Part shown: positions 1 to 32,555 of the stretch, one piece after another | Position numbering within the stretch: the stretch's first letter is position 1 | How the letters are laid out: every line of letters starts with the position of its first letter | IMG/VR virus record: IMGVR_UViG_3300042922_001168 | Span: 1 to 32,555 of that record | Strand: one strand, 5' to 3' | Origin: a virus | DNA: 32,555 nucleotides | Notes under the pieces: model-generated | What the model saw: only the letters and a program-made list of their open reading frames with translations | Databases searched by the model: none | What the model was told of the DNA's origin: nothing | Position numbers and translations under genes: made by a program

Positions 1-211
1 CATCATACCACTCCACATGAAGTTCATAGGCAAGTTCGTCCAGAATACTCTCCGGAAGTTCATCAATCCTGGCAAGCAAAAGGCTGTTTTTAATCATACC
101 GGCAGCAAGCATGAACTGTGGAGTCAGTGCTGCACAAAAGCCCTGTGTAGTGATATCATTCTGCATGTATTTTGTTTGAAGCTTAAGAAGGTTAATGTTC
201 TCCAAATTCAT
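1..211 (-). CDS. Phage tail protein I (P2 gpI-like baseplate wedge), 3' end outside window
   Basis: About 70 N-terminal residues are present and the frame runs off the left edge. It starts MNLENINLLKLQ and reaches LDELAYELHVEWYD. That last segment matches the hallmark of P2 gpI-type tail proteins, which have an L-x-E-L-A-x-x-L-H-V-D-x-W box. The ATG at 211 follows a GGAGGA Shine-Dalgarno and comes 1 nt after the stop of the gpJ gene, as in the P2 order W-J-I. In the family it joins gpJ in the outer baseplate wedge that carries fibres. Identity rests on motif plus synteny. The C-terminal half cannot be assessed. Confidence 0.85.
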   Translation of the reverse strand, partial: MNLENINLLKLQTKYMQNDITTQGFCAALTPQFMLAAGMIKNSLLLARIDELPESILDELAYELHVEWYD

Positions 212-212
212 T

Positions 213-1340
213 TTATATCAATCCTCCATAGTTAAGTGTAACTGCTCCCGGCACCGCAACCTCATCCACGTCAACAGATGTATAAACCGGGTTTATGATA
301 TCAACTCTAAAAGCTCCGGAATTCAATATCAATTGTTTCAGGCTGTCAGGATTTACGGCTCGCCCAAGCTTTCCACTCTGCCAGGCCTGATACTGTTCAA
401 TTGCACCACCAGCATTTTCAATAGCAGCTCGAACAGAATTAACTTCTGCCGCCTTATCCTGACTTATATAATAAGTAAGATTGATTGTATATGTTATTGT
501 TCCTGGTGCTGATGTTATAACCTGATCAGTCAGGGGACGGACCTTTTTGCTGCTGCATTTTTCAAGTACCTTATCAAGGACTGTCTGGGATGGGATCTCC
601 CCACCAGTCATTAAAACAGTAATTTTAACCTGTCCTGCTGCAGGTGACGTAATTGATATGTCCGATATGTTCTGATCAGCGGTTTTAGCCCAGTATATAT
701 ATGCATCTTCCGGACCGGCAGTGGACATTTTAGCAGGTGACTGCCTGATCCTTTCCCGGTATCCGGACCATACATTCACTCCGTCATCATCTGATTCCAC
801 ATCGGAGCCGCCTGCGCTCGTGGTGATATTAACCACACCCGATACATATGGCACCAGATCAACCAGCTTGTTGATCTGTCCGGCAGCAAATCCGTTGTAA
901 CTTGATCCGGCTTCCAGACTAACAGCATCAACATTACCGTTAAGACTTCCTGCAGGGATTATCAGAACATCCCTTGTGGCGAAATATATCTTTCCGTCCG
1001 GAGTAACCCTGGTACCTGAAGGAACCACCGTATTTATAACCTGGGCCGTTGATAATGAGAACCTGATCACCACACTGGCATTTTGAGCCTGTAGCCTTGG
1101 AGTATCTGTTCTTTCTCCCAGCGCATCAAGCAGCTCCCCCGTTGCATATCTCAATAGGTTGTATCTGCCGGTATTGTTTATAGAGTTGTATATTGCAACC
1201 AGGACAGGTACCATATTGGATAGGAACTGCCTTCTTTCATCCCCCGGATAAAATACTTCTCCGGTGAACTGTTCAAACTGATTTATGAGGTTGTCATTTA
1301 TTGCCTCGCTGTCTGTTTCTACAAAATTAATTTCACTCAT
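213..1340 (-). CDS. Baseplate assembly protein J (P2 gpJ / Mu gp47 family)
   Basis: 375 aa, starting MSEINFVET. Typical gpJ segments are visible: an N-terminal helical part with ALGERTDTPRL, a central AGSSYNGFAAGQINKLVD loop region, and a GPEDAYIYWAKTAD motif followed by the Ig-like C-terminal part. In P2 and Mu relatives gpJ forms the baseplate wedge core with gpW and gpI, and it triggers sheath contraction. The ATG overlaps the upstream W stop (ATGA), which indicates translational coupling. gpI follows at once. Length and order fit the family. Confidence 0.92.
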   Translation of the reverse strand: MSEINFVETDSEAINDNLINQFEQFTGEVFYPGDERRQFLSNMVPVLVAIYNSINNTGRYNLLRYATGELLDALGERTDTPRLQAQNASVVIRFSLSTAQVINTVVPSGTRVTPDGKIYFATRDVLIIPAGSLNGNVDAVSLEAGSSYNGFAAGQINKLVDLVPYVSGVVNITTSAGGSDVESDDDGVNVWSGYRERIRQSPAKMSTAGPEDAYIYWAKTADQNISDISITSPAAGQVKITVLMTGGEIPSQTVLDKVLEKCSSKKVRPLTDQVITSAPGTITYTINLTYYISQDKAAEVNSVRAAIENAGGAIEQYQAWQSGKLGRAVNPDSLKQLILNSGAFRVDIINPVYTSVDVDEVAVPGAVTLNYGGLI

Positions 1341-1639
1341 ATGTCTACCACCACCTCAAGCTGTATATTACCATCCTCATCGGTGCCTGCATGAAGTACT
1401 TCAATCAAAGTCGCACGAGGTTCGCGCTGCTGGATCAGGTCGGTTATCTCTGCTGTAGCCAGGGCGATTGCATCATCTGAAGGCTTATCTATAAAATCAC
1501 CGGACAGGCCCAGTGTCCTGTCATATGCTACTTCATATTTTCGAGTCTGCAGAAGATTCACGATATTCTGTATAACACGGTTATTCCCTTTTGTACCCCA
1601 TTTCAGAGACATTGTTGATGTATCAATATTAACTACCAT
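1337..1639 (-). CDS. Baseplate wedge protein W (GPW/gp25 family)
   Basis: 100 aa. It contains the gp25-like core: WGTKGNNRVIQNIVNLLQT, then YDRTLGLSGDFIDKP, then an acidic IQQREPRATLIEV stretch. These match the gp25/gpW fold of contractile baseplates. The protein links the wedge to the sheath initiator. It overlaps the end of the U-like gene upstream and shares an ATGA overlap with J downstream, so U-like, W, J and I form a tightly coupled unit. A GGGAGGG Shine-Dalgarno precedes the ATG. Confidence 0.92.
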   Translation of the reverse strand: MVVNIDTSTMSLKWGTKGNNRVIQNIVNLLQTRKYEVAYDRTLGLSGDFIDKPSDDAIALATAEITDLIQQREPRATLIEVLHAGTDEDGNIQLEVVVDI

Positions 1640-2214
1640 TGCATGTTCCGCCCTCCCATCACACCGCCTGACACTGCTATTACTGCATTGCTGTTTGTCC
1701 GTTTCTGAGTTGATTTGTCCGAGCCGGAAATAAGGCTGTCCAGTATGCTTTTATCACTTGCGGTAACGCCCTTTGCCTTGGCTGTACCCTTTTTTAAAGA
1801 TGAGCTTGCTTTGGCACTACCGGCCCTGACGTATTCCTCGAACTGGAGCTGTAGGGTTCCCTTGATCAAATTTCCTTTTTTATCAATCAGGGTGTCCCCC
1901 AGACTGACATTCGTAAGAAGCCATTTAGCTCCGAAGGGCTTGGTTCCAAGTATGAAATTCTGAGCCTTTTGTGAAGTCATGATTGCCTTCCAGCTGTCAA
2001 ATTCCGATTGAACGTTATAGCCAAAAGAAATATTCAAAGGAATACTGAAACTCATGGTCTCAAGATCAGCTCCCTTTATATATGTGCTTGGCTTCTTCCC
2101 TGCAACATCCTGCTTTTCAGTCTGTAGACCACTACCGGTTGTAAACTCGGTCAGTGTATATACTTTCTTATTACTTACCTGAAATGTCTTTCCTGCAAAT
2201 GATGCTATTGCCAT
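1633..2214 (-). CDS. Tail protein, P2 gpU-like (probable tail terminator or baseplate component)
   Basis: 193 aa from the ATG at 2214, where GAGGAG lies 9 nt upstream; the open frame begins three codons earlier at a TTG. The protein begins MAIASFAGKTFQVSNKK and has the strand pattern of gpU-type proteins: KGADLETMSFSIPL, then a hydrophobic SEFDSWKAIM helix, then LTNVSLGDTLID and LQLQFEEYV. The C-terminal 55 residues are rich in Lys, Ser and Ala and look disordered. In P2, gpU lies between T and X, but here the gene sits between V and W. The U assignment is by sequence pattern only. A Firmicute-specific baseplate component is the alternative. Confidence 0.5.
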   Translation of the reverse strand: MAIASFAGKTFQVSNKKVYTLTEFTTGSGLQTEKQDVAGKKPSTYIKGADLETMSFSIPLNISFGYNVQSEFDSWKAIMTSQKAQNFILGTKPFGAKWLLTNVSLGDTLIDKKGNLIKGTLQLQFEEYVRAGSAKASSSLKKGTAKAKGVTASDKSILDSLISGSDKSTQKRTNSNAVIAVSGGVMGGRNMQW

Positions 2215-2227
2215 GCTTCTCAACTCC

Positions 2228-2425
2228 TCAATACTTTGCCATAACGAGACTATCTGACATACTATCTGAAAAAACCGCTACAACAACCATGCCATTGACC
2301 TCCAGAAGCCCGACATTCTGTGAAACCGGGATCTCCGGTGTAATGATGTTGTCCATATCCGGAAGAATGATTCTTGCTTTCCGGGTAGTATTATCAACAG
2401 TTGAAACCTGTCCTTTTAAAATCAT
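2228..2425 (-). CDS. Small OB-fold protein, V-like baseplate spike component
   Basis: 65 aa: a start like MILKGQVSTVDNTTRKARI, then PVSQNVGLLEVNGMVVVAVF. This is the alternating-strand pattern of the OB domain of gpV/gp45-type spike proteins (G-x-V-x-x-V-D at the first strand, then P-V near the middle). No beta-helical tip is present, so it would be the OB domain alone. It lies directly after the D hub gene (TAATG overlap), where V-type spikes are expected. Function is inferred from fold pattern and position. A shortened spike that recruits a separate tip protein is possible. Confidence 0.5.
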   Translation of the reverse strand: MILKGQVSTVDNTTRKARIILPDMDNIITPEIPVSQNVGLLEVNGMVVVAVFSDSMSDSLVMAKY

Positions 2426-3348
2426 TAGTATCCCTCCAGTGGTTTTCTTAATCTGAGTACCGTCTTTTTGTCCTTCAACTTGTGGATCGCCTGTTCTATA
2501 AAGTATTTGCCGTTTGCCAGTCCTACACCATCTATCTCCACACAGCTGCCTGCTGCCAGCTCAGGATCCAATTCAATCTGTACCTTACCGGTATTCTCAC
2601 TTTTGTTGGCAGCCCTTAACAGTCCTTTGCAGTACCGCTCAGCTTCGGCCAGACTTGTGACATATACCCGTGGTTTTAAAACCGGTCCTGATGGAGCTGA
2701 TTCCGGTTTAAATTCTTTTGTTATTGTACCGGCAAGTGTGCTGCAGCTTATTACACATTTTGAATACAGCCCTGTGGAAGCTGCCTTGAATTCATAATCG
2801 CCGTCAAACTGCTCCAAAGATATTGTTTTGACTGCTGCCTTTGTTTCAAAATTAATCTCCGAATAGATAACAACTTTACTGTTACAGATTTTCAGTGAAT
2901 AGCCCTCAAAGATACACCGGTGCAGAAGGAAATCAAAGTCAGTTTCATTGATCTGATCAATTCTTTCATACAGGTGATCCGGTATACCAAAGGTTTGTAA
3001 AGTAAATCCATATGCATTTGATATTTCCATTGCCATTTGCATGAACCGTATTGCCTCCCATGCCTTTGTCTTTCCTGTTTTTGCTCCGGGAGGTAAGGAT
3101 AAACCTTTCAGACGGATACTTCCCCTGCTCTGATTTATATAATCGGTAAACATTACACCGGAAGAAAAACCGCCTTCAAGAACATTTATTTTATGTCCCT
3201 TCAGCGGCTTCCATTTACTCCATAGACCTTCCGTGTCGGCAAAGCTTAAATCAATACTGTCTGCACATCCTCCGGCATTGTCAATGATATCTGCCTTCCG
3301 TATTTCAATAGAATTGGTTATATCTACGCCTTCATAAATAATATTCAT
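2425..3348 (-). CDS. Late control D-type tail hub protein (gpD / gp27 / VgrG N-domain family)
   Basis: 307 aa from the ATG at 3348, with GGTGAT just upstream. The open frame extends 14 codons further, but that part overlaps the X gene and lacks a good ribosome site. Segments typical of gpD hubs are present: DSIDLSFADTEGLWSKWKP, LKGLSLPPGAKTGK, and YERIDQINETDFDFLLHRC, then EGYSLKI. In contractile tails the hub trimer joins the tube to the spike and baseplate. X lies upstream and the OB-fold spike gene downstream, the order seen in P2-like tails. P2 gpD is also the Ogr-regulated late control gene, hence the name; no regulatory role is implied here. Confidence 0.88.
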   Translation of the reverse strand: MNIIYEGVDITNSIEIRKADIIDNAGGCADSIDLSFADTEGLWSKWKPLKGHKINVLEGGFSSGVMFTDYINQSRGSIRLKGLSLPPGAKTGKTKAWEAIRFMQMAMEISNAYGFTLQTFGIPDHLYERIDQINETDFDFLLHRCIFEGYSLKICNSKVVIYSEINFETKAAVKTISLEQFDGDYEFKAASTGLYSKCVISCSTLAGTITKEFKPESAPSGPVLKPRVYVTSLAEAERYCKGLLRAANKSENTGKVQIELDPELAAGSCVEIDGVGLANGKYFIEQAIHKLKDKKTVLRLRKPLEGY

Positions 3349-3352
3349 ATCA

Positions 3353-3592
3353 TCACCTTTTCCATGGAGGAAGTACTTCCGGAGCTGCATCTTCTACTAT
3401 TGGTATTTTCAGAACAATGCCCTGGTCAAAAATTATCACAGTGCAGCATTCCGGATTTGCCTCTATTATTCTTGATGCATAGGCTTCATCATCATAGAAG
3501 TCCAGGGCAATCATATCAAATGTATCTCCCTGAAGTGTTGTATACTCATAATATCCATTGTCAAGCAAATGATACACGCCCCTTGTCTTCAT
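3353..3592 (-). CDS. Tail protein X (LysM-like, P2 gpX)
   Basis: 79 aa. YEYTTLQGDTFDMIALDFY is the LysM-type start of gpX proteins, RIIEANPEC is the second helix, and the C-terminus VLPPWKR matches the L-P-P-W-K ending typical of gpX. It is thought to help tail tip or baseplate assembly. The start overlaps the 3' end of the tape-measure gene by about 30 nt, and the stop lies just before the D start. Strong family match despite the small size. Confidence 0.9.
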   Translation of the reverse strand: MKTRGVYHLLDNGYYEYTTLQGDTFDMIALDFYDDEAYASRIIEANPECCTVIIFDQGIVLKIPIVEDAAPEVLPPWKR

Positions 3593-5489
3593 AGAATTCT
3601 TCCATTACTTGAAGTATATATTCCCTGGCCATTTTAACACCGTTAGTCACATCTTCCTTATTACTTACCGGGCCATTGAAATTAAAGGTCAGTGATATTC
3701 CCGTTCCTGCTACTGAAGGCTGAGCACCTATCGCCTTGGCTGTCTGATTTAATAATGACAAACTCCGGGGATTTTTATACTTGATGGGGATAGCTGCCTC
3801 AAGTCCGGCTTCTCCGAATATTGAAGGCTGGTTTGTAAAACCTCCCTGGGCGAATGTCGGAATTGTGGGAATCTGCATGTCTATGCCTATTTTACTACCT
3901 ATAAAACCGGCTACTTTATTAAAGCCTCCCAGAAAATGGTTCACAAAACCTACACCTATGTTCAAATATCCCTTCAGGCTGTCAACGATATCGTTCCATA
4001 TCATACCAAAAATATTTTTAATATTTTCCCATGCCCCACTCCAGTTGCCGGAAAATACATTCATAACAAAATCAATCAGTTCGGTCAGGACATTGATCAT
4101 AGATGTAATTCTATCGGCTACGAACTGGATTATTGGCATTACGATCTCCATGGCATTTCCAAGGGTAAAGGCCAAATGGTCTGCCACAAGCTGTATCAGT
4201 GGAAGTAGCTTATTAAACAATGGCATAAGTGCACTTGCTATCTGATTTATTATATTCCCCAGGAATCCGATTATCTGTGCAATAACAGGCAAAATAGGTT
4301 TTAAAACACTGCTGATCATATTAAGTAAAGGCGGCAGCAAAGGCAAAATACTCTCAACCACCTGAGAAATTACCGGAGTCAAATCCTTCAAGAATCCTCC
4401 CACCATGGAAAAAACATCTGAGAATATCGGCCCCAGCTCGGTGGCTGTGGACATGAGAACAGGCAGCAGTTTCTGTACCAATGTAATAATTGCCGGCAAA
4501 ATCGGACTGTTTGCAAACTGTTTGAATATGTCCATTACAACCGGACCAATCTGCTGGAACATTCCCAGTATGTCCGGCAAAAACCCAGATACTTTTTCAG
4601 CCATCTTTGAAATACCATTCCCGATTTTTTCTATATCGATCTTATCAATCAGGGAGTTCAGCACCTGAAAGCCTCTGGTTAATGTCGGTAACGCCTTTAC
4701 AGCAATCTTTGCAATTGTTTCCTGGAACTTCGTATCAAATAACCTTTTCTGGTTTGCATAGGAGTTCTCCAATGTCTTTGCAAAGTCACCCTGAGCATCC
4801 TTTGACACTTCCATAAGGTATCCGTATCTCAATGCCACCTGGGATGCCTGATCCATTTGACTGTAAGACGTCTTGATACCTTTTGCCAGAGCAAAAGCCT
4901 CCATATTGGCCACAGACATATTGACACCAAGTTGTTTAAGTGGTTCTGTTTCACCACTGATTCCTGACCTGATCTTTTCAAATGAGTCATCCTGAGCCAG
5001 GTTATAGAATGATGCAAAATCACCGGATAGGCCGGATAAGTTTTCCGACATTGTAACCAGGGATTGTCCGGTTATACCACTGCTTTTCATCATGGCACCC
5101 AGGGTACCGGTATACTGTTTTGCCTGTAGTTCTGATAGGCCAAAGGCTTCCAGTGCAGTCTGGGACCATTTGTTGATCTGATTCGCATTATCTCTAAAGG
5201 TGGTATCCACAACATTCTGGACTTCCGTAAGACTTGAAGCAAGTTCAATACCTTGGGCACCCAATTCCCTTACCTTTTCAGTCACTCTGCTGACTGCATT
5301 ACTAAGTAGATTTCCTACAAATACACCTTTAATGATGTTACCGGCACTGGATAGACCGGAGGCAGATTTTGCTGCAGTTTTTGAAAGCTTTGTTGTTTCA
5401 CCCTGAGCCACTCTTAAGGCTTTTTGCAGTGAAGGATCCACCTTTCCTGCCAGTACAATTAATGCCTCTAATTCTTTACTTCCTGCCAC
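3561..5489 (-). CDS. Tail tape measure protein (P2 gpT-like)
   Basis: 642 aa from the GTG at 5489, which has GGAGG 8 nt upstream; the frame is open further back but that segment lies inside E'. The N-terminus (MAGSKELEALIVLAGKVDPSLQ) and the following ETTKLSKTAAK region are helical. Residues about 310 to 480 hold repeated hydrophobic helices rich in ILPLLPPLLN-type segments, as in tape measures. The C-terminus has FAQGGFTNQPSIFGEAGLEAAIP, a common tape-measure tail motif. The length would set a tail of roughly 100 nm. It follows the E/E' chaperone pair and overlaps E' by 14 nt, which supports the start chosen. Confidence 0.93.
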   Translation of the reverse strand: MAGSKELEALIVLAGKVDPSLQKALRVAQGETTKLSKTAAKSASGLSSAGNIIKGVFVGNLLSNAVSRVTEKVRELGAQGIELASSLTEVQNVVDTTFRDNANQINKWSQTALEAFGLSELQAKQYTGTLGAMMKSSGITGQSLVTMSENLSGLSGDFASFYNLAQDDSFEKIRSGISGETEPLKQLGVNMSVANMEAFALAKGIKTSYSQMDQASQVALRYGYLMEVSKDAQGDFAKTLENSYANQKRLFDTKFQETIAKIAVKALPTLTRGFQVLNSLIDKIDIEKIGNGISKMAEKVSGFLPDILGMFQQIGPVVMDIFKQFANSPILPAIITLVQKLLPVLMSTATELGPIFSDVFSMVGGFLKDLTPVISQVVESILPLLPPLLNMISSVLKPILPVIAQIIGFLGNIINQIASALMPLFNKLLPLIQLVADHLAFTLGNAMEIVMPIIQFVADRITSMINVLTELIDFVMNVFSGNWSGAWENIKNIFGMIWNDIVDSLKGYLNIGVGFVNHFLGGFNKVAGFIGSKIGIDMQIPTIPTFAQGGFTNQPSIFGEAGLEAAIPIKYKNPRSLSLLNQTAKAIGAQPSVAGTGISLTFNFNGPVSNKEDVTNGVKMAREYILQVMEEFYEDKGRVSFA

Positions 5490-5960
5490 CAGCAGCACCT
5501 CCCATCTGCTTTCTGGCTTTCTCGGCTTCGTCGGCCAGATCCTCATAGAACTCTACAAAATCAACAAGGGGCATGTTCAAACAATCCCCTCTGGTAGTAG
5601 AAGTATTCATTGTTATCTGTGCAGCTGCCATCCGGATATATGTTTCGCTTACATATCCTCCGAATCGAGAAAGAAAAAATCCCGCACCAGCTTCTCAGCT
5701 CTTGCAGAATCCTTGGCACTCAATAACAAAACGATTTCCTTCTGATCAATATCCTGATTCACCTTTGCCACAGCTTCTGCAAATATGAACAGGTGATAAT
5801 CACTGTCCAGTTCCTGCACTGAAATGACATTGCCGGCTTTTTTGTATGCTTTACCTGCGTTCATTTTGTCCTGGGCAGTCAGATTATCAAAATCATATTT
5901 AATTTCCTTTACTTCAGCTCCATTGACCATTATTGGTTTTCTCAATGCAAATGTTTCCAT
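5476..5960 (-). CDS. Tail assembly chaperone E-E' fusion made by programmed -1 frameshift
   Basis: The E frame contains T TTT TTC at 5679 to 5673, read in phase as GAT TTT TTC. A -1 slip there leaves the E frame before its TAA at 5649 and continues as FLSRFGGYVSETY through MPLVDFVEFYEDLADEAEK to a TAA at 5476. This gives 161 aa against 103 for E alone. The E' part is open with no stop across the E stop and ends inside the tape-measure start, the layout of P2 E/E+E' and lambda G/GT. In those systems both forms bind the tape measure during tail assembly and are absent from virions. The slip itself is predicted. Confidence 0.78.
5649..5960 (-). CDS. Tail assembly chaperone E (unshifted product)
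   Basis: 103 aa, METFALRKPIMVNGAEVKEI... to RDFFFLDSEDM. The start has GGAGGG upstream. The opening (ALRKPI plus a VKEIKYDFDNLTAQD segment) resembles gpE-type chaperones of P2-like tails: an N-terminal strand pair followed by helices. It lies between the tail tube gene and the tape measure, as expected. A hairpin terminator separates it from the tube gene, which should lower its expression relative to sheath and tube. The last codons carry the slippery heptamer used to make the longer E-E' form. Confidence 0.85.
   Translation of the reverse strand: METFALRKPIMVNGAEVKEIKYDFDNLTAQDKMNAGKAYKKAGNVISVQELDSDYHLFIFAEAVAKVNQDIDQKEIVLLLSAKDSARAEKLVRDFFFLDSEDM
5673..5679 (-). promoter_or_regulatory. 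Slippery heptamer T TTT TTC for -1 ribosomal frameshifting
   Basis: The heptamer has the X XXY YYZ form in the zero frame of gene E, 22 nt before the E stop. It is followed by a purine-rich GGAGGA at about 16 nt, which could act as a stimulator or as an internal Shine-Dalgarno. The -1 frame is open for about 65 codons. This is the only such heptamer noticed near the E/E' junction. Confidence 0.75.
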
Positions 5961-6000
5961 CTACTAAACCCTCCGTTTCAATAAATAAGTTAAAAATTAA

Positions 6001-6025
6001 GAGCAGCCCTACGAAAGAGCTGCCC
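6001..6025 (-). terminator. Intra-operon hairpin terminator after the tail tube gene
   Basis: On the minus strand GGGCAGCTC pairs with GGGCTGCTC (9 bp including two G-U pairs) around a 7-nt loop, followed by TTAATTTTT. The hairpin overlaps the stop of the tube gene. It probably attenuates transcription so that sheath and tube are made in excess over the chaperone and tape measure. Confidence 0.6.
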
Positions 6026-6536
6026 TGCTACTTGCCATATAATCCACACCGTTTACAACATACTTGCCGTTGAGCTTGTCAACCAGTATTATTTCCACCC
6101 CGTTGATCAGCCTGCGGTAATACACTATTTCGAATTCACTTGATCCGTCGGCCGGTCCTCCGACTTCTATCTTGCCGGGATCATATTTCTTGTTGAACCC
6201 GGTCATAAATACCTTGTTAACCTGTATTCCAATGCTCATATCACTGGAATCAAGGCTGTCATTTGTCCAAACAGTTTCAAACTTGATAGGTCCCGGCCTG
6301 GACAGCATGGCATATTTTGAATTGTCTGACCTGTTGTTTACCGTAAAAGTCATACCACCTATCTGACCATATACCGGAAGATCTATTTCTCCCATGATCC
6401 CGGCACCCTTTATGGTGTCGGTCATTTTTTCAATTGACGGAAGCTGAAGGTCTGCAGAATCATCAATCAACTGCATGTTTCCACTTGGTTCACTGGCCTT
6501 GAGTTTATAGTCTATTGTCTTGTTACTTATTTTCAT
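6009..6536 (-). CDS. Major tail tube protein (P2 FII family)
   Basis: 175 aa. It has the FII pattern: early LPSIEKMTDTIKGAGIMGEID, then PVYGQIGGMTFTVNNRSD, RPGPIKFETVW, and a C-terminal YYRRLINGVEIILVDKLNGK followed by VNGVDY. In P2-like tails it polymerises as the inner tube inside the sheath. Its ATG overlaps the sheath stop (TAATG), which indicates translational coupling of the two most abundant tail proteins. A terminator hairpin follows. Family assignment is firm. Confidence 0.95.
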   Translation of the reverse strand: MKISNKTIDYKLKASEPSGNMQLIDDSADLQLPSIEKMTDTIKGAGIMGEIDLPVYGQIGGMTFTVNNRSDNSKYAMLSRPGPIKFETVWTNDSLDSSDMSIGIQVNKVFMTGFNKKYDPGKIEVGGPADGSSEFEIVYYRRLINGVEIILVDKLNGKYVVNGVDYMASSRAALS

Positions 6537-7774
6537 TAGCTCTCACCCCCAAACAAACTGTTTAGTCCCTGTGTGGTGTACTGAACTACAAAGGTAAGTG
6601 ACTTGCCGGGAGGTGTAGTTGTTGTTCTGATATCAAACTTGAAATCGCCCTCAACGATACTACTTACCGGATTGCTGGTTTCATTAAAATTAATTTCTGC
6701 AAACAACATCCTGCCGTCGCTTACCATGCTGTTCAGCCATACCTGTGCATCGTTAAGTATTGAATCCACCTTCGCCCTGTTGAGGGGCTGATCCACATCC
6801 TTCATATAATTTACCTGGAATGAATTTGTCAGATACATCATCATACGGATATTGCAATCAAACCTGTCCCGTGGATCCATGTCGGTACCGAATTTGTAGT
6901 TTCCGTTGTGTGGTCCCCATAGCACCCAGCTGCCTGCACGGTATGAAACCGATGTTATTCCCTCACTGTTCAGGTCATTTGCCTGCACTTCGTCAAAGTT
7001 GACAGCCGAACCATCAGCCAGGACGGTACCAGTGATCCCAAGCTGTTTGTTGGAGGGACTCTCGTAAGGAATATTTTCGTTTGCATGATCTGTGAGGCAC
7101 ATCCTGACAATTGCCAGTGTGGACAGCCAAAACTTCTTATCCCCTATTGTTACTTTCGGCCAGCAAACTTTTTCAAGTTTAGAGGTAAATGCATTGGTCT
7201 GCTTCCATGCCTTAGCTGCAGTAATTGTTTTAGCTGCAGCTGAATCAATATCAACAACACACATTGCATCCCAGTGGCCATTTATTTTCTGGCACTTCTC
7301 CAGCAAGGCAGCCTCCACTTCAGGCCTATGGCTCCACCCTGGTGCTGCCAGAATAGTTGGGATCATATTAAACATCTGGTAGATCAGGTCAACACAGGCA
7401 AGTCCCGTCCGCTTGCCGTCCGTACCAATGCCGCCTATGATATCGTCATCATCAACAGAATTTTCAACTGTGTGCACTGCGGGATCAAATACATTGATAA
7501 CCACAATGGGACCAATGCTTCCAATCTTATTTTTGAAGTGAGCATATACGGCTTCACAAAGGGTGTATTTACTCCAATCGTCAGAATAACCTATCTTCGC
7601 TTTTGCATCATCATAGCTGTTTATCAGCAGTGGTACATTTATCGCACCGGCACTTGATGTCAGCTGTTCAACTGGAGCAGTTCCGATATATACCGGCAAA
7701 GTGCCGATTCCAGAAATCGGTATACTGTCCTGAGTCGGTAACTGCTCACCATAGACACCATGTAAATATGACAT
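6536..7774 (-). CDS. Contractile tail sheath protein (P2 FI family)
   Basis: 412 aa from the ATG at 7774; an ATG four codons earlier overlaps the ribosome-binding purines and is less likely. Family features include YLHGVYGEQLPTQ near the start, IPTILAAPGWSHRPEV in the middle, and the C-terminal part with DRFDCNIRMMMYLTNSF and SIVEGDFKFDIRTTTTPPG, then LTFVVQYT. The sheath contracts around the tube during infection. The TAATG junction to the tube gene and the tail terminator candidate upstream match the P2-like order. This gene is what makes the particle a myovirus. Confidence 0.96.
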   Translation of the reverse strand: MSYLHGVYGEQLPTQDSIPISGIGTLPVYIGTAPVEQLTSSAGAINVPLLINSYDDAKAKIGYSDDWSKYTLCEAVYAHFKNKIGSIGPIVVINVFDPAVHTVENSVDDDDIIGGIGTDGKRTGLACVDLIYQMFNMIPTILAAPGWSHRPEVEAALLEKCQKINGHWDAMCVVDIDSAAAKTITAAKAWKQTNAFTSKLEKVCWPKVTIGDKKFWLSTLAIVRMCLTDHANENIPYESPSNKQLGITGTVLADGSAVNFDEVQANDLNSEGITSVSYRAGSWVLWGPHNGNYKFGTDMDPRDRFDCNIRMMMYLTNSFQVNYMKDVDQPLNRAKVDSILNDAQVWLNSMVSDGRMLFAEINFNETSNPVSSIVEGDFKFDIRTTTTPPGKSLTFVVQYTTQGLNSLFGGES

Positions 7775-7789
7775 CTTCTTCACCATCCT

Positions 7790-8323
7790 TTAAATATATT
7801 GGTTTAATATGTCAGGGACATAGCCCATTGATATACAGGAAACCCTGAATTTTAACCAGCCCATCCAGTGCGGATAAGGCTGTTCTTCATACATTCCCCA
7901 TGTAAAAGGCTGCTGGATGGTAGTTTTTCCACCTATCACAGCAGCCTTGGCCAGTTCCTCCCTGGCTCGGGTTCTTAAATTGATTACGTCCTTGTATCCC
8001 TCAAAATTGGGAGTGAACTTTCCGTCTTTGATAGTACCGCGACTGTATGTTACAAACGTCAACCGGATATCCATGCTTGCACCGTTGCCATCATCCTCGC
8101 CATTATCCATACCGATCACTATGCACGGTGTTGCCGGCACGTCCTGCAGGAGCTCCTCCGGCTTCATATTTTCGGGAAGTTTTGGAGGTATCCAGCCCAC
8201 ATGGACCGAAGGATTTATCAATTCATATGTTTTGTCCTCCGTAGGTTTTTGAAGCTTTATCCTGGATGCAACATTTTCTGCAAGGAATCTCTGAAGCACC
8301 TCAAGAATAATATTTTCTGTCAT
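7790..8323 (-). CDS. Putative tail terminator/completion protein
   Basis: 177 aa from the ATG at 8323 (AGAGG 9 nt upstream). No family recognised with certainty. It has an N-terminal helix (ILEVLQRFLAENVAS), a mid region VPATPCIVIGMDNGEDDGNG followed by a strand IRLTFVTYSRG, and a C-terminal strand WLKFRVSCISMGYVP. This alternating pattern and the position between gpZ and the sheath gene are what tail-terminator proteins (lambda gpU or similar neck proteins) show. It overlaps neither neighbour but is closely packed. Function is inferred from position. Confidence 0.5.
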   Translation of the reverse strand: MTENIILEVLQRFLAENVASRIKLQKPTEDKTYELINPSVHVGWIPPKLPENMKPEELLQDVPATPCIVIGMDNGEDDGNGASMDIRLTFVTYSRGTIKDGKFTPNFEGYKDVINLRTRAREELAKAAVIGGKTTIQQPFTWGMYEEQPYPHWMGWLKFRVSCISMGYVPDILNQYI

Positions 8324-8328
8324 AATGA

Positions 8329-8949
8329 TCATCCTCTCAATGATTTTTGAAGTTTGGAAAGTCTGAAGTTTACCTCATGAGTAAGACGTTCGTTCATTTT
8401 GTCCTGAGCAATCTTTTGTATATCCTCACCAACCGTCTCATTGGTGATCATCTGAGGAACAGCTAATGTCTTCAATACGACAATCGGCTTTCTTTCATCC
8501 CCCACACGCTTGAAGATGTTTGTTGCTCCACTCGCTTTCTGCAAAAAGGCTTTGGGATCAACTCCCACAGGCTGCATTGATCCCTTTTTTATTTTTACCT
8601 TTACCTGCGCTTTAGGATGCTTGACTCCAAGCGATCTTGAAATTACTGTTGTTTCCGGTTTATGAGGGAAATGTGTCAGCGACAGAGGCCTGCCTTTTGA
8701 CTCCAGGTGAGCAGACAGCTGACCTTTTTTAGCCTTATACTTCCTGATTGTCTTTTTTACATCTGCTCCCTTTATAGCGTACACACCGGTCACAATTCTG
8801 CTGAGCCTGGTATTTACAAAATCCAGCGTTCTATTAAGTGATGAAGCAATGGCACCGGATAGTTCCTTCTCAAAGTTTTTTGTTCCAATTATCAACCGCT
8901 TCAATTCTTTAGTATCAAAGGTAATATTAACGTCCTTCATTCTAATCAC
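8329..8949 (-). CDS. Prophage minor tail protein Z-like (lambda gpZ, neck/tail completion)
   Basis: 206 aa, starting with GTG at 8949 that overlaps the preceding stop (GTGA); an ATG at 8940 is the alternative. It is very basic. A long central stretch (KKTIRKYKAKKGQLSAHLE) and the C-terminal TLAVPQMITNETV followed by a helix ending RLSKLQKSLRG parallel lambda gpZ, whose C-terminus has the same proline-containing segment plus helix. gpZ is needed at the head-proximal end of the tail for DNA connection. Neighbours are a connector-like protein upstream and the tail terminator candidate downstream. Confidence 0.7.
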   Translation of the reverse strand: MIRMKDVNITFDTKELKRLIIGTKNFEKELSGAIASSLNRTLDFVNTRLSRIVTGVYAIKGADVKKTIRKYKAKKGQLSAHLESKGRPLSLTHFPHKPETTVISRSLGVKHPKAQVKVKIKKGSMQPVGVDPKAFLQKASGATNIFKRVGDERKPIVVLKTLAVPQMITNETVGEDIQKIAQDKMNERLTHEVNFRLSKLQKSLRG

Positions 8950-9254
8950 TCATTTCCTGAAAGAGTAATAAGGTATTCGCCGGCATCTATCTTAATATCA
9001 GTAACCAGCATGTCTTTGCCATCATAACTCTGATATTCATTCATTTTTGGTGGCTTTCCATAGGCCGAAGCCTGGACCGAATAAGCAATAGTATCCGAGG
9101 TTAACCCCAGATACTTTATATGCTTTTTCAGTTCTTCTCCATCCAGAGGAACAATAACCAGCGTTCTGTCATTGATGGTATGCTCTTCTCCGAATTCACT
9201 GGAGTTATAGAAAACACTCATATCGGATTCCAGATAGTCCTTAAATCCTGCCAT
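8946..9254 (-). CDS. Head-tail connector, lambda gpFII-like (putative)
   Basis: 102 aa from the ATG at 9254, preceded by GGGAAGTG. The open frame extends 33 codons upstream within the preceding gene but without support. The product (MAGFKDYLESDMSVFYNS) carries a beta-rich middle (TLVIVPLDGEEL) and an end (LVTDIKIDAGEYLITL) like gpFII-type attachment proteins, which fill the portal-tail junction. The gene order capsid, packaging-type protein, this, gpZ fits lambda E-FI-FII-Z. Similarity is low, so the name rests mostly on order and size. Confidence 0.5.
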   Translation of the reverse strand: MAGFKDYLESDMSVFYNSSEFGEEHTINDRTLVIVPLDGEELKKHIKYLGLTSDTIAYSVQASAYGKPPKMNEYQSYDGKDMLVTDIKIDAGEYLITLSGNE

Positions 9255-9258
9255 GGTA

Positions 9259-9651
9259 TCACTTCCCAGCCTTTGTCTTTTTGGCTGCAGTATCACCAAC
9301 ATAAGCAGCAGCATCAAACTTAATATCAATCTTGTCTGCAGCTCCGATGTCATCTACAAGCGGCTGTTCGGCAGGGCCGGTTCTGGTTTCAGTTGACAGT
9401 TCCTTTTCTGCATTCAGGACTTCCGAAGATTCTTTTCCATTTTTCTCATCGATTGGATCCCGGTCTATTCCATCATTAGCTTCTTTCTCTGTTTCATCTT
9501 CAGAGTAAACCTCCCTGACTGTTCCCCAAGGTTCGGCCACCTTGGATGAAATAAGTTTTTGTTCCTCCCTTTCAGTGAGATCATATATTATATCTCCGGG
9601 GATATATTTCTCCCCATCGACTTTTACGGTGCCTTTTTTAACTCTAATCAT
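9259..9651 (-). CDS. Small acidic head-region protein (lambda FI-position; function uncertain)
   Basis: 130 aa. The N-terminus, MIRVKKGTVKVDGEKYIPGD, continuing to LTEREEQKLISSKVAE, is a short module found in many phage structural-region proteins (V-x-G-x-x-Y-x-P-G-D, then a helix). The remainder is acidic and low-complexity, with many Glu, Asp and Ala, and ends KKTKAGK. The GGAGG site is good. It sits directly after the capsid gene, where lambda FI (an accessory packaging factor) lies, but no sequence match to FI can be claimed. Confidence 0.6.
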   Translation of the reverse strand: MIRVKKGTVKVDGEKYIPGDIIYDLTEREEQKLISSKVAEPWGTVREVYSEDETEKEANDGIDRDPIDEKNGKESSEVLNAEKELSTETRTGPAEQPLVDDIGAADKIDIKFDAAAYVGDTAAKKTKAGK

Positions 9652-9661
9652 ATTGAACCTC

Positions 9662-10720
9662 CTATTTTACCTTCATGGTTACCCAGGACGATACGTCATA
9701 AGGCTTTGGAATTGGCCTTGAAGCAAGCCTGTATTTCATCACATCATTCTGGATATTTGCGAATATCTTTGGGATCCTGGTACCCTCATAAGTATGATAT
9801 CTCTTGTCCTCTTCCAACTGGGTAACCGCAGCATATTCCAAGGATCCAAGGGAAGCAGGCAGGATTGATACCCTGTCCACTGGGAAAATTGGTTTTACAA
9901 TATTGTCATAGTCAAGGTACCATGCGTAATATACCCACAGTTCCAGGCCCAGTTCCGGAAGGTTGCCAATGTATTTGAGACCGTTTCCGTTCTGGGTTCT
10001 CAGCTCTGGTTTCATCATTCCTATATCAAGCATCCTGGTGTCAAGCATTTTCATAAATGCAGCATCTTTCCTCAAGAGGGGCCAAGCTTCCTGTCCAAGA
10101 ATAGCGTAAGATGGGTTATATCCCGATTTTAATACCACTTCGGTTGCTGCTTCGAGACTCTCGTATTTTTCAATTGACGTCTCCCACGAATCGCTACCAG
10201 CTAAAGTTATGAGGTTTTCTGCAGGCAACTGGTAGTTGATATCATCATCAACATAATTCTTCTTGTCATCATCTATGTATCCCCTTACGCTGATTTCACC
10301 TGTAGCAACCAGTTCGGCACACATGACTTCCTCTCTTCTTGTTATGGCATCATCCATTTCCCTGGCATCCTGCTGCAGGAAATAGTCCTGTCTTTCCTCA
10401 GGTGTCATTGCAGTATGGATATCTTCTCCCATTGACCTCGGCGCAAGGACCTCCGGTGTCAGTACTCTCTCGGGAGCAAGCTTTGGAGGGCTGTAGGTTT
10501 TTGTCTCAAAACCTCTTCTGGCCATGTTGATGCCTCCGATACGTGGAGCAACAAAAGGTGCTATTGTATAGCTGCCTTTTCTGAAATCCATGTCAATCTT
10601 ATCGGTTGGCCAAGTATTAACAGTTGGGAAAAAAGTATCCCTAAAAAAAGTAGTCACCGGCATATTTTTCTCGAATGCCGGTGACATGCTTCTTGGTTCA
10701 TTAGGATTAATATTATTCAC
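9662..10720 (-). CDS. Major capsid protein (lambda gpE-like)
   Basis: 352 aa with a GTG start at 10720 (GGGAGG upstream). The lambda-E family features include TFFRDTFFPTVNTWPTDKID near the N-terminus, VAPRIGGINMARRGFETKTY, and LAPERVLTPEVLAPRSMGED, then a long helix QDYFLQQDAREMDDAITRRE. The C-terminal half has RVSILPASLGSLEYAAVTQ. It should form the HK97-fold shell. The decoration protein gene lies just upstream and the protease/scaffold before it, as in lambda C-Nu3-D-E. Length is typical. No signs of damage. Confidence 0.95.
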   Translation of the reverse strand: MNNINPNEPRSMSPAFEKNMPVTTFFRDTFFPTVNTWPTDKIDMDFRKGSYTIAPFVAPRIGGINMARRGFETKTYSPPKLAPERVLTPEVLAPRSMGEDIHTAMTPEERQDYFLQQDAREMDDAITRREEVMCAELVATGEISVRGYIDDDKKNYVDDDINYQLPAENLITLAGSDSWETSIEKYESLEAATEVVLKSGYNPSYAILGQEAWPLLRKDAAFMKMLDTRMLDIGMMKPELRTQNGNGLKYIGNLPELGLELWVYYAWYLDYDNIVKPIFPVDRVSILPASLGSLEYAAVTQLEEDKRYHTYEGTRIPKIFANIQNDVMKYRLASRPIPKPYDVSSWVTMKVK

Positions 10721-10735
10721 GATAGATCATCCTCC

Positions 10736-11101
10736 CTATATTTCGTCCTTTAAGAATATTCCTACATCTCTGAGCTCGTCCTCATGGTTTACTGCCGTAC
10801 TGGTACCACCGAAAATTAAAGCATTCCTGTTGAATAAGCCTGTCTTATAGCAGACGGTCATTACATCAGCAGAAGTAGTATCGACATCCTGAGCTACAAT
10901 ATATTTGGCAACCTGACTTCCATCAGAGTTTGCCTTGTCCGTCTTCTTACCCTTACCACTTGCGGTTATTTTTCCGATAGCAGTTCCCCTTTTGACAATA
11001 CCCTGGCCGGAGGCAAGCACTATTCCTGTTGTCAGAATGTCAACGTCTGGACCCCCTATAAGATTGTCATAACCTACCGAACCTGTTATTTCGTACCCCA
11101 T
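10736..11101 (-). CDS. Head decoration protein (lambda gpD-like)
   Basis: 121 aa. It has an N-terminal unstructured arm and then the gpD-type core: VDILTTGIVLASGQGIVKRG, a glycine/lysine-rich loop, YIVAQDVDTTSAD, and a C-terminal hydrophobic CYKTGLFNRNALIFGG segment. In lambda, trimers of gpD clamp the expanded shell. The ATG overlaps the stop of the protease/scaffold gene (TAATG). Position between scaffold and capsid genes matches lambda. Confidence 0.88.
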   Translation of the reverse strand: MGYEITGSVGYDNLIGGPDVDILTTGIVLASGQGIVKRGTAIGKITASGKGKKTDKANSDGSQVAKYIVAQDVDTTSADVMTVCYKTGLFNRNALIFGGTSTAVNHEDELRDVGIFLKDEI

Positions 11102-11496
11102 TATCTGTTTCCTCCTCTCCTGAGAGCATCAAAGCCAGCTGCAATGTTTTTCAGCTTATCCTGTGTGTTTTTTGGTTTTTCGCCACTTTCTCCACTGGAT
11201 GCTGCAGGTACATTATTCGCACCTGAATTCTGGGCATCAGTCTGAGAATTGTTCAGGTACTGCTGCCCTCTCTGTGAGTCCTCCTGCAAAGCTTTAAATG
11301 CCAGCTCCTTTGCATCCACTGGCTCTTCAAACTTTGCCTTGTTTACGAGATCAGTATTGATGTTAGCAGATATTTTTTCAATATCCCGAATCCTGTGTCT
11401 CTCGTTTTTTGCGCCTTCCGCTCTGGCCGCATCCTCAATCTGCCTTACCAGTTCAGGGCAAGTGTTTCTTAATTCTTCAATAGTCTTTGGAGGCAT
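11101..11496 (-). CDS. Nested in-frame scaffold protein (lambda Nu3-like), internal start in the protease gene
   Basis: An ATG at 11496, in frame with the protease, is preceded by AGAAGGAG with an 8-nt spacer, a stronger ribosome site than that of the full gene. It would yield 131 aa starting MPPKTIEELRNTC, exactly the helical scaffold-like tail after the protease linker, ending GFDALRRGGNR. In lambda the scaffold Nu3 is made in the same way from within gene C, and the full-length and short forms share their C-terminus. Translation from this site is predicted, not shown. Confidence 0.68.
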   Translation of the reverse strand: MPPKTIEELRNTCPELVRQIEDAARAEGAKNERHRIRDIEKISANINTDLVNKAKFEEPVDAKELAFKALQEDSQRGQQYLNNSQTDAQNSGANNVPAASSGESGEKPKNTQDKLKNIAAGFDALRRGGNR

Positions 11497-12267
11497 GAGA
11501 TCAACTCCTTCTAAATTATTATTTATATTTGCATCAGGCTGCGGCTTTAGTTCGCCGGCCTGTGGTGCACTGCTTTGTGTTTTTTCCTTTTTGGCAAATT
11601 CCATAAATCTCTGCATGGAAGCTGACATGGAATTTTGTATTGAAAGACGGCTAAACATGAAATTGTTTTCTATAGGATCATCGACCCCGTCATCTGACGA
11701 TGTATAAAGAATTTTATCTACAAAACCTTCTTTAGCTGCTTTTTTAGCCGACATAAATGTCTCTTCATCCATCATTTCCGATATCTTTTTATGTGACTTT
11801 TTTGTCTTTAGCTGATAGGCATTTATAATGGTATTCTTAACCTCATCAAGAACGTCCGCTGCATGTCTCATGTCTTTAGCTTCGCCTACCGCGCTACTCC
11901 ATGGATTATGTATCATAAGCATACCTACAGGACTTATATTTATTTCATCTCCAGCCATTGCAATAACTGAAGCAGCTGACATGGCCTTACCATCAATTTT
12001 TACAGTAACCTTGCCATTATGCTCTTTAAGTGCATTGTAAATTCCTGCACCGGCAAAAACATCACCACCATAACTATCAATCCACACTGTTATGTTCTTT
12101 CCTTTATGTTCTGAAAGTTCAGCCCTGAAAGAATTAGGAGAAGCTGCTGGTATTCCAAACCATTCATATATCCATGCATCATCATCACTGACAACTTCTC
12201 CAGAAATCCTAAGCTCAACTTCTGTATCATCCTGCTCATTTTTTATAAAGTTCCAAAACCTAGGCAT
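11101..12267 (-). CDS. Head maturation protease (ClpP/S14 type) with C-terminal scaffold domain
   Basis: 388 aa from the ATG at 12267. Residues about 15 to 190 are a ClpP-like serine protease: the WIDSYGGDVFAG strand, Ser100 in MSAASVIAMAG, His120 in MLMIHNPWSS, and FMSAKKAAKEGFVD near the third catalytic position. A linker rich in Gln, Ala and Pro follows. The last 131 residues (MPPKTIEELRNTCPELVRQ onward) are helical and charged, like a scaffold. It should cleave head proteins during prohead maturation, like lambda gpC. The start overlaps the portal stop by 8 nt. An internal start within the frame is listed separately. Confidence 0.92.
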   Translation of the reverse strand: MPRFWNFIKNEQDDTEVELRISGEVVSDDDAWIYEWFGIPAASPNSFRAELSEHKGKNITVWIDSYGGDVFAGAGIYNALKEHNGKVTVKIDGKAMSAASVIAMAGDEINISPVGMLMIHNPWSSAVGEAKDMRHAADVLDEVKNTIINAYQLKTKKSHKKISEMMDEETFMSAKKAAKEGFVDKILYTSSDDGVDDPIENNFMFSRLSIQNSMSASMQRFMEFAKKEKTQSSAPQAGELKPQPDANINNNLEGVDLMPPKTIEELRNTCPELVRQIEDAARAEGAKNERHRIRDIEKISANINTDLVNKAKFEEPVDAKELAFKALQEDSQRGQQYLNNSQTDAQNSGANNVPAASSGESGEKPKNTQDKLKNIAAGFDALRRGGNR

Positions 12268-13969
12268 TATTTTCATCACTCCTCATAATATCTTTAGCTA
12301 CATACTCAGCTATTTTATCTATGATGGCATTAGATAAATTTGATGAGTTGTCGCTCGATCCGTTAGAATTACTATTACTTTCTGTAGGATTAAGCTGTTT
12401 CATCAATTCGCTTTCACGAATAACTTGGCCAATGTTTTTATCCCAATCTCCGCCAGTTAGTTCGATTGTTTCTTTTTCCCGAGTAGAAAAAGCCTGACCT
12501 ACCCTTAAAATAGCAGCTGTTACTTCCTTGACCGGATCTATCTGTCCGGGAGCCGGCCCGTTCCAGTCAGCCTTGCACCATGCTTTTTTCTTCGCCGGAT
12601 CATTGAAAAAGCCGGGAGCATTCACCCTGCCTCTGGCAACAGCTTCGGACAGCCATAGTTCATATACCGGCTGGCAGAAATCATTTGCAAACCAGGTCCT
12701 CCTCATCCGGAATGCTTTCCATGCTTCCAGAAGTGCTGCCCTTGATGCCGAGTAGCTGGCCATAAAAGATTTTGTAAGCAGCTCGAAAGGAATCTCCAAT
12801 GCAGCTCCGGTATATTTGGCCATAGCCGTAACAAAAGCATCAAACTGGGCAGTTGGTTGTTTAGGTTCTCCAAATTCTACACCTTCACCTGGTCTTAAAA
12901 CATTTACTGTACCTGCACCAAGTTCATAACTTGTTTCGTCATCTTCATCCTCGACTCTTTGATCATCATTAATTGAACTACCGAAGAATGGATTTGAATC
13001 TGCCGTCTCAGATGTTATGAAGGCAGTAAAAAACGACTGCACAACCGCAGCCGTCAATGTCGCTTCTGTATACCTGGTTATTTGCTTCAGGCACTCAATA
13101 ACCGGTGCAAGATACGGCACTCCTCTGTATTGTTCACAACGCTCTTGTTCCATAAGGTGCACAATATTCGGATCTCCCGTTTTTTCTCCGAATGCTTCCA
13201 CCCTGGTCCATTCTTTCTTTACACCTTTTAATGTACTATTTGGATATTGATCACATATCCAGTAGGCAACTACCGCACCTGTTTCCTTGTCAACCTCAAC
13301 ACCATTGTAAATTGGATTGCCATTACCGGTATTCTTTCCAACAACATTCACTCTGGCCGGAAGAAAGCTTGATACCCTGTTTACTGAATTTGGATTGCAT
13401 ATCCTGTCGGATTCAATAAGGTGAACACGCAAACTGTATGGCATCCAGGCGTTTGGATTATCCTTCTTTAATATTCCGACCCCATCACCGTTCATTAACC
13501 AGCTCATCAGGGCAATCTGCTGCAGTTCATAGAAATTGTTTAACCGGAGAGTATCACACCAAACTGATTCAGACCATAGTGCAAACTCCCGTTCAGTATT
13601 CATTTCCCACTTATCAGCCTGTTCCCTGGTCATTCCAAGATATTCAAAATCAATCCTGGCTTTTAACCTCAGTCCGGATCCGACCACATTAGTCCTATTC
13701 GTCTTTATACCGGAGGTGGCGAGTGGAGCTGACATATACAGATCTCTGGAACGCTGCCTCAGTGTATCAAGATTTTTATCAATGTCTTCCTGTGGGCTTT
13801 TACTACTTGCAATCCAACCTTTAAGAGACTTCTTACTCCGGCTGGCACCGCTTTCAGAGTAGCCGGAATTAGAAAACTTTCGTATTGCATCACCCTGCAT
13901 CCTGGCCATCTGCCTTTTCATTCCTGACTGAGGACTGAAATAGTTTACAACCTTATCTGCAATATTCAA
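12260..13969 (-). CDS. Portal protein (lambda gpB-like)
   Basis: 569 aa with a TTG start at 13969; GGAGG lies 9 nt before. Hallmarks of lambda-type portals are MNIADKVVNYFSPQSGMKRQ at the N-terminus, SRDLYMSAPLATSGIKTNRTN, GVGILKKDNP, and RCEQYRGVPYLAPVIECLKQ, then PFELLTKSFMASYSASRAALLEAW. The C-terminus is low-complexity (Asn/Ser). The dodecamer would form the packaging and ejection channel. Adjacent gpW-position gene and terminase upstream confirm the module. Confidence 0.95.
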   Translation of the reverse strand: MNIADKVVNYFSPQSGMKRQMARMQGDAIRKFSNSGYSESGASRSKKSLKGWIASSKSPQEDIDKNLDTLRQRSRDLYMSAPLATSGIKTNRTNVVGSGLRLKARIDFEYLGMTREQADKWEMNTEREFALWSESVWCDTLRLNNFYELQQIALMSWLMNGDGVGILKKDNPNAWMPYSLRVHLIESDRICNPNSVNRVSSFLPARVNVVGKNTGNGNPIYNGVEVDKETGAVVAYWICDQYPNSTLKGVKKEWTRVEAFGEKTGDPNIVHLMEQERCEQYRGVPYLAPVIECLKQITRYTEATLTAAVVQSFFTAFITSETADSNPFFGSSINDDQRVEDEDDETSYELGAGTVNVLRPGEGVEFGEPKQPTAQFDAFVTAMAKYTGAALEIPFELLTKSFMASYSASRAALLEAWKAFRMRRTWFANDFCQPVYELWLSEAVARGRVNAPGFFNDPAKKKAWCKADWNGPAPGQIDPVKEVTAAILRVGQAFSTREKETIELTGGDWDKNIGQVIRESELMKQLNPTESNSNSNGSSDNSSNLSNAIIDKIAEYVAKDIMRSDENNA

Positions 13970-13984
13970 CCTTGATCACCTCCC

Positions 13985-14221
13985 CTATAAATCCCTTAAT
14001 GTAATTCTGAATGCTTTTCTTCGGCCCTTGATTCTTTGAAGTGCCTCAAGATCTTCAACTTCCTTTTTCCACATTTGAATCTCTTCCCTGATCTGATACA
14101 GGTTTGCTCTGTCAAGTCTCCGACCGTTTATCTGATATGACTGGCCTGTTGCAACTGCAGCCTCAGCGTCCAACCACATTTTTAATCTTGCCCTTGCCTC
14201 ATCAAGTGTCCATGCCGGCAT
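13985..14221 (-). CDS. Small head-tail joining protein in the lambda gpW position (DUF6148-like)
   Basis: 78 aa from the ATG at 14221; a GTG four codons earlier is also possible. The sequence is two helices around a short strand: ARARLKMWLDAEAAVATGQS, YQINGRRLDRAN, then YQIREEIQMWKKEVEDLE. This A-T-G-Q-S-Y-x-I-x-G-R motif followed by a helix is shared by many phage proteins between terminase and portal and is comparable to gpW in size and layout. gpW plugs the portal after packaging. Family is recognised with fair confidence; function by position. Confidence 0.7.
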   Translation of the reverse strand: MPAWTLDEARARLKMWLDAEAAVATGQSYQINGRRLDRANLYQIREEIQMWKKEVEDLEALQRIKGRRKAFRITLRDL

Positions 14222-14241
14222 AACCCTCACCACCCTTCAAT

Positions 14242-16152
14242 TTATATATCCATTCCCCTTTTGACACAACCGGAACGGCGCTTTGGTTTGTTAACAGCAG
14301 CCGGTTTATTGTTTTGAGCATCTGTAACCTCTTTATGCTTATTTTCAAGAGCAGTAAAATCAACATTCAAAAGCTTTAGGGCTGCAAAAGCATAGTTTCT
14401 CATGTCCAAGGGTTCATTTCTCACAGTGTCTGATATCTTTTGCCATTGAGGTACCGTCCGGCCTTTTTGCTTCACATATACAATCTTTTCAGAGATAAGA
14501 CCCTTAAAATATATCTGATCGTATCCCCGGTCCTCATTGTCAGGGAAGTGGCAATATCCTTCTCCCACTTCCTTGATTTTCAGCCTGGACATAATGCTTG
14601 ATTTTCCGGAATCAACACCTAAAATAATCAGGACACAGTTTTCAGTATCCTGATTTACTGAATTGTTCTTTCTCTTTTTATTCTTACTATTATCCGGCTT
14701 GGTCCTTGTCACCTTGTAAATTAGCGGATAACCTGGACCTCCCATACCTTTTATGGCAAAGACATATTTACCCCGAGTCTGTTTCTTTTTACAGTATTTA
14801 TATACCGCTGAGGTACTATGTCCTCCGGAATCTATAAAGGTACAGGCAATATGTCTTGATAACCCGCCTGCAAAACTGAATTGTCTGTCAAGTACTTCAT
14901 CCAGCTTAATCCAGGTCTCAGGGAGTTCCGGATCAGAAAGTATAAATCCCCTTTGGATTCCCCAGCTTTCTTCGCCCTTACCCCAGCCGACAATTTCATA
15001 TTCAAGGCGATCCCCCTGTACATCCACGCCGCATGTCAGTATCAAAACTCCTTCTGGAATATCTGCAGCAAAGCTTTCACGGCGTTTCATCAATATGTCT
15101 TCTGTTTCTATCTCGCCCTTTTCTTCCCACGACTCTCCGAGAACTGTATTTGTAAAAACCTTTTTCTGCTCCGGGTCATTTTTCACCTGAAGCCATAGTT
15201 TCAAAATATCCTCCCAGAACCACCAGGGAGATACAAATGCATTAAGGTGAAAGCTCCTGACTTTTTGTGCTACAGGGTTATCTGACACCCAAGCACCAGG
15301 CTGATTCTTCCAAGTGAACTCGTTAAACTCCTCAAAGCAGCAGGGACACTGGAACATTATGTCCCAAACAGTGTAATTGCCTTTATCATCCCGCTCATAC
15401 TGGTACTTGATCCCTTGAATATTTATATATACAAAGGCACCACAGTGTGGACATTCTTTCTTCCACTTTTCCTGGGTGCCTTTCATATACTCCTCTTCAA
15501 TTCTGGAAACTCCTTTTATTGTTGGAGTCGAAACCTTTAATTTTTTGCGGTTCGGATAGGTTATGGTTCTTTTCTCGGCAAGTTCCAGGGGATCTCCTTC
15601 CGCTCCCGCACTTAGCGGGAAACCATCAATCTCATCTGCAATAACGATTCTGATAGGCTTTGATGCAAGTCCCCTCGGACTATTTGCACCGACAAGTGCA
15701 AGTGATCCTCCCGGATAATTCTTGGAGAGAATTGTATTGTTTGAATCCTTGCTTTTCGCATCCGCTATCTTTTCCCTAAGAACTTTTGTATCTCTTATAA
15801 GTGGTGCAATACGCCTTTTAGAGTAGTCTTCAGCAAGCTCTAAAGTTGGCTCGATCAAAAGTATCGGGCATGGATCAACATCAACATAGTAACCAATAAT
15901 ATTATTGATAATCTCATTCTTGCCAACCTGACTGCATGACATTACTGCAATAGTTTCTATTTCAGGATTATTTACTGCATCCATAATCTCGACTTGGTAT
16001 GGGGCTCTATCGTTCCTCCATTTGCCAGGCTCCGCGGATGATTCTCTACTGAGTACTCTGTTTTCCTCAGCCCATTTGCTGACCCTAATATCAGGAGGAG
16101 GTGCGAATAATCCAATTACTTCCTGGAATAATGCTATTGTTTTATTTTCCAT
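14242..16152 (-). CDS. Terminase large subunit (lambda gpA family)
   Basis: 636 aa from the ATG at 16152; the frame extends 16 codons upstream into the small-subunit gene but this ATG has GAGTGATG before it. An ATPase domain holds a variant P-loop SCSQVGKNE (residues about 72 to 80) and Walker B RIVIADEIDGF. CPHCGAFVYINIQG plus FQCPCCFEEF form a zinc-binding insertion typical of the gpA family. The nuclease domain begins at ILTCGVDVQGDRLEYEIVGW. It packages DNA and cuts cos. The start overlaps the small-subunit gene by 11 nt. Confidence 0.96.
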   Translation of the reverse strand: MENKTIALFQEVIGLFAPPPDIRVSKWAEENRVLSRESSAEPGKWRNDRAPYQVEIMDAVNNPEIETIAVMSCSQVGKNEIINNIIGYYVDVDPCPILLIEPTLELAEDYSKRRIAPLIRDTKVLREKIADAKSKDSNNTILSKNYPGGSLALVGANSPRGLASKPIRIVIADEIDGFPLSAGAEGDPLELAEKRTITYPNRKKLKVSTPTIKGVSRIEEEYMKGTQEKWKKECPHCGAFVYINIQGIKYQYERDDKGNYTVWDIMFQCPCCFEEFNEFTWKNQPGAWVSDNPVAQKVRSFHLNAFVSPWWFWEDILKLWLQVKNDPEQKKVFTNTVLGESWEEKGEIETEDILMKRRESFAADIPEGVLILTCGVDVQGDRLEYEIVGWGKGEESWGIQRGFILSDPELPETWIKLDEVLDRQFSFAGGLSRHIACTFIDSGGHSTSAVYKYCKKKQTRGKYVFAIKGMGGPGYPLIYKVTRTKPDNSKNKKRKNNSVNQDTENCVLIILGVDSGKSSIMSRLKIKEVGEGYCHFPDNEDRGYDQIYFKGLISEKIVYVKQKGRTVPQWQKISDTVRNEPLDMRNYAFAALKLLNVDFTALENKHKEVTDAQNNKPAAVNKPKRRSGCVKRGMDI

Positions 16153-16615
16153 TATCATCACTCTCAAACATATTTGCATCATATACGGCCAATTCATCAA
16201 GTGCGATTTTCACTTCTTTTGTCAGGATGTCAATAATTATATTCGGATTTTTTTGTCCGACAAGTTTGACAGCAACACCTAACGGCATTGCAAGAAGTTT
16301 GTTTCTACAGGCAATAATCATCCCACCCAAGACATTTTTTATATCTTCAGCCCTGTGGACCTCATTCTTGAGTTCGGCAAGCTCAATCTCCGCAATCTCT
16401 CTTTTTACCTTTTCGAGCAGGGCATGCTCCTGATCATAGTTTATTCCCGGACCTATTCCAGCCTTATTCTTATAATATTCAAGTATTACCTGCATAACAT
16501 TGAACTGTCCGTCAGGATCCTTGGCTATTACTTTTTCAGCGACCAGCTGGTTGACACGCCGTTCACTGAGTTCCATGATTTTTGCCATCGTTTTTGCATT
16601 TACCAGCATGGCCAT
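16142..16615 (-). CDS. Terminase small subunit (lambda Nu1-like)
   Basis: 157 aa from the ATG at 16615 (GAGGTG upstream). The N-terminal winged helix-turn-helix is clear: AKTMAKIMELSERRVNQLVAE, continuing to VIAKDPDGQF. A long helix with LEKVKREIAEIELAEL and the C-terminal GQKNPNIIIDILTKEV region follow. In lambda, Nu1 binds cosB and recruits gpA, which starts just downstream here with an 11-nt overlap. It is the first gene of the late operon. A candidate cos region lies directly upstream. Confidence 0.88.
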   Translation of the reverse strand: MAMLVNAKTMAKIMELSERRVNQLVAEKVIAKDPDGQFNVMQVILEYYKNKAGIGPGINYDQEHALLEKVKREIAEIELAELKNEVHRAEDIKNVLGGMIIACRNKLLAMPLGVAVKLVGQKNPNIIIDILTKEVKIALDELAVYDANMFESDDNGK

Positions 16616-16631
16616 TAACAACACCTCATTT

Positions 16632-16740
16632 CCTTAAAATTTCCCTACCCTAAATTAAGGTACAAACTGCTTATCGGAAGGAAATTCAACAAAAATCTTT
16701 TATCTAGTTGAATTTTGGGGTTCGCGAGCACCGCAAGCCT
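16632..16740 (-). other. Candidate cos region upstream of the small terminase gene
   Basis: The AT-rich gap before the small terminase gene contains three ordered elements. CCTTAAAATTT (16632) and AAATTAAGG (16652) form an inverted repeat with one bulge. AAATTCAAC (16682 to 16690) and GTTGAATTT (16707 to 16715) form a perfect 9-bp inverted repeat. An isolated GC-rich block of about 23 nt (16717 to 16740, GGGGTTCGCGAGCACCGCAA core) has partial twofold symmetry. Lambda-type Nu1/gpA terminases cut a GC-rich cosN next to Nu1 binding sites in this position. Assignment is by context only. Confidence 0.3.
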
Positions 16741-16786
16741 TTTTGATTGGCTGGAAGTACCTTTTATTACCATTTACGGGCAACAA

Positions 16787-16813
16787 AAAAGAGATAACGG
16801 ATGTATCTCTTTT
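16787..16813 (-). terminator. Rho-independent terminator after the lipoprotein gene
   Basis: AAAAGAGATA pairs with TATCTCTTTT (10 bp) around a 7-nt loop. On the minus strand it is followed by a T-run, so it ends minus-strand transcription after the lipoprotein gene. The symmetrical A and T tracts could make it bidirectional. It separates the accessory zone from the late operon. Confidence 0.8.
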
Positions 16814-16849
16814 AGTTTTATTATTCTATTGTCACAAAAAATCAACTTA

Positions 16850-17259
16850 CTATTTGCTTTTGTAATACTCTGACTGACTGATGTAAAAATGGATATCACC
16901 TATGTGAGAATTTAAATACAGTTTCCTGTCTAAATCTAAACTATCCCAATCTTTATATGACTCTTTCAACTCTACCAAACCAGTGTACATCCCTTTCAGC
17001 TTATCGTAATTTTTTTATTTCCTTTACTTATATCCTCATTATCTTCTAATAATTTTTTCATATTATTAAGGATAGCAGCATTTTCTTCTGATTGTAATTT
17101 TACAAGTATATCCTTAACTTCTTTTGATTCAATATCTTCTATTACCTTATAATATTCGTCCATAAACTCAGATTCAAATTTATTGTAATTACTTCCACAA
17201 GCACTCAGGGTAAAAATAATTAAAATTATTATTAAACAATATATTGCTTTTCCTCTCAT
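16850..17259 (-). pseudogene. Putative lipoprotein gene with frameshift in an A7 tract
   Basis: The first frame starts at 17259 (AGGAG upstream) with a lipoprotein signal: MRGKAIYCLIIILIIFTLSACGS, where LSAC is the lipobox and Cys21 the lipidation site. It stays open to a TGA soon after an A7 run at 17010 to 17016. One extra A would join it to NYDKLKGMYTGLVELKESY and on to YYKSK with a stop at 16850. That downstream frame has good coding character, giving about 135 aa in all. The mature part is charged and helical. The cause may be mutation, sequencing error, or slippage on A7. Possible superinfection-exclusion moron; function unknown. Confidence 0.65.
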
Positions 17260-17337
17260 ACAGATCTCCTATGTTTAAAGTAATTATATTATCACTTAGA
17301 ATTTTTTAAACAATAATAATTGAATCAATTACCCTAA

Positions 17338-17346
17338 ATTATACCA
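17338..17346 (-). promoter_or_regulatory. Extended -10 promoter for the lipoprotein gene
   Basis: On the minus strand TGGTATAAT is a perfect extended -10 (TG-N-TATAAT) about 80 nt before the lipoprotein start; the -35 region is poor. It is followed at once by TTAGGGTA, part of a dodecamer also found before the small terminase gene. Nothing else coding was found in the gap 17260 to 17426 apart from an isolated GC-rich patch near 17374 to 17398. Confidence 0.45.
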
Positions 17347-17426
17347 TAAATATTGTAAAGATAAATAATTAAAGCCCCGCAACGTACTCCAGACGCACCC
17401 TACACATTTAAACATATACCCACCTG

Positions 17427-18284
17427 TTATAACTTTCTGATTACATTAATAAGATCCTGCTTTGTCTTTCTGGTATAAATTCTTGTAGTGTTTATATTTG
17501 CGTGCCCGGCAAGATCAGCAATTTCATCAATGGTCAATCCTTCCTCGGCAAGTCTCAGACAATACAGATGTCTAAAATTATGGGCATGTGCCCTGGATAA
17601 CTTAATCTTACTCATTCCGGCATACAATTTAATAACGTTATGAACGGACTGCCGGCTCATCGGCGTATTTCTGAGTTCATTAAGGAATAAATAATCTGTC
17701 GGTTTATGCTTTCTTTCCTTAATATATAGATTTAGATATTCAACCAACCTTTCAGGTATAAGAATGTCCCTGTACTTCTCCCCTTTACCCAAAACAGTAA
17801 TCGCTTTTTTGTCCTTATCTGCAACTTTCAGGGTTATTAGCTCCGAAACTCTCAGACCTGTTAGATACAGGGTATAAAAAATGGCCAGTGCTCTGAAGTC
17901 TTTTTCTCTTTCAGCCAGCCTGACCAATCTTTCAAAATCATTTTGTGTAATTACTTCTTCCAGGTACTCTTGCCTTTGAACTTTAAGCACTTCAACCTCA
18001 AGACATATTTTCCTACCATAATCACTACAATTGTTTAGATATTCTATAAACTGCTTTATACTTATGAGCTTTCTGTTTATCGTCTTTGGCTTTAGGTTTC
18101 TGGATAAGAGATGTGATATATAATCATCTATATCCTGCTGCTCAATACAGTCAAAATTTTTAGATATAAATGAGAAAAACTGATTCAGATCAGAAATATA
18201 TGCATCAACTGTATTTGAACTTTTCTTTTTAAGCTTCAGCTCTATATAATTATTTAACAGATCAACCGCATTCAGTTTTCCCAC
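17427..18284 (-). CDS. Tyrosine recombinase (XerC/D-like)
   Basis: 285 aa with a GTG start at 18284; a stop lies three codons upstream and AAGGGG abuts the start, so translation may be inefficient. The N-terminal SAM-like core-binding domain covers residues 1 to about 105. The catalytic domain has Arg145 (TGLRVSEL), Lys167 (LGKGEKYRD), His235 and Arg238 (AHNFRHLYC), His261 (AGHANI) and the nucleophile Tyr270 (TTRIYTRK), so it is complete. It lies in the accessory zone, not by an attachment end, while a serine integrase occupies the prophage end. It may resolve multimers, act on another site, or be left from an older element. Confidence 0.9.
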   Translation of the reverse strand: MGKLNAVDLLNNYIELKLKKKSSNTVDAYISDLNQFFSFISKNFDCIEQQDIDDYISHLLSRNLKPKTINRKLISIKQFIEYLNNCSDYGRKICLEVEVLKVQRQEYLEEVITQNDFERLVRLAEREKDFRALAIFYTLYLTGLRVSELITLKVADKDKKAITVLGKGEKYRDILIPERLVEYLNLYIKERKHKPTDYLFLNELRNTPMSRQSVHNVIKLYAGMSKIKLSRAHAHNFRHLYCLRLAEEGLTIDEIADLAGHANINTTRIYTRKTKQDLINVIRKL

Positions 18285-18309
18285 CCCTTTTTAACATAAC
18301 CTATATTAT

Positions 18310-18325
18310 GTAAAAGATATTTTAC
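18310..18325. promoter_or_regulatory. Palindrome before the tyrosine recombinase gene
   Basis: GTAAAAGATATTTTAC has perfect 6-bp arms around GATA and lies 26 nt upstream of the recombinase start. A related TTATGTAAAAAAGATA (minus strand) lies about 80 nt further up. It could be an operator or a recombinase-binding core. The rest of the 248-nt gap 18285 to 18532 is very AT-rich and holds the terminator listed next. Confidence 0.35.
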
Positions 18326-18422
18326 CTTTTTCTATGGCTTGTATCATCTGCACTTAAGCAGCTTTTTTTATAATAGATACTTTTGACTATCTTTTTTACA
18401 TAACTTACTTTTTTAGCATAAA

Positions 18423-18455
18423 AAATACCGTTAGATTTTACTCCAAACGGTATTT
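18423..18455 (-). terminator. Terminator after the 155-aa hypothetical gene
   Basis: AAATACCGTT pairs with AACGGTATTT (10 bp, 13-nt loop) and is followed on the minus strand by a T6 run. The adjoining GCATAAAAAATACCG (plus strand, 18416 to 18430) is identical over 15 nt to the one beside the terminator at 22023, which links this unit to the gene cassettes further right. Confidence 0.85.
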
Positions 18456-18532
18456 TACATTTACCATATTAACTCTTACTGACCGACATTGCATCGACAT
18501 GTTTTAGACATTATAATTAAGCAAATCTTTAT

Positions 18533-19000
18533 TCAATCCCATTTTATATATACCTTTATGAAATCCTTGTATTCATCTTGAATGTATAAAATATTAGATA
18601 CCATTGATTTTAATAAGACTTTACTTAATTCATTACCTTTACCTTGTTTTAAATCACTTACAACAAACATCATAAGCGCTTCATCCTTCTTAAAATCGTA
18701 CTTATCACCTCCATATTCATGAATGGTATCCATCACATAACGTGCTATTGAGGCAATTGCAGAAGATACTATATCGTAAGGTTTTACTGCATATCCTGTG
18801 TATCCATACATCATAAATCCATACACTATACCATCCTTGTTTACTGGAAAAATAATTTTTGTCCCTTTGCTTGTATTAGTATATTCGTTATCATCAAAAT
18901 CATTAGCAACAATCAATTTATTTATTGTATCCTTATCAAGGGTATATTTCTTTTCTTTAATAAATACATTTTTTAGCTCACTTAAATATCCACTTGCCAT
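18533..19000 (-). CDS. Hypothetical protein, cassette-borne
   Basis: 155 aa, not recognised. Starts MASGYLSELKNVFIKEKKYT with only a weak GGATA ribosome site. It has a central hydrophobic, tyrosine-rich strand pair (GIVYGFMMYGYTGYAVKPYD) followed by a helix (SSAIASIARYVMDTIHEY), and a C-terminal helix ending KVYIKWD. No signal peptide or clear membrane helix. An 11-bp inverted repeat lies immediately upstream and its own terminator downstream, so it is an autonomous unit between the recombinase and a terminase remnant. AT content is higher than that of the structural genes, consistent with a moron. Confidence 0.65.
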   Translation of the reverse strand: MASGYLSELKNVFIKEKKYTLDKDTINKLIVANDFDDNEYTNTSKGTKIIFPVNKDGIVYGFMMYGYTGYAVKPYDIVSSAIASIARYVMDTIHEYGGDKYDFKKDEALMMFVVSDLKQGKGNELSKVLLKSMVSNILYIQDEYKDFIKVYIKWD

Positions 19001-19010
19001 TATCCAAATC

Positions 19011-19045
19011 TATTGAACAATATTGAAAGTCTAAATTGTTCAATA
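19011..19045. repeat. 11-bp inverted repeat upstream of the 155-aa gene
   Basis: TATTGAACAAT and ATTGTTCAATA are perfect inverted copies separated by 13 nt. The structure begins 11 nt before the start codon, so it could bind a dimeric regulator, fold in the leader RNA, or mark the end of an inserted piece. A loose promoter (TTGAGA, 18 nt, TAGAAT) lies further upstream, near 19080 to 19120. Confidence 0.5.
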
Positions 19046-19184
19046 ACCCCCTATTCTATTTGTTTACCTTTTTAAATATAAATTCTATTGTTATAACTAA
19101 ATTCCTCTCAAGATAAGTTTTTTTTCAAAAATATGTTTAAGCGTTCGAAAATAAATTCATATACATACATTAGTAGAAATAAAG

Positions 19185-19409
19185 TTAATGTTTTACATAA
19201 AAATACCACCCCGGCCTCCCCGTCCTTTTTGACCGTTCTGCAAGGGCTTCGTCTATACGTGCGCGAATATTGGGTTTCGCTAAGTTTTCACAACCGATAT
19301 CTTTTGCAGTTGCTGTGCTATACCCTGCTCTGATTGCCGCCTGAGTAGCGTTTAAATCTACCAGGTACTCCCGTACAAACATTTCTTGCTTTGCTGTCAA
19401 TTTAGCCAT
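19185..19409 (-). pseudogene. Remnant of a second terminase small subunit (Terminase_2 type, N-terminal part)
   Basis: 74 aa. The first 60 residues (LTAKQEMFVREYLVDLNATQ, continuing AAIRAGYSTATAKDIGCEN) are the canonical HTH domain of Terminase_2-type small subunits. After KRTGRPGW the sequence turns to an unrelated tail YFYVKH and stops; intact relatives are roughly twice as long. The phage already has a Nu1/gpA pair of a different family, so this is probably a fragment of another phage. Continued use as a small DNA-binding protein cannot be excluded. Confidence 0.75.
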
Positions 19410-19441
19410 TCAGGCTCACATCCTTTCGATGGAATTAAAAA

Positions 19442-19457
19442 AGAGCCCACAGGCTCT
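19442..19457 (-). terminator. Terminator after the 154-aa membrane protein gene
   Basis: AGAGCC and GGCTCT form a 6-bp stem with a CACA loop, followed on the minus strand by TTTTTTAATT. It lies 15 nt past the stop of the membrane protein gene. Confidence 0.75.
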
Positions 19458-19472
19458 AAATACTATAACTAT

Positions 19473-19937
19473 TCATATCTTTATGAATTCAATCTTATAA
19501 AAGATTTTAAATTCAAGAAACTTATTTTTATTGCCAATTTGAAATTTGTTAAAAATCATAGGTCTTGGAAACATTTTCTTTTTACACTTGACAATCTTTA
19601 TTGTTCCCTTTTTAGCTTCACGCTCAAGCCTATCTTTTATTATGTCATGCGTTTCTGTTCTGTAGACTTTACCACTTGGTAATCTCTCTAAGAAATCTTT
19701 TAAAACTATGTAAAACTCTTTTTTTCTTTTTATATTATTAAATTTTTTGAACTCTTTTTTAGCTTTCTTAGTTAATGACATAAATATAAAGTTTCTAAAA
19801 AATATTAAGCCTCTTGTATAAATAAATCCATTATTGATTCTTATCCTTGTAAAAATTAATTCAATAAGGATTTCTATAAAGAACACAATAAAACATAGTA
19901 AAATAAATAAAAGTGCTAACCCGATTATCACAATCAT
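19473..19937 (-). CDS. Hypothetical membrane-anchored basic protein
   Basis: 154 aa, not recognised. The N-terminus MIVIIGLALLFILLCFIVFF is a membrane helix, extended by IEILIELIF, with no cleavage site. The rest is strongly basic and rich in Lys, Phe and Ile: KKAKKEFKKFNNIKRKKEF, and later KIVKCKKKMFPRP. It may therefore be anchored with a cytoplasmic, nucleic-acid- or lipid-contacting tail. The ribosome site AAGGAAG is good and the gene has its own terminator. Membrane morons often act in superinfection exclusion, but there is no direct evidence here. Confidence 0.6.
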   Translation of the reverse strand: MIVIIGLALLFILLCFIVFFIEILIELIFTRIRINNGFIYTRGLIFFRNFIFMSLTKKAKKEFKKFNNIKRKKEFYIVLKDFLERLPSGKVYRTETHDIIKDRLEREAKKGTIKIVKCKKKMFPRPMIFNKFQIGNKNKFLEFKIFYKIEFIKI

Positions 19938-20260
19938 TTTATTTCTTCCTTTGAATGCTATAATACTGAATAATTCTACAAAAAAAGGAGATTTCCTGCA
20001 AAATTGTTCAAAGTAGCAAACAAGGAGATAGTATCCGTCTACCTCCCCCTATGCGTACTTTAGTCCCTTTGAATATGTTGAGTTTTTATTTAGGGTAAAT
20101 ACCCTATACTTTATAAGTAAAATTAATAGCTTCTTTTAAAACCTATTTTAAGCAGCAAAAAGGAGAGTATATTTCAACTCTCCGGAACACGCCTTATAAC
20201 GCTGCTTTCGTGTAAATATAATTTTTGATAATACAATTATACATGGTTAATTGGCGACAA
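19938..20260. other. AT-rich gap without genes; contains palindrome AGGGTA-AA-TACCCT
   Basis: No coding frame with a ribosome site was found in these 323 nt. Two features stand out: a perfect 14-bp palindrome at 20092 to 20105, containing the TACCCTAAAT core seen before two other units, and the terminator of the sigma-like gene at 20162 to 20183. The half nearest 19937 presumably carries the promoter of the membrane protein gene, but no clear -35/-10 pair is seen. Confidence 0.5.
20162..20183 (-). terminator. Terminator after the sigma-like regulator gene
   Basis: GGAGAGT and ACTCTCC form a 7-bp stem around an 8-nt AT-rich loop, followed on the minus strand by TTTTTGCTG. It lies about 80 nt past the regulator stop. 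Confidence 0.75.
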
Positions 20261-20689
20261 TCACCGACAACTTTCAGCCCATTCTTTTAATCTTCTTTCT
20301 ATTGTTCTGCCAGACCATCCCATACATTCACCTATTTCGATTGGTTTCAATCCATCTATGTATTTATAACTTAAGATTGTTCTTAACTCACTGTCCTCAA
20401 TAGAGTTAATATAATCAATTACATCATTTATTATCATGTAAAGCTCATGGTATTTTTTACTGATCTTCTTACTAATAACATCTCTTTGATTTATGCATTC
20501 CTCAGACATATGTTCTATACCTGTTAATATAAATGATCTGGCTGAATACGGATATTGTGGCATACTTCCCTTTACCTTGTCGGTTACAACTGTTTCATAA
20601 TCACCATGATTCAATTCCTGGAGTTTTTGTCTCAGCCGCTCAACTTCTCTTTTAAGTTTTATAATTTCATTTAGTTTTTCTTTAGTCAT
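20261..20689 (-). CDS. Phage late-gene regulator with sigma-70 region 4-like HTH (ArpU/DUF1492 type)
   Basis: 142 aa; ATG with GGAGG upstream. An N-terminal coiled coil (EIIKLKREVERLRQKLQELN) is followed by a middle part with SMPQYPYSARS, typical of small phage regulators in Firmicutes, then a C-terminal region-4-like helix-turn-helix: SYKYIDGLKPIEIGECMGWS, then RTIERRLKEW. Proteins of this layout sit between replication and packaging genes and switch on late transcription. The position, upstream of the packaging operon, agrees. Its leader has repeated AGAACAAAAC sequences that may be its own regulatory sites. Target promoters are not known. Confidence 0.75.
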   Translation of the reverse strand: MTKEKLNEIIKLKREVERLRQKLQELNHGDYETVVTDKVKGSMPQYPYSARSFILTGIEHMSEECINQRDVISKKISKKYHELYMIINDVIDYINSIEDSELRTILSYKYIDGLKPIEIGECMGWSGRTIERRLKEWAESCR

Positions 20690-20832
20690 AGGCGCCTCCT
20701 GTTTCTCAGTTTTGTTCTGTTTATTTCAATCATTGAACGTTTTGTTCTATTACTATATCATATTGGTTTTAGAAAATAAATACCCTTATGTCGTACTTTT
20801 CTTATTTTGCGCCCAAAAATGGGCATTAAAAA
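20690..20832. promoter_or_regulatory. Leader of the late regulator gene with repeated AGAACAAAAC
   Basis: On the minus strand AGAACAAAAC occurs twice, about 22 nt apart, the upstream copy being part of GAACAAAACGTTC (4-bp inverted arms). TATGAT and TATAGT-like -10 sequences lie just upstream. The layout suggests an operator next to the regulator's own promoter. A small GC hairpin, GCCCA-AAAA-TGGGC, lies at 20811 to 20824. Confidence 0.35.
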
Positions 20833-20862
20833 ACCGCAACTCATTTAACTGAATTATGCGGT
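20833..20862 (-). terminator. Terminator of the GNAT cassette
   Basis: ACCGCA and TGCGGT enclose ACTCATTTAACTGAATTA, whose ends pair imperfectly, and a T6 run follows on the minus strand. Stem and loop are clearly homologous to the terminator at 22023 to 22050. Confidence 0.85.
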
Positions 20863-20901
20863 AATAGAATGATTCTTGAAATATAAATTATATGAAGCAG
20901 T

Positions 20902-21333
20902 TTAGATAGAATACTCCATAATAAAATGAGTATTTGTTTCACTTATTGATACAAAACCAAGTCTTTCATAAAAATTTATCGCAGGGTTTACTTTTAATAC
21001 TTGAAGCTTAATAATACATTTTTTATGCTTTGCGTCATTTATAATGTCCTTTAATACTGCCGTTCCTACTCCTTTGCATTGATATTCTGGTAATATTTCA
21101 ATTAAATCGATAAATAGCCCATCAATATTATTAAATGTTGATAACACTCCTATATCTTTTTCATTTACAACTATGATTTTTAATTTCTCAGGAGAAAATT
21201 TATTTTTAAAATATTCTTGTTGGCTTATATCATCCCATCCCCAAGTTTGCTCAACATAACTTTTCATCGTTGACACATTTAATTCATATAGAAACATGTA
21301 GTCCTTTTCTGTCACATCTCTTAACTTATACAT
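20902..21333 (-). CDS. GNAT-family N-acetyltransferase
   Basis: 143 aa; ATG with GGAGG 6 nt before it. The GNAT fold is clear: the beta-strand start YKLRDVTEKDYMFLYEL, motif A with LPEYQCKGVGTAVLKD (acetyl-CoA pyrophosphate loop Q-x-x-G-x-G), then KLQVLKVNPAINFYERLGFV (motif B). It transfers an acetyl group from acetyl-CoA to an unidentified amine. It is not a phage core function. It has its own promoter (TTGACA, 17 nt, TAGTAT) and terminator and so is an independently expressed lysogenic cargo gene. Confidence 0.93.
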   Translation of the reverse strand: MYKLRDVTEKDYMFLYELNVSTMKSYVEQTWGWDDISQQEYFKNKFSPEKLKIIVVNEKDIGVLSTFNNIDGLFIDLIEILPEYQCKGVGTAVLKDIINDAKHKKCIIKLQVLKVNPAINFYERLGFVSISETNTHFIMEYSI

Positions 21334-21404
21334 TTACACCTCCGACTTGTCATAATAATTCGTATAATAAAACAACCCCGATTCAAAGTAGTTCGTTACA
21401 AATA

Positions 21405-21433
21405 ATACTATATCTGGAATGTTTCTATGTCAA
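21405..21433 (-). promoter_or_regulatory. Promoter of the GNAT gene
   Basis: Minus strand TTGACA (21428 to 21433), 17-nt spacer, TAGTAT (21405 to 21410), about 70 nt before the ATG. Near-consensus sigma-A type. The same -10 and spacing recur before the gene at 22816. Confidence 0.8.
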
Positions 21434-21510
21434 GTTTCACTCCTTACTGCACTATTCAGTTTTCAAAGATCATGTATTTTCCGTTACTATCTATTCAAAA
21501 CGCGAATTAA
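21415..21510 (-). repeat. Cassette leader repeat, copy A (with boxA-like sequence)
   Basis: On the minus strand this block runs TTAATTCGC, then TGATCTTTGAAAACTGAATAGTGC, then into the promoter. It is related to the block at 22873 to 22957: TTARTTCGC, an identical 12-mer ACTGAATAGTGC and an 8-mer ACATTCCA are shared. GATCTTTGAAAAC resembles boxA-like leader sequence of Gram-positive rRNA operons. The first nucleotides supply the stop codon of the zinc-ribbon gene upstream. Confidence 0.6.
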
Positions 21511-21743
21511 TCTGTATCTTCTATCATATTTTCATATAAACAACATGTTTTACATTCTTCTTTCCCATTGCCCACACACAACGGATATGGATCATTATTG
21601 GGTTTAAAGCAATCTTCCGACCTTACCGGAACTAATTCTGAATTGTCACATTCTATACATTCATATTTAGTAAGTTTATTGCCATCCTTAGCTCCTAAAA
21701 ACATTGTACTTACCATTTCTGCTCCGCATTCTTCACATAACAT
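21507..21743 (-). CDS. Small zinc-ribbon protein
   Basis: 78 aa; ATG with AAAGGAAG upstream. CEECGAEM near the N-terminus and YECIECDNSEL form a four-cysteine zinc ribbon. A second cysteine cluster, CKTCCLYENM, lies at the C-terminus. Such small phage proteins are common but their role is unknown; DNA or protein binding is likely. The last codon and stop (GAT TAA) fall at the start of the cassette repeat, so the C-terminus may have been trimmed when the cassette arrived. Confidence 0.7.
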   Translation of the reverse strand: MLCEECGAEMVSTMFLGAKDGNKLTKYECIECDNSELVPVRSEDCFKPNNDPYPLCVGNGKEECKTCCLYENMIEDTD

Positions 21744-21785
21744 TTTATTTACTTCCTTTCTGTCGCTATAGACTTATTTACTGTT

Positions 21786-21971
21786 TTAATCTCTCCAACC
21801 GTCTATTTCAATAAAATCTCCTTCGTCTCTTACTTCTTTAACTTCAAATATAATTAATCGGTCACCATCGTCCGCAGGTAGTAATTCTTTCAAGTTTTTA
21901 ACCATGCTTATTCTTACTTTTGCACCTGCCGGCATTTTTGCCAGCTCATTCATTACCTCATACACTTTCAT
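21786..21971 (-). CDS. Small phage protein of unknown function
   Basis: 61 aa, MKVYEVMNELAKMPAGAKVR and on to an acidic, strand-rich end (FIEIDGWRD). The start has GAAGGATG. Not recognised beyond a general resemblance to small early phage proteins with the MKVxEVxxxLxxxPxxxxV pattern. A short frame ending KAGKDGVKDESV overlaps its start and may be the lost C-terminus of the PP-loop gene. It is separated from that gene by the 946-nt cassette. Confidence 0.65.
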   Translation of the reverse strand: MKVYEVMNELAKMPAGAKVRISMVKNLKELLPADDGDRLIIFEVKEVRDEGDFIEIDGWRD

Positions 21972-22022
21972 CCTTCACACCATCCTTTCCAGCCTTCTGG
22001 CCTATCTCACGGCATAAAAAAT

Positions 22023-22050
22023 ACCGCAATTCATTTACTGAATGTGCGGT
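22023..22050 (-). terminator. Terminator of the 235-aa gene cassette
   Basis: ACCGCA-ATTCA pairs with TGAAT-TGCGGT (11 bp with one bulged G) around TTTAC; T6 follows on the minus strand. Homologous to the hairpin at 20833; its right flank GCATAAAAAATACCG is identical to that at 18416. Confidence 0.88.
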
Positions 22051-22108
22051 TTTCTATAAAATTCCTATTATTAATGCAAAATGCAGAAAACATTCCTTAT
22101 AAGTTTTT

Positions 22109-22816
22109 TCAGAATTCTAAAATAAACTTGCGAAGTTTTTCATATAAAGGAGAAACTCCATAGTGTACGTCTGCTGAACAGGTTCCATAAGTAAAACTAT
22201 AGTATATTGTTTTAGTACATAACCCCATACCACTCAATTTGTCTAGTGTTGAAATAACACTATCTCTGGTTAACTTCAAATCTTCTACTATCCCCGTAAT
22301 AGTCTCTTCCAATGCTAATTCGAACTCTTTTCCGGCATTGCTTACATCAAGTGGAAGTTTCTTATAATTTAATCTTAACGATTCCAGAATTTCTAAATCA
22401 CTACTAATCATATTGTTCAAAAAATAAAGATTTTCTTCAAAATCATCATTTTTAATTTTATTTCGAGAAAAATATGAGTTTCTCAGTAAATTCCCAAAAT
22501 ATTTTACTTTTGAATTATCTGATAGTCTGTTAACTGCTTCCACCGTTTTTGCAAAATTCATAATGAACTCAACATCATTAACTCTTTCGTAGGTTATGTA
22601 CTCATTCTTAGATAGAATAACTTTCAATAATTCCTCTCTTTTCCTTTTTTGAAATTCTAAAAGCAATGCATCTGTTGTCCCATCGATTAGTTCTCCAAGA
22701 ATTGGAATCAACTTTAACAATGATAGTATTGTTGCTTTCACCAATGGATTATTTTTTATTTCTATAGCATTTTCAATATTTTCTATCGACGTCTTAATCT
22801 CAGTTATGTTATCCAT
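22109..22816 (-). CDS. Hypothetical helical protein with amphipathic/hydrophobic segment, cassette-borne
   Basis: 235 aa, not recognised. An N-terminal helix (NITEIKTSIENIENAIEIK) is followed by a hydrophobic ATILSLLKLIPILGELIDG stretch, then a basic KRKREELLKVIL helix. The rest is helical, ending with a winged-helix-like part: LTRDSVISTLDKLSGMGL, then KTIYYSFTYGT. The hydrophobic helix is like those in membrane-acting toxins or defence effectors, and a transcription-like C-terminal domain could sense a signal, but both are guesses. It has its own promoter and terminator and is probably expressed in the lysogen. Confidence 0.6.
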   Translation of the reverse strand: MDNITEIKTSIENIENAIEIKNNPLVKATILSLLKLIPILGELIDGTTDALLLEFQKRKREELLKVILSKNEYITYERVNDVEFIMNFAKTVEAVNRLSDNSKVKYFGNLLRNSYFSRNKIKNDDFEENLYFLNNMISSDLEILESLRLNYKKLPLDVSNAGKEFELALEETITGIVEDLKLTRDSVISTLDKLSGMGLCTKTIYYSFTYGTCSADVHYGVSPLYEKLRKFILEF

Positions 22817-22839
22817 TCCACACCACTCCTTTATAAACC

Positions 22840-22868
22840 ATACTATTATGTAAATACAATAAAGTCAA
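22840..22868 (-). promoter_or_regulatory. Promoter of the 235-aa gene
   Basis: Minus strand TTGACT (22863 to 22868), 17-nt spacer, TAGTAT (22840 to 22845), about 25 nt before the ATG, with AAAGGAGTGG as ribosome site. Same -10 and spacing as the GNAT promoter. Confidence 0.8.
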
Positions 22869-22872
22869 TATT

Positions 22873-22957
22873 TGGAATGTCCATTCCTTTTAACCGCACT
22901 ATTCAGTTATCAACGTACAAATTTCTTACTTCGCTATCCCGCTATTATGCGAACTAA
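22873..22957 (-). repeat. Cassette leader repeat, copy B
   Basis: Minus strand TTAGTTCGC, then GATAACTGAATAGTGC, then ACATTCCA before the promoter; homologous to the block at 21415 to 21510 but with a 10-nt shorter middle. Its first nucleotides contain the TAG stop of the PP-loop gene. Confidence 0.6.
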
Positions 22958-24267
22958 CTTATACTTATCCGATACCTTAAAATTACATCCTCAACTGCTT
23001 TTCTGCATTCATATTTACTTGTCTTATCACCATTGCCTTTTCTCGCAAGCAGCATATCTTTTGTAATCTTTTCAATGCTCTTCCCTGCCTTGAATTCGGA
23101 TATTATCACCTTTTCGGTATATACTTCCATATATTCATCCTCCCACTTTACTCCAATGTAGTCTAAAACCCGCCCCCATCCATATTTTTCTCCCGTAGTT
23201 TTATCAGTACAACAACGGTACATGTAAAATTCCCACTCTTTGTAGTTTCGTTCTCTAAGTCTGTCAAACCTGTGGGGCCTATTTTCAAGGTGTATACCAA
23301 ACCCGCACATACTACAGCCAGTTCTTTGTGCATCCGTTGTGTACAGTAGTCCGCTTTCAGTTCTTTCAATTCTTCCATATACATCGGGCAGAAGTCCCAA
23401 TTCGGGAATTTTAAGATCAATAGCCAATTGTAAAAGGTCTTGCCTAAGGAAAGGGGCAAATGGTGCGCTTCGAATTACTGTTTTGCCGTAATAGTTACAG
23501 CCATTTTCAATCAACGCCTCTTCCCTCTGTCCCCCCTCAGATGCCATCAAGCCTAAATACGGATAACTGTTGTGTTCTTTCGCCCAATCGTCACAAGGTT
23601 TTTCTTTAACCCAGTAACAGCATTTATTGGATACTGGAAAATCAGCCTCTAAATAATCAGTTCCATACTCCTCATTTGCCATTCCAGCGAATAGTTTTAA
23701 CCATTTTTTCGGTAACTGCATCCGGCTATTTTTAGCAAAATGGCCTTGTTTACCACATTCACCGGTTATAATTGCGTGCCTGACTGTTTTATTCTTTTCT
23801 GTTGGGTTTTGGATTGAATTTATTCTTCCAGCAAGCTTTTTGGATAGTACTGGGAATCCATCTTCATTGAGGACTTGAACTTTCGACTTTAACGGTCTTA
23901 TAGGCTCTAAATTTAGAATTTTATGTACATGTTGTATGCTCTTATCTTCTATGGATGAAACCGTAATACCGGGTGCATCTATTCCGATTTTCTTAAGAAA
24001 CATGTATAATGTTATGCTGTCGAGTCCTCCGACTGAGACATGATAGTTGTGTCCTCTTTTCTCCATTTCCATCATAAATTCGACTGCCCTTTGTTCTGCC
24101 CTCTTGATTTTTACTTCGTATGGCAATTGTTGCATTACCGTAAACTGTGCTTTTTTTCTTCTCTTGTCATTTTTCCAAGCCTCAAGCTCCTCATTGTCTT
24201 CCAAAAATTCCTTTACTTCAGGAATCGTAATTTCTTCAAGGTCAATTGCATCAAGCATTTTATTCAT
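22954..24267 (-). CDS. PAPS-reductase-family PP-loop ATPase (phage type)
   Basis: 437 aa; ATG with GGAGG 7 nt upstream. The PP-loop reads SVGGLDSITLYMFL (residues 78 to 91), where the usual S-G-G-K-D-S Lys is Leu. Further family features are NKCCYWVKEKPCDDWAK, MASEGGQREEAL (normally an R-x-x-E-S-x-x-R-type motif), and a C-terminal cysteine pair in TGCSMCGFGIHLENRP. Family members activate sulfate, or adenylate DNA/RNA as in DndC-like modification. Substrate here is unknown. It follows dnaB closely, so it may act on replicating DNA or nucleotides. The last codons (RISIS) may be an insertion artefact. Confidence 0.8.
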   Translation of the reverse strand: MNKMLDAIDLEEITIPEVKEFLEDNEELEAWKNDKRRKKAQFTVMQQLPYEVKIKRAEQRAVEFMMEMEKRGHNYHVSVGGLDSITLYMFLKKIGIDAPGITVSSIEDKSIQHVHKILNLEPIRPLKSKVQVLNEDGFPVLSKKLAGRINSIQNPTEKNKTVRHAIITGECGKQGHFAKNSRMQLPKKWLKLFAGMANEEYGTDYLEADFPVSNKCCYWVKEKPCDDWAKEHNSYPYLGLMASEGGQREEALIENGCNYYGKTVIRSAPFAPFLRQDLLQLAIDLKIPELGLLPDVYGRIERTESGLLYTTDAQRTGCSMCGFGIHLENRPHRFDRLRERNYKEWEFYMYRCCTDKTTGEKYGWGRVLDYIGVKWEDEYMEVYTEKVIISEFKAGKSIEKITKDMLLARKGNGDKTSKYECRKAVEDVILRYRISIS

Positions 24268-24274
24268 AATTTTC

Positions 24275-24290
24275 CCTCCACGTCTGGAGG
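24275..24290 (-). promoter_or_regulatory. Hairpin masking the ribosome-binding site of the PP-loop gene
   Basis: On the minus strand CCTCCA-GACG-TGGAGG forms a perfect 6-bp stem whose 3' arm is the GGAGG Shine-Dalgarno, 7 nt before the ATG. In RNA it would hide the site, so translation would need ribosome passage from the upstream frame, a protein, or a temperature change. Directly adjacent is the 12-bp palindrome. Confidence 0.55.
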
Positions 24291-24301
24291 TGTGCGCACA
24301 C
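24290..24301. promoter_or_regulatory. 12-bp perfect palindrome GTGTGCGCACAC
   Basis: It lies in the short gap between the dnaB-linked small frame and the PP-loop gene, in an AT-rich setting, next to AATTAA-rich sequence. Perfect dyads of this kind are usually operators of dimeric regulators. It could bind a repressor controlling the PP-loop gene alone. Confidence 0.5.
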
Positions 24302-24315
24302 TTAATTAACTAGTA

Positions 24316-24414
24316 TTACTCCGATAATTTAATTAATTTTCCTTCGCTATCTTTCCCTACTACGTCCCACCTACCCTCTGCAAATTCGAAAACTTCGTAT
24401 ACTGTGGAAGCCAT
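24316..24414 (-). CDS. Small phage protein overlapping the end of dnaB
   Basis: 32 aa: MASTVYEVFEFAEGRWDVVG, ending KLIKLSE. The ATG has GTGGAG 5 nt upstream and the frame overlaps the last 55 nt of dnaB in another phase. The pattern YEV-x-E-x-x-x-G-x-WDVVG-K is common to small proteins that phages place after replication genes. It is too short for firm proof, but frame, ribosome site and composition agree. Confidence 0.5.
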   Translation of the reverse strand: MASTVYEVFEFAEGRWDVVGKDSEGKLIKLSE

Positions 24415-25682
24415 ACCAGCTCCACTGTTCCTGTACCGACATCACGTCCTTTTTGGATCAGTATCTCAGCAATATTCTTTTTATCGGAATCAGGATAGTA
24501 ATAATCATCCCGGTAAATCATCATTACAACATCGGCTACTTCTTCAGCAGCTCCTGTTTCCTTCAGGTCGGAAAGCATAGGGCGCTTGTCGGCCCTGCCT
24601 TCGACTCCCCTGTTGAGCTGCTGTAGGAGAATCACTGGGCAGTTAAGTTCCTTTGCCAAACGCTTCATGCAACGGACATTTTCTTCATGCTCGGCAGTAT
24701 CATTTCCCTTCCGGGGTCTCCACATTTCTGTCAGATGATCCACGATAACCAAACCAAGGCCACCCATCCAGTTTTTTATCCTCCGACACCGTGCCTTTAT
24801 CTCAGAAGCCTTTATGTTTGGTGTATCATCAATAATCAGTTTACTTCCCGACAGTGGAGCCAAGCTTTTTCCGATCTTCTCCCAATCTGAATCATCCACT
24901 GTCCCAAGGCGGAGCCTCTGGTTATCTATCATATTCCACCCAGACAGGATCCTGTTTGTGATCTTTTCCTTACTCATTTCAAGACTGAATATAGCTGTCG
25001 GCACCTGCTTGAGGCAGGAAACATGTGTTGCAATATCAACTGCCAGACTTGTTTTTCCCATCCCAGGTCGCGCAGCTATTATTATCAGATCACTGTCCTG
25101 CAATCCTCCAAGTTTGTAGTCTATAGCCGCAAAACCTGTACTCAGCCCGGATATCTGCCCTCTGTTTTTACACCGCTGCTCCAGCATGCCTATTGTACTA
25201 ACAAGTGTCTGTTCAAGGCTGTAGAGTCCTTCTGATTCCTTTTGGTTAATGCTGAGGATCTCCTTTTCGGCCTTATCGATAATATTTTCTATTTCGTCAT
25301 GGTTGTAGGCCATATCCATGATTTCGGTGGATGCCTTGATCATCTTCCTTCGCTGGGATTTCTCGAGGATAATCCTGGCGTGTGGTAAAGCACTTGACGA
25401 AGTAGCCGCCATATCAGTCAAACCGACAATGTAATCCAAACCTCCTATAAGATCAAGAACCTTCCCTTCCTTCAACCTTTCTGAAACTGTAATAATATCA
25501 ATAGGCTGCTGCCTGCTATGCATTTCAATAACTGCAATAAAAACTTCTCTGTTTTGCAAGTTATAAAAATCATCTGCCCCAATAATCTCAGCCACATCCA
25601 TAATCACACTGCTGTCAATCAGCATGGAACCCAGAACACTTCTTTCAGCTTCAACCGCCTGAGGCGGAATCCTGTAATCCAT
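24360..25682 (-). CDS. dnaB: Replicative DNA helicase DnaB
   Basis: 440 aa. The N-terminal domain begins MDYRIPPQAVEAERSVLGSM, as in DnaB. The RecA-like domain has Walker A AARPGMGKT (residues 203 to 211), ETGAAEEVADVVMMIYRDDYY near the C-terminus, and Walker B LVIVDHLTEM, where DnaB usually has a D-Y-L-Q-L motif. QQLNRGVEGRADKRPMLSDL is the arginine-finger/DNA-loop region. It unwinds the fork as a hexamer. It comes just after the DnaD-type initiator, which would load it. The start has GGGGTGG. Confidence 0.96.
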   Translation of the reverse strand: MDYRIPPQAVEAERSVLGSMLIDSSVIMDVAEIIGADDFYNLQNREVFIAVIEMHSRQQPIDIITVSERLKEGKVLDLIGGLDYIVGLTDMAATSSSALPHARIILEKSQRRKMIKASTEIMDMAYNHDEIENIIDKAEKEILSINQKESEGLYSLEQTLVSTIGMLEQRCKNRGQISGLSTGFAAIDYKLGGLQDSDLIIIAARPGMGKTSLAVDIATHVSCLKQVPTAIFSLEMSKEKITNRILSGWNMIDNQRLRLGTVDDSDWEKIGKSLAPLSGSKLIIDDTPNIKASEIKARCRRIKNWMGGLGLVIVDHLTEMWRPRKGNDTAEHEENVRCMKRLAKELNCPVILLQQLNRGVEGRADKRPMLSDLKETGAAEEVADVVMMIYRDDYYYPDSDKKNIAEILIQKGRDVGTGTVELVWLPQYTKFSNLQRVGGT

Positions 25683-25712
25683 ATGTAACCACCCCTATTA
25701 TCACTATCTTCC

Positions 25713-26486
25713 TTAGTACCCGTTGGCTTTGATAAAAAAGTCAGGGACACTGATAATTTTGTCTTTCAGCCTGTTCTCAGCCTTGGCAGGTGCTGCCTCA
25801 ATCTTTATATAATCCTCAAATGGCTTTTCTTTGCCCAGGAAATTTGCTGACGATTTGAGGAACTGCATTTCAACTCCCACCTTTTTGTTCTTGTAGTTGA
25901 CAGCTGCAGTTATCAACTGCTCTTCCGTATATGACTTCAGACAGGTCTGCCAATTATTGAAGGTTCTTCGCTTTTCCTCAGCACGTGGATATGTCAGGTA
26001 GAATGATTCGAATTCTGCAGTATATTTATTATTAATATTCTTTATATTCTTTTTATTTGGTTGTCTGTTGGTTTTCTGTTGGCTATCCTGTTGGTTGCTG
26101 TTATCCTTCAACACTGCATTATTACTGGTTTCAACGTTGGTTGTTTCGTTGGTTGTATTTTGGGGTAAATTATCCCTGTCAGTGCCAGATTCATCATTTC
26201 CCTGATATTGCTCCCAGTTCACAACCGAAATGACAGAATACCTCCTTCCAACCGTTTTTAGGGTAATCATACGGTCCTGTTCCAGTAGATCAATAAGGTT
26301 CCTAAGTCTGCCTTCGGGAATATTCAGTATACGACTCCATTCAGGCCTGCCATATATGAGCTGCCCCGGCAGCAGTGAAACCATTCTGCCCTTGCAGGGT
26401 TTACTGTATTCCCTGTATGCGGCGCACAGAAGGATATAGTTCCAGGCCTTGAAAGCATAAGCATCCTGGAATACCCAGTGATCCAC
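25713..26486 (-). CDS. DnaD-type phage replication initiator / helicase loader
   Basis: 257 aa from GTG 26486. The winged-helix N-terminus (DHWVFQDAYAFKAWNYILLC, then LPGQLIYGRPEWSRILNIPE) is that of phage replisome organisers; a Gln/Asn-rich linker (QQDSQQKTNRQPNKKN) and a C-terminal helical domain (FYLTYPRAEEKRRTFNNW) follow. It should bind the phage origin and load DnaB, encoded just downstream. Homologues begin about ten residues earlier with a GYIK-x-YRSL motif, and the same residues are encoded upstream here, after a perfect AAAGGAGG, with ATA at 26519 in place of ATG. An AUA start is thus possible. GTG 26486 has AGGAG only 4 nt away. Confidence 0.85.
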   Translation of the reverse strand: MDHWVFQDAYAFKAWNYILLCAAYREYSKPCKGRMVSLLPGQLIYGRPEWSRILNIPEGRLRNLIDLLEQDRMITLKTVGRRYSVISVVNWEQYQGNDESGTDRDNLPQNTTNETTNVETSNNAVLKDNSNQQDSQQKTNRQPNKKNIKNINNKYTAEFESFYLTYPRAEEKRRTFNNWQTCLKSYTEEQLITAAVNYKNKKVGVEMQFLKSSANFLGKEKPFEDYIKIEAAPAKAENRLKDKIISVPDFFIKANGY

Positions 26487-26515
26487 TAGACTCCTGTATT
26501 CTTTTATGTAGCCCT

Positions 26516-27022
26516 CTATACTATCCGCCTCCTTTTCAAAGGAGCATGCTGATCCAGATCAAAAAGTGGAAGTTGCTTCGTCTCAGCCTCTTTTACTGGC
26601 CTGCGTCGTTCCTTTTCCAGAGCACTCCATCTGTGTATGTAATTGATTTGTGCAGCAGTCCTCACATTGCTATGGCTTCCAACCAGTTCAACCCTGCTGC
26701 TTATTCCTTTTGCCAGAAATGACTTACTGATTTTTTCAGCAAAATAATTCTTGATAAGGTAGCATTCAAAGCTCAGAATGTGAAACTCCTTCCCGTCAAT
26801 TTCGAATACGACCCGGCTGTTGCATGGCCCTAAGATATCAATCTCGTCACCCGGGAGATCCTCGAACAAATCCATCTCGGTCCTATATGGAATCCCTTTC
26901 TCGGTGAAATATCCTGCCAGGAATTCCGCAGTCTCTGGATCCAAACGGTATGAATACTGTTTCGTCCTGATACGTACTGCAAATAGTTGTCTATAACATG
27001 CAAGATAAATGTTTGTATCCAT
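26516..27022 (-). CDS. Conserved early phage protein of unknown function
   Basis: 168 aa from the ATG at 27022 (GGAGG 5 nt upstream; another ATG four codons earlier lacks a site). It begins MDTNIYLACYRQLFAVRIR, has EFLAGYFTEKGIPYRTEMD and an acidic DLFEDLPGDEIDILG segment, and ends in a basic helix with ALEKERRRPVKEAETKQLPL, then KRRRIV. No family recognised. Placement before the initiator and a charged tail point to a DNA-linked early function, but this is inference. The stop overlaps the initiator's possible start. Confidence 0.65.
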   Translation of the reverse strand: MDTNIYLACYRQLFAVRIRTKQYSYRLDPETAEFLAGYFTEKGIPYRTEMDLFEDLPGDEIDILGPCNSRVVFEIDGKEFHILSFECYLIKNYFAEKISKSFLAKGISSRVELVGSHSNVRTAAQINYIHRWSALEKERRRPVKEAETKQLPLFDLDQHAPLKRRRIV

Positions 27023-27081
27023 ATATCCCTCCATCTCAAAATCACGGCACTACCCAGTCAAACATTCTAAACAGACCCCTT

Positions 27082-27171
27082 TCAGGCAGTCCTCCCCAAT
27101 TGATAGGCAAGCAGGTTTTTAACCGGCATGTCCTTCTTCCTTGTAAAAAATCCAAATAATTTATATAACAT
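27082..27171 (-). CDS. Very small basic early protein
   Basis: 29 aa: MLYKLFGFFTRKKDMPVKNL, ending YQLGRTA. The ATG has GGAGG 7 nt upstream, a consensus site. The N-terminal LYKLFGFF segment is hydrophobic, followed by RKK, so membrane or nucleic-acid association is plausible. Nothing else in the gap 27035 to 27231 shows support except an even shorter ATG frame of 7 codons. Confidence 0.5.
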   Translation of the reverse strand: MLYKLFGFFTRKKDMPVKNLLAYQLGRTA

Positions 27172-27231
27172 TGTCCCACCTCCATATATACTTGATCTGC
27201 CCCTGTTTCACAGGAGCAGGAACTGGATAAA

Positions 27232-27723
27232 CTACGTAGCTATCCTTTTGGATATTGCAATTATGTCAACCATGACACTCACAAAATAGTCGGTTGTTAC
27301 ATTTACAAAAAAGCAGAACTTGTTGGCAAAAACATCATTGAGAGCTTCCTTTTTTGCCTCATCCCATTCCTGCTCCGATATCTCCACTGCTTGTCCAAGT
27401 TTGACATTCAAGGCTTCGGAAATGATTAATTTTAAAGCCTCATCCAAATTTACAACCCCCTCCCAGATATCAATCAACTGAATATTAAACAGATCAAAAT
27501 TTACAATGCTGCCATTCTTATAAGGTTTACGCCTGAAATGACTATCCTTGTACAAAATTGCAGACTGGCTGGGCTGTTCAATAGTCGCACAAATATCAAC
27601 CTTTACCCGGATGCCAAAAGGAGTCATAAAATATCCTTTGAGAACTCCGATGTACGAACCCCAGTATTGATCGGAAGCAAGAACAGTCTTCCCTATTGAT
27701 TCAACCATTGTGTTTTTGTACAC
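27232..27723 (-). CDS. Hypothetical early protein
   Basis: 163 aa from GTG 27723, which has GGGGGTG 5 nt upstream; the frame is open 15 codons further, but only with a weak TTG. It begins MYKNTMVESIGKTVLASDQY, has strand-rich DICATIEQPSQSAILYKD and a helical C-terminal half (NLDEALKLIISEALNVKLGQ), and ends in a hydrophobic TTDYFVSVMVDIIAIS. Not recognised. It lies in the leftward early operon between the tiny genes and the replication genes. Confidence 0.6.
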   Translation of the reverse strand: MYKNTMVESIGKTVLASDQYWGSYIGVLKGYFMTPFGIRVKVDICATIEQPSQSAILYKDSHFRRKPYKNGSIVNFDLFNIQLIDIWEGVVNLDEALKLIISEALNVKLGQAVEISEQEWDEAKKEALNDVFANKFCFFVNVTTDYFVSVMVDIIAISKRIAT

Positions 27724-27784
27724 TGCTACACCCCCATTGACACAGATACCAGCCCATGCTAGAATCAAATTAACGATTTTTTTC

Positions 27785-27886
27785 TTAGCGGCTTATATAG
27801 CTGCTTTTTTTATGTCTTTTCCCAATTAAAACTTGCCGTCCAGGTAGTAATATAATCTCATTTTCAAAGCACTTATCCCGAATCAT
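27785..27886 (-). CDS. Small early protein
   Basis: 33 aa: MIRDKCFENEIILLPGRQVL, ending in the basic KRHKKSSYISR. The start has GGAAGTGGTGAA before the ATG and lies 13 nt after the stop of the upstream small gene, so it fits the tight early operon. Function unknown; a strand-plus-basic-tail layout suggests nucleic-acid binding. The 3' end overlaps a stem (AGCGGCT/AGCTGCT) with a T-run on the plus strand. Confidence 0.5.
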   Translation of the reverse strand: MIRDKCFENEIILLPGRQVLIGKRHKKSSYISR

Positions 27887-27898
27887 TTCACCACTTCC

Positions 27899-28051
27899 TT
27901 AAAACTCTCTATATGCCTTCTCGGCCTGATCTTCTGTTTTCACGTCCATCTGGTGCTCCATCTCACGAACCAAGTACTTAATTTGCTTATCTGTCATTTC
28001 AAGCGCCTTTGCAGCTATTATGGCATACCCGATTGCTGCTTTATTATTCAT
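27899..28051 (-). CDS. Small helical early protein
   Basis: 50 aa, two predicted helices: NNKAAIGYAIIAAKALEMT, then DKQIKYLVREMEHQMDVKTE, ending AEKAYREF. GAGGGACAG precedes the ATG. Acidic-to-neutral and without cysteines. Similar short alanine-rich helical proteins occur in the early operons of Firmicute phages. No function can be named. Confidence 0.6.
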   Translation of the reverse strand: MNNKAAIGYAIIAAKALEMTDKQIKYLVREMEHQMDVKTEDQAEKAYREF

Positions 28052-28100
28052 TGAGCCTGTCCCTCATTTCTATGCATGTCTATATTTAATCTAAAAAAAA

Positions 28101-28268
28101 TTACAAAGTTCTCTCTTGTTTACTTTCTGTCGCTATCTCTTCCGGAGTTTTCCACCTTACGGTGATATCACACTTAAAGATGTTAGAGAGAACCTGTTCC
28201 AGATCTCTAATCCTTTTTTGATTTTCCTCTAGCGTGATGTTGGGCGGAATAATCTCTGCAGTGCCCAC
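28101..28268 (-). CDS. Small early protein with coiled-coil segment
   Basis: 55 aa with GTG start (AAGGGGGTGG upstream). After MGTAEIIPPNITLEENQKRI comes a coiled-coil-like RIRDLEQVLSNIFKC, then a strand and an acidic tail. The opening I-x-P-P-x-I-T-x-E-E is typical of short phage proteins that dimerise. It is the second gene of the leftward early operon. Confidence 0.55.
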   Translation of the reverse strand: MGTAEIIPPNITLEENQKRIRDLEQVLSNIFKCDITVRWKTPEEIATESKQERTL

Positions 28269-28311
28269 AAAACCACCCCCTTATTAATACTTATTAAGGC
28301 CTGTTTGTACA

Positions 28312-28467
28312 CTATTCCTTTGATTTACGTTCCAGTTCTGCGATAATTGCAGCACCCTTGATAGTGGCAAATATAATTTCCTGCTGCCTGGGAGTCATTT
28401 TGCTTAACAAATCTGCAAACGCTTCTGCATTACTCATAATAGTTTTATGCTCTATTTTTCCTGACAT
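28312..28467 (-). CDS. First gene of the early operon, small helical protein
   Basis: 51 aa: MSGKIEHKTIMSNAEAFADL, then MTPRQQEIIFATIKGAAIIA, ending ELERKSKE. The ATG has GAGGTGAT and lies about 30 nt after the predicted transcription start. It resembles short helical proteins opposite phage repressors; although it occupies a Cro position it has no obvious helix-turn-helix, so an antirepressor or anti-CI role is only a possibility. Confidence 0.6.
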   Translation of the reverse strand: MSGKIEHKTIMSNAEAFADLLSKMTPRQQEIIFATIKGAAIIAELERKSKE

Positions 28468-28504
28468 ATTATTATCACCTCACTTATTTTTGTCTTTTAA
28501 CAAC

Positions 28505-28533
28505 ATCATAATGTGTTTTAAGGACAATGTCAA
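28505..28533 (-). promoter_or_regulatory. Leftward early promoter (TTGACA-17-TATGAT)
   Basis: Minus strand TTGACA (28528 to 28533), 17-nt spacer, TATGAT (28505 to 28510): consensus sigma-A. It drives the early operon. The -10 overlaps an imperfect dyad TTAACAACA...TGTGTTTTAA, and GACAATGTC covers the -35, so repressor binding there would shut it off. Confidence 0.85.
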
Positions 28534-28545
28534 GTATGAATTTGT

Positions 28546-28557
28546 TGTTGACCAACA
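28546..28557. promoter_or_regulatory. Candidate repressor operator TGTTG-AC-CAACA
   Basis: Perfect 5-bp arms around AC, overlapping the -35 of the repressor promoter. A second short dyad, TCAC-GT-GTGA at 28561 to 28570, lies between -35 and -10. They are the best-formed dyads in the switch region and could allow autoregulation by the CI-type protein. Confidence 0.45.
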
Positions 28558-28576
28558 TTTTCACGTGTGATATTAT
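28548..28576 (+). promoter_or_regulatory. Repressor promoter (TTGACC-17-TATTAT)
   Basis: TTGACC (28548 to 28553), 17-nt spacer, TATTAT (28571 to 28576). The start would fall near 28583, immediately before the AGGAGG of the repressor gene, so the leader is only about 15 nt. It is divergent from the early promoter, a standard lysogeny switch. Confidence 0.78.
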
Positions 28577-28597
28577 TTTCGGTAGGAGGTGTATATT

Positions 28598-29083
28598 TTG
28601 GAAATATTCGAGAGAATCAAAATATTAAGAAATAAGGAATACTTAAACTTAACCCAAGAAGAGTTTTCAATGCGAATAAAAATTAGCAGGTCTAATCTCG
28701 CAAGTCTTGAAACCGGGAGAATAAATGTCACTGACAGACTTATCTCTGACATCTGTCGTGAATTTAGAGTTAACGAGGTGTGGCTCCGCACTGGCAGAGG
28801 GGACATATTCTTAATTACTCCAGATGATGATATTGAGCGTCTTGCAGTAAAATACAACCTGTCGGATCTTGCCAAACGTGTTGTTGGCGAATTTGTAAAG
28901 CTCGACAAAGATCAAAGCAATGCAGTTCTTGAGTGGCTCAAAAATGTTTTTACTGGTTCTGAAATCAGTGATAAGAGTACTGTTACATATGATAAGAAAG
29001 TACATCTTGCAGCTGCTCATAACGATAACCTAGAGGATCCTGAAGAACAGGAAAAAGTTAGACGTGATTTCGATAAGATATGA
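28598..29083 (+). CDS. CI-like repressor, XRE-family HTH
   Basis: 161 aa with TTG start at 28598 (AGGAGG 8 nt upstream; a GTG three codons earlier overlaps the site). The HTH is LTQEEFSMRIKISRSNLASL followed by ETGRINVTDRLISDICREF. RVNEVWLRTGRGDIF is a common extension in Gram-positive phage repressors. The C-terminal part is helical and acidic and lacks the self-cleaving Ser/Lys peptidase domain of LexA/CI. Loss of repression would therefore need another factor, such as the ImmA-like protein encoded next. Confidence 0.93.
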   Translation: MEIFERIKILRNKEYLNLTQEEFSMRIKISRSNLASLETGRINVTDRLISDICREFRVNEVWLRTGRGDIFLITPDDDIERLAVKYNLSDLAKRVVGEFVKLDKDQSNAVLEWLKNVFTGSEISDKSTVTYDKKVHLAAAHNDNLEDPEEQEKVRRDFDKI

Positions 29084-29099
29084 CGGATGGTGAATATAT

Positions 29100-29561
29100 T
29101 TGAGCTATGAAAAACTCCTCAATGAAGCATATAAAAATGATATTGTCGTAAAAGAACTAAAATTTGAATCATCCTCAAAGGGTTTAATTAAAAATAACAA
29201 GATTGCTATTCGCAATGATATTACTACTACAAATGAAAAAGCCTGCATCCTTGCCGAAGAAATTGGTCATTACTTTACAACTCACGGTGATATCCTTGAT
29301 CAAACTAAAACTGAAAATAGAAGGCAAGAAAAACGTGCTCGTAATTGGGCATATGAAAAGTTAGTACCGCTTGATAAGGTAATTGAAGCATATGATTCGG
29401 GAGTAAGAAACCGATTTGAATTAGCTTTATATCTCGATGTTATTGAAGAATTTCTGGAAGAAGCAATTATTCATTATAAAGAAAAATATGGCATATATGT
29501 CGTTATAGGTAATTACATAGTTTACTTTGATCCCCTTGGAATTTATAAAAAACTTGAGTAG
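29100..29561 (+). CDS. immA: ImmA/IrrE-family metallopeptidase-like protein
   Basis: 153 aa with TTG start at 29100. The motif is CILAEEIGHYFTTHGDILDQ. Canonical IrrE/ImmA has H-E-x-x-H, but here the first His is Glu, as in many phage ImmA-like proteins of this group; the second His and His-Gly-Asp remain. C-terminal DVIEEFLEEAIIHYKEKYG and YIVYFDPLGIY are typical. In ICEBs1 the metallopeptidase ImmA cleaves the ImmR repressor after DNA damage. A partner role for the adjacent repressor, which lacks its own peptidase, is probable, but catalysis is uncertain. Confidence 0.85.
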   Translation: MSYEKLLNEAYKNDIVVKELKFESSSKGLIKNNKIAIRNDITTTNEKACILAEEIGHYFTTHGDILDQTKTENRRQEKRARNWAYEKLVPLDKVIEAYDSGVRNRFELALYLDVIEEFLEEAIIHYKEKYGIYVVIGNYIVYFDPLGIYKKLE

Positions 29562-29563
29562 TC

Positions 29564-29593
29564 TTGCAAACAAAATCTTACAAATGATAGAAT
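29564..29593 (+). promoter_or_regulatory. Possible promoter of the HsdR_N-like nuclease gene
   Basis: TTGCAA (29564 to 29569), 18-nt spacer, TAGAAT (29588 to 29593), just after the ImmA-like stop. Moderate match. It would let the nuclease gene be expressed apart from the repressor. Confidence 0.4.
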
Positions 29594-29647
29594 ATACACA
29601 TAAATGTTGGTAATTCTATTATAAAATTGGAGAAAAGGGGTAATGCT

Positions 29648-30724
29648 ATGGATTTTATTGATCAAGTAAAACAATTTTCTACCCGGGTTCAAAAGATAAA
29701 GGATCAAATTCCTACTGAAGAAGCTACAAAAATGTCACTTATTGTACCGTTTTTTCAAATGCTTGGCTATGATGTATTTAATCCTGATGAATTTATGCCG
29801 GAATTTACAGCAGATGTAGGCATTAAGAAAGGTGAAAAAGTTGACTATGCTATAATGAAAGAAGGAAAACCGGTTATACTTATTGAATGTAAGTGGTGTG
29901 GCTCTCCTTTGGACAAGCATGGCTCACAGTTGTTCCGTTATTTTGGAACTACTACAGCTAAATTTGGCATTCTTACAAATGGAATAATATATAACTTTTA
30001 TACTGATCTGGATGAATCCAACAAAATGGATCTTACTCCTTTTCTTGAGCTAGACATGACGAATATAAAACCAAATGTTGTAGCAGAACTTAAGAAATTT
30101 AGCAGGGATTCCTTTGATGTTGAAAACATCTTCAGCACTGCATCTGAGCTAAAATACTCAAAATCTATAAAGCTTTTATTTGCTAACCAGTTAAAGGAAC
30201 CTTCTGACGACTTTGTCAAATACTTTTTATCAGAAATATACACCGGAGTAAAAACTCAAAATGTAGTTGACAAATACAGGCCTATTGTACGAAAGTCATT
30301 AAATGATTATATCAGTGAAATGATGAACGACAAAATTTCATCAGCATTAAAGGCCGATTCTGAAGTAGCTGCAGTTTCTGAATCAACAGTTGTTGCTCAG
30401 GAGGTATTGGATGAAAACGAAATTACAAAGATACATACAACTGATGAAGAAATAGAAAGTTATTATGCAGTTAAGAGCATATTAGTCGGAGTAGTAAAGG
30501 CCGAGGATGTAACCTACAAAGATAATGAGAGATATTTTGCTATCTTATATAAAGGTAACATTAGAAAAACAATATGCAGAATAAATTTAGACACAAAAAA
30601 GAAACAAATATTAATTCCAGATGAGAATAAAGACTTTACCAGATATTATATTGAGTCAGTTAATGACATATATTCATATAAAGATGATTTAATTAAAGTA
30701 GTTTCAAATTTCGCAGAAAATTAA
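29648..30724 (+). CDS. Stand-alone type I restriction endonuclease-like protein (HsdR_N, PD-(D/E)xK)
   Basis: 358 aa from the ATG at 29648 (AAGGGG 7 nt upstream; a TTG seven codons earlier is less likely). The HsdR_N nuclease core is visible: LIVPFFQMLGYDVFNPDEF, Asp66 in EKVDYAIM, and Glu80/Lys82 in PVILIECKW, then LFRYFGTTTAKFGILTNG. It lacks helicase motifs, and no hsdM or hsdS is nearby. The second half is strand-rich (VGVVKAEDVTYKDNERYFAI). Such proteins sit between repressor and integrase in many prophages; a superinfection-defence role is likely but unproven. A terminator follows. Confidence 0.82.
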   Translation: MDFIDQVKQFSTRVQKIKDQIPTEEATKMSLIVPFFQMLGYDVFNPDEFMPEFTADVGIKKGEKVDYAIMKEGKPVILIECKWCGSPLDKHGSQLFRYFGTTTAKFGILTNGIIYNFYTDLDESNKMDLTPFLELDMTNIKPNVVAELKKFSRDSFDVENIFSTASELKYSKSIKLLFANQLKEPSDDFVKYFLSEIYTGVKTQNVVDKYRPIVRKSLNDYISEMMNDKISSALKADSEVAAVSESTVVAQEVLDENEITKIHTTDEEIESYYAVKSILVGVVKAEDVTYKDNERYFAILYKGNIRKTICRINLDTKKKQILIPDENKDFTRYYIESVNDIYSYKDDLIKVVSNFAEN

Positions 30725-30738
30725 AAAGCTTATCTACT

Positions 30739-30773
30739 AGAGGGTGACTCTCCTCATAAGAGAATCACTCTTT
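30739..30773 (+). terminator. Terminator between the nuclease and integrase genes
   Basis: AGAGGGTGACTCTC pairs with GAGAATCACTCTTT (13 of 14 positions, two G-U, one mismatch) around a 7-nt loop; TTTATTTAT lies at and beyond its end. It should isolate the integrase gene from lysogenic transcription. The integrase leader has only a TATAAT (30777 to 30782) without a matching -35. Confidence 0.75.
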
Positions 30774-30799
30774 ATTTATAATTATTGAGGTGAAAAAAC

Positions 30800-32338
30800 G
30801 TGACAGTTGATATTTATTTAAGAAAATCCCGCGCAGATGAAGAACTTGAAAAAACTCTAGGCCAGGGTGAAACCCTTGCTCGACACCGTAAGGTTTTATT
30901 ACGTCTGGCCAAGGAAGAAGGATATACTATTCAAAAAATACACGAAGAATTGGTCTCGGGAGAAGAACTGTTTTTTCGTCCTGCAATGCTTGAAGTACTA
31001 AAAGATGTTGAGGCAGGATTATGTCAAGGTGTACTGGTTATGGATATTCAGCGTCTCGGCAGAGGCGATATGGAGGAGCAAGGCATCATTCTGAAGACCT
31101 TTAAAAAGTCAAATGCTAAAATCATCACTCCCAAGAAAGTATATGACCTGAATGATGAATTTGATGAAGAATACAGCGAATTTGAAGCATTCATGAGCCG
31201 TAAAGAATATAAGATGATTAATAAACGACTCCAGGGTGGAAGAGTGGAGTCCGTTATGGAAGGTAACTATATTGCCACAGTACCCCCATATGGTTATGAT
31301 TTGATTCAAGTGGATAAGAAAACCAGAACCTTAAAGCCAAATCTCGAACAGGCTAAAGTTGTGCAAATGATTTATGACTGGTATGTTAATCAAAATATGG
31401 GCTGCCGAAAAATAGGTAATGAGCTTGATAGACTTGGTATAAAATCATATACTGGAAAGAATTGGGATAAGTCCTCTATTACCTCTTATCTAAAGAATCC
31501 GGTGTACATAGGTAAAATAGTTTGGAAGAAAAAATGTATTCGCAAGAGCAAAACTCCTGGGAAAAAAAGAGATGCTTTTACGCGTCCGCAGGAAGAATGG
31601 ATTATCAGTGAAGGAAAGCATCCAGCAATTATTGAAGAGTCCTTGTATAACAAGGCGCAGGAGATCCTTGCCGGTAAGTACCATGTTCCTTATCAATTAG
31701 AAAACGGAGTAACCAATCCCCTTGCAGGTTTGTTAATATGTGATAAATGCGCGGCTAAAATGGTTAAACGTCCGGTTGGAAGTAAACCACCGAGAATTAT
31801 GTGTCCTAAAAATTGCGGTCAGAAAAGTAACTTTTTTAATAGCGTTGAAGAACTGGTCCTAAAGGAGCTAGAGGAGTACTATAATAATCTACTCGTTGAC
31901 TCTTCTAAAAAGAAAACCAGTAATTCAGCTAATGTAGAATTATCTTTGCTTGAAAAGAATATTATCAACCTGGAGAATGAATGTAAAACCCTTGACCAGC
32001 AGCGAATTAAAACTTATGATCTGCTTGAGCAAGGTATTTATGATGTTGCAACTTTTACAGAGAGATCAAACTCCATCCAGGAAAGACTTAATTCGTTATA
32101 TTTGTCAATTGAGGCCACTAAAAAGCAGTTACAAAATATAAAAGCATCCAATGTCCACAGCACTGAATATATCGCAATGCTGAGAAGTGTATTGGACGCT
32201 TATTACAAAATCGAATCACCAAAAGATAAAAATCTACTTCTTAAAACTGTGCTGGACAAGGTTGGATACAACAAAGAGCCTGATGCCAAGGTAGATGAAT
32301 TCAAAATAAAGATATACCCTAAAATATCTTCATTCTGA
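30800..32338 (+). CDS. Large serine recombinase (prophage integrase)
   Basis: 512 aa with GTG start (GAGGTG upstream). The catalytic domain begins MTVDIYLRKSRADEE with Ser10 in YLRKS and has MDIQRLGRGDMEEQGIIL, the R-x-x-R/G motif. A recombinase domain follows (PPYGYDLIQVDKKTRTLKPN, NQNMGCRKIGNELDRLGIKS, then YLKNPVYIGKIVWKKK). The zinc ribbon has CDKCAAKM and CPKNCG, then a coiled coil (SLLEKNIINLENECKTLDQQ). It integrates and, with a directionality factor, excises the element. It converges on a sigK fragment 12 nt downstream, the arrangement of spoIVCA and spoIVCB in B. subtilis. Confidence 0.96.
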   Translation: MTVDIYLRKSRADEELEKTLGQGETLARHRKVLLRLAKEEGYTIQKIHEELVSGEELFFRPAMLEVLKDVEAGLCQGVLVMDIQRLGRGDMEEQGIILKTFKKSNAKIITPKKVYDLNDEFDEEYSEFEAFMSRKEYKMINKRLQGGRVESVMEGNYIATVPPYGYDLIQVDKKTRTLKPNLEQAKVVQMIYDWYVNQNMGCRKIGNELDRLGIKSYTGKNWDKSSITSYLKNPVYIGKIVWKKKCIRKSKTPGKKRDAFTRPQEEWIISEGKHPAIIEESLYNKAQEILAGKYHVPYQLENGVTNPLAGLLICDKCAAKMVKRPVGSKPPRIMCPKNCGQKSNFFNSVEELVLKELEEYYNNLLVDSSKKKTSNSANVELSLLEKNIINLENECKTLDQQRIKTYDLLEQGIYDVATFTERSNSIQERLNSLYLSIEATKKQLQNIKASNVHSTEYIAMLRSVLDAYYKIESPKDKNLLLKTVLDKVGYNKEPDAKVDEFKIKIYPKISSF

Positions 32339-32340
32339 AT

Positions 32341-32357
32341 CCCTTTGTTTTAAAGGG
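32341..32357 (+). terminator. Weak hairpin after the integrase gene
   Basis: CCCTTT and AAAGGG form a 6-bp stem (extended by GAA/TTC with a bulge) around GTTTT. There is no long T-run, so it may be weak or act both ways between the convergent integrase and sigK fragment. Confidence 0.35.
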
Positions 32358-32490
32358 TTCCAATCAATATACAACATGTAGATGGCATCTCATTGCCTTC
32401 TTTATCAATCCCAATAGGATCCTGCAATGATACCTCATTCTGAATTTTTTTGGACGCTCTGATTTGCATTAGAATTTCATTTGCTATCCT
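32350..32490 (-). pseudogene. sigK: sigK fragment at the prophage right junction (spoIVCB-like)
   Basis: Minus-strand frame: [12 protein letters not shown] then [16 protein letters not shown] (32484 to 32389), 34 codons in all. B. subtilis SigK has NEILMHLRALKK and DVSLHDPIGQDKEGNE; SigE reads differently here (DEPLN...), so SigK is the better match. Similarity ends at GNE; the continuation [12 protein letters not shown] then stop is not sigma factor (SigK goes on ISLIDVL). Codons AAT GAG hold AATGA. Upstream of about 32490 the frame is damaged and reaches a TAA at 32513, so this is a partial copy, not an intact 5' half of the gene. Confidence 0.75.
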
Positions 32491-32555
32491 AACGCTACGG
32501 AAACAAATTTGTTAAATATATTTCAAAATCCCTGCCGTTCCATTCCAATCGTTTA

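Follow-up and report, generated by a model that had tools for sequence, protein, structure and literature searches.

A predicted stand-alone HsdR_N-type nuclease carried as single-gene cargo in the lysogeny arm of a temperate phage

Introduction

Among the PD-(D/E)xK nucleases, the described proteins closest to the one considered here are HsdR, to which a QxxxY motif also belongs, DrdV, which carries its own methylase, and SduA of Shedu, a stand-alone nuclease encoded by a single gene. A motor is also lacking from fusions of HsdR_N to HsdM, and that of Zymomonas represents another architecture (PMC8432527). The lysogeny module of TP-J34 encodes a product of another sort, the lipoprotein Ltp, which is transcribed in the prophage and described as a superinfection exclusion protein that blocks DNA injection at the cell surface (PMC3952083).

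The protein described here is a further member of PHROG 4225, a family that is catalogued, widespread and little studied; the literature searched, which left aside subscription papers and preprints, held no functional study of it. The nearest mention is of a Campylobacter jejuni HsdR N-terminal protein, a possible member of PHROG 4225, which is listed as a difference between a phage-sensitive and a phage-resistant strain, with an unclear role (PMC8713573). In other papers, the gene called ‘type IV’ is McrB (PMC8637289; PMC4652380), DUF450 appears only as a Campylobacter gene-table entry (PMC7785942; PMC3928612), and HSDR_N is used as a restriction-modification marker or occurs as a neighbour domain (PMC7251935; PMC4619093). 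We describe below a gene of this family in the lysogeny arm of a temperate phage, its predicted architecture, its behaviour as cargo, its spread beyond phages, and the role that it may have.

The lysogeny arm and its nuclease gene

The window, by which we mean the whole stretch of 32,555 bases analysed, is a virus record with its head, tail and replication genes on the minus strand and genes for a repressor, ImmA, the nuclease and a serine recombinase on the plus strand. The rightward lysogeny arm begins with a CI-like repressor gene encoding a helix-turn-helix protein (28589-29083, +; Pfam HTH_19 5.2e-08, HTH_3 5.3e-08, and a PHROG transcriptional regulator), followed by one for an ImmA/IrrE-type metalloprotease (29100-29561, +; Peptidase_M78 5.1e-08, phrog_87 metallo-protease 6.6e-38). 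A gap of 86 nt (29562-29647, +), which holds the Shine-Dalgarno-like GGAGAAAAGGGG at 29629-29640, leads to the solitary nuclease gene (29648-30724, +), whose ATG lies at 29648, whose stop codon ends at 30724, and which encodes 358 amino acids. A large serine recombinase, or integrase, closes the slot (30800-32338, +; Pfam Recombinase 9.9e-26, Resolvase 7.2e-15, phrog_95 integrase 1.2e-98). An earlier reading of this DNA, made from sequence only, had placed the gene in a lysogeny arm, and this is borne out by the adjoining repressor-ImmA genes and the downstream integrase on the same strand; its reading-frame coordinates and its residues D66, E80 and K82 were exact. It had also taken the gene to be insulated by a terminator. 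A hairpin does fold 3′ of the nuclease (30738-30774, +; -15.9 kcal/mol, z -2.2) and may, on modest support, end transcription ahead of the integrase, but its U-tract is weak and a terminator scan did not call it. Promoter-like sites in 28400-30900 number 16 against 11.8 ± 3.4 in shuffled sequence, little above chance.

Beside the serine recombinase, positions 32333-32487 (-) match part of a sigma-factor-like ORF in a related phage contig (L234:6560-7021, -), the homology being lost after about 32487. This suggests that the phage integrated into a sigma-factor-like gene, which we take to be SigK-like and to be comparable with the skin element. The window also encodes a second recombinase (17427-18284, -; phrog_1 integrase family, 2e-44) and a phosphoadenosine phosphosulfate reductase-like moron gene (22954-24267, -; phrog_424, 4.8e-19), and L234 carries a 270-aa ORF (L234:1194-2006, -) in which near-identical NTGDQSAAT/NTGYKSAAT repeats are arrayed.

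Profile searches identify the nuclease along its whole length as a member of PHROG 4225 (‘endonuclease’), residues 1-356 aligning to positions 2-355 of the 357 in the profile (1.1e-135). Pfam HSDR_N (PF04313) is matched at 56.4 bits against a gathering cut-off of 25.1 (4.8e-15), which backs the HsdR_N-type domain proposed earlier, and HSDR_N_2 also scores above cut-off (4.9e-08); nothing in Pfam does so on the C-terminal part. NCBIfam gave no match above cut-off, and no model of PADLOC-DB 2023 matched at E <= 1, those for Shedu and type IV systems included, the type IV models leaving undescribed subfamilies uncovered. Pfam, NCBIfam and PHROGs place no helicase family in the 358 residues, so the HsdR motor is absent from the protein. 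Nor were HsdM, HsdS, a methylase or a restriction helicase found among 24 window proteins scanned (4 + 10 + 10, from 50 ORFs of at least 90 aa, many of them overlapping and non-genic), several of which matched no family at all and whose sole helicase is DnaB-like. The claim that helicase, methylase and specificity genes are missing thus holds for the proteins scanned in a record that is viral only. The word ‘orphan’ fits as far as Hsd partners go, but not as regards family, the protein being a full-length PHROG 4225 member with many relatives.

Catalytic residues and predicted structure

D66, E80 and K82 are unchanged in 54 of 54 aligned sequences and, together with E24, Q94 and Y98, invariant in all 181 of a larger alignment, so that chance does not account for the catalytic motif. 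That alignment, used also for the tree, comprises the window protein and 180 relatives: 46 of 230 loci were removed at >= 90% identity, and four of the 184 non-redundant relatives left were omitted as shorter than 320 aa. Q94 and Y98 form a RecB-type QxxxY, and the full set of E, D, ExK and QxxxY is what we take to mark the RecB/HsdR kind of PD-(D/E)xK nuclease. The D, ExK and QxxxY that define this branch are thus present on a restriction-endonuclease-like fold, with cleavage itself a prediction, and the protein is predicted to be a stand-alone RecB/HsdR_N-type PD-(D/E)xK nuclease. Three close pairs of relatives show purifying selection (dN/dS 0.010, 0.054 and 0.029); between the window gene and that of phage locus L004, dS is saturated. 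Mean identity between sequences is 63% in the nuclease half, 40% in the middle and 41% in the C-terminal domain, where E268 is kept in 180 and R311 in 179 of the 181 sequences.

An AlphaFold2 model built on 49 sequences has a mean pLDDT of 90.3 and a pTM of 0.60, the latter making the relative placement of domains uncertain. Its N-terminal PD-(D/E)xK domain (residues 1-136; 29648-30055, +) holds all six invariant residues and is followed by a helical middle segment assigned by DSSP (residues 141-241; 30068-30370, +), a low-confidence stretch (residues 241-260) and a C-terminal alpha/beta domain of some 96 residues (262-357; 30431-30718, +), a candidate for recognition or sensing, with five strands between two helices. 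The sequence-only reading had described a strand-rich second half that might be a sensor. Such a description suits residues 262-357, mixed alpha/beta with five strands, but not the helical residues 141-245, and a sensor role for the modelled C-terminal domain may be entertained as a guess.

By VIA-align, the nuclease half is most like DrdV (Z 12.0, 137 residues, rmsd 3.1), then the Vibrio HsdR 3h1t (Z 11.4, 126 residues, rmsd 3.8) and EcoR124I 2w00 (Z 8.2), with lower scores for SduA (Z 6.2), NucC (Z 5.8) and LHK-Exo (Z 5.0), those of SduA and NucC falling in the range that VIA-align rates as common arrangements. A Foldseek search of the PDB with the whole model returned nothing at E <= 0.001 (the top hits were DrdV at 3.2e-03 and 3h1t at 3.1e-02), and phmmer and profile searches of solved-structure sequences gave chance matches only; it is therefore VIA-align and the Pfam match that tie the protein to HsdR structures. 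Modelled alone, the C-terminal domain reaches a pLDDT of 92.8. Its VIA matches are mixed and unrelated, with a best Z of 6.5 and no clear solved relative, and Foldseek found nothing at E <= 0.001 in the PDB or among viral models. A likeness to the DNA-binding domain of phage T4 MotA (Z 6.4, 84 residues) was considered and set aside, since actin-capping proteins (Z 6.5) and frataxin/CyaY (Z 5.5) score alike; we take all these resemblances as a common arrangement.

A cargo slot between repressor and integrase

Comparison with related phages shows the nuclease gene present, absent or replaced between repressor and integrase. The phage contig L234 encodes an integrase with 86% amino acid identity to that of the window and shares an ImmA DNA stretch that is 76% identical, its repressor differing except in the last part. 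It lacks the nuclease: only 57 nt separate the end of ImmA at 4937 from the start of the integrase ORF at 4995, against 1,238 nt in the window. Phage locus L004 has, by blastn, only the nuclease ORF in common with the window (75.5% over 29648-30705); its repressor is distantly related, its serine recombinase is a different one, and no ImmA is seen between repressor and nuclease. Replacement is seen in two related phage groups. Homology of the Streptococcus phages IPP25 and IPP27 to L072 ends at L072:3965 and returns at 5033, and a putative lipoprotein, so annotated, takes the place of the nuclease ORF (L072:3974-5044). Enterococcus phage EG-TP1 and MT836113, an unverified scaffold with no host named, are 93.3% alike in their CI/ImmA DNA and 88.6% alike in that of the integrase, and a DUF5067 protein with a lipobox-like start follows ImmA in MT836113 where EG-TP1 has the nuclease. 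In related streptococcal phages, the stretch from repressor to integrase also encodes small membrane-type or zinc-ribbon proteins, among others.

On these sequence comparisons the nuclease gene is a one-gene cargo, or ‘moron’, of a temperate-phage arm arranged as repressor, ImmA, slot and integrase. That prophages keep superinfection defences in this slot had been proposed from the sequence. A lysogeny-arm cargo slot it is, but the defence part holds by analogy only, because the lipoproteins swapped in have no assigned function (one is DUF5067); by that analogy, the slot shows the pattern of defence cargo.

The Klebsiella loci L281-L283, relatives of KpF5, were considered as a further swap and rejected as not clean: the nuclease is absent, but homology breaks from L068:3950 to about 6300 and the repressor stretch is replaced as well. 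In the related Streptococcus phage SF39, the repressor is followed immediately by a protein of 364 aa (L237:2377-3471) that carries the annotation ‘restriction endonuclease domain protein’ and matches phrog_10226; SF39 is absent from the tblastn matches of the nuclease.

Spread and genomic setting of the family

Relatives of the nuclease were found in 18 of 50,697 phage records, in phages whose hosts belong to Bacillota, Actinomycetota, Bacteroidota, Fusobacteriota and Pseudomonadota (phyla assigned from the host names), and in 62 of 72,556 records of a plasmid collection, some of which resemble misfiled chromosomes and 23 of which cover at least 80% of the query. At least 589 relatives occur in a genome collection, and 186 of 5,426 complete E. 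coli genomes carry one of a close set of alleles. This E. coli relative, WP_000061477.1, matches PHROG 4225 at 3e-130; in the three genomes opened out of the 186 it stands alone, with a HicAB pair on one side and aldB on the other.

A search for a conserved second-half domain, which the sequence-only reading had proposed, did find one, tied within the samples taken to the nuclease family. The C-terminal domain occurs in 8 of 245 genomes sampled from the class of one Lacrimispora genome and in 21 of 198 from that of one Pedobacter genome (one match being weak), both counts including the centre genome, which was picked for carrying the gene; the class labels Clostridia and Bacteroidia are those we infer for the two samples (L075 and L118). 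Of the eight Clostridia matches, one is a remnant and the other seven fall in frames of 360-384 aa. Among 22 match rows from Bacteroidia, 17 lie in frames of 351-403 aa, one with a stop, and the other five in frames of 266, 239, 108 and 77 aa and, at a weak 5.5e-4, in one of 2,040 aa. The idea that the domain serves as a module of other effectors was dropped, no other convincing architecture having appeared in the 443 sampled genomes.

Some relatives are broken or partial. A genome-borne remnant (L255:1150-1659) has mostly lost its nuclease domain and has a stop in the matched frame. In L023:2343-5370 the relative is split: some 1.65 kb separate residues 1-250 from residues 272-342, and the space between them contains a 516-aa ORF on the opposite strand, probably an insertion. 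Relatives on Borrelia/Borreliella plasmids, among those listed, match over the first ~200-240 residues only and not over the C-terminal domain.

Among 97 non-redundant viral loci, which are the best matches to the window and so biased toward its relatives, 63 of 93 testable ones have a gene for a repressor-type HTH protein or ImmA upstream of the nuclease on its strand, 47 of 79 have an integrase gene (20 serine, 27 tyrosine) no more than 4 kb downstream, and 41 of 76 have both; the labels come from profiles seeded inside the set, with weak members missed and no formal null. Nine of the 18 phage records were opened and seven of these name the neighbours, six with the order repressor(-protease), nuclease, integrase, the nuclease being on the strand of the repressor genes: phages of Acetoanaerobium, Enterococcus, Streptococcus, Fusobacterium, Corynebacterium and Klebsiella. 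The distance from nuclease to integrase in loci L064, L065, L067, L068, L072 and L074 is about 0.1 to 4.5 kb, the two genes being directly adjacent or spaced. In the seventh, Porphyromonas phage 019b (L066:4244-6071), the nuclease gene lies outside the lysogeny module, between portal and tail genes and beside HicAB.

Neither repressor nor integrase is found at 49 of 76 non-redundant genome loci, 39 of the 49 having sufficient flank on both sides and 10 being short of it on one, so a prophage setting is not essential. In a quick tree of the 181 sequences, with 133 labelled leaves and no shuffle null, the setting switches between lysogeny-linked and not at least 15 times. From its sequence contexts, the gene is a mobile single-gene module at home both in lysogeny modules and outside them. 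Among 134 neighbour proteins (part of 178, from 42 of the 49 genome loci with neither repressor nor integrase), no Pfam family is present in more than four, and this want of a conserved partner argues that one gene suffices. HicAB, which adjoins the gene in E. coli and Porphyromonas, does not qualify as a regular partner: searches seeded with two HicA and two HicB proteins matched at only 6 of 233 loci (ORFs of at least 50 aa). As to a link with defence islands, 154 PADLOC families match among the 134 neighbours (1e-5), an uncontrolled count that permits no conclusion, one protein being able to match many models; the 25 families listed, each in one or two proteins, include ZacC, GajB-like, type IV, AriA and DRT-type.

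What the nuclease may do

The reading we favour, with rather more confidence than doubt, is that the lysogen makes this nuclease from a single gene and that the enzyme cuts DNA injected by superinfecting phages, its expression, cleavage, dimerisation, trigger and protective effect being inferred. With the prophage dormant, the gene would be transcribed rightward along with the repressor genes, and its product would cut superinfecting phage DNA, or other incoming DNA, in the cytoplasm. The helical middle probably keeps the nuclease dimeric, and the C-terminal domain, through contact with some feature of the DNA or with a product of the phage, probably sets what is cut or when; with recognition of this kind, no partner methylase would be needed to keep the host chromosome intact. 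Acting after injection, the cytoplasmic nuclease would complement the surface lipoproteins.

A broader proposition, which we put forward tentatively, is that the proteins of PHROG 4225 make up a so far unrecognised anti-phage system of one gene, exchanged between the lysogeny modules of prophages and chromosomes across bacterial phyla, and that the C-terminal alpha/beta domain is a new recognition module by which a lone HsdR-type nuclease, with neither methylase nor motor, distinguishes foreign DNA from its own. If true, a common gene named ‘type I restriction endonuclease’ would be a complete defence system and not a loose fragment of one, and would show how a host can safely carry a restriction nuclease on its own. 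PADLOC-DB 2023 misses the family, while the HSDR_N domain is counted as a restriction-modification marker in domain surveys (PMC7251935), so that the gene may be counted there, unnamed. The E. coli relative makes the question directly testable in laboratory strains.

How the nuclease would be restrained can be modelled in two ways. The first, which we regard as doubtful though the better of the two, is type IV-like restriction, in which only modified phage DNA (methylated, hydroxymethylated, glucosylated or phosphorothioated) is cut and the C-terminal domain reads the mark. A solitary nuclease must somehow spare host DNA, and the scanned window proteins include no methylase, the relatives have no conserved partner, and the C-terminal domain stays with the nuclease family in the samples taken; against this, no likeness of the domain to known modification-reading domains was found, whether by structure or by Pfam above cut-off, and the hosts of relatives span many phyla. 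Slightly less probable is a triggered abortive nuclease, idle until a phage product or DNA structure engages the C-terminal domain, whereupon all DNA is degraded and the infected lysogen dies. The separate C-terminal domain beyond the low-confidence stretch would suit such a switch, as would the weak likeness of the nuclease half to the defence nucleases SduA and NucC, but those scores lie in the common range and no PADLOC model matched.

A role in the phage life cycle (induction, excision or recombination) instead of defence seems improbable to us. RecB-type QxxxY motifs are common to recombination nucleases, and the gene's location between repressor and integrase and the weak likeness to the phage-type exonuclease LHK-Exo point the same way. 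Yet the gene is dispensable, being absent from relatives with the same integrase and ImmA, is replaced by lipoproteins in others, and occurs upstream of serine and tyrosine integrases alike and on chromosomes with neither; its dispensability and its presence with both integrase types disfavour such a role. That the protein is a spare HsdR nuclease subunit, supplied in trans to a type I system of the host, as its HSDR_N domain and a viral-only record that leaves room for host HsdM/HsdS might allow, is scarcely credible given its missing helicase part, its own conserved middle and C-terminal domains, and its place as a lone gene between metabolic genes and HicAB in the three E. coli genomes.

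Comparison with known systems

Set beside described systems, the nuclease that we favour as a lysogen-made defence shares features with several. To SduA it bears a weak fold match, in the range of common arrangements, with no PADLOC match at the threshold used. DrdV-type HsdR nuclease-methylase fusions provide the best structural match to its nuclease half, but, unlike them, it has no methylase. With the N-terminal domain of HsdR (3h1t, 2w00) it shares the nuclease fold and the D and ExK motif; unlike HsdR, it comes with no helicase motor and with no HsdM or HsdS partner seen, and has middle and C-terminal domains of its own. Like Ltp of TP-J34 it is a cargo gene of a lysogeny module, and predicted lipoproteins replace it in two related phage groups, but, unlike Ltp, it is a predicted cytoplasmic nuclease that would act after injection. 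The PHROG 4225 proteins, of about 360 aa and named ‘type I restriction endonuclease’ in NCBI records, match it over the full length and have the same anatomy.
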